Origin: Alphaproteobacteria bacterium | GTDB taxonomy: Bacteria > Pseudomonadota > Alphaproteobacteria > DSM-16000 > Inquilinaceae | NCBI GenBank assembly: GCA_028277405.1 | Contig: JANQGH010000026.1 | Location: forward strand, 1 to 64,000 | Direction of reading: 5' to 3' | DNA: 64,000 bases | Shown here: piece after piece, positions 1-64,000 of the stretch | How the letters are laid out: every line of letters starts with the position of its first letter | Position numbering within the stretch: position 1 is the first letter of the stretch | Made by a program: the position numbers and the translations under genes | The notes under the pieces: generated by a model | Database searches by the model: none | What the model was told of the DNA's origin: nothing | What the model saw: the letters and a program-made list of their open reading frames with translations, nothing else

Positions 1-35
1 ATGATCTGCTCTTCGGAATATCTCGTTCGCTTCAT
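1..35 (-). CDS. IS3-family transposase OrfA, first 11 codons only
   Basis: The minus strand from 35 reads MKRTRYSEEQI before leaving the window. This closely matches the conserved start of IS3-family OrfA proteins, whose helix-turn-helix domain begins with a basic stretch followed by SEEQII. OrfA binds the element's ends and is fused to the OrfB catalytic domain by ribosomal frameshifting; that part is not visible here. The fragment is too short to assign a subgroup. Its distance from the IS end at 99 is normal for this family. Confidence 0.65.
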   Translation of the reverse strand, partial: MKRTRYSEEQI

Positions 36-99
36 CGTCCGTCCCTTCTGTCGGGTCGGACTCTAGCTCCATCTGGAGGAGATTCTCAGAGGCAGGTCA
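1..99 (-). mobile_element. End of an IS3-family insertion sequence (rest lies left of the window)
   Basis: Read on the minus strand, the element starts at 99 with TGACCTGCC, the TG-type end typical of IS3-family elements, and runs out of the window. An OrfA start lies about 64 bases inside this end. The junction between 99 and 100 falls inside a codon of the plus-strand IS481-like transposase, which marks 99 as the element's outer edge. The other end, the target duplication and the rest of the transposase are outside the window. Confidence 0.7.
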
Positions 100-322
100 C
101 CTGCTCGACGAGCATTTCCGCGTCGAAGGCCGGCGCACCTGGTTCGAAACCATCGACGAGATGCAGACCGCGCTCGGTGCCTATATAATCGCCTACAATA
201 CCAAGCGCCCGCACCAGGGCCGAAACATGAACGGCAGAACGCCCCAAAAGGCCTTCGCCGACGGATGGCCCAAACCGACCAAAACAACCAGAAAGGAGAC
301 ACCCCAGAAAACCGCAGCCTGA
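100..322 (+). pseudogene. IS481-like transposase, C-terminal remnant
   Basis: The frame ending in TGA at 320-322 encodes about 73 residues beginning LLDEHFRVEGRRTW. It contains YNTKRPHQGR and MNGRTP, hallmarks of the C-terminal end of the DDE integrase core in IS481-type transposases; the last catalytic Glu would lie just upstream. The N-terminal part is missing because an IS3-family element abuts the gene at position 99/100. In relatives the residue before LLDE is usually Thr (ACC), and its last base is retained at 100, which supports a clean insertion. The gene cannot make an active transposase from this fragment. Confidence 0.75.
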
Positions 323-339
323 GCCCTCAACCGAGCGGC

Positions 340-367
340 ACTGTCAGCCGATTACCCTCCCTGTACA
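340..367 (+). repeat. Probable right terminal inverted repeat of the IS481-like element
   Basis: Shortly after the transposase stop, the sequence runs from ACTGTCAGCC to CCCTGTACA. Ends beginning TGTACAGGGAG (read on the minus strand) are of the kind found in IS481 elements. The matching left repeat would lie left of the window, so the call rests on position and end sequence only. Confidence 0.4.
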
Positions 368-489
368 CGCGATATCAGATTTGTGAAAGACCTCCGCAAT
401 CTCGTCCGAAGACGAACCCATGAGGTGATGGTTGCGTGGGCATCGATTTGCCAATCTTCGATTCTGGAATCATTTGCTTCTGATCTAGG

Positions 490-1608
490 TTACATTGTTC
501 CACGTAGAACCCGTCGAATGTCGGCAAGAATTTTCTCTCCGCCCGCATCGATGAAGTCACTCACCAATGCTGCGACTGTGCTCATCACCCGTACGACTGT
601 GCCGTTAAATTCTTGATCCACCTCGAGTTTCTCAGGCTGCATCAAATTGCGAGATGATATCTTCGCAATCCGTTCGCTCGCGGTTGGGTGGGACTCGGCA
701 ACAGAAGCACCATTGCAGATCCGATCCTCGAGTGAGCGCAGTATCTCAAGGGAAGAAAGCATCAGAGCTCCGCCGGCTCCGGTAGTTAAGTATGGATTTT
801 GCAGCAGTGGGAATGGCTCAAACTCCAACCGCTCGCACACTTTCGCTGCGAACCCATCGGCCTGAAACTCCTGCACTTTGGGGTCATCATCGATATTGCG
901 ATGACCCAAGACATGATGTCCAAACTCATGTGCGACAGCGAAGTACTCCATCGCCCAAGCGACCCGTTCAAAAACGTGAAACTCATACGGTGACGAAGGG
1001 CGAAACGGCACAAGGGCATGTGTTCCGGTCCCGGAGAAGGAGGCAAAGATCCTGAGCCAGTACAGAACAATATCCGGCTTGTTCAATAAGAACTTTTGGT
1101 CACTGGACAGGTCGGACACTTTAGAGGTCCAATGCGCCACGTCCGAGTGGAGTGTTCTGACGTACGCTCGCGCTACTAGACCGCACCATCTGAAGAGAAA
1201 CGAGCTGACAGCGAGGATCCCTTCATCGGTCATGATCACGTTGGTGAGTGATGCCGAAACGCCTGGTTTTGGGTCGATCGCAATCTCGACTTTCTCGTGA
1301 GAAGTGTTCCCAATTTCTGAGATTGCCCTGCGCACGCGGTCTGAGAGATACGTCAACCTGAACTCGAGGCCGGGGCCAACTCCGGGACTATTGACGTTCT
1401 CCAGCTCTCCATGAAAGTGTACCGCATATTTGCGCCGTGCGATTTCCGCTTCCGGCCAGCCGGCCTCCCTCAACGCATGCGCCATTAACTCCCGCTGCTC
1501 TGCTTCGCTTTGGCCGTCCGGCCTGTGAAGCGTGGCATCTGGTTCTTCTGCAGCTCTTGCAAAAATCTGCGCCCAAAGATCCCGAGCGGCATCATTCTGG
1601 TTTTTCAT
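490..1608 (-). CDS. Zinc-metalloprotease-like protein (HEFGH), last gene of the island operon
   Basis: A 372-residue protein with HEFGH at about 227-231 and EFQAD at 247-251. An HExxH helix followed about 16 residues later by a Glu, with nearby ALxSHP-like and SHPTASER segments, resembles gluzincins of the M48 or U49 (Lit-like) type. No signal peptide or clear membrane helix is evident, so it is probably cytoplasmic. Its ATG overlaps the stop of the upstream gene by 4 bases (ATGA), so it is translationally coupled. The N-terminal 200 residues are not recognised. Substrate and function are unknown; linkage to a macro-domain protease, a PurA-like fusion and a possible ADP-ribosyltransferase suggests a conflict system. 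Base composition is lower in GC than the core genes. Confidence 0.75.
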   Translation of the reverse strand: MKNQNDAARDLWAQIFARAAEEPDATLHRPDGQSEAEQRELMAHALREAGWPEAEIARRKYAVHFHGELENVNSPGVGPGLEFRLTYLSDRVRRAISEIGNTSHEKVEIAIDPKPGVSASLTNVIMTDEGILAVSSFLFRWCGLVARAYVRTLHSDVAHWTSKVSDLSSDQKFLLNKPDIVLYWLRIFASFSGTGTHALVPFRPSSPYEFHVFERVAWAMEYFAVAHEFGHHVLGHRNIDDDPKVQEFQADGFAAKVCERLEFEPFPLLQNPYLTTGAGGALMLSSLEILRSLEDRICNGASVAESHPTASERIAKISSRNLMQPEKLEVDQEFNGTVVRVMSTVAALVSDFIDAGGEKILADIRRVLRGTM

Positions 1609-2276
1609 TCGAGGACACTCAGGACTTCAGTGCCTCGCTTGACTACAACGCGCCTCACATGGTCCTGAATATCATTGACGGAGTAATCAACGGCTAATTC
1701 GACAACGCGCTCCGTCCGCGCCCTTCGTTGTCGCCAGTGCACATACGGATAATCTGAGATGCGTGCAAAAATGGTCTCGTCGCGCGGGTGCGGCATCGGT
1801 TTTGTGCATCCGCTGTTGATCGGGCACAGCCAAATCGCATCCTTATGAGCCTCAATCAGTGACCTCGTATCCACTTCAAGTACATCGTGCTCATGATCAC
1901 GATAGGCTTTGGCATTGGTCAGTTTGTGAAGGCGTGTTTCCGAAAGCCAGAAGAACGCCTTTGCGTTCAGCAATTCATACCAGTCCATGGGAGACAGGCG
2001 TTCGGGTAAAGCCCTCTTGAGTCCCGTATCGCTCATTGGGATTTGGTCGCGCACAACGGCGCGAGGCAGACCGTCGCCCGTCACTTCAACGCTTTCGGGT
2101 CGATGTCGACTCTCAATCTCCGCTCTTCTTTGCGGATCGACGGCATAGTGGTCTAGAAGTGCGCTGGTGCTCAGCAGCCCATATTGCCTGATCGATGGCC
2201 ATGAGCCGCGTTCGGCCATATGATACAATGTCGGGCAGTTGCCAATCAGTTCTTCAAGTTCTGATTCGGTCACCAA
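1605..2276 (-). CDS. DUF7002-like protein, possible ADP-ribosyltransferase-fold toxin
   Basis: A 223-residue protein starting with a short helix and then LYHMAERGSWPSIRQYGLLS (about 17-36). An N-terminal [L/Y]-H-[ST/MA]...I...G-L pattern, followed by RDQIPM and FFWLSETRL, resembles DUF7002 proteins and, more loosely, DarT/RES-type ADP-ribosyltransferases, where the first His binds NAD. That fold assignment is inference; I see no unambiguous catalytic Glu motif. The ATG overlaps the end of the kinase-PurA-like gene by 7 bases, and its own stop overlaps the next ATG by 4. A macro-domain gene at the head of the operon would be the expected partner if this enzyme transfers ADP-ribose. Confidence 0.65.
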   Translation of the reverse strand: MVTESELEELIGNCPTLYHMAERGSWPSIRQYGLLSTSALLDHYAVDPQRRAEIESRHRPESVEVTGDGLPRAVVRDQIPMSDTGLKRALPERLSPMDWYELLNAKAFFWLSETRLHKLTNAKAYRDHEHDVLEVDTRSLIEAHKDAIWLCPINSGCTKPMPHPRDETIFARISDYPYVHWRQRRARTERVVELAVDYSVNDIQDHVRRVVVKRGTEVLSVLE

Positions 2277-3901
2277 GCCCTCCGGTCAATAATATTTCGC
2301 CAGTTGAAATCCGTCGATAACAGGGACACCGGCCGACCAGAGATTCTCTCGATCTCCTCAACGAAGCGAATTGTATCCTGTGAGAGTTGCTCGAAGCGAA
2401 AGGCCTTCCGATTATTGACATTGAAGTAGTCAACAAAGGTCAGGGCAATGTCTGTCGGGCCATTGAGCTGGACTGAATCGCGAAACTGAACCCAGTCGAA
2501 CTCCGCGATCCGCCGCGGCCTGTCGGTAGTGGTCGTCCGCTCGGCACGCTCGAGTTCCTCCAAAGGGATATCGCTTCGCCGATGTATTTCGGCCATGTCG
2601 ACCTCGTGCGCCATTGGACCCGACGGCCCGCCCACGCGGATCGGATACGTACGACAGACCATGATGATCTTCCGCACATTTGAAGGTGCAATGCCAGCAT
2701 CAGCCAAACAGCCTGACACAGTCGTATCCCTCGAGGTCACGTGGGGGTAGTCGCCGTGGTGAAGGCTCAAGGCTGTGCCCTGCGTTCCTTCCAGGAGAAT
2801 CCGCTGACCAGCCACCATCGCGTCGGCTATGATCTGCCGTGCGCTTCCAATGTAGGGCTCGAGAACCTCGCAGTCGCGGGCCAGGAATGCTTCCTTCTTT
2901 TCCTTGTAGTCCGAGCGACCAGTCATTTTTCTCGCGGAAGCTATACCCACACCTTGCGCGGTCGAACTGATGCTCCCGAACCGCTCTTCTTCCTCGTCGC
3001 GATCCGCGTCGGTGATTATCATCGCGTGTCGATCGATCGAGAGCCTGTCCGCATCAATCTTGTGCTCGGCAATCTCTTCAAGCAGCTTATTGGGATAGAT
3101 CACCGCGCCAGGACCGAGGAGCAACTTCGCGTTGGGAGCTCGCTGTGTGCCCGACGGCAGGTGATAGTATCTTTCCGGCTTCGGTTCCGCGTAGACTTGG
3201 TGGCCAGCATTTGGTCCGCCGACGCGCACCAGGAGGCTGTATTCTGGCGCGATATGTCCAACGATGTTGCCTTTTCCCTCGCTCCCGAACTGACCGCCGA
3301 TCAGCACATCAACCAAGGCATCGTTCGACCGCGGGTAAAGGTTGAGGAGCGCTGTAGCCCGAACGAGAGCTGCTTCTTCGCTGCAGCGGTCAGTCGAAAC
3401 GACGATATCCGCTACTTTCTGGAGGTTTTCGATCTCTCGCTCTGTTCGATTTCGCTTCAGTTCGTCGTAGGCTACTGCCTCGTCGTCTTCTCTGCTGCGT
3501 GATTCGTAGCGCCGCCGGAGTTCTTCCTCCGTCGCGGTGAGATGGATGTGATGAACCTCGGCACCGTATGCCTTTCGGATGGCGTTGATCTGACCCAATA
3601 TTCTCACAGAGTCGACAACATAGAGGCCCTTTGGCGTCTGACCGGTACCATAGTCGTCGACTGCCCGCTGCAACGCTTCGCTAACCCATGCACCGCCATC
3701 CTCTCGATCGAACCTCTGCCCAGCGCGCTGCAGAGCCTTGCGTTCCGGCTTAACTTTAGGCGCCTTCTTGAGAATCAGTTCCCTAGTCTTGATGACCTTA
3801 GCGCCATGCCTTTCGTTGAGCAGGCGCACTAACGCCGACTTGCCGGAACAGATTGGCCCGGACAGTAGAACGATACGGAGGCTTGCGCTCCCAGCTGCCA
3901 A
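2270..3901 (-). CDS. P-loop nucleotide kinase fused to PurZ/PurA-like synthetase domain
   Basis: A 543-residue two-domain protein. Residues 8-190 form a P-loop kinase (GPICSGKS at 15-22) of the small nucleotide kinase type. Residues 196-543 are adenylosuccinate-synthetase-like: GGQFGSEGKG at 202-211, NAGH at 231-234, STAQGVG near 313-319, EGTQGTALSLHHGDYPHVTS at 371-390. The catalytic Asp of the PurA GDEGKG loop is Ser207, and the TKxD guanine-binding motif reads TFVDYF. The domain is about 350 residues, shorter than the roughly 430 of bacterial PurA. Both changes and the length recall phage PurZ, which joins aspartate to dGMP. His234 and Lys210 are kept, so some activity is plausible. The start lies one base after the upstream stop. 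No housekeeping role is likely. Confidence 0.85.
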   Translation of the reverse strand: MAAGSASLRIVLLSGPICSGKSALVRLLNERHGAKVIKTRELILKKAPKVKPERKALQRAGQRFDREDGGAWVSEALQRAVDDYGTGQTPKGLYVVDSVRILGQINAIRKAYGAEVHHIHLTATEEELRRRYESRSREDDEAVAYDELKRNRTEREIENLQKVADIVVSTDRCSEEAALVRATALLNLYPRSNDALVDVLIGGQFGSEGKGNIVGHIAPEYSLLVRVGGPNAGHQVYAEPKPERYYHLPSGTQRAPNAKLLLGPGAVIYPNKLLEEIAEHKIDADRLSIDRHAMIITDADRDEEEERFGSISSTAQGVGIASARKMTGRSDYKEKKEAFLARDCEVLEPYIGSARQIIADAMVAGQRILLEGTQGTALSLHHGDYPHVTSRDTTVSGCLADAGIAPSNVRKIIMVCRTYPIRVGGPSGPMAHEVDMAEIHRRSDIPLEELERAERTTTTDRPRRIAEFDWVQFRDSVQLNGPTDIALTFVDYFNVNNRKAFRFEQLSQDTIRFVEEIERISGRPVSLLSTDFNWRNIIDRRAW

Positions 3902-5269
3902 TTAGAACATCTCGAGTTGGATGCGCTTTGGAGGGAGATCGTAGACTGTCACAGTCAAACCCGCGCGCACCATCAGATCATCGAGCATTTCTTCTATTGT
4001 TGACCAATTGCCACCTGCTGACCCTGTGCCGATTTTTGGCATGTGAACGCTAGCGCCAACTGATGCAGCATAGGCGGCGACTTGTTCAAAGCAGTCCTGC
4101 AACGCTGAGTACCTAATCCTAGGAAACAGCGACTGGCCAAACCCTTCCTGTCCGATCAAGCTTGCAATCAATGTTTCTTCATTTGCTTTCGAGAAGATCG
4201 CTTGGCCCAGCCTCTGGTTTCTTGGAATTTGAATGACCTGCTTTGTAAAGTCGTTCTCTGCATCAGGAAAGCGCTTCGCAATTTTGCGCGCGACGCCGCC
4301 TCCCCATTTGATGGCCTTGTCGTTGACTAGCTGACAGATGATCTTCCTGCCGCCATTACGAGGCTCGAGAATACTCCCGTGGAGAAGGCGTATCGGAATA
4401 TTATCTTCTTGGGTCTTATTAAATCTCACCAACCCAGCAACTCTCGGATACACACTGCCCGGATAGGCCGTTAGGCCAACACACTCGATTTGCGTTGGAG
4501 CATCTGTCACCCAGCTTTCAACCGCACGATCCGTATGTCCAATAGCGGTACACCTATGCACGATACTCTCGTCCGGTATTTCAATACCTGTGCCCCGGAT
4601 GTTCGGAGCGGTAGGCGAACTAACGAAATAGTCGATCCTGTAGTGACGCGTCCCGTTTTCGGAGACCTTTGGTGAAGAAACGAAAACGCCGATAGGCGGA
4701 TTCGAAATCTTAGCCAGTCGAATAAGAAATGCCTCTGCCGACACATCGTAGTCTCGGCGCTGGTGCATCAATTCCTCGATTGGCGAAATGCTCGACGCTG
4801 CCGACATACTGCCGATAGGAAGTACAAACTCCGAAGCAGCTATGTTGCAGAGCATTTCCAGTTGCCAGTCGTCGGGTGTTCCATCGCCACCGCGATTGCG
4901 AATTTGCTCTGACCAATCGGGAAAAAGGAGGTGTGCAATTTCATGGGCAATCGAGAACCGAACGCGTTCTCGCGGCTGCTGTGGATTGAATTGGATCTTC
5001 GGGCCGGTAGGCGTAGCTGTCAGTCGTGCGTCCGACACGCTTGAGTTCGCCTCAATCTGTACCTCCAACATCTCGGCGATGCGAAGAGGGTTGAATGGGG
5101 GACCTTCCCACCCCTTCTCCCTTGCCTTCAAAACAAGAGCGCGCGCCGCTTCTTCGATCGCAATCAGCGGATCGGCGCCTTTTGCAAATGTCTTAACTGA
5201 GGCGTGGGTCCATTTGATTGAGGGGGCGTCTGGCATGTCGGCTCTTCGAGAGGACGTCTCGCGGATCAC
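3902..5269 (-). CDS. M78 (ImmA/IrrE-like) metalloprotease fused to a macro domain
   Basis: The open frame gives 455 residues from a GTG at 5269; an ATG at 5236 (MPDAPS) preceded by GAAGAG is the likelier start (444 residues). HEIAH lies at 109-113 (long numbering), followed by CNIAASEFVLP at 141-151, the usual M78 pattern with a third zinc ligand (Glu147). The C-terminal 150 residues form a macro domain: GSILEPRNGG, VNDKAIKWGGGVA and VHMPKIGTGSAGGNW, the ADP-ribose-binding signature of the TARG1/DarG-like group. ImmA-type proteases cleave regulators; macro domains bind or remove ADP-ribose. First gene of a four-gene operon; the next gene starts one base after its stop. It could be sensor, regulator or antidote. 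Confidence 0.85.
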   Translation of the reverse strand: MIRETSSRRADMPDAPSIKWTHASVKTFAKGADPLIAIEEAARALVLKAREKGWEGPPFNPLRIAEMLEVQIEANSSVSDARLTATPTGPKIQFNPQQPRERVRFSIAHEIAHLLFPDWSEQIRNRGGDGTPDDWQLEMLCNIAASEFVLPIGSMSAASSISPIEELMHQRRDYDVSAEAFLIRLAKISNPPIGVFVSSPKVSENGTRHYRIDYFVSSPTAPNIRGTGIEIPDESIVHRCTAIGHTDRAVESWVTDAPTQIECVGLTAYPGSVYPRVAGLVRFNKTQEDNIPIRLLHGSILEPRNGGRKIICQLVNDKAIKWGGGVARKIAKRFPDAENDFTKQVIQIPRNQRLGQAIFSKANEETLIASLIGQEGFGQSLFPRIRYSALQDCFEQVAAYAASVGASVHMPKIGTGSAGGNWSTIEEMLDDLMVRAGLTVTVYDLPPKRIQLEMF

Positions 5270-5872
5270 ACGATGGTACGGCGAGTTGATTTGGATCTCT
5301 AGCTGACATTACAGCAACCTGAACAAAATAGGAACAGAAGGATTGCCAGGGAACGGCTCCTTTCTGCATGCGGCATGGATTGCTTCGCGTTCGCAGCGAA
5401 AGTCCGCAATCCGCCCAAGAGTACCCAATAGGTGCATGTCAACGCTCGCTACCCGAGCCGGTTTGCTGATTGCAAAGTAGAACATGCGCGATCAGCGACG
5501 TGTTTTTCGCAAGCTACTAGAAACTTGGTGAGTTAGCCGCACCTCGAAACAAATAGCCGGTAGCGTTTGCTCAATTGGAATCGAGGCGACTGGTCCTGGT
5601 GTCGGAGGGTTAAGCGGCAATCGACGGGATTGCTGGGAAACTGCCCTATTGAAGGTGGATCGTATACTCAATTGGCGATCATTGCGAGCCGCACTTCGAC
5701 GCAACAGTGCTGTCTCAGAATTGAGTCAGCGTGTGCAGTTGGCGCGCAGCGACACCTGCTTAGATGCTGCGGTTCTCATAAAGGAACGCAAGCGGTCTGC
5801 TTGCCTTGATAGCTATGCGATACCGTTTCAATTTTGGAGATGGTACGAACGTTCATAACCCCCTGAAAAATC
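5270..5872. other. About 600 bases without a convincing gene, upstream of the island operon
   Basis: No open frame here looks coding: the longest, on plus from about 5567 and 5649, are under 81 codons, start with TTG, lack a ribosome-binding site and match no known family. Composition is AT-richer than the core. The stretch nearest 5270-5350 must carry the promoter of the minus-strand operon, but I find no clear -35/-10 pair. The rest may be decayed island DNA between the operon and the tRNA-like remnant. Confidence 0.5.
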
Positions 5873-5947
5873 TGGCGGATCCGACAGGATTCTAACCTGT
5901 GATCTTTGCCTCCGGAGGCCGTCGCAACGGACCAATCCGCCATTGGA
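5873..5947 (-). pseudogene. Degenerate tRNA-Arg(CCG)-like sequence, possible island boundary
   Basis: On the minus strand this contains GCGACGGCCTCCGGA, identical in style to the anticodon 5' arm and CCG loop of alphaproteobacterial tRNA-Arg, then a T arm ACAGG-TTAGAAT-CCTGT and a 3' GCCA. It is not a good tRNA: the 3' anticodon stem is GGCAA and no longer pairs, the invariant C of the T loop is A, and no proper D arm or matching acceptor 5' strand can be folded. It is probably a decayed tRNA copy. tRNA 3' ends are common integration sites, so it may mark the edge of the island to its left. Confidence 0.55.
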
Positions 5948-6113
5948 CCGTCGTTCTTGATGTCAACTGTTTTGCTGAGATAGGCGATACTCGTCTTCTC
6001 CCGCGACCGGTGTCACTCTCGTAGACATCCCCGAGCGCCGATCTGCCGGTGACTATCTGGTGACACCGTTAGGAATGGACGCCAACAAGCGCCGCCTAAC
6101 CTCTTGAAAAACC

Positions 6114-6188
6114 TGGTGGGCGCGACTGGGATTGAACCAGTGACCCCTGCCGTGTGAAGGCAGTGCTCTCCCGCTGAGCTACGCGCCC
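6114..6188 (-). tRNA. tRNA-Val(CAC)
   Basis: A 75-base cloverleaf including encoded CCA: acceptor GGGCGCG paired with CGCGCCC, D arm GCTCAGCGGGAGAGC, anticodon stem CTGCC/GGCAG around loop TTCACAC (anticodon CAC), T arm CTGGTTCAATCCCAG. It reads GUG codons. It lies alone between the tRNA-like remnant and the glucoamylase gene. Confidence 0.93.
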
Positions 6189-6262
6189 GATCCAGGCGGT
6201 GGTGTAGGGGGTGTGGCACGGCCGTGTCAAGCCGTCCGCTTCTGCCTTGTGTGGTCGGCGGA

Positions 6263-8656
6263 TCAGCCGGCTGGCCCTCCGGCGCCTTGGCACACGGTAA
6301 AGTCCTGGCCGGCCCAGCCGCCGTCGCTCAAACGGCGCCAAGTGAAGACGATTCCGTCCTGGCGGCTCAGCGTGTCGGGCTGGAAATCGACGCCATGGAG
6401 ACCAAGGCCGAGTTCCGCCGTCGGCGCGTCGTTTGCCGTCTGCCAGTTGTCGGCGGACCAACGCAGGACGGCCGGGCTGGTCAAGGCGATCGTCAGCTTC
6501 TGTCCCGGCGCGACGGTCGAGATCGGCGCCTGGGGCAGCCAAAAGGACCGCTCGGCTTGCGGCCGCTTGCCCTTGTAGCGCTGCCACACCGTCTCAAGCC
6601 GGTCGCTGGGGCGGCCGAGGCGGTGCGAGACGGCAAGCTTGATGAACTCCGAATGGGTCCAGGCCAGTGGCATGGCGGAGCCGGTGGGGCGGCCGGGAAA
6701 CAGGCGCGCCGCTTCGATGGGCTCGGCGTCCCAGACCTGTTCCGGCATCAAACCGGCACGCCCGGTCATGGCCGTCATGGCGTTGAGATAGGGCAGCGGG
6801 TCGCGCCCGGCGGCGACCTCGTACATGCCGCGCTCGCCGGTCAATAGCGGCCAGGGGCGCCCCCGGCCGGTGCCGTCATAGGCGCCGCCGTCATCATGCT
6901 CGCCATAGCCGTCGCCATTGTAGCGGCGCCAGGCAGGCCCGTTCGGCGTCTCGGCCTTCAGCAAGGCGTCGGTAACGGTCAGGCTGTCGCGGATCAACGG
7001 GTCATCGGCGCTGCGCAGACCGAAGCGCACAAGCTGCAGGAAATCGGTGCTGACCTCTTCGTCGGCTGGCACGGCGGCGCGGTCAGCGGGCCGGTTGCGC
7101 AGAATCAGGTGCTGATGCAGGGAGCGTTCGTCGGAGGTCACCATGGCGGGTGCCATGCGCACATAGTACCCACCGATCTCGAGCCGTCGCGCCAGCGGCG
7201 TGTCGCGGACCGCCAACCAGTCCTCCAGATGGGCGTTCCAGAAATCGGCCAAGGCGCATGCCGTCCCGGCGGTATCGGTCTCGAGAAAGCGGGCACCTGC
7301 CACCAGGGCGGCAATGCAAAAGGCCAGGGTGAAGCAGTTGAGGCCGGCGTTTTCCTCCCACCTGTCCTGATCGCTCGACGGCCCGTTGGCGGCGATGAAG
7401 CCGAGCGCGCGGCCGACCATATCGCCGACCTCGATGCCGTCCAGGGCGTCGCGCTCGGCCAGCATGGCGGCCAGCAGTACCGGGGCGGCGGTCTCGTCAA
7501 GCTGAACGCCGGTCCAGTGCGGCGTGCCGCCCAGCCATTGGTTTTGATACCAATGGCCGTCCTCCGCCTGCGACGCGATCAGATAGCGTAGCGTATCGCG
7601 CGCCTCGTTCACGCAGCCGAGTGCCAGGAGGCCACCCGCGCTTTCCACCAGGTCGCGCGGCCAGACCAGATGATAGCCGGCCCGGTCGTCCTTGGTCGTG
7701 CCCCAGGGTACGCTGAGGCTGGCCACCATGGTGCCGGGATAGGTCTGGTCCCGGGACGTGCGCAGCACGGTTGCCGACAGCTTCACCTGGTTCTTGATGG
7801 CCTCGGGTGCGGTCAGACCGGCAATCACGTCCGTCGTAGTGTCGCTATGCCACTGGCGCCAGTCGGCAATCTGCCGGTCCCACATGACCTTGAAGGGGGA
7901 TAGCAGCGTGGCAAGGGCGAGTGTTGCCGCCGATTGCGCGGAGTCGCCGAAGCCGAGACCAAGCACCGCCTGTCGCGGCAAGGCGGCCATCAGCGCGACA
8001 TTGCCCGGCCCCGCCTCGGTATGGTGCCACGTCATCCGGCCGTTGCGGTCGAAGTCCTGCCAGCCGTCACTGGTGCCGACATAGCCGGCGCTCGCCGCGC
8101 CGAACGCGTCGCGCTGGGCGCCATCCACGGCCGCCAGCGCCAGGCCGAACGGGCCTTGCGAGGCGGTCAGCATGCAGCGTCCACCCAGATCCTGGATCGC
8201 GGCCCGATTGTGCCAGCCGCTGGCGCCCAGGCGCGGCGCCAGGAGGGCATAAGGGCGCAGGTCCGGATCACCGCTCAGATCCAACTCGATCGCGAGCACA
8301 TCGCGCAAGGGATCGGGGGTGACCCGCAGGCGCAGCGTGAACCGCTCGTGCCGATGCGTCGCCTCGACCGCCGGAATGCCGGGTTCCGGCAACGTTATCT
8401 CATAGCTGTTGAGCCGCTTGACCTCGACCCAGAAGCCCTTGCCGTCGGCGACGATGAAACCGAGATCGCGCACCTGCGGGATGTCGACGCGCGGGTAGTA
8501 GACCTCGTTGATAATGCCGAAGCCCATCGTGAACCAGATCCGCGATGGCCCCAGCGCACAGCCGACCATGTCCTTCGCGCTGCTGGTCCAGGTCGGCCCT
8601 ATACCCGGTCCGTCCGGCGCCGGACGTCGCCGCTGCTGCATCCTTAGCTCGCTCAT
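6263..8656 (-). CDS. Glycoside hydrolase family 15 glucoamylase/glucodextranase-like
   Basis: A 797-residue protein. The first 270 residues form the beta-sandwich domain of glucodextranase-type enzymes (GPSRIWFTMGFGIINEVYYPRVD), followed by the (alpha/alpha)6 barrel of GH15 with WPRDL at about 328-332 and WEENAGLN further on. GH15 enzymes release glucose from the non-reducing ends of alpha-glucans. There is no signal peptide, so it probably acts on internal glycogen-like glucan or imported oligosaccharides. It stands alone on the minus strand with a tRNA downstream and gph upstream, 103 bases away. Fine substrate choice (alpha-1,4, alpha-1,6 or trehalose) cannot be told from motifs. Confidence 0.9.
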   Translation of the reverse strand: MSELRMQQRRRPAPDGPGIGPTWTSSAKDMVGCALGPSRIWFTMGFGIINEVYYPRVDIPQVRDLGFIVADGKGFWVEVKRLNSYEITLPEPGIPAVEATHRHERFTLRLRVTPDPLRDVLAIELDLSGDPDLRPYALLAPRLGASGWHNRAAIQDLGGRCMLTASQGPFGLALAAVDGAQRDAFGAASAGYVGTSDGWQDFDRNGRMTWHHTEAGPGNVALMAALPRQAVLGLGFGDSAQSAATLALATLLSPFKVMWDRQIADWRQWHSDTTTDVIAGLTAPEAIKNQVKLSATVLRTSRDQTYPGTMVASLSVPWGTTKDDRAGYHLVWPRDLVESAGGLLALGCVNEARDTLRYLIASQAEDGHWYQNQWLGGTPHWTGVQLDETAAPVLLAAMLAERDALDGIEVGDMVGRALGFIAANGPSSDQDRWEENAGLNCFTLAFCIAALVAGARFLETDTAGTACALADFWNAHLEDWLAVRDTPLARRLEIGGYYVRMAPAMVTSDERSLHQHLILRNRPADRAAVPADEEVSTDFLQLVRFGLRSADDPLIRDSLTVTDALLKAETPNGPAWRRYNGDGYGEHDDGGAYDGTGRGRPWPLLTGERGMYEVAAGRDPLPYLNAMTAMTGRAGLMPEQVWDAEPIEAARLFPGRPTGSAMPLAWTHSEFIKLAVSHRLGRPSDRLETVWQRYKGKRPQAERSFWLPQAPISTVAPGQKLTIALTSPAVLRWSADNWQTANDAPTAELGLGLHGVDFQPDTLSRQDGIVFTWRRLSDGGWAGQDFTVCQGAGGPAG

Positions 8657-8759
8657 CCCGGCAACGTCCTTCGATCAGATGCCTGTCTGTGCCCTTGTGA
8701 TAAGACCATAGCGGCAGTCGAGATGCCATGCGCCGTCCCGGCACGCCCTCGATTATCCG

Positions 8760-9446
8760 TCAGGTGGTGGCCGCGAGTCCTGCGATCGCGCCCGGCAGTG
8801 CGTCGAAACGGTCGACCGACTGGGCACCAAACGTCTCCTGAGCGGGTTTCGCATAGCCATAGGTCACGAGGATTGCAGGAACATCGGCGGCGTGGGCGGC
8901 GCGCACGTCGTTTTCGTGATCACCGATCATGATGGCTTGGCGTGGTCGGCAGCCATGGTGGTCGAGGATCACGCGCACAGGTGCCGGGTCCGGCTTCAGC
9001 GCCGGCGCCGAGCCGCCGCCGACAACCGGGTCGAAGAAGTGTCGGATCCCGGTCATCTCAAGGGCTGTTTCGGCGGCTTCGGCCGGCTTGTTGGTGCACA
9101 CGGCCATGCGGTGTCCGGCAGCGGAAAAAAGGCTCAGCGTTTCTGCAACGCTCGGGTATAGGTCGCCGGCGTCAATCGGTTCGGCCGCGAGCATCGCGGC
9201 ATAGCGTTCGACAATGGCCTCGAACGGAGGCGCCGTCGGCTGCCCGCCCGTGGCGGCAAGGCCGCGTTCGACAAGCTTTGCCGCGCCGTCGCCGACCATG
9301 CGCTCGACCGCGTCCTGGGACAGGGGCTGGCGCCCCAGTTCCGTCAGGATGCGGCCCCATGCCCGTGTTATTTGCGGGCCGGTATTCACCAGCGTACCGT
9401 CGAGATCGAAGATCAACAGCGCTGGGTTTTGCGTTGAGGAAGGCAA
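8760..9446 (-). CDS. gph: Phosphoglycolate phosphatase-like HAD hydrolase
   Basis: A HAD-family phosphatase of about 228 residues. LIFDLDGTLVN near the start carries the nucleophile and acid Asp pair; CTNKP and GDHENDVRAA supply motifs II and IV. It would convert 2-phosphoglycolate to glycolate. The frame is open far upstream, but that part runs antisense into glmU and is not family-like. A TTG at 9446 with GGAG ten bases upstream gives the right family length and is my chosen start; there is no suitable ATG. Divergent from glmU, with 67 bases between them for both promoters. Related HAD subfamilies (for example AMP/Neu5Ac-9-P phosphatases) cannot be excluded. Confidence 0.87.
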   Translation of the reverse strand: MPSSTQNPALLIFDLDGTLVNTGPQITRAWGRILTELGRQPLSQDAVERMVGDGAAKLVERGLAATGGQPTAPPFEAIVERYAAMLAAEPIDAGDLYPSVAETLSLFSAAGHRMAVCTNKPAEAAETALEMTGIRHFFDPVVGGGSAPALKPDPAPVRVILDHHGCRPRQAIMIGDHENDVRAAHAADVPAILVTYGYAKPAQETFGAQSVDRFDALPGAIAGLAATT

Positions 9447-9513
9447 TGCTGAAACACTCCGCAACAAAGATTTATTTCGCCGGTTCGGGCCCGGCGTGGC
9501 ATCAGGCTGCGTC

Positions 9514-10902
9514 ATGACTGCAAGCACGCCCCCCGTCAACGATTCCCGCGACCTCGCCTGTGTGGTCCTTGCCGCCGGCAAGGGCACGCGGATGAAGTCC
9601 GCATTGCCGAAAGTCCTGCACAAGCTCGCCGGCAAGCCGATGATCAGCCATGTCCTGGATGCGGTCGGCGCCCTTGAGCCGTCGAGGACAGTCATCGTCA
9701 TCGGCCCCGATATGGATGCGGTCGCCGAAGCGGCGGCGCCGGCAATCCCGGCGATACAGCCGGCGCAGGATGGCACCGGCGGGGCCGTCCGGATTGCGAT
9801 GCCGGAACTGGTCGGTTTTGCTGGTGACGTGCTGGTCCTGTTCGGTGATGCGCCATTGGTTTCTGAGTCGACGCTGCGCGACATGCTGGCCCGCCGCCGC
9901 GCGGCCGATGATCCGGCCGTGGTCGTCATGGGCGTGCGGCTGGACGATCCGGCGGCGTTCGGCCGTTTGGTGACGGATGCTCAAGGCCGGCTGACGGCGA
10001 TCGTCGAGTTCAGGGACGCCGACGCGGAGACACGGGCGATTACGCTCTGCAATGGCGGCCTGATGGCAGTCGATGGCAAGCGGCTGCCGGCCCTGATCGA
10101 CGCATTGCGCGCCGACAATGCCAAGCGCGAATACTACCTCACCGATATCGTCGGCGAGGCCGTCGCCAGAGGTTGGGGCGCGGCGGTTGTCGAGGCTGCC
10201 GGTCCTCCAGGTTTGCTCGGCATCAACTCGCGGGCGGAGTTGGCGGCTGCGGAGGTGAGCCTTCAGAGAGCGCTGCGCCTGCAGGCGATGGAGGAGGGTG
10301 CGACCCTCATCGATCCTGAGACGGTCTTCTTCGCCGCCGATACGCGCCTGGGCCGCGACGTGGTGATCGAACCGTCGGTGTTTTTTGGCCCGGGGGCGGT
10401 CGTCGGTGACAACGTGACCATTAAGGCCTTCAGCCATATCGAGGGCGCGACGATCGCTGCGGGGGCCCAGGTCGGCCCCTATGCCAGGCTGCGGCCAGGT
10501 GCGGAAATCGGGCAGGGCGCGCGGATCGGCAACTTCGTCGAGGTCAAGAACGCCAGTCTCGGGGCTGGCGCGAAGGCGAACCATCTCAGCTATCTGGGCG
10601 ATGCGGAGATCGGCGCCCGAACGAACATCGGGGCCGGTGCCATCACCTGCAACTATGACGGCGTCAACAAGCATCGTACGGTGATTGGCGAGGACGTGTT
10701 CATCGGCACCAACGCGGCACTGGTGGCGCCGGTCGCAATCGGCGACCGGGCCAACGTCGCGGCAGGCAGTACGATCGGCAAGGATGTCGAGGCCGATGCG
10801 CTCGGCATCGCCCGGGGGCACCAGGAGAACCGGCCGGGCTGGGCCAAGATCTATCGTGAACGGTTGGAGAGGCTGAAGGCCGAGCGCCGGCGCGGAGGCT
10901 GA
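9514..10902 (+). CDS. glmU: Bifunctional GlmU: GlcN-1-P acetyltransferase / UDP-GlcNAc pyrophosphorylase
   Basis: A 462-residue cytoplasmic enzyme for the last two steps of UDP-GlcNAc synthesis. The N-terminal half has the pyrophosphorylase motif LAAGKGTRMKS (about 19-29); the C-terminal half, from about 255, is a left-handed beta helix of hexapeptide repeats ending in GVNKHRTVIGEDVFIGTN. The ATG at 9514 gives the usual length; the open frame extends upstream but into gph. Only six bases separate its stop from glmS, so the two form an operon that controls amino-sugar supply for peptidoglycan and lipopolysaccharide. Confidence 0.96.
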   Translation: MTASTPPVNDSRDLACVVLAAGKGTRMKSALPKVLHKLAGKPMISHVLDAVGALEPSRTVIVIGPDMDAVAEAAAPAIPAIQPAQDGTGGAVRIAMPELVGFAGDVLVLFGDAPLVSESTLRDMLARRRAADDPAVVVMGVRLDDPAAFGRLVTDAQGRLTAIVEFRDADAETRAITLCNGGLMAVDGKRLPALIDALRADNAKREYYLTDIVGEAVARGWGAAVVEAAGPPGLLGINSRAELAAAEVSLQRALRLQAMEEGATLIDPETVFFAADTRLGRDVVIEPSVFFGPGAVVGDNVTIKAFSHIEGATIAAGAQVGPYARLRPGAEIGQGARIGNFVEVKNASLGAGAKANHLSYLGDAEIGARTNIGAGAITCNYDGVNKHRTVIGEDVFIGTNAALVAPVAIGDRANVAAGSTIGKDVEADALGIARGHQENRPGWAKIYRERLERLKAERRRGG

Positions 10903-10908
10903 TCGCCC

Positions 10909-12732
<1,824 letters not shown>

Positions 12733-12867
12733 CGGCAGCGCCGCTCTCGAATTCCTGGCTTGGGCATGGCGGGCCGACTGCCTACATGCTATGCGAAACC
12801 ACTGCTCGACCCCGGTCCCGCCGGTGTCTGCCTTCAGATCACTAATCCTATCGTCAGAGGAAAACCT

Positions 12868-14334
12868 ATGGCCGCGCCGTCCCTCAAAGATGCCACTCTG
12901 TTTCGCCAGCAATGCTACGTCGACGGCACATGGATCGATGCCGACGATGGCACCACCGTCGATGTCACCAACCCGGCCGACAGCAGCGTCATCGGTACCG
13001 TGCCGAAGCTCGGCGCGCGCGAGACACGCCGGGCGATCGAGGCCGCGAATGCCGCCTGGCCGGCCTGGCGGGCCAAGACCGCCAAGGAGCGCGAGGTCAT
13101 CCTGAAACGCTGGTCCCAGCTGATGATCGAAAACCAGGATGATCTCGGCCGCTTGATGACGATCGAGCAGGGCAAGCCGCTGGCCGAGGCCAAGGGTGAG
13201 GTCGCCTACGCCGCTAGCTTCCTCGACTGGTTCGCCGAGGAAGGACGCCGGATTTACGGCGATGTCATTCCGACCTATGCCAAGGACCGGCGCATCGTCG
13301 TTACCAAGGAGCCGATCGGGGTGTGTGCCGCGATCACGCCGTGGAACTTCCCGTCAGCCATGATCACGCGCAAGGCGGGGCCGGCACTGGCCGCCGGCTG
13401 CCCAATGGTCGTCAAGCCGGCGACCTCGACACCCTACAGCGCTCTGGCCATGTGCGAACTGGCCGAACGTGCCGGCGTTCCGGCCGGCGTGATCAATGTG
13501 GTCACCGGCGGGTCGTCGGCCATCGGTGGCGAACTGACGGCCAACCCGATCGTGCGCAAGCTGACCTTCACCGGCTCGACCGAGATCGGCAAGCTGCTGG
13601 CCGAGCAATGTGCCGGCACCATGAAGAAGATCTCGATGGAGCTAGGCGGCAACGCCCCCTTCATCGTTTTTGACGACGCAGATATCGATGCGGCCGTCGA
13701 GGGCGCCATGATCTCGAAGTTCCGCAACACCGGCCAGACTTGCGTCTGCGCCAACCGCATCTTCGTGCAGGACGGCGTTTATGAAGAGTTCGTTGCCAAG
13801 CTGACCGAGGCGACGAACGCGCTGAAGGTGGCCAACGGCCTTGAGGATGGCGCGCAGCAGGGCCCGCTGATCGACATGGCGGCGGTCGAGAAGGTGGAAG
13901 AGCATATCGCCGACGCGGTCGGGCGCGGCGCCAGCGTCGTCGCCGGAGGCGAGCGCCATGCCCATGGTGGTACCTTCTTCCAACCCACGGTGCTGTCCGA
14001 CATGACCACCGACATGAAGATCATGAAGGAGGAAACCTTTGGCCCCGTCGCGCCGGTCTTCCGCTTCAAGACCGAGGACGAGGCCATTGCGATGGCCAAC
14101 GACACGGAATTCGGCCTCGCCTCCTACTTCTACGCTCGCGATATCGGTCGTATCTGGCGGGTCGGCGAAGGGCTGGAATACGGCATTGTCGGTGTGAACA
14201 CCGGCCTGATCTCCACCGAGGTCGCCCCCTTCGGTGGCATCAAGGAGAGCGGGATCGGGCGCGAGGGCTCGAAGTACGGCATCGAGGACTATGTCGAGAT
14301 CAAGTATCTCTGCATGGCCGGCCTCGATAGCTGA
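12868..14334 (+). CDS. gabD: NAD(P)-dependent succinate-semialdehyde dehydrogenase
   Basis: A 488-residue aldehyde dehydrogenase. ITPWNFPSAM contains the cofactor-side Asn, SMELGGNAPF the catalytic Glu region, and GQTCVCANR the catalytic Cys. The overall pattern, including the CxC around the active site, fits the GabD group, which oxidises succinate semialdehyde to succinate in the GABA shunt; glutarate-semialdehyde dehydrogenases are close alternatives. The ATG at 12868 is preceded by CAGAGGAAAA and gives the family length; the longer open frame starts in the intergenic region. It is followed after 24 bases by gor. Confidence 0.9.
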   Translation: MAAPSLKDATLFRQQCYVDGTWIDADDGTTVDVTNPADSSVIGTVPKLGARETRRAIEAANAAWPAWRAKTAKEREVILKRWSQLMIENQDDLGRLMTIEQGKPLAEAKGEVAYAASFLDWFAEEGRRIYGDVIPTYAKDRRIVVTKEPIGVCAAITPWNFPSAMITRKAGPALAAGCPMVVKPATSTPYSALAMCELAERAGVPAGVINVVTGGSSAIGGELTANPIVRKLTFTGSTEIGKLLAEQCAGTMKKISMELGGNAPFIVFDDADIDAAVEGAMISKFRNTGQTCVCANRIFVQDGVYEEFVAKLTEATNALKVANGLEDGAQQGPLIDMAAVEKVEEHIADAVGRGASVVAGGERHAHGGTFFQPTVLSDMTTDMKIMKEETFGPVAPVFRFKTEDEAIAMANDTEFGLASYFYARDIGRIWRVGEGLEYGIVGVNTGLISTEVAPFGGIKESGIGREGSKYGIEDYVEIKYLCMAGLDS

Positions 14335-14358
14335 TCCGTCGCTTCGGGAACGCCGACC

Positions 14359-15741
14359 ATGGCTTTCGACTACGACTATTTCGTCATCGGCGCGGGGTCG
14401 GGCGGCGTGCGCTCGGCCCGTATCGCCGCTCAGCATGGCGCGCGTGTCGCCATCGCCGAGGAACGGTATTTCGGCGGCACGTGCGTGAATGTCGGCTGCG
14501 TGCCGAAGAAGCTGCTGGCTTACGCCTCGCACTTCGGCGAGGATTTCTCCGATGCCGCCGGTTTCGGCTGGACGGTCGGCGAAACCAGCCATGACTGGTC
14601 GCGCCTGATCGCCAACAAGGACGCGGAGATCGACCGCCTGAACGGCATCTATCAGCGCCTGTTGGAAGGGGCGGGCGTCACGATCTATGAGGCGAGGGCG
14701 GTTCTTGAGGGCGCCCACACCATCCGGGTCGGCGACGAGACCGTGACCGCGGACAAGATTCTGGTCGCGACCGGCGGTTGGCCCAACTTGCCGGACGAGC
14801 CCGGCGTGAAGGAACACGCCATCACGTCGAACGAGATCTTTCACCTCGACAAGATGCCCAAGCGGGTGGTGATCGCGGGGGGCGGTTACATCGCCGTCGA
14901 GTTCGCCAGCATCCTGAACGGTCTCGGCGCGGATGTGTGCCTTCTCTATCGCGGAGAGTTGTTCCTGCGCGGCTTCGACTATGATGTCCGCTCCACGGTT
15001 GCCGAAGAGATGGCCAAGCACGGTGTGGATTTGCGGTTTCACACCATCATCTCCCGCGTCAGCAAAAGCCATGATTGCCTGATCGTGGAACTCAGCGACG
15101 GCTCGATGGTGGAGGTCGATGCCGTGCTGATGGCGATCGGTCGCACACCGAACACGGCGGGCCTGGGCCTGGAGAGGGCGGGCGTCAAGCTGGCCGAGAA
15201 CGGCGCCATTATCGTGGACGACGACTACCGCACCTCGGCGGAGAACATCTATGCGCTGGGCGACGTGATCGACCGCGTTCCGTTGACGCCGGTGGCGATC
15301 GCCGAGGGGCACGCGCTGGCCGACACCCTGTTTGGCGGTTTCGACGACCGTTCTGTCGATTATCGCAACATCGCCACGGCCGTCTTTTGCCGACCGGAGA
15401 TCGGGACCGTCGGCCTGAACGAGGACGAGGCGCGGCGCAAGCATGTCGCGGTAGACATCTACCGCACAAGCTTCCGGCCCATGAAGCACACCTTGTCCGG
15501 CCGCGACGCCCGCTCGCTGATGAAGCTGGTGGTCGACCGGGAAAGCCAGCGTGTCGTCGGCTGCCATGTGGTCGGCGACGATGCGGCGGAAATGGTGCAA
15601 TCCGTCGCCGTCGCGATCAATTGCGGCGCCACCAAGCGCGATTTCGACCGCACCATCGGCATCCACCCGACCAGTGCGGAAGAACTGGTTACCATGCGCC
15701 AGAAGGCGCCGGAACCGGATCTGGAAGAGGCGGCCGAATAA
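14359..15741 (+). CDS. gor: Glutathione-disulfide reductase
   Basis: A 460-residue flavoprotein that reduces GSSG with NADPH. FAD-binding GAGSGGVRSARIAA lies near the N terminus, the redox disulfide is in GGTCVNVGCVPKK, GGGYIAVEFA binds NADPH, and HPTSAEELVTMR at the C-terminal end contains the active-site His of the partner subunit. The length is typical. It lies just downstream of gabD on the same strand and ends beside a hairpin at 15755-15779, convergent with the DoxX gene. Confidence 0.94.
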   Translation: MAFDYDYFVIGAGSGGVRSARIAAQHGARVAIAEERYFGGTCVNVGCVPKKLLAYASHFGEDFSDAAGFGWTVGETSHDWSRLIANKDAEIDRLNGIYQRLLEGAGVTIYEARAVLEGAHTIRVGDETVTADKILVATGGWPNLPDEPGVKEHAITSNEIFHLDKMPKRVVIAGGGYIAVEFASILNGLGADVCLLYRGELFLRGFDYDVRSTVAEEMAKHGVDLRFHTIISRVSKSHDCLIVELSDGSMVEVDAVLMAIGRTPNTAGLGLERAGVKLAENGAIIVDDDYRTSAENIYALGDVIDRVPLTPVAIAEGHALADTLFGGFDDRSVDYRNIATAVFCRPEIGTVGLNEDEARRKHVAVDIYRTSFRPMKHTLSGRDARSLMKLVVDRESQRVVGCHVVGDDAAEMVQSVAVAINCGATKRDFDRTIGIHPTSAEELVTMRQKAPEPDLEEAAE

Positions 15742-15754
15742 GCTGAAAAGAAAG

Positions 15755-15779
15755 AGGGCGGCCTGGCAAGGACCGCCCT
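15755..15779 (-). terminator. Hairpin between gor and the DoxX gene, terminator for the minus-strand bufferin operon
   Basis: A 7-bp stem AGGGCGG/CCGCCCT around an 11-base loop. Read on the minus strand, the stem is followed by CTTTCTTTTC, a fair T-rich tract, so it should stop transcripts from the bufferin operon. On the plus strand there is no T run, so termination of gor would be weaker. Confidence 0.6.
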
Positions 15780-15803
15780 TGAGCGCTGATCTGGCGCTGG
15801 TCC

Positions 15804-16328
15804 TTAGCGCTCTTTCAGGATCAGCCACCGAATGCCGTAGTCGATCGAGGCCCGGCCCGGGCCGATGATGAACAGGGCCAACCCCACGAACATCCACGGG
15901 AACTGTTCGCTGGCGATGGCGATGCCGTTTGCCATGCCCTGCTCGGTCTGGCCGACGATGAAGAAGATGGTCGCCGCCATGATCGCCAGGCCGAGGGCCG
16001 CCCAGCGGCCGAAGCAGCCGAAGACCAGCAGGACCGGCAGGGTGATCTCGGCGGCTGTGGTCACAAAGGCGGCTGTTTGCGGGTCGAGGAAGGGCACCGG
16101 GTGGATGGACTGGAAGAACAGCGGCTGGCGGCTGTAGCTTGCCAGCCGGATTTGGCCGGCATCCCAGAACGGTATGGCAAGCCAGATCCGCGGCGCAAGC
16201 AATACGAGGCCCAGAATCCAAGCCGGCATGGTGGACAACCGGTCGAACGGGCCGCGCCCGAAGACGAGCGCCCAAAAGGTTCGGGCCTTGCTGGGGGCAG
16301 GGGATGCTGCGGTGCTTTCGTACGACAT
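15804..16328 (-). CDS. bufD: DoxX-family membrane protein, last gene of the bufferin operon
   Basis: A 174-residue inner-membrane protein with four predicted helices in the DoxX pattern (LGLVLLAPRIWLAIPFW near 39-55, ITLPVLLVFGCFG, LAIMAATIFFIVG, FVGLALFIIGPG). The family is described as respiratory or sulfur-metabolism associated and is often found with bufferin genes, where it is called BufD; its task there is unsettled. It lies 15 bases downstream of bufC on the same strand. The symbol rests on context. Confidence 0.8.
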   Translation of the reverse strand: MSYESTAASPAPSKARTFWALVFGRGPFDRLSTMPAWILGLVLLAPRIWLAIPFWDAGQIRLASYSRQPLFFQSIHPVPFLDPQTAAFVTTAAEITLPVLLVFGCFGRWAALGLAIMAATIFFIVGQTEQGMANGIAIASEQFPWMFVGLALFIIGPGRASIDYGIRWLILKER

Positions 16329-16343
16329 GGGTGCTTTCCTTTG

Positions 16344-17132
16344 CTATTCAGCCGTCCCGCGATCGGTTTCCAACGACACCGTGCAGAAGGTGCCGCGCTG
16401 TAAGTGGGCGACAAGCGCATGTTGCAGGTCGAATTGCGCGTCGGTCTCGGCGGCGCGAACCGCCGCTTCTTCAAGGGTCGCGCCGCTGGCGATGGCTGCC
16501 AGCAGGGCGTCTTCTCCGGCGGTCAAAATCTGGCTGACGACTTGTGACGTCGGGCGCATCACCAACACGGTCTCGCCGCCCCGGTCCAGATCGACGGGTT
16601 TCACCTCGTCGGCCTGGTTGACCTGCCAGATGGATTGCACCGGCCAGCGTGACCGCACGATGCGGACGCTGGGGTGCGGGCGAAAGCACAGCGCGCCGTA
16701 TTGGTCGGCCGGTACGCGCTGCAGGGCGGCGATATCGACGATCGGTGCCTCTTCGGCGAACAGCGCCTCGTTCCGCGCCCACTCAAGCCTCGCGACATCG
16801 CCGAGATACGGCACCGATCGGGCCGGCTCGAAACCATCGAGAAAGGTGCCGAAACCGCCACCATAGGCCAGCAACTGCGGCTGCAGTGGCGGGTGAGCCT
16901 TCACGAATGCGCGCGCGGCCTGGTCGAAAAAGCGCTCGCCAACCAACCGCTCGACGACCGGATAGCAAGCCGCCAAGGCCTTGGACAGCGAGATCAGCGT
17001 GTTGTTGCGGTAGATGCCGACCCGGCGGTCGGACGAGATCTCATCCTCGACAATGAAGCCGCGCGCCGGAAGATCGTCGTCGCCCAGCACGCCGGCGCGA
17101 AACGCCTCTTGGATGTCAAGCAACGTGGACAT
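16344..17132 (-). CDS. bufC: BufC-like partner protein (DUF2063, putative DNA-binding-domain family)
   Basis: A 262-residue protein whose N-terminal 95 residues ([10 protein letters not shown]..., [27 protein letters not shown]) match DUF2063. In RiPP clusters with DUF692 enzymes this protein acts as the recognition partner that helps bring the precursor peptide to the enzyme. Its start overlaps the end of bufB by 17 bases, so they are translationally coupled. It has no catalytic motif that I can see. The older name 'DNA-binding domain-containing' is an automatic label; a partner role is far likelier here. Confidence 0.87.
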
Positions 17133-18036
17133 TGGCCATGCTGCTGTGCTGGGCGCGGACCGACGACAGGATCAGCTCCGCCTTGCGCGCCTCGGCCAGC
17201 AAAACGTCAAGTTCGGGGATGTTGTTGTCCCATTCCACCAGGGTGGGGGTCGGGCCGACCCGTTCTAAAGCCCGCCGAAACAGAGTCCAAACGGCGGACT
17301 CGACATGGGTGCCGTGATCGTCGATCAGGATCACCCGGTCGGTGCCGTCCTCGTCGGCGAAGTGCTGGACGAAATGCCCGGCGACGTGGATTTCCTGAAC
17401 CTTGTCCAGTGGCACCGCGTCCAGATAGGCGTTGGCATCGAACCGGTGGTTGTGGGCGCTGACATGGATATTGTTGACGTCCAGCAGCAGGCCGCAGCCC
17501 GTCCGTTTGACGATCGCGGCCATGAACTCCCATTCCGGCATCGTCGAGCTCTTGAACGACACGTAAGAGGATGGGTTTTCGACCAGCATTTGCCGGCCGA
17601 GCGCCTCCTGCGCGTGTTCGATGTTGCGGCAGATGATGTCCAGCGCCTCGTCCGTGTACGGCAACGGCAACAGGTCGTTCAGGTAGACCCCGCCGGTCAC
17701 CGACCAGGACACGTGTTCGGAGATCAGGCCGGGCTGAAATCGGTCGATCACCGCCTTGATGTTTGCCAAATGGCCCTTGTCCAGGCCTTCGGCAGAGCCC
17801 AACGACAGTCCCACGCCGTGGCAGCTCAGCGGATAGTCCTGACGGATCTTCTCCAACGCCCGCAACCTAGGCCCGCCGGCGCCGATATAGTTCTCTGTGT
17901 GGACCTCGAGCCAAGCCGCCGGCGGCCGCTCGCGAACGAAGGCGGGAATATGCGGATGGCGCAGACCGACACCGGCGCGATCGGGAATTCCCAGATGCTC
18001 GAAACCGGTATGCGCTTCACGTGTTTGGTCAGCCAT
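17116..18036 (-). CDS. bufB: DUF692 multinuclear non-heme iron oxidase (MNIO), BufB
   Basis: A 306-residue TIM-barrel enzyme of the DUF692/MNIO family. Visible family motifs are GVGLRHPHI near the start, [50 protein letters not shown] and EIHVAGH, which supply the His, Glu and Asp iron ligands. In characterised bufferin systems the enzyme oxidises Cys residues of BufA, giving copper-binding thiooxazole groups. The ATG at 18036 overlaps bufA by 8 bases; another ATG at 18045 is in frame (MAVMADQ). The open frame extends upstream, but only as antisense-free read-through of bufA in another frame. It is followed by bufC with a 17-base overlap. Confidence 0.92.
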
Positions 18037-18337
18037 TACCGCCATCCTCAGCCGGTGTGGGCCGGTCGACATCGATCGGGCCGCCACGGCCTTCAAAGGC
18101 CGACGTCGCGCCCGGCTCGACGCAGCTTCCCATTGGTACGATCGCCCAGTCGGTCCCGCTATAATCCTCGGTCGACTGTCCGGCGCAGGTGTGGGCGAAG
18201 GCGGCGGCGCAATCGTTCTCGCCTGCCATCGAGATGCCGTAGCATCGTTCCAGGCCCTCCGCGGCGGCGGGCGCGGCCATGGCGGCAACGGCGCCTGCAA
18301 GCGCGGCAATCTGGGCGGCAATTGAAGCGTTGGACAT
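18029..18337 (-). CDS. bufA: BufA-like bufferin precursor (DUF2282), copper-binding RiPP
   Basis: A 102-residue exported precursor. Residues 1-26 are a signal peptide ([16 protein letters not shown]), and the mature part has four cysteines (Cys32, 43, 51, 72) in the family pattern [27 protein letters not shown]. Such peptides are modified by the DUF692 enzyme in the cytoplasm, exported and bind copper in the periplasm. The acidic, Gly-rich tail after Cys72 (about 28 residues) is longer than in many relatives. First gene of a four-gene minus-strand operon. Control by copper or an ECF sigma factor is known elsewhere; no such regulator gene is in the window. Confidence 0.9.
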
Positions 18338-18605
18338 GTCGGCGCGTCGGTTTCTCAGTCGGTTCTGACCCGGATTTACCTTACCGGCGATCTAAAGCCT
18401 TGCACCAATGCTTTGAAGTAAAGCCTGATTGACGACGCTTCACATCCCTGTGACGAAATGTGGGGCAATCCGCGAAGAAACGGTCGAAAACAACCGCTTC
18501 GGGCTGGAAATCGGCGATTGCAGGGCGTATAGCCAGTGCCCTGTTGATCAGAGGGCCGGCTTGGGCGCGCATCGTCGCGGGCCGGCCGCTTGAGGAGGAA
18601 CCGTT
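18338..18605. promoter_or_regulatory. Divergent control region of bufA and class II DAHP synthase, with a dyad at 18440-18453
   Basis: These 268 bases separate two divergent transcription units. The stretch TCACATCCCTGTGA (18440-18453) is a perfect 5-bp inverted repeat around four bases, about 100 bases upstream of bufA, and could be an operator or part of an ECF-type promoter. I do not see a convincing sigma-70 promoter for either side. A strong ribosome-binding site, GAGGAGG, precedes the DAHP synthase ATG at 18606. Confidence 0.35.
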
Positions 18606-19997
18606 ATGGTCGAGCGCTGGAGCCCCGAGAGCTGGAGGCAACGGCCTGCCAAGCAGATGCCGGTTTATGCCGACCTGCCGCATTTGACGGCGGTCGAGGA
18701 GACGTTGACCCGGTTTCCCCCGCTGGTCTTTGCCGGCGAGGCTCGGTCCCTGAAGGCGAACCTGGGCAAGGTCGCCGAGGGCGAGGCGTTCCTGTTGCAA
18801 GGCGGCGACTGCGCGGAGAGCTTTGCCGAGTTCCATCCGGACAAGATCCGCGACACCTTCCGTGTGCTGCTACAGATGGCGGTGGTGCTGACGTTCGGCG
18901 GCGGCTTGCCGGTGGTGAAGCTGGGCCGCATGGCCGGCCAGTTCGCCAAGCCGCGCTCGTCGGACATGGAGACGGTCGATGGCGTGGAACTGCCGTCATA
19001 CCGCGGCGACATCATCAACGGCTTCGACTTCTTAGCCGAGGATCGGGCGCCCAACCCGGACCGGATGGTTCAGGCCTACAACCAGTCGGCCGCCACGCTG
19101 AACCTGCTGCGCGCCTTTGCCCAGGGCGGCTATGCCGACTTGCATAAGGTCCACCAGTGGAATCTGGGTTTTGTCGCCAAGACGCCACAGGCGGAGCGCT
19201 ATCACGGGCTGGCGAACCGCATCGACGAGGCGGTGCAGTTCATGGCCGCGTGCGGCGTCAATGCCGAAACCACGCCGCAGATCCGCGAAACCGAGTTCTA
19301 CACCAGCCATGAAGCGCTGTTGCTGCCCTACGAGCAGGCGCTGACGCGCCAGGACAGCACCACGGGCGACATGTACGGCGTCTCCGCCCACCTGCTGTGG
19401 ATCGGCGACCGGACACGGCAGTTGGATGGCGCCCATGTCGAGTTTCTGCGTGGCGTAAAAAACCCCATCGGCCTGAAGTGCGGGCCGTCGCTGGAGGCCG
19501 AGGATCTGATCCGGCTGATCGATACGCTGAACCCGGACAACGAGCCGGGGCGTCTGACCCTGATTGCCCGCATGGGAGCGGACAAGGTCGAGAAGCATCT
19601 GCCCGCGCTGGTTCGAACGGTGGAGCAGGAAGGGCGCACGGTCGTCTGGGCCTGTGATCCCATGCACGGCAATACGATCAAATCGGCCTCGGGCTATAAG
19701 ACGCGCCCGTTCGAGAGGATCCTGGACGAGGTCAGCCGCTTCTTCGATGTCCATCGCGCGGAAGGCAGCCATCCCGGCGGCGTCCATTTCGAGATGACCG
19801 GCGAGGAAGTCACCGAATGCACCGGCGGTGCCCAGGCCATCACTGATGACGGGCTCAGCCTGCGCTATCACACGGCGTGCGACCCCAGGCTGAACGCGAG
19901 CCAGGCGCTGGAACTGGCCTTCCTCGTGGCCGAACGGCTGAAGGAAGACCGGGACCGCGCGAACGGGCATCGCCGTGCGGCCGCGGCCGCCGAATAG
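18606..19997 (+). CDS. aroG: Class II 3-deoxy-7-phosphoheptulonate (DAHP) synthase
   Basis: A 463-residue enzyme that condenses phosphoenolpyruvate with erythrose 4-phosphate, the first step of aromatic amino acid synthesis. It is of the plant/actinobacterial class II type: RWSPESWR at the N terminus, [11 protein letters not shown] (metal-binding Cys), [25 protein letters not shown] and [17 protein letters not shown]. The start is fixed by a strong GAGGAGG eight bases upstream. It is followed by nicotinate phosphoribosyltransferase after 15 bases, an unrelated pathway. Class II enzymes are insensitive to some of the feedback control of class I, but regulation cannot be read here. Confidence 0.94.
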
Positions 19998-20012
19998 CAC
20001 AAGGCCGACCAG

Positions 20013-21170
20013 ATGGCGGACGGTAGTGGACCGCCGGCAATGACCGGCGCCATGGCGCCTGGCGCCGACGATCTCGGGCGTTGGACCGACAAGTATTTCC
20101 TGCGTACCAAGGCCGTCATCGAGCATTTCGGCGATGTCGAGGCGACTTACGCCATCTTCATGCGCCGGCCCGTCGTTTGCGCGCCCCGCCTGGCTATCGA
20201 ATGGCTGGAGGGCGTGGCGGCCGAGCGCGGGGTGACGATCAGGATCGACCTGCAGTTCGCCGAGGGCAAATGGGTCGGTGCCGGCGAGCCGATCATGTAC
20301 ATCACCGGACCGCTGGCGCATCTGATCGATTGCGAGACGATCTTCCTGCAAAAGATCGGGCCGGCCTGCGTCGCCGCCTACAACGCCACTGTCATGTGCG
20401 CGGAACTGCCGAACGTCGCCTTTCTCGCCATGGACGCGCGCCATTGCGCGGGCACGGACATGGCCGAGATGATGGCCTATGCCGCCAGCGTCGGTTCGGA
20501 CCGGGCCAAACGCAAGGCTGACGCCACCGGCTTCATCGGCAATGCGACGGACGCGACCGCCCACTATTTCGGCCAGGCCCAAGGCTTCGGCACCATGCCG
20601 CACGCCCTGATCGGCTACGCCAAGTCGACCGTTCGCGCGGCGGAGATGTTCCACGAGGTGCATCCCGACATCGACCTGATCGTGCTGGTCGACTATTTCG
20701 GGCAGGAGATCACGGATGCCTTGGCCGTCTGCCGCCGGTTTCCGGAGTTGGCGGCCGAGGGCCGGCTTGGCGTGCGCATCGATACGCCGGGCGGACGCTA
20801 TCTGGAGGGCTTGGACCCGCCAACATCCTACGCCGTGCTGGAACGCCACGTGCCGCACTCGATCCGGGGCTACCGCGACGAGACCGAGCTGCGCTATCTG
20901 ATCGGCACCGGCGTTTCGGCCGCCGCCGTCCATCACCTGCGCGACAAGCTGAACGCGGCCGGGTTCGATAGGGTCAAGATCGTGGCCTCATCCGGCTTCA
21001 GCCCGGCGAAATGCCGCGTGATGTCGTTGGCCGATGCGCCGATCGACATCATCGGCACCGGCAGCTTCTTGCCGGAAAAGTGGAGCGAGACCTACGCTAC
21101 AGCCGATATCGTCGAGTACGATGGGGTCGGCCGGGTGAAGGTCGGCCGCGAATTCCTGATGCGCAAATAG
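20013..21170 (+). CDS. pncB: Nicotinate phosphoribosyltransferase-like protein
   Basis: A 385-residue type II phosphoribosyltransferase. DKYFLRTK near the start, FLAMDARHCAGTDMAE (the region around the phospho-accepting His and product-binding Arg), MPHALIGYAKSTVRAAE and IVASSGFSP are family features. It would make nicotinate mononucleotide from nicotinate in the Preiss-Handler route, and the next gene, 43 bases downstream, is NAD synthetase, which completes NAD synthesis. It is a short-form member; nicotinamide phosphoribosyltransferase is less likely. Several Met codons lie near the start, and 20013 follows the aroG stop closely with weak ribosome-binding sequence. Confidence 0.85.
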   Translation: MADGSGPPAMTGAMAPGADDLGRWTDKYFLRTKAVIEHFGDVEATYAIFMRRPVVCAPRLAIEWLEGVAAERGVTIRIDLQFAEGKWVGAGEPIMYITGPLAHLIDCETIFLQKIGPACVAAYNATVMCAELPNVAFLAMDARHCAGTDMAEMMAYAASVGSDRAKRKADATGFIGNATDATAHYFGQAQGFGTMPHALIGYAKSTVRAAEMFHEVHPDIDLIVLVDYFGQEITDALAVCRRFPELAAEGRLGVRIDTPGGRYLEGLDPPTSYAVLERHVPHSIRGYRDETELRYLIGTGVSAAAVHHLRDKLNAAGFDRVKIVASSGFSPAKCRVMSLADAPIDIIGTGSFLPEKWSETYATADIVEYDGVGRVKVGREFLMRK

Positions 21171-21213
21171 CGCCGATACTCTTTCGACGCCGAACGCCTA
21201 CATTCCGTTCACG

Positions 21214-22875
21214 ATGACTGATCGCCTCAACATCGCGCTGGCCCAGATCAATCCGACCATGGGCGCGCTGAACGACAATGTGGACCTGATCCTCCGTGCC
21301 CGCAGGCAAGCCGCGGATTTGGGCGCCGACCTGGCCGTGTTTACCGAGCTCTGCGTCTGCGGCTATCCGCCGGAGGACCTGATCGTCAAACCGTTCTTCC
21401 TCGACCGGGTCGACGAGGCAGTGGCCCGGTTGGCGGAGGCCACCGCCGATGGTGGACCGGCGATGCTGATCGGTGCGCCGCATCGGATGGACGACAAACT
21501 CTACAACGCCGCGCTGCTGCTGGACGCCGGCAAGGTCGTCGCGGTTCGGCTGAAGCACGATCTGCCGAACTACAGCGTGTTTGACGAGAAGCGCTTGTTT
21601 GACGCCGGACCGCTGCCAGGGCCCATCGACTTTAGGGGCGTCCGGCTGGGCGTCATGGTCTGCGAGGATATGTGGACGGCTGAGGTCACCGAATGCCTTG
21701 AGGAAACCGGTGCTGAAATCCTGATCGTTCCGAACGGCAGCCCGTTCGATAACGACAAGCTGGACACGCGGCTGAATCTGGCAGTCGCGCGGGTGACCGA
21801 AAGCGGCCTGCCCCTGATCTACGTGAACCAAGTGGGCGGCCAGGATGAACTGGTGTTTGACGGTGCATCCTTCGTGCTGAACGCGGATCGCAGTCTGGCC
21901 AACCAGTTGCCACCGTTCGCGCCGGACGTTCGGCTTACGCGCTGGGAACGGCGCGGAGAGGGCTGGGTGTGCGAACCCGGCCCGGTCGACCAGCCCGCCG
22001 ACGGTCTTGACGCGATCTACGGTGCCATGATGCTGGGACTGCGCGACTATGTCGGCAAGAACCGGTTTCCGGGCGTCGTGCTGGGCCTTTCCGGCGGGAT
22101 AGACAGCGCCTTGTCGGCGGCCGTCGCCGTCGACGCACTGGGCGCGGACAAGGTGCGCTGCGTGATGATGCCGTCGCCCTACACCTCGCCGGAAAGCCTG
22201 GAGGACGCGGCCGCCTGTGCCGTCCTGCTGGGCGTGGCCTACGATACGGTGTCGATCGAACCGGCGATGACGGCCTATGACGGCATGATGGCGCCGCTGT
22301 TCAACGGGTTGCCCGCCGACATCACGGAAGAGAACCTGCAGTCGCGCGCCCGCGCCCTGATCCTGATGGCGATTTCCAACAAGTTCGGGCCGATGGTGCT
22401 GACCACGGGCAACAAGTCGGAGATGTCGGTCGGCTACGCCACGCTTTATGGCGACATGTGCGGCGGTTATTCGGTGTTGAAGGACGTTTACAAGACCACG
22501 GTCTTCGACCTGGCGCGCTGGCGCAATCAGCGGCGCCCCAACGGTGCGCTTGGCCCCGAGGGCCGCGTTATGCCCGAACGCATCATCACCAAGCCGCCCT
22601 CGGCGGAACTGAAGCCCGACCAGACGGACCAGGACAGCCTGCCACCCTATGACGTACTGGACGATATCCTGAACTGCCTGGTCGAGCAGGACCTGGGCAT
22701 CGATGCCATCGTCGCGCGCGGCCATGACAAGGCGACCGTCAGCAAGGTGTGGCGCCTGCTGGATCGGGCCGAATACAAGCGCCGCCAAGCCCCCCCCGGG
22801 GTGAAGATCACCTCGCGCGCGTTCGGCCGCGATCGCCGCTATCCGATCACAAACGCCTTCACCAGTCTCATTTAA
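21214..22875 (+). CDS. nadE: Glutamine-dependent NAD+ synthetase
   Basis: A 553-residue two-domain enzyme that amidates nicotinate adenine dinucleotide. Residues 1-265 form a nitrilase-like glutaminase with Glu ([13 protein letters not shown]), Lys (RLKHDLPNY) and Cys (VMVCEDMW) of the catalytic triad. The synthetase domain follows, with the PP-loop motif SGGIDSA at about 292-298 and [14 protein letters not shown]. Length and domain order are standard. It lies downstream of pncB and just upstream of gltX (five bases), so it shares a transcript with both. Confidence 0.96.
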
Positions 22876-22880
22876 GCTCT

Positions 22881-24236
22881 ATGACCGTCCGCGTCCGTTT
22901 CGCCCCCAGCCCGACCGGGCTGCTGCACATCGGCAATGTCCGCACCGCCTTGGTGACCTGGCTGTTCGCCCGCAACCAGAGCGGCCACTTTCTACTGCGC
23001 CTGGACGATACCGACACCGAACGGTCTGAAGAGGCCTATGCCAATGCGATACAGGAGGATCTGACCTGGCTGGGCCTCGAATGGGACGAACTGGCCCGCC
23101 AGTCGGAGCGGACAGCGCGGTACGATGCGGCGATTGCGGACTTGAAGCAGTCCGGCCGGCTGTACCCATGCTACGAGACGCCGGAGGAGCTGTCGCTGAA
23201 GCGCAAGAGCGCTTTGCAGCAGGGCAAGCCCCCGATCTATGACCGCTCTGCGCTAAACCTCGACGATATCGAGAAGGCACGGCTGGAGGAGGAGGGGCGC
23301 CGGCCGCACTGGCGCTTCCTGCTGACCCACAAGCCGATCGAATGGGACGACCTGGTGCGCGGCCCGGTGCGCTTTAACGGTGCCGATATGTCCGATCCGG
23401 TGCTGATCCGCGCCGATGGCCGGCCGCTCTATCACATCTCGTCCGTCGTTGACGATATCGGCTTTGGCATCAGCCATGTGGTGCGCGGCGAGGACCATGT
23501 GGCCAACACGGCCGCCCATATCCAGATGATCGAGGCGCTGGGCGGCACGCCACCCGCCTTCGCCCATCTACCGCTGTTGGCCGATGCAGCCGGCAAGGGC
23601 CTGTCCAAGCGGCTCGGCAGCCTGTCGATCGTGGATTTGCGCGACAATGGCGGTATTGAGCCGATGGCTCTGATCAGCCTGCTGGGCCGCCTCGGCACGT
23701 CCGACCCGATCGAACCGTTCGACCACATCCAGCCGCTGATCGACGGTTTCGACTTCGCCAAGTTTGCCCGTGCGACGCCCAAGTTCGATCCGGCGGAACT
23801 CGACCGGCTGAACGCCCGCATCCTGCACGGCCTGTCGTTCGACGCCGCATGGCCGCGCCTGGCAGCGCTCGGATTCGACCAGATCGACGAAGCCTTCTGG
23901 CTCGCAGTGCGTCCGAACCTGAACCTCATGGTGGATGTCGGCCATTGGTGGGCGATCGCGCGCGGGCCGATTGAACGCCATCGCGACGACCCGGACTTTC
24001 TCGACACGGCCGCCGACCTGCTGCCGGAAGACCCGTGGGGGCCGGAAACCTGGAAAACCTGGACCGACCGGGTCAAGCAGGAGACCGGCGCCAAGGGCAA
24101 GGCCCTGTTCCTGCCGCTGCGCCGAGCCTTGACCGGCCAGGACCACGGGCCTGAACTTGCCGCCCTTCTGCCCTTAATGGGCCGCGACCGAACGGTGCGC
24201 CGACTGACGGGGGCGCCGCCGAAAGGGCAGGGTTGA
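22881..24236 (+). CDS. gltX: Glutamyl-tRNA synthetase, short alphaproteobacterial type
   Basis: A 451-residue class I synthetase. [19 protein letters not shown] at 5-23 has the HIGH-type motif, and GLSKRLG near 240 is the KMSKS equivalent. Alphaproteobacteria often carry two gltX genes, one of which charges tRNA-Gln with Glu for later amidation; this shorter form could be either. GluQ-type proteins are much shorter, so that alternative is excluded. The ATG at 22881 gives the conserved N terminus; the open frame upstream overlaps nadE. cysS follows after 86 bases. Confidence 0.94.
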
Positions 24237-24322
24237 CCCCTAGGCATAGACAGGGCTTGGCAAAACCTGATACCTGTCCCGGCCCCGAAACCAAGCTTAG
24301 CCAAGCACCCGGCCACACCGTC

Positions 24323-25696
24323 ATGTCTCTCAGGCTGACAAACACGCTGACGCGCACGAAAGAGGCCTTCCGGCCGATCGACCCGAACCATGTCCGGTTC
24401 TATGTCTGCGGCCCGACGGTCTGGGACTATGCGCATATCGGCAACGCCCGACCGGTTGTGGTTTTCGACGTGCTTTATCGGCTGCTGCGCCACCGCTATC
24501 CGCGTGTGACTTATGTGCGCAACATCACCGATATCGATGACAAGATCCTGAACCGGGCGAAGGAAACCGGTGAGGCGATCGAGGCGATCACCGAACCGTT
24601 GGCCCGGATTTACAATGAGGACATGGCGGCGTTGGGCGCGCTCGACCCCGACGTGACGCCACGCGCGACCGCCCACGTCCCCCAGATGGTCGCCCTGATC
24701 GAACGGCTGATCGAACGCGGCCACGCCTATGAGGCGGAGGGCCACGTGCTGTTCAACGTGCCGTCGATGCCCAACTATGGCCGCTTGTCGCGCCGTAACC
24801 GGGACGAACTGATCGCCGGCGCGCGCGTGGATGTGGCGCCCTACAAGAAGGACCCTGCGGACTTCGTCCTGTGGAAGCCCAGCGTTGCCGACCAGCCGGG
24901 CTGGGACAGCCCGTGGGGAAGGGGACGGCCCGGTTGGCATATCGAGTGCTCGGCCATGGCGGCGGAGCATCTGGGCGAGGTGTTCGACATCCATGGCGGC
25001 GGTGTCGACCTGATATTTCCGCACCATGAAAACGAGATCGCCCAGTCGACCTGCGGCCACGGCACCGATGTCATGGCCAATATCTGGATGCACAACGGCT
25101 TCCTGCTGGTCGAGGGCGAGAAGATGTCGAAGTCGCTCGGCAACTACTACACGGTGCACGACCTGTTGGAGGAGTTTCCGGGCGAGGCCCTGCGCCTGTC
25201 CCTCTTGTCGGCCCACTACCATCAGCCGACCGACTTCACCAAGGACGGCGTGCGCGCGGCAAAGGCGCGGCTAGACCGCTGGTACGAGGCCCTGCGCAGG
25301 CTGGAGGATGTCGAGCCGGCGGATGTCGACGACGATCCGCTCGCGCAGGAATTCCATGCCGCGCTGGACGACGACCTGAACACGCCCTTGGCGCTATCGG
25401 TGATTGACCGGGTGGTGACCGAGGTGTTCGACGGCGGTGATCCGGCGCGCCTGAAAGGGCTGCTGCACCTGATGGGCGGCATTGTTGGTCATCTGGAGGC
25501 AACGCCGGAGAGCTGGTTCCAGGGCGAAACCGATGCCTCCGACGCTGCCGAGATCGAGACCTTGATCGCCGACCGTCAAGCAGCGCGCACGGCGCGCGAT
25601 TTCGCCCGGGCGGACGAGATCCGGGACAAGCTCGCCGCGCGCGGCATCGTGCTGGAGGACGGTGCCGGTGGCACGGTCTGGAAGCGAGCCGGCTGA
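24323..25696 (+). CDS. cysS: Cysteinyl-tRNA synthetase
   Basis: A 457-residue class I synthetase that attaches Cys to tRNA-Cys. The zinc-binding [18 protein letters not shown] segment (about 28-45) includes the HIGH-type motif; WHIECSAM and HHENEIAQS give other zinc ligands, and KMSKSLGN lies at about 266-273. The ATG at 24323 matches the family start. Its stop overlaps the cimA ATG by one base (TGATG), so the two are translationally linked. Confidence 0.97.
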
Positions 25697-27288
25697 TGGG
25701 CGACCGCGTCTATCTCTTCGACACCACCTTGCGCGACGGCGCCCAGATGCAGGGCGTCGATTTCACGGTTGCGGACAAGATCGCCATCGCGCGCGAACTC
25801 GATCTCTTGGGCATCGACTACATCGAGGGCGGCTGGCCGGGCGCCAACCCGACCGACGACCGTTTCTTCGCCGATCCGCCGGAGTTGAAGCACGCGACGC
25901 TGACCGCCTTCACCATGACCAGGCGCGCAGGCCGCAGTGCCGCGAACGATCCCGGCCTGAACGCGCTCTACAATGTCGACGCCCCGGCGGTCTGCATCTT
26001 CGGCAAAAGCTCCGGCTTTCAGGTCGATGTCGCGCTGGAAATCCCGCGCGAGGAAAACCTAGACATGATCCGCGACAGCGTCGCGGAAACGGTCAAGCGC
26101 GGCCGCGAGGCCCTGTTCGACTGCGAGCATTTCTTCGACGGCTACAAGTTCGACCCGGACTATGCGATGGCCGCGGCCAAGACCGCCTACGAGGCTGGCG
26201 CCCGCTGGGTCGTGCTGTGCGACACCAATGGTGGTAGCCTTCCGCACGAGGTCGAGCACATCGTCGGCGAGGTGACCAAGCACATCCCCGGCGACCGGCT
26301 GGGCATCCACACCCATAACGACACCGAACACGCGGTGGCCAACAGCCTGGCGGCGGTGCGGGCCGGCGTGCGCCACGTCCAGGGCACGCTGAACGGCGTC
26401 GGCGAGCGGTGCGGCAACGCCAACATCATCTCGGTCATCCCCAGCCTGATGCTGAAGATGGGCTTTGAGACCGGCATCACGGATGAAGGGCTGAAGCGCC
26501 TGACCCATCTCAGCCGCTGGTTCGACGACCGGTTGAACCGGGCCAGCGACAATGGCGCCCCTTACGTCGGCTACAGCGCCTTTACCCATAAGGGCGGTGC
26601 CCACGTCTCAGCCGTGCGCAAGGACCCGGCCACGTACGAGCACATCGAACCAGAGACCGTCGGCAACCGGCGCCTCGTCGTCGTCTCCGACCAGTCCGGC
26701 AAGTCCAACATCCTGTCGCGTTTCGCTGAGTTGGACATCGATCTGGACCCGGGCGACAGTCGCGTGTCCCGACTGGTCGAAACCGTGAAGCAGCGCGAAT
26801 TCGACGGCTACGCTTATGACAGCGCGGCTGCCAGCTTCGAGATGCTGGCGCGCCGCATGCTGGGCCAGGTGCCCAGCTATTTCCGGGTCGAACGCTTCAC
26901 CGTGGTCGACGAGCGCCGTTTCAACGCACGTGGCGAGGTGGTGCAGGAATCCGAGGCCACGGTTCTTTTGCAGATCGGCAACGAAACCCTCCACGAAGTC
27001 TCGTTCGGCAACGGCCCTGTCAATGCGCTCGACAGCGCGATGCGCAAGGCGCTGGAGCCGACCTATCCGGTCTTGAAGAAGATGCGTTTGGCCGACTATC
27101 GCGTGCGCATCCTGCGCGCCGGCGACGCCTCGGCCGCCATGCCGCGCGTGTTGATCGAAAGCGCCAACGGCAAGGGCGAGACCTGGTCGACAGTCGGCGT
27201 GTCAACCAACGTGATCGACGCCTCGTTCGACGCCTTGCTCGACAGCTTCACCTACAAGCTGTTCCGCAACGGCGTCACCGCCGGCTGA
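25696..27288 (+). CDS. cimA: Citramalate synthase
   Basis: A 530-residue enzyme of the isopropylmalate synthase/homocitrate synthase group. FDTTLRDGAQMQGVDF at the start binds the metal and substrate; IHTHNDTEHAVANS and GTLNGVGERCGNAN are the HMGL-like barrel motifs; a C-terminal LeuA dimer-type domain follows. It joins pyruvate and acetyl-CoA to give citramalate, opening a threonine-independent path to isoleucine. The sequence type (GADP-like G-W-P-G-A-N-P-T-D substrate loop) is CimA rather than LeuA. Starts within the cysS stop. Confidence 0.93.
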   Translation: MGDRVYLFDTTLRDGAQMQGVDFTVADKIAIARELDLLGIDYIEGGWPGANPTDDRFFADPPELKHATLTAFTMTRRAGRSAANDPGLNALYNVDAPAVCIFGKSSGFQVDVALEIPREENLDMIRDSVAETVKRGREALFDCEHFFDGYKFDPDYAMAAAKTAYEAGARWVVLCDTNGGSLPHEVEHIVGEVTKHIPGDRLGIHTHNDTEHAVANSLAAVRAGVRHVQGTLNGVGERCGNANIISVIPSLMLKMGFETGITDEGLKRLTHLSRWFDDRLNRASDNGAPYVGYSAFTHKGGAHVSAVRKDPATYEHIEPETVGNRRLVVVSDQSGKSNILSRFAELDIDLDPGDSRVSRLVETVKQREFDGYAYDSAAASFEMLARRMLGQVPSYFRVERFTVVDERRFNARGEVVQESEATVLLQIGNETLHEVSFGNGPVNALDSAMRKALEPTYPVLKKMRLADYRVRILRAGDASAAMPRVLIESANGKGETWSTVGVSTNVIDASFDALLDSFTYKLFRNGVTAG

Positions 27289-27293
27289 TCAAG

Positions 27294-28091
27294 TTGGCTG
27301 GTACCGACGGCACCAGGGGCAGGGCGGAGGCCGGTGCGCCCGGCCCGGCGATCATCCTGGTCGACCCGCAGATGGGCGAGAATATCGGCACCACGGCCCG
27401 CGCCATGCTGAATTTCGGCCTGACCGATCTGCGCCTGGTGCGCCCGCGCGACGGCTGGCCCAACCCGCGCGCCGTTTCCGCCGCTTCCGGCGCCGACATC
27501 GTGCTGGATACGGTCCGCCTGTTCGACAAGACCGAGGACGCCGCCGCCGACTGCCGGCGCCTTTACGCGACCACCGCGCGGCCGCGCGACATGGTCAAGC
27601 CCGTGCTGACACCGCGTGGTGCCGCCGCCGAGATCCGCGCCGCCGAGGCTGGAGGCGCGTCGGTCGGCATCCTGTTCGGGGCGGAGCGCACGGGCCTGAA
27701 CAATGACGATGTGGCCCTGGCCGACACGGTCATCACCGCCCCGCTGAACCCGTCCTTCTCGTCTCTGAATCTGGCCCAAGCCGTCTTGCTGGTCGCGGCC
27801 GAATACCGTCAGGCGGCCGACGAAACACCCCCGAGACAGCTCCAAACCGGCGACAGCCCGCTAGCCGACACCAAGGCCCTGGTCAACCTGTTCGAACATC
27901 TCGAAGGCGCCCTCGACACTGCGGATTTCTTCCGCGTCGCCGAAAAGCGCCCGTCCATGGTCCGCGCGCTGCGCAACATGCTCCACCGCGCCGACCTGAC
28001 CGAACAGGAGGTCCGCACCTGGCACGGCATCATCACGGCGCTGTCGGGGATGCGAAAGGACGGTTCAGCGCGGTTTGAAAGGCGGGATTAG
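27294..28091 (+). CDS. trmJ: tRNA (cytidine/uridine-2'-O-)-methyltransferase TrmJ-like
   Basis: A 265-residue SPOUT methyltransferase: ILVDPQMGENIGTTARAMLNFG, then FGAERTGLNNDDVALAD and NPSFSSLNLAQAVLLVAAEY, which form the SAM-binding trefoil knot. The family methylates the 2'-OH of position 32 in several tRNAs. The start is TTG at 27294, five bases after cimA; there is no ATG in the first 40 codons that would leave the SPOUT domain whole. The C-terminal helical domain is typical of TrmJ as opposed to TrmL. Confidence 0.9.
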   Translation: MAGTDGTRGRAEAGAPGPAIILVDPQMGENIGTTARAMLNFGLTDLRLVRPRDGWPNPRAVSAASGADIVLDTVRLFDKTEDAAADCRRLYATTARPRDMVKPVLTPRGAAAEIRAAEAGGASVGILFGAERTGLNNDDVALADTVITAPLNPSFSSLNLAQAVLLVAAEYRQAADETPPRQLQTGDSPLADTKALVNLFEHLEGALDTADFFRVAEKRPSMVRALRNMLHRADLTEQEVRTWHGIITALSGMRKDGSARFERRD

Positions 28092-28240
28092 CGGCCGCCA
28101 GGCCCACGGGCTGCACCCACATTCAGCCCCTACGGTCGCTAGCGCTCTTGAAAAGCGAATTGCCGGCATTTTAGTCAATGCAGGCTTCTGCTAGCTATGG
28201 TGCAGTCAATCTCGCTGTTTGTCGGAGATCAAGCGCTGCA

Positions 28241-30523
28241 ATGAGCCGCTTCGTACCAGGTTCTCTTCTCGCATGCGTTGTCGCGGCGGCGCTTTCCCAA
28301 ACGGCCGCCGCTTGGGATCGTCGCGACGCGGAGCGGTGCGCCGATCAGGATCTGGCGCCGATCAACCGTGCGGCCGCATGCTCCGTCTTGATCCGGGAGA
28401 TGGGCGACGTTACTGAAGCGGCGCCCGCGTTCGTCAATCGCGGCTTGGCGCGTAGAAGCCTTGGCAATCATCCAGGCGCGATCGCCGACCTCACTGAGGC
28501 CGTCCGTTTAGATCCGACACTGGCCGTTGCCCATATGGCGTTGGGATTGGCCTATTATGACATTGGCCGGATAGATCGTGCGATGGACCTGTGGGACCAG
28601 TCTCTTCGGCTGGATCCGGCACAAGTCGCGACCCACTACAATCGTGGTGTTGCCAGCAATGACCTCGGCGAACATGATCGTGCTCTTGTTGATTTGAATG
28701 AGGCGATCCGTTTGGAGCCGTCCTATTCTGCAGCCTATCTGGAACGGGGTGTTGCGCATGAAGAACTGGGTCAAATTGAGTGGGCGATCGATGATTACAC
28801 CGAGGCCCTAGAACTCGATCCTGATCTTGCGATGGCCTACTACAATCGTGGTTCTGCCTTCAACAAACTGGATCTCTGGGAGCGCGCGATCGAGGACTTC
28901 GACAGCGCAATCCGCATCGATCCGACTTTTGGCCCGGCCTTCGGCAATCGCGGCTTTGCCAACGTCGAACTCGGGCGTTATGAACAGGCAATCGACGACT
29001 TGGATCAGGCAATTCGTGTCGATCCCGATCTCGCAGTTAGTTACTACATCCGCGGTCGCGCTTATGGAGGCCTAGGCCAGACTGCGCGCGCAATCGAGAA
29101 TTATGACGAAGCGCTGCGGCTCGATTCGGGGCTAGTCGCCGCCTATAACAACCGTGGCAACGCCCGGATAGATCTTGGCGAATACGAGCGCGCAATCGAT
29201 GATTTTGATCATGCGATACGTCTCGATCCGGGCATAGCTCTCGTCTACAACAACCGCGGCAACGCCCGAAACAGAATCGGCCAGTTTCAAGCGGCGATCC
29301 TGGATTTCGATCGAGCAATTCGCCTCAATCCTGAGTTTGCCGGCGCATTCTTCAATCGAGGCCTTAGCCATGCCGAACTTGGTCTGTTTGAGCAGGCGAT
29401 AAGTGACTTCCACGAAGCGCTTCGGCTCGAACCGTCTTTCGGTCGTGCGTATGTCAGCCGAGGCTACGCATATCGGCTGTCCGGACAGTTCCGCTTGGCA
29501 ATTGCAGACTTTGACCAAGCAATTCAGTTTGATCCTAGCAACGCAAACGCTTATGCCAACCGGGCAGCTGCCTTTGTGGAGATCGGTCACTACGAACGAG
29601 CGATCGACGATTACAGTCTCGCACTGAGCCTAGATCCTAACGAGGCCGCATATTACAGCAACCGAGGCAACGTTAGGAGAGAGATTGGCGACCATGAAGG
29701 TGCTGTGCGCGATCTCGATGAGGCAATTCGCCGTTCGCCTGGGTTTGAAGGTGCGCATTTGAGCCGAGGCATTAGCCGCTCACAGCTCGGCCTCTACGGG
29801 CCAGCTATTGAAGACTTCGACGAGGCTATTCGGCTAAGCCCCGGGTCTCCCTGGGCATACAATGAACGTGGAAATGCACTAACCGCGATCGGTGAACTCG
29901 AACAAGCTATCGAAGACTTCAACGAAGCTGTTCGTCTGAACCCAGAGACTGCTGCGTTCTACAGCAACCGTGGCGACACGTTTCGAATGCAAGGTGAGTT
30001 TCGGCTAGCGCTCCTGGACTTTGCGGCAGCAATCCGGCTGGATCCTGCTTTGGCTGTAGCTTACTTCAATCGTGCTTTGGTCTATCGCGTGTTTGAACAG
30101 CATCGCATGGCGGCCCGGGACTTCGAGCGAACGCTCGCTTTGGGGTTTGGTCCGGAGCTGTCGGTTGAGACAGTTCGCGCCAACCTAGCTGAAAGCCAGC
30201 ATGGATTGGCCATGGCCTTTTTTGAACAGGAGCGTCTGGATGAGGCATTGCTGAATGCCGACAAGGCCCTGCTAGTGCTGCCCGAGGCAGTCAATATCAT
30301 CGATACCCGCGCGCATATTTTTGCAGCCCTCGGACGCTCAGAAGATGCCCTGAGCGAATTCGAGCGCGCGATGCAACTCGGTGGACCCGATTGGATTGTT
30401 GAGTATCAGCGCGCCCTGTGGCGGCTCGGCTTCGATCCAGGGCCTCTTGACGGCGTTTACCGCACCGTGTCGCGCGAAGCTCTCGAAGCCTGTTTGCAAG
30501 CAGGTTGCCGGTTGGTCGAGTAG
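28241..30523 (+). CDS. Secreted protein of tandem tetratricopeptide repeats with a peptidoglycan-binding-like tail
   Basis: A 760-residue protein from the ATG at 28241. Residues 1-24 look like a signal peptide (VPGSLLACVVAAALSQTAAA). From about 60, 17 tandem repeats of exactly 34 residues follow with consensus (N)RG-A--LG-YE-AI-DFD-AIRLDP, then two more diverged repeats near 662-730. The last 33 residues (ALWRLGFDPGPLDGVYRTVSREALEACL) resemble a PG_binding_1 domain. TPR solenoids bind proteins; together these parts suggest an envelope scaffold, but the partner is unknown. Composition is AT-richer than neighbours (29/60 G+C at 28681-28740), suggesting transfer or relaxed codon use. It stands alone. 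Confidence 0.85.
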   Translation: MSRFVPGSLLACVVAAALSQTAAAWDRRDAERCADQDLAPINRAAACSVLIREMGDVTEAAPAFVNRGLARRSLGNHPGAIADLTEAVRLDPTLAVAHMALGLAYYDIGRIDRAMDLWDQSLRLDPAQVATHYNRGVASNDLGEHDRALVDLNEAIRLEPSYSAAYLERGVAHEELGQIEWAIDDYTEALELDPDLAMAYYNRGSAFNKLDLWERAIEDFDSAIRIDPTFGPAFGNRGFANVELGRYEQAIDDLDQAIRVDPDLAVSYYIRGRAYGGLGQTARAIENYDEALRLDSGLVAAYNNRGNARIDLGEYERAIDDFDHAIRLDPGIALVYNNRGNARNRIGQFQAAILDFDRAIRLNPEFAGAFFNRGLSHAELGLFEQAISDFHEALRLEPSFGRAYVSRGYAYRLSGQFRLAIADFDQAIQFDPSNANAYANRAAAFVEIGHYERAIDDYSLALSLDPNEAAYYSNRGNVRREIGDHEGAVRDLDEAIRRSPGFEGAHLSRGISRSQLGLYGPAIEDFDEAIRLSPGSPWAYNERGNALTAIGELEQAIEDFNEAVRLNPETAAFYSNRGDTFRMQGEFRLALLDFAAAIRLDPALAVAYFNRALVYRVFEQHRMAARDFERTLALGFGPELSVETVRANLAESQHGLAMAFFEQERLDEALLNADKALLVLPEAVNIIDTRAHIFAALGRSEDALSEFERAMQLGGPDWIVEYQRALWRLGFDPGPLDGVYRTVSREALEACLQAGCRLVE

Positions 30524-30555
30524 CGTTCCGCTCGCGTCGAACAAGTCCGCTAAGT

Positions 30556-30575
30556 CAACTCGATCAATCGAGTTG
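30556..30575. terminator. Perfect inverted repeat between two convergent genes
   Basis: CAACTCGAT and ATCGAGTTG form a perfect 9-bp palindrome around two bases, lying between the TPR gene stop at 30523 and the LytTR gene stop at 30607. Position favours a terminator for both strands, but neither side has a T run, so the role is uncertain. Confidence 0.4.
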
Positions 30576-30606
30576 GTGACGGTTAAGCTCGAGAAAAGGC
30601 TCGCCG

Positions 30607-31395
30607 TCAAACCAACCCCGCCGCACGCGCTGCATTGATCTGGCTGCGGCTAACTGGCGCTTCGCCACCGTCTTCGAGGTTCACGAAAACCCGACCGGCA
30701 CGGCGGTGGCTGCCGGTAACGGCCGAGCTTGCCACCCAGTGGGATCGGTGAATGCGCAGGCCCTCCGTCGGCGCGGCCTCGGCAATCGCATCGGCCAGCC
30801 GCATCAAGACCAGTTCGCGTCCGGCCTCCGTCACGACCTCGGTGTAGTGATCCTGCGCGCTCAGGCGGATCAGCCGGCCACGCTTCTCCACGGGAAGGCG
30901 GCCGAGCAGAGGCGGCGTCGCCGGATCGAACATTGCGGCAGGCTTCGGCGTGCCGACCAGGATCGAGAGAAGCGCAACGCCCAAGGTGATGAACGCGCAG
31001 TAGAGATACAGCACCGCGATGTCCAGTGCCCGCGGGTTGGCACCGGTGGTCTTGACAATCGTGACGACGATGACCGTGACCGGAATAGCCGCCAGCAATG
31101 CGGCAAGCACCAGCGTCAGGGGCCGCGAGGCGATCCGTTGCGAAAGCCACGCGTCGGCCAGCGTGATGGTAAGGGTCGCCGCGAAGAAGGTCGCCGCCAC
31201 GTTGGCGGCCCAATAGGCCAGTCTTTGGGGCAAGGCGAAGGCATCGAACGTTCCGAACGGACCGATCAGGCCGACAAGGGCCGCGATCACGGCAAGTCCG
31301 ACCCAGGCGCGGGGTGCCCGTGCAATCCCGCGCGTTTCGCGAAGCGCGAATGACATCGGGCTGTCATTCGCGCATTGCAGTGACGGTTCGCTCAT
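30607..31395 (-). CDS. Membrane-bound LytTR-family DNA-binding regulator
   Basis: A 262-residue protein from the ATG at 31395. The N-terminal half has four hydrophobic segments (WVGLAVIAALVGLIGPFG, LAYWAANVAATFFAATL, LTLVLAALLAAIPVTVIVV, IAVLYLYCAFITLGVALLSILVG). The C-terminal 95 residues are a LytTR domain (RLIRLSAQDHYTEVVT, RIHRSHWV, GRVFVNLEDG), a beta-fold that binds DNA direct repeats. The open frame extends 64 codons further upstream without a family-like sequence. Such membrane LytTR proteins sense envelope or redox signals in other bacteria. It is divergent from the Ntn-hydrolase gene at 31484, a possible target. Confidence 0.87.
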   Translation of the reverse strand: MSEPSLQCANDSPMSFALRETRGIARAPRAWVGLAVIAALVGLIGPFGTFDAFALPQRLAYWAANVAATFFAATLTITLADAWLSQRIASRPLTLVLAALLAAIPVTVIVVTIVKTTGANPRALDIAVLYLYCAFITLGVALLSILVGTPKPAAMFDPATPPLLGRLPVEKRGRLIRLSAQDHYTEVVTEAGRELVLMRLADAIAEAAPTEGLRIHRSHWVASSAVTGSHRRAGRVFVNLEDGGEAPVSRSQINAARAAGLV

Positions 31396-31483
31396 TTCGC
31401 CTTGCCTCGACCCTGGGCCCGTTTCCAGATCGGCGTCACACGCTCGTCCATCTGTGATCATCGCTTTCCTCGAGGATACCGAA

Positions 31484-32593
31484 ATGCCGCCTCTCGGCCA
31501 AATCGCTTGCCGCGTTGCCCGGTCCCTAACACATGCCATCGTCTGCCTGCTCGGCACTACTGTCACCGCGCTGGCCTGCACCACCATGGCATTGGGGCCC
31601 GCCAGCTACAGGCTTGTCGCTTACAGCTTCGACTTTGGCCCAACCGGTGCTGGCATGGTGGTCGTCAACCCGGTCGGCATCGTGCGGACCTCTCTTTACG
31701 ATCCGCCCCGCGCAAGCTGGCAGGCACGCTACGGCAGTGTGACGGTCAATCAGGCGGGGCTGGGCATGCCCACGGCCGGGCTGAATACGGCCGGCCTCGT
31801 CGTCACCCTCATGTGGAACGACGACGTGGCCTACGAGCCCGCAGATGGCCGTCCCCGGCTGAATGAACTGGAGTTTATCCAGTATCTGCTTGACGGGGCC
31901 GGCAGCGTGGAGGAGGCGCTGGCCATTGCCGCCGAGGCCCAAGTCGCGGGCATGGTGCCGATCCATTATTTCCTGGCCGACGCCGGCGGGGACGCCGCGA
32001 CGCTGGCCTTTCTCGACGGTTTGCCCGTGGTTCGGCGCGGGGAAACTCTGCCGATGCCCGCGCTGACAAATCTGTCCTATGACGTCCTGGTCGACCAGGT
32101 TGATCTGTTCGCGCCATTTGGCGGCGACACGGCACTTCCAGCCGTGCGTGATCTGCCCGGTTCCGGGCTCGACGACAGCGTCGTCCGGTTCGCGCATGCC
32201 GTGCTGGCGGGCCAAGAGGCGCGGGCGGCGGCATCGCCGGAAGCCGCGTTCGAAGCGCTGTCGGCCGTGCGCTCGCCGTCGACCCGCTGGCAAGTCGTCT
32301 TCGACCCGATCGGGCAAGAGGTGCGCTATCAGACTGTCGAGGCCCCTGACCGCCGCGCCCTGCGGCTCGGCGACCTGACATTCGACTGCCGAACGGATGC
32401 GCTGTCGATCGATATCGATGATCGAGAGTCCTGGTCGGTGGTTGGCAGTCTGACGCCGCTCACCGGGGCAGAGAATCTGGCGGTCGTGACGGAGGCATTC
32501 GGTTCTTTCCCGCATTTCCAGCGCTTTGGGCCGGACTTCCCCGCAATGCTGTCGGCCGGCCAGATGCAGTCGGTCGCCTGCCCGCCCTCCTGA
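31484..32593 (+). CDS. Secreted choloylglycine hydrolase/penicillin V acylase-type Ntn hydrolase
   Basis: A 369-residue C59-like amidase from the ATG at 31484, which has GAGGA eight bases upstream. Residues 1-31 are a signal peptide ending in ALA, and the next residue, Cys32 of CTTMALGP, would become the free N-terminal nucleophile on cleavage. LVAYSFDFG, GLNTAGLVVTLMWND and TNLSYD are family landmarks for the oxyanion and substrate pockets. Family members cleave linear amides such as bile salts, penicillin V or acyl-homoserine lactones; the substrate here is unknown. It is divergent from the LytTR regulator. Confidence 0.85.
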   Translation: MPPLGQIACRVARSLTHAIVCLLGTTVTALACTTMALGPASYRLVAYSFDFGPTGAGMVVVNPVGIVRTSLYDPPRASWQARYGSVTVNQAGLGMPTAGLNTAGLVVTLMWNDDVAYEPADGRPRLNELEFIQYLLDGAGSVEEALAIAAEAQVAGMVPIHYFLADAGGDAATLAFLDGLPVVRRGETLPMPALTNLSYDVLVDQVDLFAPFGGDTALPAVRDLPGSGLDDSVVRFAHAVLAGQEARAAASPEAAFEALSAVRSPSTRWQVVFDPIGQEVRYQTVEAPDRRALRLGDLTFDCRTDALSIDIDDRESWSVVGSLTPLTGAENLAVVTEAFGSFPHFQRFGPDFPAMLSAGQMQSVACPPS

Positions 32594-32655
32594 CGGCGGC
32601 GTTTCGCGCGATCCGTCGGCAACACGGCCCAAGGCTGGCTCTCGCCCGCCACCGT

Positions 32656-32685
32656 TTGACGTGTCTATCACGGCACGGCGATAAC
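32656..32685 (+). promoter_or_regulatory. Possible sigma-70 promoter for the PH-domain gene
   Basis: TTGACG (32656-32661) and GATAAC (32680-32685) are separated by 18 bases, about 35 bases upstream of the GTG start at 32720. The -10 matches consensus in only four of six positions. Confidence 0.35.
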
Positions 32686-32719
32686 AGGGTCCGTTGCTGG
32701 CGCAGGGCAGGGGTCGACC

Positions 32720-33310
32720 GTGAACGCTGACAGGGATGCCGCCGTTCTCACCTATGTCGAGAATGCCGTTCTCAACGAAGGCGAAGAGATCGTTTGGCGC
32801 GGTCGCCCGAGCCCCGGGGCCTGTGCGAGGATCCAGCTGTCGAGGACCGTTGCTGGCGTTGTGTTCATCATCGTTGGCGGCGCCTGGACGATTTTCCTGA
32901 TCAACATCCAGATATGGATGGCCATACCTGGCCTGGTCGGCCTGGTTTTCGGAGCCAAGCTCTCCGGTCACGCGCTCGCCAACTACCTGAGGGCCGGCCG
33001 CTCCTATTACGCGGTGACCAACAAGCGCATCCTGATCATCACAGCCGGTCGATCGATTTCGGTCGACAGCGTGACGGGGTCTGAAATCAGAAAGCTGCGC
33101 CGCGTCGAGAAGCCGGATGGTGCTGGCAACGTTTCCTACCGCTCTACGACCAAAGTCGGCCGCGATCACAACGACTATATCCGCACCTACACGTCTGTCG
33201 GGTTCAAGGACGGCTTGTGGGGCGTCGCGGATGTTGCGGGTGCGGCCCGCGCGATCGCGGCACTGCAGCCGGCGCCAGATGAGGTCAGTTCAGACGGCCA
33301 ATCGGAATGA
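32720..33310 (+). CDS. Membrane protein with bacterial PH-like domain
   Basis: A 196-residue protein from a GTG at 32720. EGEEIVWRGRPSPG (about 20-33) is the typical lead into bPH domains, two membrane helices follow (TVAGVVFIIVGGAWTIFLI and WMAIPGLVGLVFGAKL), and YYAVTNKRILIIT begins the PH-like fold. The architecture matches YdbS/YdbT-related inner-membrane proteins of unknown function. Its 3' end overlaps the convergent methyltransferase gene by 26 bases. Confidence 0.75.
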   Translation: MNADRDAAVLTYVENAVLNEGEEIVWRGRPSPGACARIQLSRTVAGVVFIIVGGAWTIFLINIQIWMAIPGLVGLVFGAKLSGHALANYLRAGRSYYAVTNKRILIITAGRSISVDSVTGSEIRKLRRVEKPDGAGNVSYRSTTKVGRDHNDYIRTYTSVGFKDGLWGVADVAGAARAIAALQPAPDEVSSDGQSE

Positions 33311-34034
33311 TCTCAGGCGATATCGGTTGGAACCTCGTACCCGTCCAGTCGCCCAGCCAGTCCTCGACGGCAAGGCCCGCGTCAGCGATCATGGCGGCTA
33401 GGTCGGGCTGCGGCGTATAGCGGATCTGGGCGGTCGCGGAGAAAACGTCGCCACTATCCAGAATGCGATAGGCGTTCTCGTAGCTCAGGACGCCCGTTTC
33501 ATCGTCGTAGGTGGACTCGTTCCATGCTTCGACGGCTCCGAGGCGGGGGTGGCGAAATTGACGGCGTGTCTCATCGGCCGAACGGGTCTTCCGGGCCGGG
33601 CAGGCCGGGTTCCGCGTGTCGAAGATGAAACGTCCGCCCGGCGCCAGATGAGCCGCGATTGTCGCCAGCACCGCCGCCTGGTCATCCTCCGTGAGAAACA
33701 CCTGAAAGCTGTGCCCGGTCAGGATCACGAGGTCAAAGCGCTTGTCGAGCCGGACTGTCCGCGCGTCCGCCTCGACCCACGCGACCTTGTCGGCGCCCGC
33801 TCGGGCGCGCGCGATGTCCAGCATGGCGCCCGCCGGATCGACGCCCGTCACCGTGCGACCTGACACCAGGCTCGCGGCCAGCTCACCGGTTCCGCAGCCG
33901 AGATCGAGCACCGAAGCGGCATCTTGAGCCAGCGTGCGGCAATAGTCGAAATCCGGCCTTGCGGCGCCGCGCGCATCGTAGAACTGCGCGAGTTCGGGAT
34001 CGTCGTAAAGCGCGTTGGGCGATGGCTGCGGCAT
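33285..34034 (-). CDS. Class I SAM-dependent methyltransferase
   Basis: A 249-residue protein with VLDLGCGTGELAA (about 42-54, SAM loop), VTGVDPAGAML, DLVILTGHSFQVF and LAPGGRFIFDTRNP, the ordered motifs of a Rossmann-type methyltransferase. The closest general pattern is the small-molecule or Methyltransf_25 group; the acceptor cannot be told. Its ATG lies 24 bases downstream of the symporter-SBP gene stop on the same strand, so the two may be cotranscribed. Confidence 0.87.
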   Translation of the reverse strand: MPQPSPNALYDDPELAQFYDARGAARPDFDYCRTLAQDAASVLDLGCGTGELAASLVSGRTVTGVDPAGAMLDIARARAGADKVAWVEADARTVRLDKRFDLVILTGHSFQVFLTEDDQAAVLATIAAHLAPGGRFIFDTRNPACPARKTRSADETRRQFRHPRLGAVEAWNESTYDDETGVLSYENAYRILDSGDVFSATAQIRYTPQPDLAAMIADAGLAVEDWLGDWTGTRFQPISPEIIPIGRLN

Positions 34035-34058
34035 CGGGAAATGCGGTCGCGACGGCCG

Positions 34059-36263
34059 CTAGTCGATCCAGCCGAGCACGTTGTGCAGCACGCTCCAGCG
34101 CGGCGATGTGTCGGGTCGCGGATGGCCTTCCAGCCAATAGCTTCGAAGCTGTTCCCGATAGCCTTCCGACTCCCGCAGGCTCAGCCAGTAATTCACGAAG
34201 TTGAGCAGCTCGGGCGAGTTGGGCGGCATCAGGTAGGCAATGGGCAGGGGCGTACCGATGTTTTCCGGCACGACGGCGGAATAGCCTTCATGGATCTCCG
34301 CCCAGGCGCGGGCTTGGGGCAGGGTCCACAGGGCCCCGCTGACCTGCTGATTGCCGAGGATGTCGGCGTAGGTCTCGACGACCAGGATGTCGGCGTTTGG
34401 AAACAGATCATTGGCCAGCGGCACGATGACCGGGTCGCTGAAGGCCGCAATGGTCATCCCGTCGCCGCCAGCGATGGCCTCGCGGTTCGAGAAATCCAGC
34501 GTTCGGTTTGCCGGCGTGATAACCGTGATGGGGGCGACAAGCTGCGGGTTGGAGATCGTCACCTGCTGCAAGCGCTCATTCGTCACGAAGATGCCGCCGA
34601 TGGCGAAGTCAAACTCGTTGGCGACCAGATCGTCGCTCAGCGAGTTCCAGTCAAACGGTATGAACTCCAGCCGGACGTTCAGATCGCGCGCCAGCGCATA
34701 AACCAACTCCACATCGTAGCCGACGACATTGCCGTCGTCGTTCAAATAGGCGAAGGGGATGATGCCGGTGTTGTAGCCCACACGCATGGTGCCGGTTGAC
34801 CGGATGCGGTCCATTGTCGTGTCGGCGCTTGAGACGGCGTCGCCTTGGGTCGCCTGCGCGCCGCCGGCTTGCGCAGCGGCGGAGGGCGGGCGCTGGACAA
34901 AGCTGACGTCCACGTCCGTGATCAGATCCTGGGGCAGTTCGAACGCGAGATAGGGGTTGGGCTGGCTGGGCACGAGGATTGGCCTGGCCGCGACACCGGC
35001 GGCCGCCAGGCCGCCGACGAACACCACACTCAACACCGACACGGGAACCCACCGCCGATGCCGGATCTGCAGCTTGCCGAAATAGCCCAGCACGACAGCC
35101 ATCGTGATGATCGCCAGGCCCATGGCCGACAACAGGATCTGCGGGTATCGGGTCACGGCCGAGGTTTCGACATAAAGGAACGTGGTGTCCGGCGGCAGCC
35201 CGATCCAGTCAGCCAGGAAGCCAACGGCATTCACGGTCGAGGTCGGCGAGCCGACGGTCGACAATATGGTCATGAACGGCAGCAGCAGATACTGGGTGAA
35301 GGTCAGCGCGTGATCATAGAAGTCAGCCGCGAACAACACGAACAGGCCGATCAACCAGTTGCCCATCTCGGCGATGGCATAGGCAACGGCGACGGTCGTG
35401 GCGACGATATCGTCGCGGTCCTCGTCCTCGATGCCCAGCTTGGCCGCCAGTTTCTGCCCAAACTGCACGACGTAGGGAACGCAAGTGACCAGCAGCGAGG
35501 TGCTGACCGAGATGATCAAGGCGGCCTTCAGGCTGCCAAGCATCTCGCGATAGCTGATCGGCACCAGGGATGTTGCCAAAAAGGGGATCACGCCGAAGGC
35601 CAGCAATACGGCGCCCAGCGTGAACAAGACGAGATAGAGAACGATGCTGCCCAGCTCGTCGATCTGGATCGAGCCGGACAGATCTGCGAACAGGGCCAGC
35701 ACGCCGATGGGGGCGACATAGGTAACCCAACTCCAGATCTTGGCGCTGGCCCGGCGCACCAGATCCACGCCGTTCAGAAAGCCCTCACGATTGTCGAACC
35801 GCTGAATGGCGACGCCGTAGATGACCGCCAGCAAAACGATCGCCGGCACGTAATTGTCCACCAGCGCGGACACCGGGTTCGCTGGGATCAGCAGGGAGAT
35901 CAGCTCCGCGCCGGCCGACACCCCGCCCGGCTGGACGACCACCGGTGGCCTCGGTTCGGGGATGGCGAGACCCAGGATGAACACGGTGGCGAAGATGCCG
36001 ACTGCTGAAAGCGCGAACACGTAGATCCCGGCCTTCAGCAGGCGCAGCGCTGTGTTCGGCGTCAGCTTGCCGAGCCCGTGCAGCAGCGAGCAGATGATGT
36101 AGGGATAGACCACCATCTGTAACAGGCCGATATAGGCTTCGCCGAAGGGCGCGAGAACGCTGGCGTAGTCGCCGAACAGAACGCCGATCAGGCAACCGAC
36201 GACGGCGCCTATGACGATCCAGTAGGGCAGTCCGATCGAAGTCAGCTTGCGAATGATGGACAC
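34059..36263 (-). CDS. Dicarboxylate/amino-acid:cation symporter fused to a periplasmic solute-binding domain
   Basis: A 734-residue fusion. Residues 8-435 are a DAACS-type (GltP/DctA) transporter: eight helices with two re-entrant loops, the TM7-TM8 region containing STVGSPTSTVNAVG in place of the usual NMDG motif area. After a linker with low-complexity AAAQAGGAQATQGDA, residues 485-725 form an SBP_bac_3 domain (MRVGYNTGIIPFAYLNDDGNVVGYDVELV), as in ABC amino-acid binding proteins. The binding domain would face the periplasm and deliver ligand to the carrier. DAACS carriers normally work without such a domain. The RidA and NCS1 genes lie upstream on the same strand, suggesting use of a nitrogen compound. 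Confidence 0.88.
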   Translation of the reverse strand: MSIIRKLTSIGLPYWIVIGAVVGCLIGVLFGDYASVLAPFGEAYIGLLQMVVYPYIICSLLHGLGKLTPNTALRLLKAGIYVFALSAVGIFATVFILGLAIPEPRPPVVVQPGGVSAGAELISLLIPANPVSALVDNYVPAIVLLAVIYGVAIQRFDNREGFLNGVDLVRRASAKIWSWVTYVAPIGVLALFADLSGSIQIDELGSIVLYLVLFTLGAVLLAFGVIPFLATSLVPISYREMLGSLKAALIISVSTSLLVTCVPYVVQFGQKLAAKLGIEDEDRDDIVATTVAVAYAIAEMGNWLIGLFVLFAADFYDHALTFTQYLLLPFMTILSTVGSPTSTVNAVGFLADWIGLPPDTTFLYVETSAVTRYPQILLSAMGLAIITMAVVLGYFGKLQIRHRRWVPVSVLSVVFVGGLAAAGVAARPILVPSQPNPYLAFELPQDLITDVDVSFVQRPPSAAAQAGGAQATQGDAVSSADTTMDRIRSTGTMRVGYNTGIIPFAYLNDDGNVVGYDVELVYALARDLNVRLEFIPFDWNSLSDDLVANEFDFAIGGIFVTNERLQQVTISNPQLVAPITVITPANRTLDFSNREAIAGGDGMTIAAFSDPVIVPLANDLFPNADILVVETYADILGNQQVSGALWTLPQARAWAEIHEGYSAVVPENIGTPLPIAYLMPPNSPELLNFVNYWLSLRESEGYREQLRSYWLEGHPRPDTSPRWSVLHNVLGWID

Positions 36264-36362
36264 GCTTTATCGCCTTCGGCCCAGATCCCGCCAAGTTTGG
36301 ATGAGTCGTTGATCGCCACCCAAATCGTACATGACGTTTGGTGGATGACAAACGCCCAAGAC

Positions 36363-36710
36363 TTAGGCGGCAGCCGTAACCACGATCTCGACCAAGTCGT
36401 TGCCGGCCAGGTCGGTGCCGACGCAGGCGCGTTGGGGCCAGTTGTCCTTGTCCCCGATCCAATCGCACCAGACGGCATCCATTTCCGCCTTGGTCACCAT
36501 GTCGCGCAGATAAACGGTCGCCTGCAGCAGGCGACCCTTACCGCTGCCGGCCTCGACCAAGATCCGTTCCAGGATCGCCAGAGTGGATCTGGTCTGTTCG
36601 GCGACCGTCGGCGCCGAGCCAGTATCGGTCGCGACGGCGTAAACAAGGCCGCCATGGGCGACCGCGCGACAGCGGCCGCGACTGGTACCGTGAAACCGTT
36701 TGATCGTCAT
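36363..36710 (-). CDS. RidA-family enamine/imine deaminase-like protein
   Basis: A 115-residue YjgF/RidA-type protein: VYAVATDTG, QTRSTLAILERILVEAGSGKGRLLQATVYLRDM and a C-terminal RACVGTDLAGNDLVEIVVTA with the conserved Arg used in substrate binding. RidA hydrolyses reactive enamines; specialised paralogues act in degradation pathways. A GGAGG seven bases before the ATG at 36710 sets the start. It lies 17 bases downstream of the NCS1 permease, so a shared role in uptake and breakdown of a nitrogen compound is likely. Confidence 0.88.
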   Translation of the reverse strand: MTIKRFHGTSRGRCRAVAHGGLVYAVATDTGSAPTVAEQTRSTLAILERILVEAGSGKGRLLQATVYLRDMVTKAEMDAVWCDWIGDKDNWPQRACVGTDLAGNDLVEIVVTAAA

Positions 36711-36727
36711 GGGAGTATCCTCCTCCG

Positions 36728-38203
36728 CTAGGGATTGTTGGGGGCATGGCGTTCGGCTCGATGGCCTCGGCTGATCAGCCAATAGATCACGCAGGCGAGA
36801 AAAGCACCGATCAGCCAACCGAAGCCGAGCAGGAATTCCAGCGCCGGCAGCCAGACGGTGAGGACGGCGAACACCGTCGGGATGACAAACGCCACCAATG
36901 CCCGTCGGTTCCAGCCCTTGGTGTAATAGTAGGCACTGTCGGCATCGGAGCGAAAGATCGCGTCGATATCCAGCCGTTGCCGTCTGATGACGTAATAGTC
37001 GGCGATAAGGATGCCGTAGGCCGGGGCGAGCACGGCGCCAAGTGTGTTCACGAACTTGGGCACGCCAAACTCGCTGATCACCGACACCCAGAGGGCAGAG
37101 ACGACAAACGCGGCCAGGGCCGCAAGCAGCCCGCCGAACCGAAAACTGATCCTGCTGGGGATCAGGTTCGAAAGATCGTTGGCCGGTGCGATGAAGTTGG
37201 CCACCACATTGATGCCGATCGTGGCGATGAAGAAGGTCAGAGTCGCCACGATGGTCAGCGTCAGATTGTCGACCTGGCCGATGATCGCGGTTGGATCGGT
37301 CAGCCTTTCGCCAAAAACGGCCGCCACGCCACTCATCGTCAGCAGGACGAGCAGGGAAAAGAACGCCATGTTCAGCGGCAGGCCCAACAGGTTCCCTATC
37401 CTCATGTCCCGCTCGGATCGGACATAGCGTGAAAAGTCGCAATAGTTGAGGATGACGGGCGCGTAGGCAGCGATCTGGGTCCCGACGATGGCCATAAAGG
37501 CGGCGAAGGTGCCGCCTGGAAACGAATGATCGCCGCGCATGATCGAGCCGGTTTCGCGCAGCAGGTTGTCGCCGGATCTGATCCAAAGGATCGCAAGCAA
37601 GACGATCATCACGGCGTAGACGGCGGGCGCCGCCCAATTCAGGAAGCGCCTGATGGCCTTGATACCGCGCCAGAACAGGGCGACCTGGGTGGCACTGACG
37701 ATCACGAGGGCCAGCCAATGGGCCGCGTCCAAGGCCAGAAACCGCCAGTCCGGGCCGGGCCCGAACAGCGAGCGGATCAACAGGGCGACGGCGTTCGACG
37801 CCACATAGGTCTGGGCGCCGTACCAGAAGACCGCGACGACGCCCCGCATCAGGGCGGGAAGGTTGGCGCCGAACACGCCCATGCCGGCCCGTGCCATCAC
37901 CGGATAGGGGACCCCGTACTTGATGCCCGGCCGGCCCGAGATGTTGATCAACACCATGATCACGAACCCGGACACCACGATGGCAGCAAAGACGGTCCAG
38001 CCATCAAGCCCGAACGACAGAAACAGCGTGCCGGCTACCGTGTAGGCGAACAGGCTCTGCGAAAAGTTTGCCCAGACACTGAAGATTTCGAACCAGCCCC
38101 AGGTCTGATGCCGGTGCTGAATCGGCGCTAGGTCCGCGTTGAACAGCTTTGGGTCGGCTATAATCGAGCTGACATTGCGTTGACCTCGCTGCTCAGCGAT
38201 CAA
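36728..38203 (-). CDS. NCS1-family permease (cytosine/allantoin/hydantoin type)
   Basis: A membrane protein of about 491 residues with twelve helices. Family motifs: NADLAPIQHRHQTWGWFEIFSVWAN at the N terminus, IKYGVPYPVMARAGMGVFGANLP, FWYGAQTY and NYCDFSRY. NCS1 carriers bring in nucleobases, allantoin, hydantoin, thiamine or pyridoxine with a cation. No ATG precedes the conserved part; a TTG at 38203 with GGAG eight bases upstream is the best start, while the longer open frame is not family-like. RidA and the symporter fusion follow on the same strand. The substrate cannot be set from sequence. Confidence 0.9.
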   Translation of the reverse strand: MIAEQRGQRNVSSIIADPKLFNADLAPIQHRHQTWGWFEIFSVWANFSQSLFAYTVAGTLFLSFGLDGWTVFAAIVVSGFVIMVLINISGRPGIKYGVPYPVMARAGMGVFGANLPALMRGVVAVFWYGAQTYVASNAVALLIRSLFGPGPDWRFLALDAAHWLALVIVSATQVALFWRGIKAIRRFLNWAAPAVYAVMIVLLAILWIRSGDNLLRETGSIMRGDHSFPGGTFAAFMAIVGTQIAAYAPVILNYCDFSRYVRSERDMRIGNLLGLPLNMAFFSLLVLLTMSGVAAVFGERLTDPTAIIGQVDNLTLTIVATLTFFIATIGINVVANFIAPANDLSNLIPSRISFRFGGLLAALAAFVVSALWVSVISEFGVPKFVNTLGAVLAPAYGILIADYYVIRRQRLDIDAIFRSDADSAYYYTKGWNRRALVAFVIPTVFAVLTVWLPALEFLLGFGWLIGAFLACVIYWLISRGHRAERHAPNNP

Positions 38204-38376
38204 TGGGGTTTCTCCGCATCTGAAGCGCGCGGGCGGTGCCGGCGAGCCCGCTGTCCGAGATCTCGATCTCGCGGGTTGGCAAGGTAGCCGCTGGTGATGT
38301 TCGATGTCCAAGATCGAAGCTGGCTCGGTGCGGTCTGACTGGCCGCGAGACCAGGCCAATGAGAAGGATGCGCGCG

Positions 38377-38817
38377 ATGGACCCTGTCGGAGGCGGATGT
38401 CTGTGCCGCCGGATTCGCTACGAATATCGCGGCGAAGTAGGGCCGGCGGCCTACTGCCATTGCGAGGACTGTCGACGCTGCACCGGCGGTGCCTTCAATG
38501 TCGGTGTCAGGTTGGAGGCGGCAGGCTTTCGCGTGCTTCTCGGCGAGCCAAAAGCCTTCACCAAGACGGCCGACAGCGGCCACAGCCTGACTCGGCATTT
38601 CTGCACCGACTGCGGATCGCCGATCTACACCTCATCGCCGAGACATCCGACCTTCGTCTATGTCAAGGCCGGAAGTCTCGACGACCCGACGATCGTTAAG
38701 CCTGTCTATCAAAGCTGGACATCGTCAGCAGTCACCTGGGCCTTTATCCCAAGCGGATTGAGCGGCTACGAAAAGGGACGGGGCAACCAGGGGCTTGAAA
38801 GCGGCGGAAACCCATGA
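38377..38817 (+). CDS. GFA-family (Mss4-fold) zinc-binding protein
   Basis: A 146-residue protein from an ATG at 38377 preceded by AGAAGGA; two in-frame ATGs lie just upstream (38359, 38368). Cysteines GGCLCRRIRY, YCHCEDCRRCTGGAF and FCTDCGSPIY make the two zinc sites of the GFA fold. The family is named after a proposed glutathione-dependent formaldehyde-activating enzyme, but that activity is doubted and most members have no assigned role. It stands between the divergent NCS1 permease and the rpsD promoter. Confidence 0.85.
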   Translation: MDPVGGGCLCRRIRYEYRGEVGPAAYCHCEDCRRCTGGAFNVGVRLEAAGFRVLLGEPKAFTKTADSGHSLTRHFCTDCGSPIYTSSPRHPTFVYVKAGSLDDPTIVKPVYQSWTSSAVTWAFIPSGLSGYEKGRGNQGLESGGNP

Positions 38818-38847
38818 AGGCGCAATGCGAGCCCCCCGCCAGTTGAC

Positions 38848-38875
38848 TTGACATTCGGGCGCCAGGGGGTATGGT
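38848..38875 (+). promoter_or_regulatory. Strong sigma-70 promoter of rpsD
   Basis: A consensus TTGACA (38848-38853) and TATGGT (38870-38875) separated by 16 bases. The start of transcription would lie near 38882, leaving a leader of about 125 bases before the rpsD ATG, long enough for S4 autoregulation of the kind known in other bacteria, though no pseudoknot was verified. Confidence 0.7.
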
Positions 38876-39008
38876 CCGCGCCGCTTTCCGAGAACGCGGG
38901 TCCGGTGCAGCGCCCAAACGGGTGTCTGAAGCCGTCGCCCCGTCCCGACCGGGACCTATCGGAACAAGACGAAACGCAACTGAAGCATCAGAGAAGGAGC
39001 CCGCAGCC

Positions 39009-39623
39009 ATGGGCAAGCGTCTTAGTTCGAAGTACAAGATTGATCGCCGGTTGGGCGTCAATCTGTGGGGGCGGCCCAAGAGCCCCATCAACCGCCGGCA
39101 ATATGGCCCCGGTGAGCACGGCCAGCGCCGCCGCAAGCCGACCGATTTCGGCACCCAGCTGATGGCCAAGCAGAAGCTGAAGGGCTACTACGGCAATATC
39201 GGCGAGAAGCAGTTTCGCAAGTATTACGCCGAGGCCGTGCGCCGCAAGGGCGACACCGGCGAGAACCTGATCGGCATTCTGGAAAGCCGTTTGGACGCCG
39301 CGGTTTATCGCATGAAGTTCTGCCCGACGGTCTTCGCCGCGCGGCAACTGGTCAACCACGGCCATGTCCGGGTCAACGGCAAGCGCGTTAACATTCCTTC
39401 CTACATGGTCAAGGAAGGCGACCTGATCGAACTGAAGGAAAAGTCGCGCGAACTGCCGGTTGTGCTGGAGGGTGTCCAGTCGGTCGAACGTGACGTGCCG
39501 GACTATTTCGAGGTCGATCACAACAAGATGCAGGGCCGGCTGATCCGCGTTCCGGAACTGGCCGACGTGCCTTATCCGGTGCCGATGGAACCGAACCTGG
39601 TGATCGAGTTCTATTCGCGCTAA
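39009..39623 (+). CDS. rpsD: 30S ribosomal protein S4
   Basis: A 204-residue protein that nucleates 16S rRNA folding in the small subunit. The N-terminal part is basic ([22 protein letters not shown]), and the S4 RNA-binding domain follows ([37 protein letters not shown]). It lacks the zinc-binding Cys set of some S4 forms. GAAGGAG precedes the ATG at 39009; the open frame upstream covers the leader and promoter. It is a single-gene unit outside the alpha operon, as is common in alphaproteobacteria, with its own promoter and a strong terminator. Confidence 0.97.
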
Positions 39624-39647
39624 CCCGCGCCAATCGGATCTCTATAC

Positions 39648-39687
39648 GAAGCCACCCGCCAGCCAGGCCGGGTGGCTTCTCGCTTTT
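39648..39687 (+). terminator. Rho-independent terminator of rpsD
   Basis: An 11-bp perfect stem GAAGCCACCCG/CGGGTGGCTTC (39648-39658 with 39669-39679) around a 10-base loop, followed by TCGCTTTTT. It begins 25 bases after the rpsD stop. The convergent GNAT gene ends just beyond it, but the minus strand has no T run. Confidence 0.93.
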
Positions 39688-39701
39688 TGGGTCGGCGGTT
39701 G

Positions 39702-40217
39702 TTACGGCGGCGCTTGGATGCGGCGCTGCCACCAGCCGACATCGTGCCAGTGGCCGAACTTGAAGCCGACCTCGCGATAGATGCCGACCGGTTGGAACCC
39801 CATGCCCTCATGCAGCTTCACGCTGGCTTCGTTGGGCAAGGTGATGCCGGCCATGGCCATGTGAAAGCCACGCTCGGCCAGGGTCTCGAAAAGCGCGCGA
39901 TAGAGCCGCTTGCCGACGCCGGCACCGCGAGCACTTTCGGCCACATAGGCCGACACGTTGACCGACCAGCGGTAAGCCGCGCGCTCCATATGCTGCGCGG
40001 CATACGCGTAGCCGATGACGCGCTTGTCTTGCTCGGCGACCAGATAGGGATAGCGCTCAAGAACATGCGCGATGCGCCCGGCCATGTCGTCGGCAGCTGG
40101 CGGTACCTCTTCGAACGAAATGGCCGTCTGTTCCACGATGGGGCGGTAGATGGCCGCGACCGCGGCACCATCGCCCGGGGTGGCTTGCCGTAAGGAGATA
40201 TCGCCTACGGCGGTCAT
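39702..40217 (-). CDS. GNAT acetyltransferase, phosphinothricin/methionine-sulfoximine acetyltransferase-like
   Basis: A 171-residue GNAT enzyme: LRQATPGDGAAVAAIY at the N terminus, AYAAQHMERAAYRWSVNVSAYVAESARGAGVGKRL including the acetyl-CoA loop, and the C-terminal GFQPVGIYREVGFKFGHWHDVGWWQ, which is diagnostic for the Pat/Bar/MddA group. These acetylate phosphinothricin or methionine sulfone/sulfoximine. Its ATG overlaps the rarD stop (ATGA), so it is translationally coupled to the transporter upstream. Confidence 0.87.
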   Translation of the reverse strand: MTAVGDISLRQATPGDGAAVAAIYRPIVEQTAISFEEVPPAADDMAGRIAHVLERYPYLVAEQDKRVIGYAYAAQHMERAAYRWSVNVSAYVAESARGAGVGKRLYRALFETLAERGFHMAMAGITLPNEASVKLHEGMGFQPVGIYREVGFKFGHWHDVGWWQRRIQAPP

Positions 40218-41179
40218 TGGGCCACCGGCGTGGTCTGTGCCTGGCTGTCGCGGCGGTAGGCATGAACCGCATCGGTGCTGAAGATCACCAGAGCCAGCCA
40301 GATGAAGCCGAAGGTGACGAAGATCTGCGGGTCGAAGGTCTCGCGCAGGACCAGGGTCGCAATCGCGAACTGCAGCGTCGGCGCCAGGTATTGCAGAAGG
40401 CCGATGGTGGTGTAAGGCAGCCGCTGGGCGCCCGTGACGAACAGCACCAGCGGCACGCCCGTCGCGATGCCGGAGCATACCAACAGCAGGCTGATCACCC
40501 AGCCACCGCCGCCGATGGACGCCGGGCCAAAATCCCCAAGACCCGCCGCCGTCAGCCAGATGAGGAATGTCAGGGCGAGGGGAAGCATCAAAAGGGTCTC
40601 GACGAACAAGCCGACCAGCGGGTCGATACGGACCGTCTTGCGGATCATGCCGTAAATGGCGAACGTGATCGCCAGCCAGAGGCCGACCCACGGCACCGTG
40701 CCAAGGACCGCCAGTTGATAGCCGACGCCGATCAAGGCGAGAAGCACGGCCACCGTCTGCCAGCGCCGCAGGCGTTCGCGCAAAAACACCACGCCAAGCG
40801 CGACATTCACCAGCGGATTGATGAAGTAGCCGAGACTGACCTCGTAGAGCCGGCCATGCTCGATGGCCCAGACGAAGATCGTCCAGTTCACCGAGATGAT
40901 CAGCGTCGTGCAGGTCAGGACGAGGACGAAGCGTCGGTTGCGGAGCACCGGCATGATGTGATTGAGACGCCCCAGAAGGGCCATCAGCAACACCATCAAC
41001 AGGACCGTCCAGACGATCCTGTGGGCGACGACCTGCCATGGCCCGACATGGGCCACCGCATGGAAGTAAAGCGGCGATATGCCCCAAAACACGAACGCGC
41101 CAAGCGCCGCTGAGACGCCGACAAGCGTTTCGTGTCGAGCATCCGCCGACGCCGCGACGGTGTTTATGGATTGCGCCAT
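40214..41179 (-). CDS. rarD: RarD-type EamA-family transporter
   Basis: A 321-residue inner-membrane protein with ten helices in two EamA repeats. GVSAALGAFVFWGISPLYFHAVAHVGPWQVVAHRI at the start and FINPLVNVALGVVFLRERLRRWQ are typical of RarD, whose name comes from chloramphenicol sensitivity; the substrate is not settled. The stop overlaps the following GNAT ATG by 4 bases. Confidence 0.9.
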   Translation of the reverse strand: MAQSINTVAASADARHETLVGVSAALGAFVFWGISPLYFHAVAHVGPWQVVAHRIVWTVLLMVLLMALLGRLNHIMPVLRNRRFVLVLTCTTLIISVNWTIFVWAIEHGRLYEVSLGYFINPLVNVALGVVFLRERLRRWQTVAVLLALIGVGYQLAVLGTVPWVGLWLAITFAIYGMIRKTVRIDPLVGLFVETLLMLPLALTFLIWLTAAGLGDFGPASIGGGGWVISLLLVCSGIATGVPLVLFVTGAQRLPYTTIGLLQYLAPTLQFAIATLVLRETFDPQIFVTFGFIWLALVIFSTDAVHAYRRDSQAQTTPVAQ

Positions 41180-41268
41180 GGTTGGCCAAGCCTAGAGGCC
41201 GGCGCCAACCCACAGCAATCGATCTGGTTGCATGGCGGCGTTGCGAGCCGCCCGGTGCTAAATCCGGC

Positions 41269-41616
41269 TCAGGCGTCCTGCGTTGCCGGCTGCAGGTTGA
41301 TGCCCCGCGTGCTCAGCAGTTCGGACAGTTCGCCGGTCTGGAACATCTCGCGCACGATGTCGCAGCCGCCGACGAACTCGCCCTTCACGTAGAGCTGAGG
41401 CACGGTCGGCCAGTCGGAAAAGTCCTTGACGCCCTGGCGCAGGGACGGGTCGACCAGCACGTCGATCCCTTTGAACGGAACGCCCAAATGGGTCAAGACC
41501 TGAACGACCGCGGCTGAAAAGCCGCACTGCGGAAACACGGGCGTGCCCTTCATGTAGAGCACCACATCGTTTTGGCCGATGTCGCCGCGAATACGTTCGA
41601 AAACCGGATTGTCCAT
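41269..41616 (-). CDS. grxD: Monothiol glutaredoxin (Grx4/GrxD type)
   Basis: A 115-residue protein with the monothiol active site CGFS at 31-34, YMKGTP upstream, WPTVPQLYVKGEFVGGCDI and the glutathione-binding TVP motif. Such proteins hold a [2Fe-2S] cluster between two subunits with glutathione and pass clusters on, often with BolA partners. The bolA-family gene lies 28 bases upstream on the same strand, which fits this role. Confidence 0.95.
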   Translation of the reverse strand: MDNPVFERIRGDIGQNDVVLYMKGTPVFPQCGFSAAVVQVLTHLGVPFKGIDVLVDPSLRQGVKDFSDWPTVPQLYVKGEFVGGCDIVREMFQTGELSELLSTRGINLQPATQDA

Positions 41617-41644
41617 GCCGGGGATCCCTTCAGGAGACTGTGAT

Positions 41645-41881
41645 TTAGCTGGTCGGGGTCGCGGTCTGCAACGCTAACGCGTGCAACTCGCCGCCCATCC
41701 GGCCCTGCAGGGCCTGATAGACCATCTGATGCTGCTGTACCCGCGACTTGCCCTCGAAAGCGGCGCTGGTGACATGGGCGGCGTAATGGTCGCCATCGCC
41801 GCGCAGATCCTCGATCTGCACGTCGGCGTCGGGGATGCCTTCCTTGATCAATCGCACGATCTCAGTCGGATCCATCGGCAT
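41645..41881 (-). CDS. BolA/IbaG-family protein
   Basis: A 78-residue protein with the BolA fold: IVRLIKEGIPDADVQIEDLRGDGDHYAAHVTS and KSRVQQHQMVYQALQGRMGGELHALALQT, including the conserved C-terminal His used to bind a cluster with monothiol glutaredoxins. The sequence is of the short IbaG-like type. It is followed by grxD, and its gene lies 46 bases downstream of purL, so the whole group may be one long transcript. Confidence 0.92.
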   Translation of the reverse strand: MPMDPTEIVRLIKEGIPDADVQIEDLRGDGDHYAAHVTSAAFEGKSRVQQHQMVYQALQGRMGGELHALALQTATPTS

Positions 41882-41926
41882 GTCGTCAGCCCCTTTTGAG
41901 TTCTTATCGCCTGCTACGCTCGTGCG

Positions 41927-44140
41927 TCAGCGGGCCCGCGCCATCAGTTCGGGAAGGAACGATTCGTGGGCCGCCCGCAACGTGTCCAAAGATATGGCGT
42001 TCGCGCCATTTAGTGTCAACGCATCGCCACCCGTGCGACCGACCGCGCGGCACGGCACGCCGGCCGCCTCCGCACGGGCCTCGACCTCGCCGGGCTCGGT
42101 AGTCGAGACCAGATAGCGGGCCTGGTCCTCGCCGAACAGCCAGGCCTGGAGCGGCAGATCGTCCGGCACCTCAAGGTCGGCGCCGATCTGGCCCGCGATC
42201 GCCATCTCGGCCAGGGCGACATAGAGGCCGCCATCGGACAGGTCGTGGACGGCGCTGACCAGGCCCCGGATGATCAGCCGGCGAACCAGGTTGCCGTTGC
42301 GTCGCTCGCTGGCGGGCGAGACCGGCGGCGGCCGATGCCGCTCCTCGCCGAAAAGCTGCTGAAGATAGATCGAGCAGCCGAGATGGCCGTTGGTCTCACC
42401 GATCAGCATCAACGTCTCGCCGGCCCGTTTCAGGCGCGGGGTCATGTGCTGGCCGATATCGTCGATCAGGCCGACACCGCCGATTGCCGGGGTCGGCAAA
42501 ATGGCCTCGCCATCGGTTTCGTTGTACAGTGAGACGTTGCCGGAAACGACAGGAAAATCAAGAACTTGACAGGCGTTCTTCATGCCTTGTATGGCGCCCA
42601 CAAACTGGCCCATGATGGCCGGCTTTTCCGGGTTGCCGAAGTTCATGTTGTCGGTGATCGCCAGGGGCTTGGCGCCGGCGGCCGTCAGATTGCGCCAGGC
42701 CTCCGCCACTGCCTGGGCGCCCCCACGTTCCGGATCGGCCCGGCAATAGCGCGGCGTACAGTCGGTGGTCATGGCCAGCGCCCTCGACGTGCCATGGATG
42801 CGCACGACGGCCGCGTCGCCGCCTTCGTCCAGGCCCGGGCCAGCGGCCGTGTCGGCCATGACCTGGCTGTCATACTGCTCATAGATCCAGGCTTTGGAGG
42901 CCAGGTCCGGGCTGGCCAGCAATCGTTCCAGCACACGCTCTGCCGCATCGGGCAGGGGGAAATCGGCCGCGTCGGCTTCGGACGCTGTCGGCGTCGATGT
43001 CCAGGGCCGGTCATAGTTCGGCGCCTGATCGACCAGCGGGCCGACACGGATGTCCGCCACGACCGCACCGTCCTTGCGCAACACCAGATGTCCGCTGTCC
43101 GTCACCTGCCCGATAACGGCGAAATCCAACTCCCACTTCTCGAAGATCGCACGTGCGGCGTCCTCGCGGCCGGGGCGCAGCACCATCAGCATGCGTTCCT
43201 GGCTTTCCGACAGCATGATTTCGTAGGCGCTCATGCCCGTCTCGCGGCAGGGCACATGATCAAGGTCGAGTTCGATGCCGCAGCCGCCCTTGTCGGCCAT
43301 CTCGACCGACGACGAGGTCAGGCCAGCCGCGCCCATATCCTGGATCGCGATGATGGCGTCGGTCGCCATCAGTTCCAGGCAGGCCTCGATCAACAGCTTC
43401 TCGGTGAACGGGTCGCCGACCTGAACCGTCGGGCGTTTTTCCTCCGACCCCTCGCCGAACTCGGCCGACGCCATGGTCGCGCCGTGAATGCCGTCGCGCC
43501 CGGTCTTTGAGCCGACATAGACCACCGGATTGCCGGGGCCGGCCGCCGCCGAATAGAAGATGCGGTCCGCGGCCGCCAGCCCGACCGTCATGGCGTTAAC
43601 GAGGATGTTGCCGTTGTAGGCCGGATGGAAATTGGTCTCGCCGCCCACTGTCGGCACGCCGACGCAGTTGCCGTAGCCGCCGATGCCGGCCACCACGCCG
43701 GCGACCAGATGTCGCGTCTTGGGGTGATCGGGCGCACCGAAGCGCAGCGCATTCAAATTGGCGATCGGGCGCGCGCCCATGGTGAAGACATCGCGCAGGA
43801 TGCCGCCAACCCCTGTCGCCGCGCCCTGATAGGGCTCGATAAAGCTGGGGTGGTTGTGGCTTTCCATCTTGAAGATGGCGGCCAGCCCGTCGCCGATATC
43901 GATCACCCCGGCATTCTCACCCGGTCCCTGGATCACCCAGGGGGCCTCGGTCGGCAGTTGCTTCAGCCAACGGCGCGACGATTTGTAGGAGCAGTGCTCC
44001 GACCACATGACCGAGAAGATGCCGAGCTCTGTCAGGTTCGGCGGCCGGTTCAACAGTTTCAGGATCAGGGCGTACTCGTCCGACGTCAGGCCGTGCTCGA
44101 CCGCCATGTCCGGCGTGACCTCACCCATCGCAACCGTCAT
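41927..44140 (-). CDS. purL: Phosphoribosylformylglycinamidine synthase, small-type PurL
   Basis: A 737-residue synthetase subunit for the fourth purine step (FGAR to FGAM). It is the PurL form that needs separate PurQ and Pur[15 protein letters not shown] near 45-58, [35 protein letters not shown] and LCNGDG-like C-terminal DLSDGGL are the AIRS/GARS-type motifs. Its start overlaps the purQ stop by 4 bases. Confidence 0.97.
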
Positions 44141-44799
44141 GACAGCGCCTGCATCAGGCCGTCGAACAGGGGTCGGCCGTCGGTCGGGCCCAGGGCCGGA
44201 TCGACCGCGCGTTCCGGATGTGGCATCAGGCCCAGAACCGTGCGTTCCGGGTTCACAATGCCGGCAATGTTGCGCTGGCTGCCGTTCGGGTTGTCGACAT
44301 AGCGAAACGCCACCAGACCCTCGCCTTCGAGCCGGTCGAGCGTCTCGTCGTCGGCAAAATAATTGCCGTCATGATGCGCGATCGGCAAACGGATCTGCGT
44401 GTCATCCTCATACGAAGAGGTAAATGAAGATCCCTCTTTTTTTACTTTCAGTTCAATGGCTTTTCCGATGAAGCAGAGTTCTTGATTGCGCATCAAAATG
44501 CCGGGCAAAAGGCCGATTTCGGTCAGGACCTGAAAGCCGTTGCAGATGCCCAGCACTCGGACGCCTCGCTTGGCTGCCTCGGCGACGGCCGGCATGACCG
44601 GCGATTGCGCCGCCACGGCGCCACAGCGCAGATAGTCGCCATAGGAGAACCCGCCGGGGACGCCGATCAGATCGACGTCCGGCAAAGCCGTTTCGCGGTG
44701 CCAGACCATCATGGGCGCTGTGCCGGTCACAAGGGCCAGGGCGGTCGCCAGATCACGATCGCAGTTCGATCCGGGAAAGACGATGACGCAGGATTTCAT
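44137..44799 (-). CDS. purQ: Phosphoribosylformylglycinamidine synthase glutaminase subunit
   Basis: A 220-residue class I glutamine amidotransferase that supplies ammonia to Pur[16 protein letters not shown] and GICNGFQ contain the nucleophile Cys86; the triad His is in [11 protein letters not shown]. The ATG at 44799 is the family start; the frame is open for another 170 codons upstream but there it runs under the alkA-like gene in a different frame. It couples to purL by a 4-base overlap. Confidence 0.96.
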
Positions 44800-44849
44800 G
44801 AGCGCGGGTGTAGCGGCGGTCTGGCCGCCTTTCAAGAACCGAATGCCGG

Positions 44850-45512
44850 TTACAGCCCCGGTAGCGACTTGTCCTTCTGTTTGGCGACGTAATAGCGCCA
44901 GATCAGGAAGGCGGCCGCGCTGCGGCGGGGGCGCCACGACTCGGCGGCCTCTGCCAATTCGGGGGCCGAGGGCCGCGAGTCGAGGCCCGCGAGCATTTGC
45001 CAGCCGACCATCAAGGCCAGGTCTTTCGCCGGCAGAATGTCGGGCCGGCCCAGTCCGAACAGCAGATAGCATTCGGCCGTCCACGTGCCGACACCCTTCA
45101 GACGCGTCAGGGTCTCGATGGCGTCGGCGTCGTCCATCTCGCCAATCGCATCGAAATCCAAATGCCGGTCGATGACGGCATGGGCGAGCGCGGTGCCGTA
45201 GCGCATTTTCGGGCGGCTGAAGCCACAGGCGCGCATGGTATCGTCCGACAGCGTCAGAAAGCCCGCCGGCGTCACCGGCTGCAGGCAGGCCGAAAGCTTG
45301 CGCCACATCGCTTCCGCCGCGCGGACCGAAACCTGCTGTTCGAGAATCAGCTGCAAGAGGGTCGGGAAGCCCGGCCCGCGCAGGCGAAACGGAAAGGCGT
45401 CGATCAGCGGCAGGGCCGGGGCCAGCCGTGGTTCATCGGCGGCGACCAGGGCGGCAGCCTGTTGCAGATCGTCCGCATGGCGAATCACCTCGCCAGCCAC
45501 GGCCCGCCCCAA
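44850..45512 (-). CDS. AlkA-like DNA-3-methyladenine glycosylase II (HhH-GPD)
   Basis: A 220-residue base-excision enzyme. A helix-hairpin-helix is at [14 protein letters not shown] (138-151), and Asp164 in PAKDLAL is the catalytic acid of the HhH-GPD family. Short AlkA members of this kind remove alkylated bases without the N-terminal domain of E. coli AlkA. The start is uncertain: TTG at 45512 or GTG five codons in; neither has a strong ribosome-binding site. It sits between purS (3 bases upstream) and purQ (50 bases downstream) on the same strand, an odd place for a repair gene. Confidence 0.88.
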
Positions 45513-45515
45513 ATC

Positions 45516-45758
45516 CTAGGACGCGACCTCGATCGCGTAGCGCTCGATCACCGGGTTGGCCAGCAGCTTGCGGCACATCTCGTCCAGCCGCGCCTTGGCG
45601 GCCTCCGGATCGTTGCCGTCGATCTCCAGCTCGATCAGCTTGCCCTGGCGGACCTCGCCGACCTCGCCGAAGCCGAGGCCATGCAGCGCATTGCCGATGG
45701 CCTTGCCCTGGGGGTCGAGGACGCCGTCCTTCAAGGTGACGTGAACGGTGGCCTTCAA
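45516..45758 (-). CDS. purS: PurS subunit of phosphoribosylformylglycinamidine synthase
   Basis: An 80-residue protein of normal PurS length that bridges PurL and Pur[30 protein letters not shown] and [10 protein letters not shown] are the family pattern. The start is TTG at 45758, whose last two bases are shared with the purC stop (TTGA), so translation is coupled. The open frame extends upstream inside purC, without PurS similarity. Confidence 0.95.
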
Positions 45759-46525
45759 GACGCAAAACCCTTTTTCTCGGTCAACTCGATCACCTCGCCA
45801 TCCTCCAGGATACCCAGCCGCCGCGCGACCTCGCGGTAGGCGTTTTCGACATTGCCCAGATCCTGGCGAAACCGGTCCTTGTCCAGCTTCTCGCCGGAAG
45901 TGATGTCCCACAGCCGGCAACTGTCCGGGCTGATCTCGTCGGCCAGGATGATGCGAACATCCCCATGCTCGTTATAGATCCGCCCGAACTCCAGCTTGAA
46001 GTCGACCAGGCGCAAGCCGATGCCGAGGAACAAGCCGGACATGAAGTCGTTGATGCGCAGGCTCAACGACATCATTTCGTCCAGGTCCTGCGGTGCGGCC
46101 CAGTTGAACGCCGTGATGTGCTCTTCGGAAACCAGCGGGTCGCCCAGCTCGTCGGACTTGTAATAGTACTCGATGATCGAGCGGGGCAGGGCGGTGCCTT
46201 CCTCCAGCCCCAGGCGTTTGCAGATGGTGCCGGCGGCGACGTTGCGAACCACCACCTCAACGGGGATGATTTCGACCTCGCGCACCAGCTGCTCGCGCAT
46301 GTTCAAACGGCGGACGAAGTGGGTTGGAATGCCCATGTCGGCCAGCCGCAGCATGACATACTCGGAAATACGGTTGTTCAATGCACCTTTGCCCGAGATC
46401 ACGCCCTTTTTCTTGGCGTTGAACGCGGTTGCATCGTCCTTGAAATACTGCACGATTGTTCCTGGTTCTGGCCCCTCGAACAGGATCTTGGCCTTGCCCT
46501 CATATATGCGGCGGCGCTTGTTCAT
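45755..46525 (-). CDS. purC: Phosphoribosylaminoimidazole-succinocarboxamide synthase (SAICAR synthetase)
   Basis: A 256-residue enzyme from the ATG at 46525, which has AGAAGG nine bases upstream; a TTG three codons further out also fits. [14 protein letters not shown] at the start, [23 protein letters not shown] and [14 protein letters not shown] are SAICAR synthetase motifs for ATP and substrate binding. First gene of purC-purS-(alkA-like)-purQ-purL, with overlaps or very short gaps throughout. Confidence 0.96.
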
Positions 46526-46778
46526 GCGCGGCAACCTTCTGAAATGATCCCGGTCAAAACCCCTGGGGACCCAATGAGTGATAGTATCATTACTTGGTAA
46601 CGCCTCGATTGGGCGGTTGCGCCCTTTAATTGGGCGGACCTGGGCTCATATAGCAAGTGCCGGCTTAAGGCTCAATCGGCGCGTTGATTGTGTTGGTGGA
46701 GCGAAGGGGTTGTCGCTATGTCGGCGACGGCTATAACAGCGGCGGCGTTTGGGCAGACGGGCAACGATTGAGGAACCA
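46526..46778. promoter_or_regulatory. Divergent control region of purC and the zeta-subunit gene
   Basis: About 250 bases. Toward plus, TTGTCG (46710-46715) and TATAAC (46732-46737) with 16 bases between make a fair promoter for the gene at 46779. On the purC side an imperfect dyad, AGTGATAGTATCATT near 46573-46588, could be an operator or promoter element; no known purine regulator site was recognised. Confidence 0.5.
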
Positions 46779-47105
46779 ATGTCAACTTTCGACGATCGCA
46801 AAAAGGGCTTTGAAAACAAGTACCAGCACGATCAGGAGATGCTGTTCAAGATCCAGAATCGTCGCAACAAGTTGCTTGGTCTTTGGGCCGCCGACCTGTT
46901 GGGCAAGTCCGGCGAGGATGCCGATGCCTATGCCAAGGAGGTCATCCTGTCCGACTTCGAGGCGCCGGGCGACGATGACGTCCACGACAAGGTCGCGGCG
47001 GATTTAGAGGCGGCCAGCGTCGACCTCTCCGACCATCGCCTGCGCAAGAAGATGGACGAGTTGCTGGCGGTGGCGCACGAGCAGATCATGACGGAGACGG
47101 GCTGA
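46779..47105 (+). CDS. DUF1476 protein, F1-ATPase zeta-type inhibitor subunit
   Basis: A 108-residue, highly charged, mostly helical protein. MSTFDDRKKGFENKYQHDQEMLFKIQNRRNKLLGLWAADLLG matches DUF1476, the alphaproteobacterial zeta subunit that in Paracoccus blocks ATP hydrolysis by the F1 sector through its N-terminal region. GGAACC before the ATG at 46779 fits a weak ribosome-binding site. It is a single-gene unit, away from atp genes, convergent with purB. In some species the protein is only a weak inhibitor, so function here is inferred from family. Confidence 0.9.
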   Translation: MSTFDDRKKGFENKYQHDQEMLFKIQNRRNKLLGLWAADLLGKSGEDADAYAKEVILSDFEAPGDDDVHDKVAADLEAASVDLSDHRLRKKMDELLAVAHEQIMTETG

Positions 47106-47129
47106 GCTTCGTCGACCGTTTCTGAACGG

Positions 47130-48428
47130 TCAGTCCGGATCGAACACCCGTTTGAACACCGTGTCGACGTGTTTGGTGTGGTAGGCTAGGTCGAACAGGC
47201 GGCCTAGCTGATCCTCATCGAGTCGCTCGGTCACGCCTGCGTCCTGGCGCAGCAGGTCGAGGAAGCTGCCGCCCGATTGCCAGACGGCCATGGCATTGCG
47301 CTGAACGGTCTCGTAGGCTTCCTCGCGGCTCATCCCCGCCTGGGTGAGGGCCAGCAGCACCCGCTGTGAAAACACCAGCCCACCCAACCGGTCCAGATTG
47401 GCACGCATCGCGTCGGGATGGACCATCAGCTTGCCGATCACGCCGGCAAGCCGGCCAAGCGCGAAATCCAGCGCGATCGTCGCGTCGGGCGCGATGACGC
47501 GCTCGACCGACGAATGGGCAATGTCCCGCTCATGCCACTGGGCGATGTTCTCCAAGGCCGGCACCACGGCCGCCCGGACGATGCGTGCCAACCCCGTCAG
47601 GTTTTCGGTCAGCACCGGGTTGCGCTTGTGCGGCATGGCCGACGAGCCCTTTTGGCCGGCGGCGAAGAACTCCTCCGCCTCGCGAACCTCGGTGCGCTGA
47701 AGATGGCGGATTTCGACCGCCAGGTTTTCCACCGAGCCCGCGACCACGCCCAGCGCGGCAAAGAAGGCCCCATGCCGGTCGCGTGGGATGATCTGCGTGG
47801 ATACCGTCTCCGGCACCAGCCCGAGCTTTTCCGCGACATGTGCCTCGACACTGGGGTGGATGTTGGCATAGGTGCCCACCGCGCCGGATATCGCGCAGGT
47901 CGCGACCTCCGCTCGCGCCGCCTCCAGCCGCTTGCGCGCCCGCGCGAAGGCGGCGTAATGGCCGGCCAGCTTCAGCCCGAAAGTCGTCGGCTCGGCATGA
48001 ATGCCATGGCTGCGGCCGATACAGATCGTATTGCGATGCTCAAACGCGCGGGTTTTCAGCGCCGATAGCAGGGCATCGACATCACGCAGCAGCAGGTCGG
48101 CGGCTTGCTTGAGCTGGACGGCCAGCGTGGTGTCCAGAATGTCCGACGAGGTCATGCCCTGATGGACGAAGCGCGCCTCGGGTCCGACATGTTCGGCCAG
48201 ATTGGTCAGAAAGGCGATGACGTCGTGATGGGTCTCGCGCTCGATCTCGTCGATGCGCGCGATCTCCCACTTGCCCTTTTTCCAAACCGTCTCGGCCGCC
48301 TCACGCGGGATCACGCCCAACTCCGCTTGGGCGTCGCAGGCATGGGCCTCGATCTCGAACCAGATCCGGAACTTGTTCTCCGGCTCCCAGATCTTGGCCA
48401 TCTCGGGCCGGGAATAGCGTGGGATCAT
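47130..48428 (-). CDS. purB: Adenylosuccinate lyase
   Basis: A 432-residue enzyme that acts twice in purine synthesis (SAICAR to AICAR and adenylosuccinate to AMP). MIPRYSRPEMAKIWEPENKF at the start, HQGMTSSDILDT, GRSHGIHAEPTTFG and the signature GSSAMPHKRNP near 265 are present, the latter carrying the catalytic Ser loop. The length and type match the bacterial/Bacillus-like short PurB. It ends 24 bases from the zeta-subunit gene. Confidence 0.97.
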   Translation of the reverse strand: MIPRYSRPEMAKIWEPENKFRIWFEIEAHACDAQAELGVIPREAAETVWKKGKWEIARIDEIERETHHDVIAFLTNLAEHVGPEARFVHQGMTSSDILDTTLAVQLKQAADLLLRDVDALLSALKTRAFEHRNTICIGRSHGIHAEPTTFGLKLAGHYAAFARARKRLEAARAEVATCAISGAVGTYANIHPSVEAHVAEKLGLVPETVSTQIIPRDRHGAFFAALGVVAGSVENLAVEIRHLQRTEVREAEEFFAAGQKGSSAMPHKRNPVLTENLTGLARIVRAAVVPALENIAQWHERDIAHSSVERVIAPDATIALDFALGRLAGVIGKLMVHPDAMRANLDRLGGLVFSQRVLLALTQAGMSREEAYETVQRNAMAVWQSGGSFLDLLRQDAGVTERLDEDQLGRLFDLAYHTKHVDTVFKRVFDPD

Positions 48429-48509
48429 TGATTGTCGTCTTCACAGATAGGGATTGCGCTCGGCAGCCACCCCTACCTACGCGCTTTCACCGCCAAGGCT
48501 GTAACGGTT

Positions 48510-49199
48510 TTACAGCAACCCTAACCCTCGAAAACTGGCCTGCCCCGCGCGGCCGATGATGACATGGTCGTGGATGACGACATCGACGGACGACAGCGCC
48601 AACGCGATCTGGTGGGTCATGGCGATGTCGGCCTCGGACGGTTGAGGGTCGCCGGACGGGTGGTTGTGCACCAGGATGATCGCCGTGGCACCCAGCTCCA
48701 GAACCCGCTTGACCACCTCGCGCGGGTAGACCGGCGCTTGGTCGACCGTGCCCTGCTGCATCACCTCGTCGGCGATCAGAGCGTTTTTCTTGTCCAGAAA
48801 CAGAAGGCGGACCTGTTCGGTCGTCTGATCCTGCATGGCCAGCCGCAGATAGGCCATCAGTTGCTCCCAGCCGCCCAACACTGGGCGCTCAGCGACCTGT
48901 TGACGCAGCATGCGCTCCGCGGCGGCCTGGACGGCTTTTAGCGCCACGACCGCCGATGGGCCCAGGCCGCCGCGCTGCTCCAGATGCGCCGGATCGGCGG
49001 CAAGAACACCGGCGAAGCCGCCGAACTCGTCGAGCAACTGCTTGGCCAACGGCTTCACGTCGCGCCTGGGAATGGCGCCGAACAGCAGCAGTTCCAAAAG
49101 CTCGTAATCCGCCAGACCGTCAGGGCCGGCGCTCAAAAAGCGCTGGCGCAGCCGGTCGCGGTGGCCGGTGTAGTGAGGCTTGGTCTTCGTCCCCGTCAC
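48510..49199 (-). CDS. radC: RadC-family (JAB/MPN) protein
   Basis: A 229-residue protein with an N-terminal helix-hairpin-helix region ([30 protein letters not shown]) and a JAB/MPN domain with [14 protein letters not shown], the zinc-binding set. The role once given to RadC in repair is not supported, and its activity is unknown. The start is GTG at 49199, overlapping the map stop by 4 bases (GTGA); the long open frame upstream lies inside map in another frame. Confidence 0.92.
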
Positions 49200-50017
49200 G
49201 GCCCCGCATAGGGCGGTTGGGTGTAGCCGGCGGGCGACAGGGTGAAGATCTCGACCCCATCCGCCGTAACGCCGACGGAGTGTTCGAACTGGGCCGACAG
49301 GCTCTTGTCGCGCGTCACTGCGGTCCAGCCGTCGGACAGCACTTTCACGTCGCGCCGGCCGGCATTCACCATCGGCTCGATGGTAAAGAACATGCCCTCC
49401 TTCAGCACCATGCCTTCGCCCGCATTGCCGTAGTGTAGAATGCTGGGCGGGGCGTGAAAGACCCGGCCCAGCCCGTGGCCGCAAAAGTCCTCCACCACGG
49501 AAAAGCGCGGCTCGACATGGGACTGGATGGCATGGCCGATATCGCCCAGCGTGGCGCCGGGCTTGACCGCCGCGATGCCCTTCATCATCGCCTCATAGGT
49601 CGCGCTTACCAACTGGCGCGCCTTGACCGAGACCTTGTCGCCGGCGAAGTACATGCGGCTGTTGTCGCCGTACCAGCCGTCGAGAATGACCGTGACATCA
49701 ATGTTCAGAATGTCGCCGCGCGACAGTCGCCGGTCGCCGGGGATGCCGTGGCAGACGACATGGTTCAGCGAGATGCAACTGGCCTTGGTGTAGCCGCGAT
49801 AATTGATCGTCGCCGGGACCGCGCCATTGTCCCGCATGTAGGTCTCGCACAGCTTGTCGAGCTCACCGGTGGTGATCCCGGGTTCGACATAATCGGTGAT
49901 GAAATCCAACGTCGCGGCCGCCAGCCTGCCGGCCTTGCGCATGCCGGCAAAGCCTTCGGGGCCGTGGATCGGCACCCGTTCCAGTTCCAAGGCGTCGGCC
50001 AAATAATCCTGAGCCAT
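49196..50017 (-). CDS. map: Methionine aminopeptidase type I
   Basis: A 273-residue enzyme that removes initiator Met. [38 protein letters not shown] has two Asp ligands; [14 protein letters not shown] has the His ligand; [10 protein letters not shown] and SAQFEHSV have the Glu ligands. The ATG at 50017 gives the usual length. It sits 35 bases downstream of sfsA and overlaps radC by 4 bases, so the three minus-strand genes form one operon. Confidence 0.96.
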
Positions 50018-50052
50018 CAAATATGATCCTGTCGAACCAATCTCGCCGCCGG

Positions 50053-50769
50053 CTATAGCATCAGCGGCAGTTGTCTTTCCACGGTGATGCCGGCAGGGCT
50101 GACCTGACAGGCATAACAAACGGCCTCGACCCCGTTGGCCCGTGCTTGGCGCAGGGCATTGTCATAGGCGGGGTCGATGTCGGCCGCGATCCTAAAATGG
50201 TCATTGTCGGACCGCTGTACCAGATAGACCATCACCGCCCGGGCGCCATCGGCGACCATGTCCGTCATCTCGCGCAGATGTTTCGCGCCACGCGCCGTCA
50301 CCGCGTCGGGGAACTCCGCTGCCGTCGGGTGGGGGCCGTCGGGCCGCGTCAGATGAACGTTCTTGACCTCGACATAGCAGGGCGGCCGGTCCGGGCTTTC
50401 GAGCAGGATGTCGATGCGGCTGTTCTTGCCGTAGCGCACCTCGCGCCGCAGGGACGGGTAGCCGGCAAGCTCGGCGATCGTCCCATCGCGAATCGCCTCT
50501 TCGACCAAGCCGTTGGGATGGCTGGTGTTGATGCCGACAAAGGTGCCGTCGTCCAGACGCACCAGCTCCAGCGAGTGTTTCAGCTTGCGGCTGGGCTTGT
50601 CGTGATAGGACAGATAGGCGCCGATCCCCGGCATGTTCAGCCCGATCATGCCGCCGGGATTGGCGCAATGGGCCGTGATCTCCGTGCCGTCCGGCAAGGC
50701 GATGTCGGCCAGAAACCGTTTGTACCGGCGAATCAACCGGCCTTCGATCAAAGGGGTGGCGAAGCGCAT
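50053..50769 (-). CDS. sfsA: SfsA family DNA-binding/nuclease-like protein
   Basis: A 238-residue SfsA protein: RRYKRFLADIALPDGTEITAHCANPGGMIGL at the N terminus (an OB-like region), then SRIDILLESPDRPPCYVEVKNVHL, which has the D-x(n)-E-x-K pattern of PD-(D/E)XK nucleases, and ARAVMVYLVQRSDNDHF. In E. coli it was linked to maltose gene expression; the biochemical task is unclear. First gene of sfsA-map-radC, divergent from the molybdopterin-binding gene with 52 bases between. Confidence 0.92.
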   Translation of the reverse strand: MRFATPLIEGRLIRRYKRFLADIALPDGTEITAHCANPGGMIGLNMPGIGAYLSYHDKPSRKLKHSLELVRLDDGTFVGINTSHPNGLVEEAIRDGTIAELAGYPSLRREVRYGKNSRIDILLESPDRPPCYVEVKNVHLTRPDGPHPTAAEFPDAVTARGAKHLREMTDMVADGARAVMVYLVQRSDNDHFRIAADIDPAYDNALRQARANGVEAVCYACQVSPAGITVERQLPLML

Positions 50770-50821
50770 CGCGCTTTCCTATAGGCTGTGCCCGAGTCTG
50801 ACAACGGTGCGGAAAACGGGT

Positions 50822-51622
50822 ATGGGCGATCAAGGCGTGGTCACGGCGGCCGCGATCATCATCGGCAACGAGATCTTGAGCGGCCGGACCAGGGACGCCA
50901 ACCTGCCCTACATCGCCGAACGGCTGGCCGGCTGGGGTATTCAGTTGATGGAGGCGCGGGTCGTGCCGGACATCGAGGACGAGATCGTCGGCGCGGTGAA
51001 CGCGCTGCGCGCCAAGTTCGACTATGTGCTGACCTCCGGCGGCATCGGCCCGACCCATGACGACATCACCGCCGCCTCGATCGCCAAGGCGTTCGACGTG
51101 CCGCTGGACCGGCATGACGAGGCCGTGCGCCGGCTGCAGCGCCATTACGAACGGCCGGAGGATCTGACCGAGGCGCGCCTGCGCATGGCCAACGTGCCCC
51201 GGGGCGGGGTGCTGATCGACAATCCGGTCAGTGCCGCGCCGGGCTTTCAGGTCGAGAACGTCTTCGTGCTGGCCGGCGTGCCCCGCATCATGCAGGCGAT
51301 GATCGACGGGCTGCAGGGCCGCATGGCGGGCGGGCGGCAGATGCATGCGGTGTCGATCACCTGCGCCTTGCCGGAAAGCATCCTGGCGCCGGGGCTGGGC
51401 GAGATCCAGTCGGACCATCCGGACGTCTCGATCGGCAGCTATCCGCATTTCGCGGCGGCGCGGTCCGCCAGCCGGTTCGGCGTCAGCATCGTGCTGCGCG
51501 GCCTGGAGACGACAGACGTCGAAGCCGCGGCCGACAAGGTCCGCGACCTGATGCGCTCCCTCGGTGGCACGCCGGAGGATCGCGACCTTTCCACTGACAA
51601 GAAGGCGGCCGACCATGCTTGA
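50822..51622 (+). CDS. Molybdopterin-binding (MoaB/CinA N-terminal-like) protein
   Basis: A 266-residue protein whose first 170 residues are a MoCF_biosynth domain: AAIIIGNEILSGRTRDANLPYIAERL and VLTSGGIGPTHDDITAASIAKAF. It lacks the deamidase domain of full CinA. Such stand-alone proteins are common in alphaproteobacteria and may have a role in nicotinamide-nucleotide or molybdopterin metabolism; evidence is thin. The stop overlaps marC by 8 bases. Confidence 0.85.
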   Translation: MGDQGVVTAAAIIIGNEILSGRTRDANLPYIAERLAGWGIQLMEARVVPDIEDEIVGAVNALRAKFDYVLTSGGIGPTHDDITAASIAKAFDVPLDRHDEAVRRLQRHYERPEDLTEARLRMANVPRGGVLIDNPVSAAPGFQVENVFVLAGVPRIMQAMIDGLQGRMAGGRQMHAVSITCALPESILAPGLGEIQSDHPDVSIGSYPHFAAARSASRFGVSIVLRGLETTDVEAAADKVRDLMRSLGGTPEDRDLSTDKKAADHA

Positions 51623-52331
51623 ACTTGCGCTGACCAGCTTCGCGACCTTGTTCGTGATCATCGATCCGCCGGGCAATCTGCCGATCTTCATTTCGCTGAC
51701 GGCCAACACGCCGGCCGCTCACCAACGGGCGATGGCGATCAAGGCGCCGATCATCGCGCTGTGCGTGCTGTTGCTGTTTGCGCTGGCCGGTGAAAGCCTG
51801 CTCAGCTTCATCGGCGTGGAAATGTCGGCCTTTCGCATTGCCGGCGGCTTGATGCTGCTTCTGGTGGCGTTTGAGATGGTGTTCGATCTCCGGGGCAAAC
51901 GGCGGTCGGACAGTGCCCATCAGATCCATCGGCGCAAACAGCAGGCGGCTGGCGCGGCCGGTGCCGCTGCCGCGCAGCCGGCAGCGCAAGCCTCAGCCGA
52001 TCAGGGCGATGACGGCAACCCCCCGCCCGTCGATATCTCGGTGTTTCCCATGGCCATTCCCATTCTGGCTGGCCCCGGCGCCATCACGACCGTCCTGCTG
52101 CTGATGAGCCAGCAGACCGAGGGCGGCGTCGGCGATGCGGTCGTCCTGGGTGTTGTCGTGGTGCTGATGGCCATGTGTATGGCCCTGTTCCTGCTGTCCA
52201 GCAAGTTGGACAAGCTGCTGGGCGACACGGTTACCAGCGTCTTGACCCGCCTGTTCGGCGTCATCCTGGCCGCGCTGTCGATCCAGTTCATCATCGACGG
52301 CGCCCAACAGGCGTTCCATCTCACGTCGTAG
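51615..52331 (+). CDS. MarC-family inner-membrane protein
   Basis: A 238-residue protein with six helices in the MarC arrangement: LFVIIDPPGNLPIFISLT in helix 1 and PMAIPILAGPGAITTVLLL after the central loop. That loop holds about 45 low-complexity residues rich in Ala, Gln and Asp, longer than in many relatives. MarC was once tied to antibiotic resistance, but later work did not support this and the role is open. Begins within the end of the preceding gene. Confidence 0.9.
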   Translation: MLELALTSFATLFVIIDPPGNLPIFISLTANTPAAHQRAMAIKAPIIALCVLLLFALAGESLLSFIGVEMSAFRIAGGLMLLLVAFEMVFDLRGKRRSDSAHQIHRRKQQAAGAAGAAAAQPAAQASADQGDDGNPPPVDISVFPMAIPILAGPGAITTVLLLMSQQTEGGVGDAVVLGVVVVLMAMCMALFLLSSKLDKLLGDTVTSVLTRLFGVILAALSIQFIIDGAQQAFHLTS

Positions 52332-52401
52332 GACAGCGACAGGGCGCTTGCCTTCGCCGGCCGATCACTCCTAGGGTGCCGCCGCCTTCAACAAAGGCAT
52401 T

Positions 52402-52486
52402 GCCCGCTTGGCGGAATTGGTAGACGCAAGGGACTTAAAATTCCTGGGCTTCGGCCATGCCGGTTCGAGTCCGGCAGCGGGCACCA
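52402..52486 (+). tRNA. tRNA-Leu(TAA)
   Basis: An 85-base class II tRNA with encoded CCA. Acceptor GCCCGCT pairs with AGCGGGC; the anticodon stem AGGGA/TTCCT surrounds loop CTTAAAA (anticodon TAA); the variable arm is TGGGCTTCGGCCAT-like; the T arm is GCCGGTTCGAGTCCGGC. It reads UUA codons, rare in GC-rich genes. Confidence 0.95.
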
Positions 52487-52502
52487 TGTGGTCGTTTTGG
52501 CG

Positions 52503-52901
52503 CTATTTCCCCGATCCGCCGCCACTGCTGCCGAGCGGCTGCAGCGTCTCCGTGCCCACGGTGGGGCTGCCGAAGCTGGTCCATTCGCCGACCAGGCTGC
52601 CGTCCGGTTGAAGGTCGTAGATCGCCACGAACGACTCGCCGCTCGCGACGAACACCGCTGCCAGCGCATCGCCTTGGAGGATGCCGGTACCTTCCAGGAT
52701 GCCGCCGCCCTGGTTTTGCTCGATGGCGAAGGTTTCGCCGGTGCGGGTGATGGTGGTCGTGCCGGAATAGGGCGCGCCCGTCAGGCTGGTGCCCGACATG
52801 GCATAGGCGCCCGCGATGTCCTGGGCCAGCGCGTCGCCGGCGATCAGCGTCCAGCCGAGCGCGAGCGTGGCGGCCATGCGGGTGAGCGTCGTTCGGACCA
52901 T
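52503..52901 (-). CDS. Small secreted protein of unknown function
   Basis: A 132-residue protein with a signal peptide (MAATLALGWTLIAGDALA, cleavage near 26) and a beta-rich mature part with repeated short segments (GAYAMSGTSLTGAPYSGTTTI, GTGILQGDALAAVFVASG, SLVGEWTSFG). The DGSLVGEW style is shared by small periplasmic proteins annotated as fibronectin-binding-like, but I cannot assign a family. GGAGG before the ATG at 52901 sets the start. Divergent from the SDR gene. Confidence 0.7.
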   Translation of the reverse strand: MVRTTLTRMAATLALGWTLIAGDALAQDIAGAYAMSGTSLTGAPYSGTTTITRTGETFAIEQNQGGGILEGTGILQGDALAAVFVASGESFVAIYDLQPDGSLVGEWTSFGSPTVGTETLQPLGSSGGGSGK

Positions 52902-52976
52902 GTCATCCTCCGTAATTTTGTGCCAGCGTGCGTCATCATAGCATGAAGCATGTTTCAATTCGGGCAGGGGGTGCAG

Positions 52977-53774
52977 ATGGCGGGACGTCTGGCCGGCAAG
53001 GTGGCACTGGTGGTCGGCGCGGGATCCAGCGGGCCTGGCTGGGGCAATGGCAAGGCGGCGGCCGTGCTGTTCGCACGCGAGGGGGCCACCGTGGCCGCGC
53101 TCGACCGCGATATGGCAGCGGCGGAGGAGACGGTCGGCCTGATCGAAGGCGAGGGCGGTGCGGCGTTCGCGTTGGCGGCCGACGTTGTGGATGGCGAGGG
53201 CATGGCTGCCTGCGTCGATCGGGTGTTGAGCGATCACGGCCGCATCGACGTGCTGCACTACAATGTCGGCATCCTGACCCTTGGCGGCCCGCTCGAAACC
53301 AGCGAGGCGGACTGGGACAGGGTGGTCGACGTCAATCTGAAGGGGCTGTTCCTGACCGCGAAGGCGGTGCTGCCGTCGATGCTGGAGCAAGGGAAGGGGG
53401 CCATCGTCACCGTCTCGACGGTCGGCGCCATCCGGTCGACCAGCATCCCTTACATCAGCTATTCGTCCAGCAAGGCCGGGGTGATGCAATTCACCCGGTC
53501 GGTCGCGCTGCAATACGCCCGGCAGGGCATCCGGGCAAACACCATCCTGCCGGGGCTGATGCGCACGCCGATGATCGAGGGGCCGCTGAAGGCCCATTAT
53601 GGTGAAGACAGCGAGGCCATGATGGAAGAGCGCGACGCGACCTGCCCGATGGGTCATATGGGCGATGCCTGGGACGTGGCCCACGCCGCCCTGTTTCTGG
53701 CCTCCGACGAGGCCAGATACATCACCGGCACCGAACTGATCGTCGATGGCGGACTGTCCGCCACCCACGCCTGA
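52977..53774 (+). CDS. Short-chain dehydrogenase/reductase (classical SDR)
   Basis: A 265-residue SDR. The cofactor loop is VGAGSSGPGWGNGKAAA, an unusual long form of TGxxxGxG with two extra Gly; YNVGI replaces the typical NNAG; the catalytic Ser and YSSSK follow at STVGAIRSTSIPYISYSSSK. Asp after the second strand (ALDRD) suggests preference for NAD. The ATG at 52977 is chosen because it starts the fold (MAGRLAGKVALV); an ATG nine codons upstream is possible. Substrate unknown. Confidence 0.87.
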   Translation: MAGRLAGKVALVVGAGSSGPGWGNGKAAAVLFAREGATVAALDRDMAAAEETVGLIEGEGGAAFALAADVVDGEGMAACVDRVLSDHGRIDVLHYNVGILTLGGPLETSEADWDRVVDVNLKGLFLTAKAVLPSMLEQGKGAIVTVSTVGAIRSTSIPYISYSSSKAGVMQFTRSVALQYARQGIRANTILPGLMRTPMIEGPLKAHYGEDSEAMMEERDATCPMGHMGDAWDVAHAALFLASDEARYITGTELIVDGGLSATHA

Positions 53775-53791
53775 GCATAGGGCTAAAGCCG

Positions 53792-54274
53792 ATGATCGAC
53801 CTCGCGTGCCGCATCGTCCTTCTGGCGGATCGGCCGGATCTGATCCCGACTTTGACCGATTGGTTCGCCGCTGAGTGGGAACCCTATTACGGCGCGGGCG
53901 GGCCCGGTGATGCCGGCAGCGACCTGCGCGGGTGCCTCAATCGCGATACTCTGCCGGTCGCCTTGGTGGCACTCGATGCCGACGACACACTGCTGGGGAC
54001 GGCGGCGTTGAAGGAAGAGTCGGTCGGCAGCGAGTTGGGCGTTGGCCCTTGGCTGGCCGCATTTCTGGTCGCGCCCGAGCATCGGGGGCGGGGCGTGGGC
54101 ACAGCCCTTGTGGCCGCGATCGAGGGCGAGGCGGCGCGGCTGGGATTTGCCGAGATCTACACGTCGACCGACACGGCGGACGGCATTCTCAAGCGACGCG
54201 GATGGCTACCTTTCGGCGACACGGAGTCCTTGCGCGGGCCGCTGAAGATCTATCGCTTTTCGACCGGCGGCTGA
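53792..54274 (+). CDS. GNAT-family N-acetyltransferase
   Basis: A 160-residue protein with the GNAT core: ALVALDADDTLLGTAALKEE, then LAAFLVAPEHRGRGVGTALVAAIEGEAARLGF including the acetyl-CoA-binding R-G-R-G-V-G-T, and IYTSTDTADGILKRRGWLPFGD. The substrate is not evident. It follows the SDR by 17 bases and its 3' end overlaps the convergent AbrB-family gene by 25 bases. Confidence 0.85.
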   Translation: MIDLACRIVLLADRPDLIPTLTDWFAAEWEPYYGAGGPGDAGSDLRGCLNRDTLPVALVALDADDTLLGTAALKEESVGSELGVGPWLAAFLVAPEHRGRGVGTALVAAIEGEAARLGFAEIYTSTDTADGILKRRGWLPFGDTESLRGPLKIYRFSTGG

Positions 54275-55401
54275 TGGCCGGTTGTCGGTCTTCGGCCGGC
54301 GCCGGTCGCTAGACTGAACAGCTTGAAGACCAGCGGCGCGAACAGGACGATCAAGACGATGCGCACGATGTGGTGGGTCGCGACGAAGGCCGCATCGACG
54401 TTGAGGCTGAGGGCCACCAGGCTCATCTCCGCCAGTCCGCCGGGAGCATAGGCCAGCAGCAGCGCGTTGACCGGCAGCCCGGTCAGCGCGTTGATCAGGT
54501 AGGCGAAAAAGGCCGCGATGGCGAGCAAGATGACGGTCAGCCCGGCCGCGACCACCAAGGCCCGCCCGATCTGCCTGAGGCTGATGCCGGTGAACCGGCA
54601 GCCGATGGCCGAGCCGACGACGATCTGCGCAATGGCAATCAGCAGGGCTGGTGGCCGGTCGTCGGTGAGGCCGATCAGGTGGATCACCGCGCTTAAGATC
54701 ATCGGCCCCACCAGATTAGCGGCCGGCAGCCTGGCCCATTTCGCCAAAGGTGCCCCGAGCACGCAGCCGATCAAGAACAGCGTGTCGATCGACTCCATCT
54801 CCGAAAGCGCCGGCCCGAGCGAGCGGTTCGGGTTGGCCCCGTCATAGCCCTGGGTCAGGACGAACCAGAAAGGCACGACGCAGACGACCAGCAACACCCG
54901 CAGCGAGTGGCTGAGCGCGATCGTACGCTCGTCGCCGCCCAGGGCGCCGCCGATCATGATCATCTCGTTGAAGCCACCCGGCGCGGCGGCAAAGAACGCC
55001 GTCACCGGGTCATAACGGGCGGCAAAGCGCAGATAGAGCAGGCAAAGGCCGATCGCCGTCAGGATGTAGGGGATCAGGATCGACAGGGACAGCAGCCAAT
55101 CGTCGATCTGGTCCAGCAGCTCCGGGTTGAAGGCGCTGCCCAGCATGATGCCCAGTACCATCACCATGCCGGCCCGCAAGCCGCCGGGCACCGCGATCGG
55201 CGCCTTCATCAGCGCGCCGGCGCTGGTCGCCAGCATGGCGCCGATCATCCAGGCAAGCGGGACATGGAAGGCGTCGGCGATCGCACCGCCCACCGCACCG
55301 ATCACCAGCGCCAGCGCCAGCCGGCGATAGGCGACCGCGCGCAGCTGCGCCAGCCGGCTTTGCATCGGCGACGGTTTGCCGGCCGCCATTACGGCCGGCA
55401 A
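54250..55401 (-). CDS. AbrB-family membrane protein (putative ammonia-monooxygenase-like family)
   Basis: A 383-residue integral membrane protein with about ten helices in two related halves; each half has a glycine-rich AAPGGFNEM or YAPGGLAEMSL motif, the mark of the AbrB-duplication family. Database titles such as 'ammonia monooxygenase' are historical and have no enzymatic basis. It may be a transporter. An in-frame Met thirteen codons in (MQSRL) is an alternative start. It stands alone, divergent from the hydrolase gene. Confidence 0.85.
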   Translation of the reverse strand: MPAVMAAGKPSPMQSRLAQLRAVAYRRLALALVIGAVGGAIADAFHVPLAWMIGAMLATSAGALMKAPIAVPGGLRAGMVMVLGIMLGSAFNPELLDQIDDWLLSLSILIPYILTAIGLCLLYLRFAARYDPVTAFFAAAPGGFNEMIMIGGALGGDERTIALSHSLRVLLVVCVVPFWFVLTQGYDGANPNRSLGPALSEMESIDTLFLIGCVLGAPLAKWARLPAANLVGPMILSAVIHLIGLTDDRPPALLIAIAQIVVGSAIGCRFTGISLRQIGRALVVAAGLTVILLAIAAFFAYLINALTGLPVNALLLAYAPGGLAEMSLVALSLNVDAAFVATHHIVRIVLIVLFAPLVFKLFSLATGAGRRPTTGHQPPVEKR

Positions 55402-55543
55402 GCCTGTGGTAAGCGGGTCGGAAAGTGAGAGGCGCGGGCTATGGAGCCGTCGGTCGGCGTCACAAAATCACGGGTCTTGGTCTCGAACGATGCGTTGGGC
55501 AGTATGGACCGGCCGATCGCCCGCGCCAATCATAAGGATTGCA

Positions 55544-56482
55544 ATGGAGGCATCCGCCGACCGCCGGGATCTGCTGAACGCCGAGTGGTTCACGCTCGGC
55601 GACGGGGCGCGCTTGCGCTGGTATCGCTGGCGGGCCATCGGCGACAAGGACCGCGGCGTGCTGCTGCTGCTGAACGGCCGTAGCGAGTTTCTGGAGAAGT
55701 GGGACGAGACCGCGCGGGATTTCGCCGCGCTGGGCTTCGACGTCTTCAGCCTGGATTGGCGCGGCCAGGGACTCTCTACGCGGCCGCTACCCGGTACCGA
55801 CAAAGGCTACATCGACCGGTTCGAGACCTATCTCGACGATCTCGAAGCCTTCCTCGACGCCGTTGTCGCGCCCGCGGCAGGCGCGCGGCCGATCGTCATG
55901 GTGGCCCATTCAATGGGCGGGCACATCGCCCTTCGCTTTCTTGCAGATCGTGGTCCGCCCGTGCGCGCGGTGGCGCTGTCCGCGCCGATGATCAACATCA
56001 GGACAGGCCCGCTGCACCGCGTCGTGGTGCATCTGATCGCATGGTTTGCCACGCGCATCGGCCTCGCCGATCGCTACACGTTAGGCGGTGGCCCGTTCGA
56101 TCCGGCCCGTGAACCGTTTGACGGCAACGTCCTGACCGGTGACCCGGACCGCTACCAGGTTCGCATGGACTATTTCGCCACCTACCCCGAACTCCGCGTC
56201 GGTTCGGTGACGATGGGCTGGCTGGATGCAGCCTTCCGCAGCGTCAAGAAGATGGCCGCCAAGGGCTATCTTGAACGCATTCGCATACCAGTCTTGATCG
56301 GACAGGCAGGCGAGGAGGCCCTTGTCGACAATCGCGCCATGGCGTCGGCGGTCGAGCGGATGCCCAATGCACGCCTGCAGGTGTTCGGCGGTGCCCGTCA
56401 CGAGCTGTTCATGGAGCAGGACACGACCCGAACCCCTCTGATGGAGGCCGTCGACACGTTTTTCGCCGATCACGGTGTCTGA
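55544..56482 (+). CDS. Alpha/beta hydrolase, lysophospholipase/monoacylglycerol lipase-like
   Basis: A 312-residue serine hydrolase: LLLNGRSEFLEKWDETARDF, DWRGQGLSTRPL, then the nucleophile elbow AHSMGGH with Ser123 and a C-terminal GARHELFME with the catalytic His. The pattern matches PldB-type lysophospholipases. AAGGA seven bases before the ATG at 55544 fixes the start; the open frame runs further upstream without family similarity. No signal peptide, so it is probably cytoplasmic or membrane associated. Confidence 0.87.
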   Translation: MEASADRRDLLNAEWFTLGDGARLRWYRWRAIGDKDRGVLLLLNGRSEFLEKWDETARDFAALGFDVFSLDWRGQGLSTRPLPGTDKGYIDRFETYLDDLEAFLDAVVAPAAGARPIVMVAHSMGGHIALRFLADRGPPVRAVALSAPMINIRTGPLHRVVVHLIAWFATRIGLADRYTLGGGPFDPAREPFDGNVLTGDPDRYQVRMDYFATYPELRVGSVTMGWLDAAFRSVKKMAAKGYLERIRIPVLIGQAGEEALVDNRAMASAVERMPNARLQVFGGARHELFMEQDTTRTPLMEAVDTFFADHGV

Positions 56483-56703
56483 GTACCGTCAATAGGTCCG
56501 ACGGCGACCCGGACGGCTGGGCACGCCCCGGCCAGGTATTACCTTGGCAGCATTGGCGAGCGCTTTGGCGCAACTTGCGAGTGTGGTTCCGGACCCTTGT
56601 GCCTAAGTTTTCACGAGAGCGGCGCGCGTGTGTTGCGCCGTGAACCTCGGCAGCGGGCCGATCGAGAAGACCGACCCCCAACAGACCAAAACAGGATGCA
56701 AGC

Positions 56704-57519
56704 ATGAGCAAGACCATCTTGATCACCGGCGCCTCGTCCGGCATCGGCAGGGCCACCGCGCAACTCTTCGCCGACAAGGGATGGAACGTGGTCGCGACGA
56801 TGCGCCGGCCGGAGGATGAGACCGAGTTGACGGCGCGCGACGCCATTCTCGTCACCCGTCTTGACGTGACCGACGGCGCCTCCATCGAAACCGCCGTCAA
56901 TGCCGGGATCGACAAGTTCGGCCGTATCGATGCGCTGGTGAACAATGCCGGCTACGGCGCCTATGGCCCGCTCGAAGCGTTCTCGATGGACAAGGTCAGG
57001 CGCCAGTTCGATACCAACGTCCTGGGCCTGATCGACGTCACCAAGGCCCTGTTGCCGCATTTCCGCGCTCAACATGACGGGGTGATCGTCAACATCTCGT
57101 CCATCGGCGGCAAGATCACGTTCCCGCTCGGCGCGCTTTATCACGGCACGAAATTCGCCGTCGAAGGGTTCTCCGAAGCGCTGAGCTATGAACTGCAGCC
57201 CGCCGGCGTAAGGGTGAAGATCGTCGAGCCCGGCGCCATCGCGACCGATTTCAATGGCCGGTCATTCGATTTCGCCAATGATGAGACCCTGACGGAGTAT
57301 CAGGGCATCGTGGCCAAGCTCATGGGCGCCGCGGAAAGCCTGCTGGCGAATGCTTCGCCGGCAAGCGTCGTCGCGGAGGTGATCTATCAGGCCGCCACCG
57401 ACGGCACCGATCAGTTGCGCTACGCGGCTGGCGAGGACGCCAAGATCTACCTGGCAAACCGAAAAGCCGCTGACGACGCGACCTTCATGCAAGGCATGCG
57501 CGACCAGTTCGGGATCTAG
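56704..57519 (+). CDS. Short-chain dehydrogenase/reductase (ketoreductase type)
   Basis: A 271-residue classical SDR with TGASSGIGRATA, LVNNAGYG, the catalytic Ser in NISSIGG and YHGTK. The Arg pair after the second strand (TMRRPED) suggests NADP. The later part (GFSEALSYELQPAGVRVKIVEPGAIATDF) matches oxidoreductases acting on steroid- or lipid-like alcohols, but the substrate is unknown. It is preceded by about 220 bases without a gene, in which I see no clear promoter. Confidence 0.88.
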   Translation: MSKTILITGASSGIGRATAQLFADKGWNVVATMRRPEDETELTARDAILVTRLDVTDGASIETAVNAGIDKFGRIDALVNNAGYGAYGPLEAFSMDKVRRQFDTNVLGLIDVTKALLPHFRAQHDGVIVNISSIGGKITFPLGALYHGTKFAVEGFSEALSYELQPAGVRVKIVEPGAIATDFNGRSFDFANDETLTEYQGIVAKLMGAAESLLANASPASVVAEVIYQAATDGTDQLRYAAGEDAKIYLANRKAADDATFMQGMRDQFGI

Positions 57520-57548
57520 ATCTCCCGGCAGCGGGGTATTTCTGGAGG

Positions 57549-57578
57549 CGGCGGCCCGGCGGCGAGGCTGGGCCGCCG
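57549..57578 (+). terminator. GC-rich hairpin after the SDR gene
   Basis: A perfect 9-bp stem CGGCGGCCC/GGGCCGCCG around 12 bases, 30 bases after the SDR stop. There is no T run after it, so it may be a weak or Rho-assisted terminator. Confidence 0.45.
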
Positions 57579-57688
57579 TCCTGCGACGAGCGCTGCACTG
57601 CGCACCGCTTATGGCCGCTTGTTAAGGGCTGGCAATCCGCAAGGCCGTGTGTAAGCCTGCGACCCGCTTCAAGCCCGGCTCGGTCGCA

Positions 57689-59059
57689 ATGCCATTGATC
57701 AAAGAGAACGCCCGCAAATACTGGGTGCTGGCCGCGATGGGCACCGTGCTCGGCATCGTGGTCCTTGACGAGACGGTGGTCGGGGTCGCTCTGCCGACCA
57801 TGACCCGCGATCTCGGCTTGTCGACGGTGGGATCGCATTGGGTGGTCAATGCTTATCTGCTGGTCTTCGCCGGGCTGGCCGCCGCGGCTGGGCGGTTGGG
57901 CGACATCGTCGGGCTGAAGACCCTGTTCATCATTGGCCTGGCCATTTTTGGCCTGGCGTCCCTGGCGTCCGGTTTTGCCCAAAGCGGTGCCTGGCTGATA
58001 GCCGCCCGAGCCGTACAGGGCGTCGGCGCGGCCATCGTGTTTCCAGCTTCCCTGGCCATGATCACCCACGCCTTCCCGCCCGAACAGCGCGGCATGGCCA
58101 TGGGCGTTTACGGCGCGGTTGGCACGTTTTTTCTGGCGCTGGGGCCCTTCGCCGGCGGCTTCTTATCGGAGTTCTTGTCGTGGCGCTGGATCTTCTGGAT
58201 CAACCCGCCGATCGTGATTGCGATTGGCGCGGTGGTGGTGGCTGTCTGGCGTGATCCGCCGCGCGAGTCGGCCGTCAGGCTGGACGTTCCGGGCTTGGTC
58301 ACGCTGGTGGCGGGGGTCGGCCTGGTGGTTTTCGCGATCATGCAGGGGCCGGATTGGGGCTGGGCACATCTGGCGATCTGGCTGGTCCTGGCGGCGGGTT
58401 TGGTGATTACGCTGCTGTTCGTGGTGGTTGAACTGCGCGCAGCGCACCCGCTGATCGATGTCACCCTGTTCAGGAACGGAGCGTTCAGTTCATTCAACCT
58501 TGTGATTTTTCTGGCCCAGTTCAGCAAGCTGGCCGTGTTCATCTTTATCGCGGCCTATCTCCAAGACAGGCTCGGGTTTTCGGCAATGGTGGCGGGGATC
58601 ATACTGCTTGCCGGCACGGTCCCGCCGATGCTGACCTCGCTCCCGACCGGCATCATCCTCGATCGCGTTGGTGGGCGCGCACTTCTGCTCGGCGGTCTTC
58701 TGGCATCGTTCCTGTCGATGCTCTGGCTGGCGCTCGCGGTCACATGGGACAGCTTTTGGCCGCTGCTGCCGGCGATGATCATCTGGGGCGGCTGCGTGTC
58801 GATCCTGTTTGTGCCGTCGCTGCGTGACGTCATGGACGCCGTTTCGCCGGACAAGCGCGGGCAGGCCGGGGGCATCAGCATGACGGCCCAGCTCTTGGGC
58901 GGCACGGTCGGCATGACCGTCTGCGGCACCCTGTTCGCCACCACTGGCGCCTACTGGACGATCTTTCTGCTGACCGCCGTCTTGTTCCTCATCGTGCTGG
59001 TCGTTTGCTGGCGAACCTTGCCGAGGTTTGCGAAGCCTCAATCGGCGGAAACGTCGTAG
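57689..59059 (+). CDS. MFS transporter, DHA2 drug:proton antiporter type
   Basis: A protein of about 456 residues with fourteen predicted helices. VVLDETVVGVALPTMTRDL is the helix-1 motif of DHA2 exporters, followed by WVVNAYLLVFAGLAAAAGRLGDIVGLK (motif A), RAVQGVGAAIVFPASLAMI, and GPFAGGFLSEFLSWRWIFWINPP (motif C region). It probably exports toxic organic compounds. The ATG at 57689 starts the typical N terminus; a GTG at 57647 is also in frame. Neither has a good ribosome-binding site. No regulator gene is adjacent. Confidence 0.88.
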   Translation: MPLIKENARKYWVLAAMGTVLGIVVLDETVVGVALPTMTRDLGLSTVGSHWVVNAYLLVFAGLAAAAGRLGDIVGLKTLFIIGLAIFGLASLASGFAQSGAWLIAARAVQGVGAAIVFPASLAMITHAFPPEQRGMAMGVYGAVGTFFLALGPFAGGFLSEFLSWRWIFWINPPIVIAIGAVVVAVWRDPPRESAVRLDVPGLVTLVAGVGLVVFAIMQGPDWGWAHLAIWLVLAAGLVITLLFVVVELRAAHPLIDVTLFRNGAFSSFNLVIFLAQFSKLAVFIFIAAYLQDRLGFSAMVAGIILLAGTVPPMLTSLPTGIILDRVGGRALLLGGLLASFLSMLWLALAVTWDSFWPLLPAMIIWGGCVSILFVPSLRDVMDAVSPDKRGQAGGISMTAQLLGGTVGMTVCGTLFATTGAYWTIFLLTAVLFLIVLVVCWRTLPRFAKPQSAETS

Positions 59060-59174
59060 ATGTCGCGACGATGGGTGCCTCTGATCGAAGGCGCTTGATT
59101 GCACAAAGCTCGCCTGCCTAGGGTCGGGGTGAGCGATCTTTGTCAACGGAAGCACCGCGGGACATGAACCAGCG

Positions 59175-61601
59175 ATGAAGACAACGGCGCAGGTGGTGGT
59201 GATCGGCGGCGGCGTCGTCGGCTGTTCGGTGCTGTTTCATCTGGCCAAGCTTGGCTGGCGCGACGTGGTGCTGGTCGAACGGTCGGAACTGACCTCCGGC
59301 TCCACCTGGCATGCGGCAGGCGGCTTTCACACCCTGAACGGCGATCCCAACGTCGCCAAGCTGCAGGCCTACACGATCGAGCTTTACAAGGAGATCGAGG
59401 AACTCTCCGGCCAGTCCTGCGGCCTGCACTTGCCGGGCGGGCTGATGACGGCCGGCACGCCGGAACGGCTGGACTTCCTGCGCGTCGCCCATGCCAAGGG
59501 CCGCTATCTGGGCATGCAGACCGAACTTATCGGGCCGGACGAGGCGGCGGAGATGATGCCGCTGCTCGACAAGAGGCAGATCGTGGGCGCGCTCTATGAC
59601 CCGCTGGAGGGGCACCTCGATCCCGCCGGGGTAACGCACGCCTACGCCAAGTCCGCCCGCCATTACGGTGCGGAGATCTATCGCCAGAACCGCGTTGTGG
59701 AGCTGATCCAGCAGCCGGACGCCAGTTGGGACGTGGTGACGGAGCAGGGCACGATCCGCGCCGAACACGTGGTGAATGCCGGCGGCCTGTGGGCACGGGA
59801 GGTCGGCCGCATGGTCGGGCTGGAACTGCCGGTGCTGGCCATGGAGCACATGTACATCCTGACCGACGATATGCCGGAGGTGGTTGCCTACAACGAGGCA
59901 ACGGGCAAGGAGGTGATGGGCGTCATCGATTTCGAGGGCGAGATCTACCTGCGCCAGGAAGGCAAGGGCATGCTGATGGGCACATACGAGCGTGCCGGCG
60001 TGCCCTGGTCTGCGAAGACAACGCCGTGGGCGTTCGGCCACGAGTTGCTGACACCCGACCTCGACCGCATCGCGCCCTCGCTTGAAGTCGGCTTTCAGCA
60101 CTTCCCGCCGTTCGAGACCGCCGGGATCAAGCAAATCATCAACGGCCCGTTTACCTTCGCGCCCGACGGCAATCCGCTGGTCGGGCCGATAAGGGGCTTG
60201 CGCAACTATTGGGTCGCGTGTGGCGTGATGGCCGGCTTCAGCCAGGGGGGCGGCGTCGGGTTGGCTCTGGCCAACTGGATGATCGATGGCGACCCTGGCT
60301 TCGATGTCTGGGGCATGGATGTCGCCCGCTTCGGCGATTGGGCGACGCCCGCCTACACAAATGCCAAGGTGCGGGAGAACTATTCCAGGCGTTTTCAGAT
60401 CACCTTCCCGAACGAGGAACTGCCCGCCGGCCGGCCGTTGCGCGCGACGCCGGTTTACGATCGGCTGAAAGCCCGCAATGCGGTCTTCGGCGCGGCCTAC
60501 GGCATCGAACACGCGCTGTGGTTTGCGCCCGACGGTGCGGAGCCGGTCGAGGACGTGACCTACAAACGCTCCAACGCCTTTGCATCGGTGGCCGAGGAGG
60601 TGCGCGCGGTGCGTACCGGCGTCGGCCTGATTGAGATCAGCAATTTCGCCAAATACCGGGTCAGCGGCCCGGGCGCGAAGGCCTGGCTCGACCATTTGCT
60701 CACCAACCGCATGCCGGTCGAAGGGCGCATCGTGCTGGCACCGATGCTGAATGCGGCGGGCCGGCTTATCGGCGATTTCACCGTCGCGCGGACGGGGTCG
60801 GAAACCTTCTACATCTTCGGTTCCGGCGTGGCCGAGCAGTACCATATGCGCTGGTTCCTCGGCCAACTGCCGGAACGCGGCGTGATGCTGCAGCCGCTCG
60901 GGCTATCGCTGACCGGCCTGTCGATCGCTGGGCCGAGGGCGCGCGACCTGCTGGCGCGACTGACGCGGGACGGTGTTTCGACCGAGGCCTTTCCCTTCAT
61001 GGCCATCCGGCAGATGGATCTCGGGCCGTTTCCGGCGCTTGTCGGACGGCTCAGTTTTACCGGCGATCTCGGCTACGAGATCTGGGTCGAACCGGAGTAT
61101 TTGGCAGGGCTGTTCGATCTGGTGATGGACCAGGGGCGGGACCTGAGCCTGCGCCTGTTCGGTGGCCGCGCGCTGGACAGTCTGCGGCTCGACAAGGCGT
61201 TCGGCTCCTGGGCGCGGGAGTACCGGCCGATCTATACGCCATCCGAGGCCGGCCTCGACCGGTTCGTCAAACCGGCGAAGGGCGATTTCATTGGCCGTGA
61301 CGCCGTGCTGGCGGCGCGCGAAGCGGGTCCGGAACGCCAACTCGTCTCGTTCGCCGTCGATGCTGCCGACGCTGACGTCATCGGTGACGAGCCGATCTGG
61401 CATGACGGCGCGGTGGTCGGCTGGGTCACGTCGGGCGGCTATGCGCATTGGTCCCAGGCCTCGGTCGCCCTTGGCTATGTTCCAGGCGGGTTGGCCGCGG
61501 CGAGCGAGGGCTTCGAGATTGAGATTCTCGGCGATAGGCGTGCGGCACGCCGACTTGATGCTCCGCTGTTCGACCCGGATGGCATCCGGATGCGCGGCTG
61601 A
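59175..61601 (+). CDS. Dimethylglycine/sarcosine-dehydrogenase-like FAD protein with GcvT domain
   Basis: An 808-residue flavoprotein. VVVIGGGVVGCSVLFHLAKLG binds FAD, and STWHAAGG (about 43-50) has the His that carries covalent FAD in dimethylglycine dehydrogenase. The DAO fold covers about 1-375; FAO_M and GcvT-type folate-binding domains follow to the end (YRVSGPGAKAWLDHLLTNRMP, GDLGYEIWVEPEY). These enzymes demethylate dimethylglycine or sarcosine, passing the carbon to tetrahydrofolate. The next gene is a betaine-homocysteine methyltransferase-like enzyme, whose product is dimethylglycine, which supports that substrate. Confidence 0.88.
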   Translation: MKTTAQVVVIGGGVVGCSVLFHLAKLGWRDVVLVERSELTSGSTWHAAGGFHTLNGDPNVAKLQAYTIELYKEIEELSGQSCGLHLPGGLMTAGTPERLDFLRVAHAKGRYLGMQTELIGPDEAAEMMPLLDKRQIVGALYDPLEGHLDPAGVTHAYAKSARHYGAEIYRQNRVVELIQQPDASWDVVTEQGTIRAEHVVNAGGLWAREVGRMVGLELPVLAMEHMYILTDDMPEVVAYNEATGKEVMGVIDFEGEIYLRQEGKGMLMGTYERAGVPWSAKTTPWAFGHELLTPDLDRIAPSLEVGFQHFPPFETAGIKQIINGPFTFAPDGNPLVGPIRGLRNYWVACGVMAGFSQGGGVGLALANWMIDGDPGFDVWGMDVARFGDWATPAYTNAKVRENYSRRFQITFPNEELPAGRPLRATPVYDRLKARNAVFGAAYGIEHALWFAPDGAEPVEDVTYKRSNAFASVAEEVRAVRTGVGLIEISNFAKYRVSGPGAKAWLDHLLTNRMPVEGRIVLAPMLNAAGRLIGDFTVARTGSETFYIFGSGVAEQYHMRWFLGQLPERGVMLQPLGLSLTGLSIAGPRARDLLARLTRDGVSTEAFPFMAIRQMDLGPFPALVGRLSFTGDLGYEIWVEPEYLAGLFDLVMDQGRDLSLRLFGGRALDSLRLDKAFGSWAREYRPIYTPSEAGLDRFVKPAKGDFIGRDAVLAAREAGPERQLVSFAVDAADADVIGDEPIWHDGAVVGWVTSGGYAHWSQASVALGYVPGGLAAASEGFEIEILGDRRAARRLDAPLFDPDGIRMRG

Positions 61602-61704
61602 TCGCGGCCACGCGCACGATTTTTCTTGCCGCGTATTGGGCTTCGCTGACAGAGTTTTTTGACGCGAGAGACGGCGTAGCCGCCTTCGGTTGGGGAGAAA
61701 AGGA

Positions 61705-62757
61705 ATGTCAGCAAACGCTTCTGGCCTAGGCCTTATGCAGCGCCTGGCCGAGGGCCCGGTGATCTGCGCCGAAGGCTATCTGTTCGAACTCGAAAGACGC
61801 GGCTTTCTGCAGGCCGGCGCCTTCGTTCCCATCGTCGTGCTTGAGAACCCCGATGCCGTGCGCCAGCTCCATGTCGAGTTCGCCCGCGCCGGCTCTGACA
61901 TCATCGAGGCGTTCACCTATTACGGCCACCGCGAAAAGCTGCGCCTGATCGGCATGGAGGAGGTGCTGGAGCCGCTGAACCGCCAGGCCCTGCAGATCGC
62001 CAAGGATGTCGCGGACGAGACCGGCACCCTGCTGGCCGCCAACATCTGCAACACCAACATCTTCGAGGCCGACGATCCCGACACCCACGCAAAGGTGCGG
62101 GCCATCTTCGACGAGCAATTGGCTTGGGCGGCGGAGTTCAGCCCGGACCTGGTGATCGCGGAGACGTTCTCCTTCACCGGCGAGGCCATGATCGCGGTCG
62201 AAGCGTGCAAGGCGCTGGGCGTGCCCATGGTCGTGACCATGGCGGTCCATGCCCACCCGACCTCAATGGACGGTGTGGATTTGAACGAGACCTGCCGCAT
62301 GCTGGAAGGGGCGGGGGCGGACGTGGTCGGCGTCAACTGCATACGCGGGCCGGACAGCATGCTGCCGCTGCTGCAGGGTATTCGCGATGCTGTTTCCTGC
62401 CCGGTGGCCGCTCTGCCGGTGCCGTATCGTACGACCGACGCGATGCCAACCTTCCAAAGCCTGCGCGATCCAGGCTGTCATTGCATTCCCGACGATCGGC
62501 CGTTCCCCGTCGCGCTGGACCCGTTCACGTGCAATCGGTACGAACTGGCGGAATTCGCCAAGGCCGCTTATGCGATGGGCGTCAACTATCTCGGCGTCTG
62601 TTGCGGCGCCGGCCCCCACCACATCCGCGCCGTCGCCGAGGCGCTTGGACGCCGACCGGAGGCGAGCCGCTTCTCGCCCGACATGTCCAAGCACGCCTTC
62701 TTCGGCACCGATGCCGCGGTGCCTGAAGGCTACAAAAAGCGCGCCAGCCTGCTGTGA
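61705..62757 (+). CDS. Homocysteine S-methyltransferase family protein, betaine-homocysteine methyltransferase-like
   Basis: A 350-residue barrel enzyme. The three zinc-binding Cys are Cys212 (GVNCIRGP) and Cys299-300 (GVCCGAGP). EGYLFELERRGFL near the start and FTYYGHREKL resemble BHMT rather than MetH or MmuM. It would move a methyl group from betaine to homocysteine, yielding methionine and dimethylglycine. GAGAAAAGGA before the ATG at 61705 gives a strong ribosome-binding site. It follows the dimethylglycine-dehydrogenase-like gene after 103 bases. Confidence 0.87.
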   Translation: MSANASGLGLMQRLAEGPVICAEGYLFELERRGFLQAGAFVPIVVLENPDAVRQLHVEFARAGSDIIEAFTYYGHREKLRLIGMEEVLEPLNRQALQIAKDVADETGTLLAANICNTNIFEADDPDTHAKVRAIFDEQLAWAAEFSPDLVIAETFSFTGEAMIAVEACKALGVPMVVTMAVHAHPTSMDGVDLNETCRMLEGAGADVVGVNCIRGPDSMLPLLQGIRDAVSCPVAALPVPYRTTDAMPTFQSLRDPGCHCIPDDRPFPVALDPFTCNRYELAEFAKAAYAMGVNYLGVCCGAGPHHIRAVAEALGRRPEASRFSPDMSKHAFFGTDAAVPEGYKKRASLL

Positions 62758-62874
62758 CCATCACGGTGCTCGAGTTGGCCAAAGCTCCGAGTCGGCTAGG
62801 GGCGAGACATAGACTGCGCGCCGTATGTAGGCCGAATCCGAGGCTTTGCCGACTTCAGAAAGGTGGCACGAAGA

Positions 62875-63591
62875 TCAATGCTGTAGATAGAACGACCAGA
62901 CCCAACGCCCGCAAATAGCATCCAAGTGATAGCTGCCCGGCTCCCGCTGCCGCAGTTGCTCGTTACTGAAGAACTCCATATCTTCGTATCGGACAGTAAC
63001 GGGCAGCCCTCTCAGTGGCTCGCCGTTCATCCTAAGTCCAAAGCTACCCATACACGCGCCAAACCGACTGTTCTCCAGTTCATAGATGACGTGGTTCCAG
63101 CCGTCCCTCAAATAGAACTTCAAGTCTCGACTGTTTTCTCCACTTAGATTTCTCACTCGCGAGTAGACCTCGGAATACGTATTGCCTGCGTCGCCCTGAT
63201 CGATGTAAAAAAGGCTTCTGTCTGCCTCAGAATCAAACACTAAATAGTTGTTGACATAAACTCGCGCAAAGTCGTCTGCACCATCGACTTCGAGCTCAAA
63301 GCTTGTCACATCCTGCCTGTCACGTACACCGTTAGGTAGTGGTACGCGTCGAATGTAGGCAGTGTTTTCAACAGAAGTATCTGAGGACCTGAGGTGCTCG
63401 CCGAACTCAAAAACCAAGCCGACCCCTGTCACGCTAGCAGCTACGACAAATGCAATTAGGACAATTATTCGAGGCCATTCTGAGGCCAGTGCCGGCCTAG
63501 CGCTCGCGACCGTATCGTCTTTACCTTCATGGGCCCTTGTTACGGCCTGTCCGCCATCAGGCGCTTCGCTTTCCGTTTGCATGGCGGTCAT
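62875..63591 (-). CDS. Unknown single-pass membrane protein
   Basis: A 238-residue protein with one membrane helix (IIVLIAFVVAASVTGVGLVFEF, about 41-62), a charged cytoplasmic N terminus and a periplasmic part with beta-type segments (FELEVDGADDFARVYVNNYLVFD, DLKFYLRDGWNHVIYELEN, GSFGLRMNGEPL). The pattern 'VYVNNYLVF ... L..GWN.I...L.N' looks like a galactose-binding-type beta sandwich, but I cannot assign a family. The start ATG overlaps the stop of the upstream gene by 4 bases (ATGA). Both genes have lower GC than the core. Function unknown. Confidence 0.65.
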   Translation of the reverse strand: MTAMQTESEAPDGGQAVTRAHEGKDDTVASARPALASEWPRIIVLIAFVVAASVTGVGLVFEFGEHLRSSDTSVENTAYIRRVPLPNGVRDRQDVTSFELEVDGADDFARVYVNNYLVFDSEADRSLFYIDQGDAGNTYSEVYSRVRNLSGENSRDLKFYLRDGWNHVIYELENSRFGACMGSFGLRMNGEPLRGLPVTVRYEDMEFFSNEQLRQREPGSYHLDAICGRWVWSFYLQH

Positions 63592-64000
63592 CCCAATGCG
63601 AACTGAACCCGAGCCCTATCGCACACAGCGTAGCTGTTGTTGGTAGGCCAAGTTCGATATCGATCCCAAGACGCATTTCCAAACACGCTGATTTCATGTT
63701 CCACTATCCGTCCATTTGAGAACTCCAGCACCAGCGATCCTTGGAGATTGCAGTAGTTGAGGCCAGAGTTCTCTATATGAATGTCAACGGTGTTTTGTCC
63801 TTCTACTAGATGTTCGAGAAACGACAATCTAATAGGCAAGAAGTAGGGATCGCGCGGATAAAGAAAATTGTTTAGCCCAGACGCGGCTGCAACAGCGCGA
63901 AGTGCCAATTGTTCTGTTTGTGGGTGCTGCTCATTGCATTGATAAATCATCCGGCAATGATAGCCTGATCCGAATAATCTGCGCTGGTTGACAAAGACAC
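63588..64000 (-). CDS. Unknown protein, C-terminal part; runs off the right edge
   Basis: The frame is open from 64000 to a stop at 63588. The window shows about 136 residues reading ...VFVNQRRLFGSGYHCRMIYQC...FLYPRDPYFLPIRLSFLEHLVEGQ...; the internal Met at 63950 need not be the start because no stop precedes it. The end is beta-rich (TVDIHIENSGLNYCNLQGSLVLEFSNG). There is no recognisable motif. It is coupled to the gene at 63591 by a 4-base overlap, and the two probably work together. Confidence 0.55.
   Translation of the reverse strand, partial: VFVNQRRLFGSGYHCRMIYQCNEQHPQTEQLALRAVAAASGLNNFLYPRDPYFLPIRLSFLEHLVEGQNTVDIHIENSGLNYCNLQGSLVLEFSNGRIVEHEISVFGNASWDRYRTWPTNNSYAVCDRARVQFALG

Follow-up and report, generated by a model that had tools for sequence, protein, structure and literature searches.

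A candidate anti-phage operon in alphaproteobacteria pairs an M78 protease-macro domain fusion with a kinase-PurZ fusion and DUF7002

The stretch of 64,000 nucleotides analysed here (the window; contig JANQGH010000026.1) carries a gene in which a protease is joined to a macro domain, which raises the question of what such a protein does and with which partners it works. The fusion had been proposed at 3902-5269 by a first-pass annotation made from the DNA alone, and it is borne out: in Pfam both Peptidase_M78 (PF06114, E 1.2e-7) and Macro (E 3.9e-5) score above their curated cut-offs, and sequence and fold searches agree. A frameshift or assembly artefact can be ruled out as the source of the fusion, because it is found intact in other species. 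The features of this gene (gene 1) are as follows.

3902 to 5236, minus strand: gene 1, M78 (ImmA/IrrE) protease and macro domain fusion, 444 aa (open frame to GTG 5269)
4715 to 5035, minus strand: M78 peptidase domain of gene 1 (residues 79-185 of the 455-aa frame)
4931 to 4945, minus strand: HEIAH motif of gene 1
4856 to 4858, minus strand: probable third metal ligand Glu138 of gene 1 (in QLEMLCN)
4400 to 4702, minus strand: region of a GAF-like beta domain as in PprI/CapP (residues about 190-290, from Foldseek alignments)
3935 to 4393, minus strand: macro domain of the SCO6735/TARG1/DarG (ALC1-like) class (residues 293-445)

The annotated open reading frame of 455 aa is present on the minus strand at 3902-5269, but its GTG start is not upheld; homologues start at an ATG equivalent to codon 12 of the window frame, ATG 5236, so that the gene probably spans 3902-5236 and encodes 444 aa. 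In the protease half H109, E110 and H113 of HEIAH, together with E138, are invariant among seven homologues with identities down to 50%. The third metal ligand had earlier been sought in the segment CNIAASEFVLP; Glu138, which lies just before that segment and 25 residues past His113, is more likely, presuming that the spacing usual in the M78 family applies. In both sequence and fold searches PprI/IrrE and CapP are found as matches to the N-terminal part, and in Foldseek a model of gene 1 built from the seven homologues (pLDDT 75.6) aligns with PprI, CapP and related regulators over 266-286 columns; therefore the protease half seems to be PprI/CapP-like and to carry the GAF-like domain too. 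The suggestion that this protease cleaves a regulator found no counterpart, with no conserved HTH repressor gene as a partner for the M78 protease in or beside the operon at the loci inspected.

The macro domain matches the structures 2afc, 2fg1 and 5e3b (the last being SCO6735) with E of about 1e-20 by sequence and 4e-13 by Foldseek, and TARG1 and DarG are also matched by sequence and fold searches. The original assignment to a TARG1/DarG type thus stands as far as the structural class is concerned, but not for the active site, which is the Asn/Gln/Gly site of SCO6735. N316, Q374 and G416 correspond, counted along the alignment, to N27, Q85 and G128 of SCO6735; Gln374 occupies the position of TARG1 Lys84, like Gln85 of SCO6735, and Lys84/Asp125 of TARG1 are not kept. 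When the ADP-ribose site is checked by alignment, as the first-pass annotation had advised, N316, D317, Q374, G416 and the Gly-rich loops are invariant among the seven homologues. SCO6735 itself requires Asn27, Gln85 and Gly128, does without TARG1's Lys84/Asp125, strips thymidine-linked ADP-ribose and is a direct inhibitor of DarT (PMC9411070). Since its three residues are both matched and invariant, the macro domain of gene 1 is predicted to work as a hydrolase in the manner of SCO6735.

Gene 1 is the first gene of a translationally coupled, conserved operon, which the first-pass annotation had not mentioned, and the further features of this operon are given below.

2270 to 3901, minus strand: gene 2, P-loop nucleotide kinase and PurZ-like adenylosuccinate synthetase fusion, 543 aa, TTG start
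3362 to 3901, minus strand: P-loop kinase part of gene 2
2273 to 3319, minus strand: PurZ-like part of gene 2
3281 to 3283, minus strand: Ser207 in FGSEGKG of gene 2, at the position of the PurA catalytic Asp13
1605 to 2276, minus strand: gene 3, DUF7002, 223 aa, probable DarT-like ADP-ribosyltransferase
2220 to 2222, minus strand: His19 of gene 3 (in LYHM), invariant
1698 to 1700, minus strand: Glu193 of gene 3 (in VVEL), invariant
490 to 1608, minus strand: gene 4 (optional), M48-like metalloprotease, HEFGH at 916-930

In the window the start of gene 2 directly abuts the stop of gene 1 (gap 0), genes 3 and 2 overlap by 7 bases and genes 4 and 3 by 4 bases; the gap of 0 between genes 1 and 2 and the 7-base overlap of genes 2 and 3 are seen in most homologous loci. 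Genes 1-3 keep the same order in about ten alphaproteobacterial lineages; besides the window, loci so arranged come from Roseibium, Sphingomonas, Roseicella, two MAGs (one of Rhodospirillaceae, one of Rhodobiaceae) and several further genomes, and DUF7002 is present in every intact operon among the loci inspected. Purifying selection acts on all four genes (pS 0.63-0.81 against pN 0.07-0.30), the best conserved operon protein being the kinase-PurZ fusion at 87-89%, against 78-81% for gene 1. The copy in Roseovarius is interrupted by a contig end, and decayed copies are found in Breoghania (locus L023, 9950-15450, with frameshifts) and in Nitratireductor (locus L025, 10001-10348, where the first gene breaks off after about 70 residues).

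Apart from a few archaeal relatives, enzymes of the PurZ type are mainly known from phages that swap adenine for 2-aminoadenine. Judged by its sequence, gene 2 joins a P-loop kinase to a PurA homologue with the hallmarks of PurZ: at the N terminus lies a P-loop domain resembling NMP kinases (AAA_18, AdkA-like), and the C-terminal part is closest to short archaeal PurA and phage PurZ. As a criterion for PurZ we took the replacement of the catalytic Asp by Ser from published work, in which Ser stands for PurA Asp13 in all 147 phage PurZ/PurZ0 sequences whereas Asp is kept by 99% of the E. coli-type PurA group (PMC12884076). This Asp is replaced by Ser, as in phage PurZ, in 12 of the 12 operon homologues of gene 2, all of which also have the IRVGGxSG loop common to phage PurZ where PurA has TRVGAGPF. 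In a phylogenetic tree PurA proteins form a separate clade (support 100/99) and the operon proteins a clade of their own (100/100), the deep forks being weak (82/77), and against the NCBIfam PurZ family NF038379 gene 2 scores 197.7 bits, below the 300-bit cut-off. The window genome encodes a separate, normal PurA on another contig (C64) and gene 2 is therefore extra; a housekeeping origin was rejected on the same ground.

The product of gene 3 matches PF22531 (DUF7002) only, with the DarT family profile PF14487 not matched in Pfam, and a search of open-access PMC gave no paper that mentions DUF7002. Genuine DarT proteins (E 2e-18 to 2e-13 for DarT) nevertheless match positions 1-30 of the DUF7002 profile with E 9e-7 to 2.5e-4. 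In a Foldseek search of the PDB with a poor model of DUF7002 (pLDDT 55), DarT1, DarTG, LT, CT and Tpt1 lead, ahead of scattered unrelated chains, although the best E is 0.04 and none passes E 0.001. Direct comparison of the DUF7002 and DarT profiles brings His, NSG/NAG and Glu into register at only 31-49% probability; reversed controls fail and one of 60 block-shuffled controls scored better. His19 and Glu193 are invariant in 17 sequences. Three weak lines thus agree, none of them decisive alone, and DUF7002 is probably a remote DarT-like ADP-ribosyltransferase; the ADP-ribosyltransferase reading is, in our judgement, likely. The theme of ADP-ribosylation in the first-pass annotation therefore survives, in the macro class shared with TARG1/DarG and in the resemblance of gene 3 to a remote DarT-type enzyme, and with a DarG-class macro domain and a DarT-like DUF7002 in one operon a DarTG-like toxin/antidote logic is plausible.

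Distant DUF7002 genes also occur as orphans with neither PurZ nor macro partners in Streptomyces, Caballeronia and further alphaproteobacteria (loci L041, 5998-6642; L042, 5992-6633; L047, 7258-7899; L082, 6111-6731). A scan of viral contigs with a single DUF7002 protein gave no match.

A second form of the operon bears on which genes are essential. Sister operons in Rhizobium, Agrobacterium, Sinorhizobium, Methylobacterium and further genomes keep gene 2 and DUF7002 (45-50% identical) and have no gene 1, in place of which stand an HD nucleotidase-like protein and a 455-aa protein of no family; both forms together were found at none of the loci inspected. As gene 2 and DUF7002 are kept whilst gene 1 is swapped, the core consists of the kinase-PurZ fusion and DUF7002, and this core takes the protease-macro protein as one of two alternative partners. 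It follows from these operons without a macro domain that a macro antidote is not universally needed; a macro domain hidden in the 455-aa protein was considered and rejected, profile comparison being negative. The HD protein has its matches among families of phage deoxynucleotide phosphatases and dATPases, and in this it recalls DatZ of the phage Z-clusters. The family of about 455 aa (L036, 8282-9658; L045, 6492-7940; L084, 5314-6969) always accompanies kinase-PurZ and DUF7002 and has no significant match in Pfam, PHROGs, PADLOC or the PDB; its C-terminal FEWVHDG..WIVQLH resembles PEP-dikinase ATP-binding domains.

Two further plasmid loci carry related genes. On pMl5 of Sinorhizobium medicae (L057, 5296-9937) a PurZ-like protein that stands alone and has Ser where PurA has Asp13 is encoded beside HD nucleotidase-like, dCTP-deaminase-like and ThiF-like protein genes, possibly a third form of the system, without DUF7002. 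On pCC283b_4 of Rhizobium leguminosarum (L058, 5438-13001) genes for FolE, a PurA-like protein with the normal Asp, PurB, QueE and an IMP dehydrogenase-like protein are found with those for nitrile hydratase, QueC, HAD and phosphoribosyltransferase, a cluster that resembles those of the toyocamycin/sangivamycin type for deazapurines; adenylosuccinate synthetase beside folE is found on several R. leguminosarum plasmids.

The setting of the operon is that of mobile DNA. At 54.6% its G+C content is below that of the remaining window (64.2%), and both G+C and GC3 are low relative to the chromosome; gene 2 is missing in 16 other genomes of the same order and DUF7002 is found in about 1-2% of genomes sampled. 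Because its presence is sporadic and its G+C and GC3 are low, the operon appears to have been acquired horizontally. One edge of the low-G+C stretch is marked by a tRNA gene.

6114 to 6188, minus strand: tRNA-Val at the edge of the low-G+C stretch bearing the operon, a possible insertion site

No tRNA attachment-site repeat was found within the window. Between the operon and tRNA-Val, at about 5875-5945, lies a degenerate tRNA-like 3' half (GGTTAGAATCC...GGATCCGCCA) that neither ARAGORN nor Rfam calls, and a search for a second copy in the genome found none. Window positions 1-330, which lie at the end of the contig and immediately downstream of the operon, hold a transposase-like coding sequence (MKRTRYSEEQII), IS3-type by eye. 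An Rfam scan of window positions 1-12000 gave tRNA only, so a type III RNA antitoxin or other RNA element was rejected.

Elsewhere the operon is adjoined by Gabija GajA/GajB (L020; E 1e-222 and 9e-190) and by type I restriction systems (L014, L027), and further neighbours include SIR2-HerA and AbiE (L036), a GajB-like helicase (L037) and RdrB (L043). Integrases or recombinases lie beside the loci L020, L027, L046 and L037, and the Roseibium copy of the operon is also listed as a viral contig, a predicted provirus. This pattern of neighbours is that of a defence system, though it is no proof of one.

The reading we tentatively prefer, whilst giving it slightly less than an even chance, is that of a mobile anti-phage (conflict) operon in which DUF7002 would be the effector and the protease-macro protein its sensor and antidote. 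DUF7002 would act as a DarT-like ADP-ribosyltransferase on nucleic acid or nucleotides. In the uninfected cell the macro domain would take off the ADP-ribose added by DUF7002, and may bind DUF7002 itself, in the way that SCO6735 and DarG deal with DarT. The PprI/CapP-like half of gene 1 would detect infection, perhaps as ssDNA or a nucleotide, and proteolysis of a partner by gene 1 would free the effector to act. The kinase-PurZ fusion would turn (deoxy)guanylate into a nucleotide of the aminosuccinoadenylate type, which may either arm the response or poison the phage nucleotide pool. What counts against a simple DarTG reading is that the macro domain is dispensable in sister operons and that DUF7002 is sometimes an orphan.

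The best of the other explanations, unlikely as we think it, is signalling with the logic of type II Thoeris or Kongming, in which the signal would be an unusual nucleotide or ADP-ribose derivative made by DUF7002 or the PurZ-kinase, with the macro/GAF half of gene 1 binding it as a sensor and one of the proteases doing the killing. Type II Thoeris senses His-ADPR through macro domains and Kongming relies on dITP, in whose synthesis a dNMP kinase takes part (PMC12948488), and here a kinase joined to a nucleotide-converting enzyme is encoded together with two proteases; however, gene 1 retains the full set of SCO6735 hydrolase residues, as an eraser should, and sister operons have neither the protease nor the macro domain. 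Somewhat less likely again is a weapon against the nucleotide pool on the lines of AvcD or dGTPase, with the PurZ-kinase depleting dGMP or flooding the cell with a Z-type nucleotide and DUF7002 and gene 1 as modifiers. AvcD is a known anti-phage toxin that alters nucleotides, the kinase-PurZ fusion is the best conserved operon protein and the DatZ-like HD partner of the sister operons may join it in such a role, yet the macro domain and the ever-present DUF7002 would be left unexplained. A metabolic or nucleoside-modification operon riding passively on mobile islands is improbable, for whilst deazapurine biosynthesis clusters do contain PurA-like enzymes, this operon has no transporter or tailoring genes, its defence-island neighbours recur and its distribution is sporadic.

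Were the preferred reading of a DUF7002 effector with a protease-macro sensor and antidote true, a bacterial kinase-fused relative of PurZ, sited in defence islands and invariably accompanied by a probable ADP-ribosyltransferase, would join the nucleotide metabolism of Z-DNA to immunity of the DarTG type, DUF7002 would gain a function and the M78-macro fusion would be added to the candidate infection sensors, all in a three-gene candidate that is concrete and clonable. A doubtful but more far-reaching proposal is a new anti-phage class, in which a bacterial kinase-PurZ makes an aminosuccinoadenylate or 2-aminoadenine nucleotide as signal or weapon, with a DarT-like effector and a protease-macro check.

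The operon or its combination of genes is not found in the PADLOC of 2023, the NCBIfam of 2026 or open-access PMC, and newer defence-finder sets or subscription papers may describe it. Type II Thoeris and Kongming likewise have a macro domain or an unusual nucleotide in an anti-phage operon, whereas this operon is without TIR (ThsB), SIR2 or deaminase subunit, and profile searches gave no TIR match among its four proteins. With CapP/CapH of CBASS and PprI/DdrO it shares an M78 peptidase of the PprI/CapP fold (about 270-286 aligned columns), but it has no HTH repressor partner and adds a C-terminal macro domain. Gene 2 resembles PurZ/PurZ0 of 2-aminoadenine-DNA phages in the Ser at Asp13, the IRVGGxSG loop and its grouping outside the PurA clade, whilst differing in being bacterial, in its place in defence islands, in its N-terminal kinase, in its score below the NCBIfam cut-off and in forming its own clade. 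As in DarTG, a macro domain of DarG/TARG1 class and what is probably a DarT-like fold are encoded by neighbouring genes; unlike in DarTG, DUF7002 falls outside the DarT profile, the macro domain has an Asn/Gln/Gly site and is fused to M78, an obligatory kinase-PurZ gene lies in between and sister operons do without the macro domain. Finally, the closest characterised relative of the macro domain is the ALC1-like SCO6735 of Streptomyces coelicolor, which stands alone and whose Lys34 and Lys89 are not conserved in gene 1, whilst the equivalents of its N27, Q85 and G128 are kept.

Follow-up and report, generated by a model that had tools for sequence, protein, structure and literature searches.

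The bufferin operon and its relatives

The stretch of DNA analysed here (64,000 nt, referred to as the window) comes from an alphaproteobacterium of the family Inquilinaceae and contains, on its minus strand, an operon of four genes that is a further member of the published Buf1 class of bufferins. The gene coordinates were checked via translation, and the genes are followed by a hairpin.

18029–18337, minus strand: bufA, DUF2282 (Buf1) precursor, 102 aa (PF10048, E = 4.3e-19)
17116–18036, minus strand: bufB, MNIO maturase, 306 aa (PF05114, MbnB_TglH_ChrH, E = 1.9e-108)
16344–17132, minus strand: bufC, DUF2063 partner protein, 262 aa (PF09836, E = 6.5e-23)
15804–16328, minus strand: doxX, DoxX family membrane protein, 174 aa (PF07681, E = 1.2e-11)
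15755–15779, minus strand: hairpin of 9 pairs that resembles an intrinsic terminator, with a T-rich tail behind it

The canonical order with overlaps of 8 and 17 bases, described in the initial annotation, agrees with the translated coordinates: bufA and bufB share 8 nt (18029–18036), bufB and bufC share 17 nt (17116–17132), and doxX starts 15 nt past the bufC stop codon. A second possible start codon of bufB is located at 18045. The gene order bufA–bufB–bufC with DoxX, by which Buf1 operons are recognised, is thus present, and all four proteins exceed the curated Pfam cut-offs. BufB scores 384.4 bits against NF050167, the NCBIfam model of the MNIO bufferin maturase (cut-off 310). BufA reaches 20.8 bits against NF050166 (Buf2/BufA2; cut-off 60), BufC reaches 50.9 bits against the HvfC RRE family of NCBIfam (cut-off 142), and DoxX is below the cut-off of the NCBIfam HvfX equivalog. 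Since these three proteins fall under the BufA2, HvfC, and HvfX cut-offs, the operon fits Buf1 (DUF2282) and not Buf2.

The iron ligands of TglH are H71, H107, E151, D184, N187, H216, D229, H231, and E258 (PMC10880893). Their equivalents in BufB are H73, H108, E153, D186, N189, H217, D239, H241, and E268, and all nine are invariant across 12 aligned BufB proteins. The ligands from E151 to E258 were mapped by pairwise alignment together with profile alignment to chain 8hci, while the first two were placed by profile alignment of the 12 BufB proteins to chain 8hci, with positions counted by hand. Iron-binding residues of the DUF692 enzyme, whose loss the initial annotation had named as a point against its own reading, are therefore kept in full (9/9 TglH ligands). 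In addition, D270 of BufB aligns with the Asp of the DF pair in 3BWW and is probably equivalent, judging from this alignment, to the catalytic Asp249 of FonB. The following residue is Asn and not Phe; the residue after the catalytic Asp is described as not conserved in DUF2282-type MNIOs (PMC13097082). Families, gene order, cysteine pattern, and the nine ligands together uphold the identification of the locus as a bufferin operon.

The hairpin lies past doxX, ahead of a convergent gene. A scan of positions 15000–19500 found two such sites against a mean of 3.4 in shuffled sequences, which is not beyond chance. The fold itself is stable: the 66-nt stretch gives −23.9 kcal/mol (z = −3.08), and none of 200 shuffles was as stable.

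The names of neighbouring genes used here (aroG, napRT, gor, htpG, and others) are a reading of their translations. The operon adjoins aroG in the window and in six of the nine relatives with bufAB, and napRT and gor are also near in some of them; this neighbourhood points to vertical descent. Of the nine family stretches with bufC, tblastn detected DoxX in six. In one relative (G015, L112:4552–5326), DoxX is missing from the operon, and the convergent gor gene follows bufC directly.

The genome to which the window belongs (97.7% complete, 101 contigs) contains one match to MNIO and two to DUF2282. The second precursor lies on another contig.

G000:C12:27253–27408 (L105:5014–5427), contig C12: orphan DUF2282 precursor, 90.3 bits with the Pfam model

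It is placed between a nuclease-like gene and htpG, as read from translations, and no MNIO match was found near it on C12. Stand-alone precursors have already been reported (PMC12452194).

DUF2282 was detected in 100 of the 289 sampled genomes of the class. The survey of bufA–bufB pairs covered 93 loci: 61 with the pair (L074 and L106 among them are the same operon), 30 with BufB and without DUF2282, and 2 without BufB. DUF2282 was recognised by a regular expression. Among those 30 loci, L113 and L114 contain a bufA that the expression missed, L116 is a fragment of a contig, and DUF2282 is encoded farther upstream in L084 and L101 and on the opposite strand in L053 and L056. The remaining BufB loci may have Buf2 or other precursors. 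Of the 80 nearest BufB loci (L025–L104), 27 have no DUF2282 pattern just upstream; in four of these, it lies at a greater distance or on the opposite strand.

The BufA precursor and its C-terminal tail

The four core cysteines noted in the initial annotation are C32, C43, C51, and C72, and they are invariant in an alignment of 20 DUF2282 proteins, as are G34, G39, N41, D42, and G53. In Buf1 bufferins, which have a Sec signal and the bufABC order with DoxX, the two central cysteines are reported to be modified and the two outer ones disulphide-bonded (PMC12452194). The N-terminus of BufA resembles a signal peptide by eye, with a hydrophobic stretch and an AxA-like site. Its n-region contains neither K nor R, which is unusual for a Sec signal; the same is seen in the relative G014. 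BufA has no lysine at all; a start at an in-frame CTG, seven codons before the ATG, would give it three more arginines. The protein lacks the NAAGTHSC motif of most relatives, its alignment to the Pfam model stops 6 positions short of the model end, and its Pfam score is 69.5 bits versus 90.3 for the orphan copy. The AlphaFold model, built from 20 sequences, is modest, with a mean pLDDT of 63.4 (48–56 in the other four models); the block means are 76–86 at residues 31–70 and 42–50 from residue 81 onward.

The part of BufA beyond the core was singled out in the initial annotation as an unusually long Gly/Asp/Glu-rich tail.

18032–18121, minus strand: BufA tail after the last Cys, 30 aa, predicted to be mostly disordered

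The length stands: 30 residues is the longest tail among 89 distinct DUF2282 proteins, whose median is 14. These proteins were collected from the window, 80 genome_contigs loci, 12 family stretches, and 27 high-scoring class loci, 25 of which contributed; detection was by regular expression, and the lengths therefore describe a sample and not a census. The next-longest tails have 27, 26, 26, and 26 residues, so the range is continuous and BufA is at its end. In the other precursors of the host family, tails are 18–26 residues long, and the tail of the orphan is 13. The acidity is common in the family. The tail has 3 D, 3 E, 2 R, and 7 G, which corresponds to a net charge of −4. The same charge is found in six of the 11 other family precursors, with tails of 19 residues, and in nine of the 89 proteins overall (the window and six other family members included); elsewhere in the family, it is −5 in G013, −3 in G014, 0 in G001, and +1 in G005. 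An unusually acidic tail is thus rejected within the family. The tail is a mild extension, predicted to be disordered, and no evidence of a distinct functional variant.

A frameshift artefact was also considered and rejected: by eye, neither of the other frames after FEG resembles a family tail, and the relative G013 also has an in-frame FxGxGG tail.

Comparison of the bufA–bufB junctions gives a simpler account of the length. The distance between the last Cys codon and the conserved block near the BufB start is 151 nt in the window and about 105–263 nt in nine relatives (the block was counted one residue earlier in G011 and G001, an offset of 3 nt). The bufA stop codon lies at +93 from the last Cys codon, while in relatives it lies at +57 to +81. 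The additional residues fill what is a spacer in the relatives and cross the presumed ribosome-binding region of bufB, and the last ten codons of the tail have a GC3 of 0.5, compared with about 0.8 for the core and the early tail codons. All nine relatives retain a spacer between bufA and the nearest plausible bufB start, whereas the window has the 8-nt overlap. Among the 61 operons, the window is the only one in which the aligned BufB start overlaps bufA, although alternative starts leave some others possible. Since the DNA between the last Cys and BufB is no longer than in relatives, the tail looks like the result of a shifted stop. Most likely, on this comparative evidence, the bufA stop codon has moved into the bufA–bufB spacer, by about 11 codons relative to most relatives and by 4 relative to G013. 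Such a shift would have produced both the disordered end and the 8-nt overlap, which could couple translation of the two genes.

The tail might instead be a functional addition, such as an acidic disordered arm serving as a second metal site or interacting with the membrane or a partner. Its rank as the longest of 89 fits this, as does the similar in-frame FxGxGG stretch in the 26-aa tail of G013, which indicates coding sequence and not a frameshift. However, the tail contains no Cys, His, or Met, six relatives with tails of 19 aa have the same charge, it is predicted to be disordered, and its last ten codons, with the lowered GC3, cross the translation start region of bufB. We regard a functional tail as very unlikely.

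The element upstream of bufA

The initial annotation mentioned in passing a dyad upstream of the operon and gave no coordinates; it was taken here as positions 18439–18454. It forms part of a longer element.

18430–18454, minus strand: composite element GTCACR-N4-TGTGA-N5-CGTSA, upstream of bufA
18439–18454, minus strand: dyad GTCAC-N6-GTGA(A), within the composite element, starting 117 nt upstream of the bufA ATG

Within the window, the 14-base core of the dyad is not enriched (three matches at up to three mismatches, 4.1 expected). In the host family, the dyad is conserved before bufA. Exact GTCAC-N6-GTGAC precedes the second bufA copy of G007 and the bufA genes of G013 and G014; the window and G011 deviate from it by one mismatch, and G009, G010, G015, and the operon copy of G007 by two, and for these last four the match by itself is not beyond chance (53–163 per 1000 shuffles). 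No dyad was found upstream of bufA in G001 and G005, and the orphan bufA of the window's own genome has a chance-level match only. The distance from the element to the ATG is 116–180 nt across the family. Among the upstream regions of the 89 DUF2282 proteins, the dyad at up to one mismatch occurs in five, all of the host family. In the bufA upstream regions of the genome_contigs loci, it occurs in none of 57; one of these, L074, is the host family's own G007 operon, with the dyad at two mismatches.

Genome-wide, the exact 16-mer dyad taken alone is not rare, with 35 sites in the 17 family genomes versus 23 for the reversed pattern, and three of the 35 are at bufA; the genome of the window has no exact site. 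The looser core TCACA-N4-TGTGA has three sites there, against none for the control. The composite element, at up to one mismatch, has nine matches in the 17 genomes, six of them upstream of bufA, and the reversed pattern has one. It is present at two mismatches in G009 and G010 and at five in the G007 operon copy, where only the dyad is kept. The pattern was derived from the sequences scored, so the count at bufA is not independent; the reversed-pattern control and the positions of the matches are, and scarcity elsewhere is the informative part. The three sites away from bufA lie, by ORF reading, near a ccoG-like/DUF3179-like pair (L174), an AraC-like gene (L168), and a response regulator/metallo-hydrolase (L175). 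They have no gene in common and were taken as chance and not as further targets. The L174 site (L174:1501–1525, relative G007) is a one-mismatch element between the ccoG-like and DUF3179-like genes, maybe by chance; ccoG has an association with copper oxidases.

The element or its dyad lies in the aroG–bufA intergenic region in the window and six relatives, so it might belong to the divergent aroG and not to bufA. This is improbable. In G013, the exact dyad has a divergent neighbour that reads as a methyltransferase, and at the second, MNIO-less bufA of G007, which also has the exact dyad, the neighbour reads as hemerythrin-like; neither 8-kb stretch has an aroG match. These two exact dyads indicate that the element tracks bufA. 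Of the features considered here, the dyad has the best independent support and is a better lead than the tail.

In Caulobacter, operons of this kind are described as controlled by the ECF factor SigF with the anti-sigma factor NrsF through GTAACC-N16-CGAA (PMC3511200, PMC8224329). A search for this motif (up to two mismatches, spacing 15–17) in the 300 nt before the window bufA found none, and a SigF promoter was therefore rejected for this region. NrsF has no match in the 97.7% complete genome of the window. It is over the cut-off in six of the 17 family genomes, all of one genus, and the two bufA genes of that genus (G001, G005) are without the element. In the other 11 genomes, NrsF is under the cut-off in all, with a sub-threshold match in G009, and each of the eight that have bufA has the element or its dyad. 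The SigF motif with two mismatches does occur at the element-bearing G013 (spacing 17) and the second bufA of G007 (spacings 16 and 17), and also at the orphan of the window's own genome and at G001 of the NrsF genus, while G005 of that genus has none; these matches make the motif test ambiguous at the level of the family. The distribution of NrsF and the element fits a switch of regulator, with the reservation that it is a single clade split and that the motif scan is unclean. The element may be the sign of another control that took the place of SigF/NrsF. In a limited literature search on the regulation of such operons, no such element was seen.

Alternatively, the element could itself be an ECF sigma promoter, with GTCAC as −35, 15 nt of spacer, and CGTC as −10, and not a dyad for a repressor or activator. 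In the nine aligned upstream regions, GTCAC or GTAAC is kept in eight and CGT at the same distance in five, and the sigma-F factor of Caulobacter uses the comparable GTAACC-N16-CGAA (PMC3511200). However, CGTC itself is kept in just three of nine. The right arm of the dyad falls within the would-be spacer and is conserved (TGA in 9/9, TGTGA in 5/9), which is unexpected for a plain spacer, the spacing and −10 are unlike those of sigma-F, and NrsF was not found in the genome. An ECF promoter is thus rather unlikely.

Proposed model and known systems

The whole is best explained, with a probability of roughly 0.9, by a Buf1-type bufferin (captophorin) operon for a copper-buffering peptide, with a shifted bufA stop and a transcription start near the element. 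The genes with their order and families, the iron ligands, the tail statistics, the junction spacing, and the conservation of the element support a complete, largely ordinary Buf1 operon with a mild tail extension. Points against the model are the n-region of BufA devoid of K and R, its missing NAAGTHSC motif, its shortened Pfam alignment and lower score, the BufC and DoxX scores under the NCBIfam cut-offs, and the missing SigF-type promoter. Transcription would probably start at or near 18430–18454, under a regulator or a sigma factor distinct from SigF/NrsF. BufA would be made with a Sec-type signal and presented in the cytoplasm by BufC to BufB, an iron enzyme expected from homology to convert the two central cysteines into 5-thiooxazoles. 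After export, the peptide would be closed by a disulphide linking its outer cysteines and would bind and buffer periplasmic copper; DoxX would be accessory. Going further, it can be tentatively proposed, at somewhat less than even odds, that in this family the operon has left SigF/NrsF, that a dedicated undescribed regulator responding to copper or envelope stress acts on the element and has few other targets, and that BufBC also matures the second precursor.

Bufferins, a very large class described only recently, are secreted copper-buffering peptides thought to soak up excess copper. The locus adds an ordinary bufferin in which the precursor tail varies while the core and the enzyme are kept. 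The conserved element offers an entry point to the activation of bufferin operons in bacteria that lack NrsF, and one MNIO found beside two precursors is a simple case for asking whether BufBC acts in trans.

The closest counterpart is the Buf1 operon CC3254–CC3257 of Caulobacter vibrioides (DUF2282, DUF692, DUF2063, DoxX), with the same four families in the same order; it belongs to the sigma-F regulon (PMC3511200), and the same four families are reported as copper-induced in Caulobacter (PMC8224329). That operon is driven by sigma-F with NrsF, whereas the window's genome has no NrsF match and its operon a different upstream element. With Buf1 bufferins generally (PMC12452194), the locus shares the four cysteines of DUF2282 and bufABC with DoxX, and its precursor has a candidate Sec-type signal; it differs in a tail near the upper limit of the sampled lengths and in the 8-nt overlap of bufA and bufB. 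Similarity to Buf2 is weak (20.8 bits to NF050166, cut-off 60), and Buf2 precursors are reported to have six cysteines in 90% of cases (PMC12452194), whereas the core here has four. The captophorins fontiphorin and oxazolin (PMC13097082) share the MNIO and its DUF2063 partner, and the position of the probable catalytic Asp is kept (D270, 3BWW alignment); their precursors carry EGKCG repeats where this one is DUF2282, and the Phe beside the Asp is Asn here.
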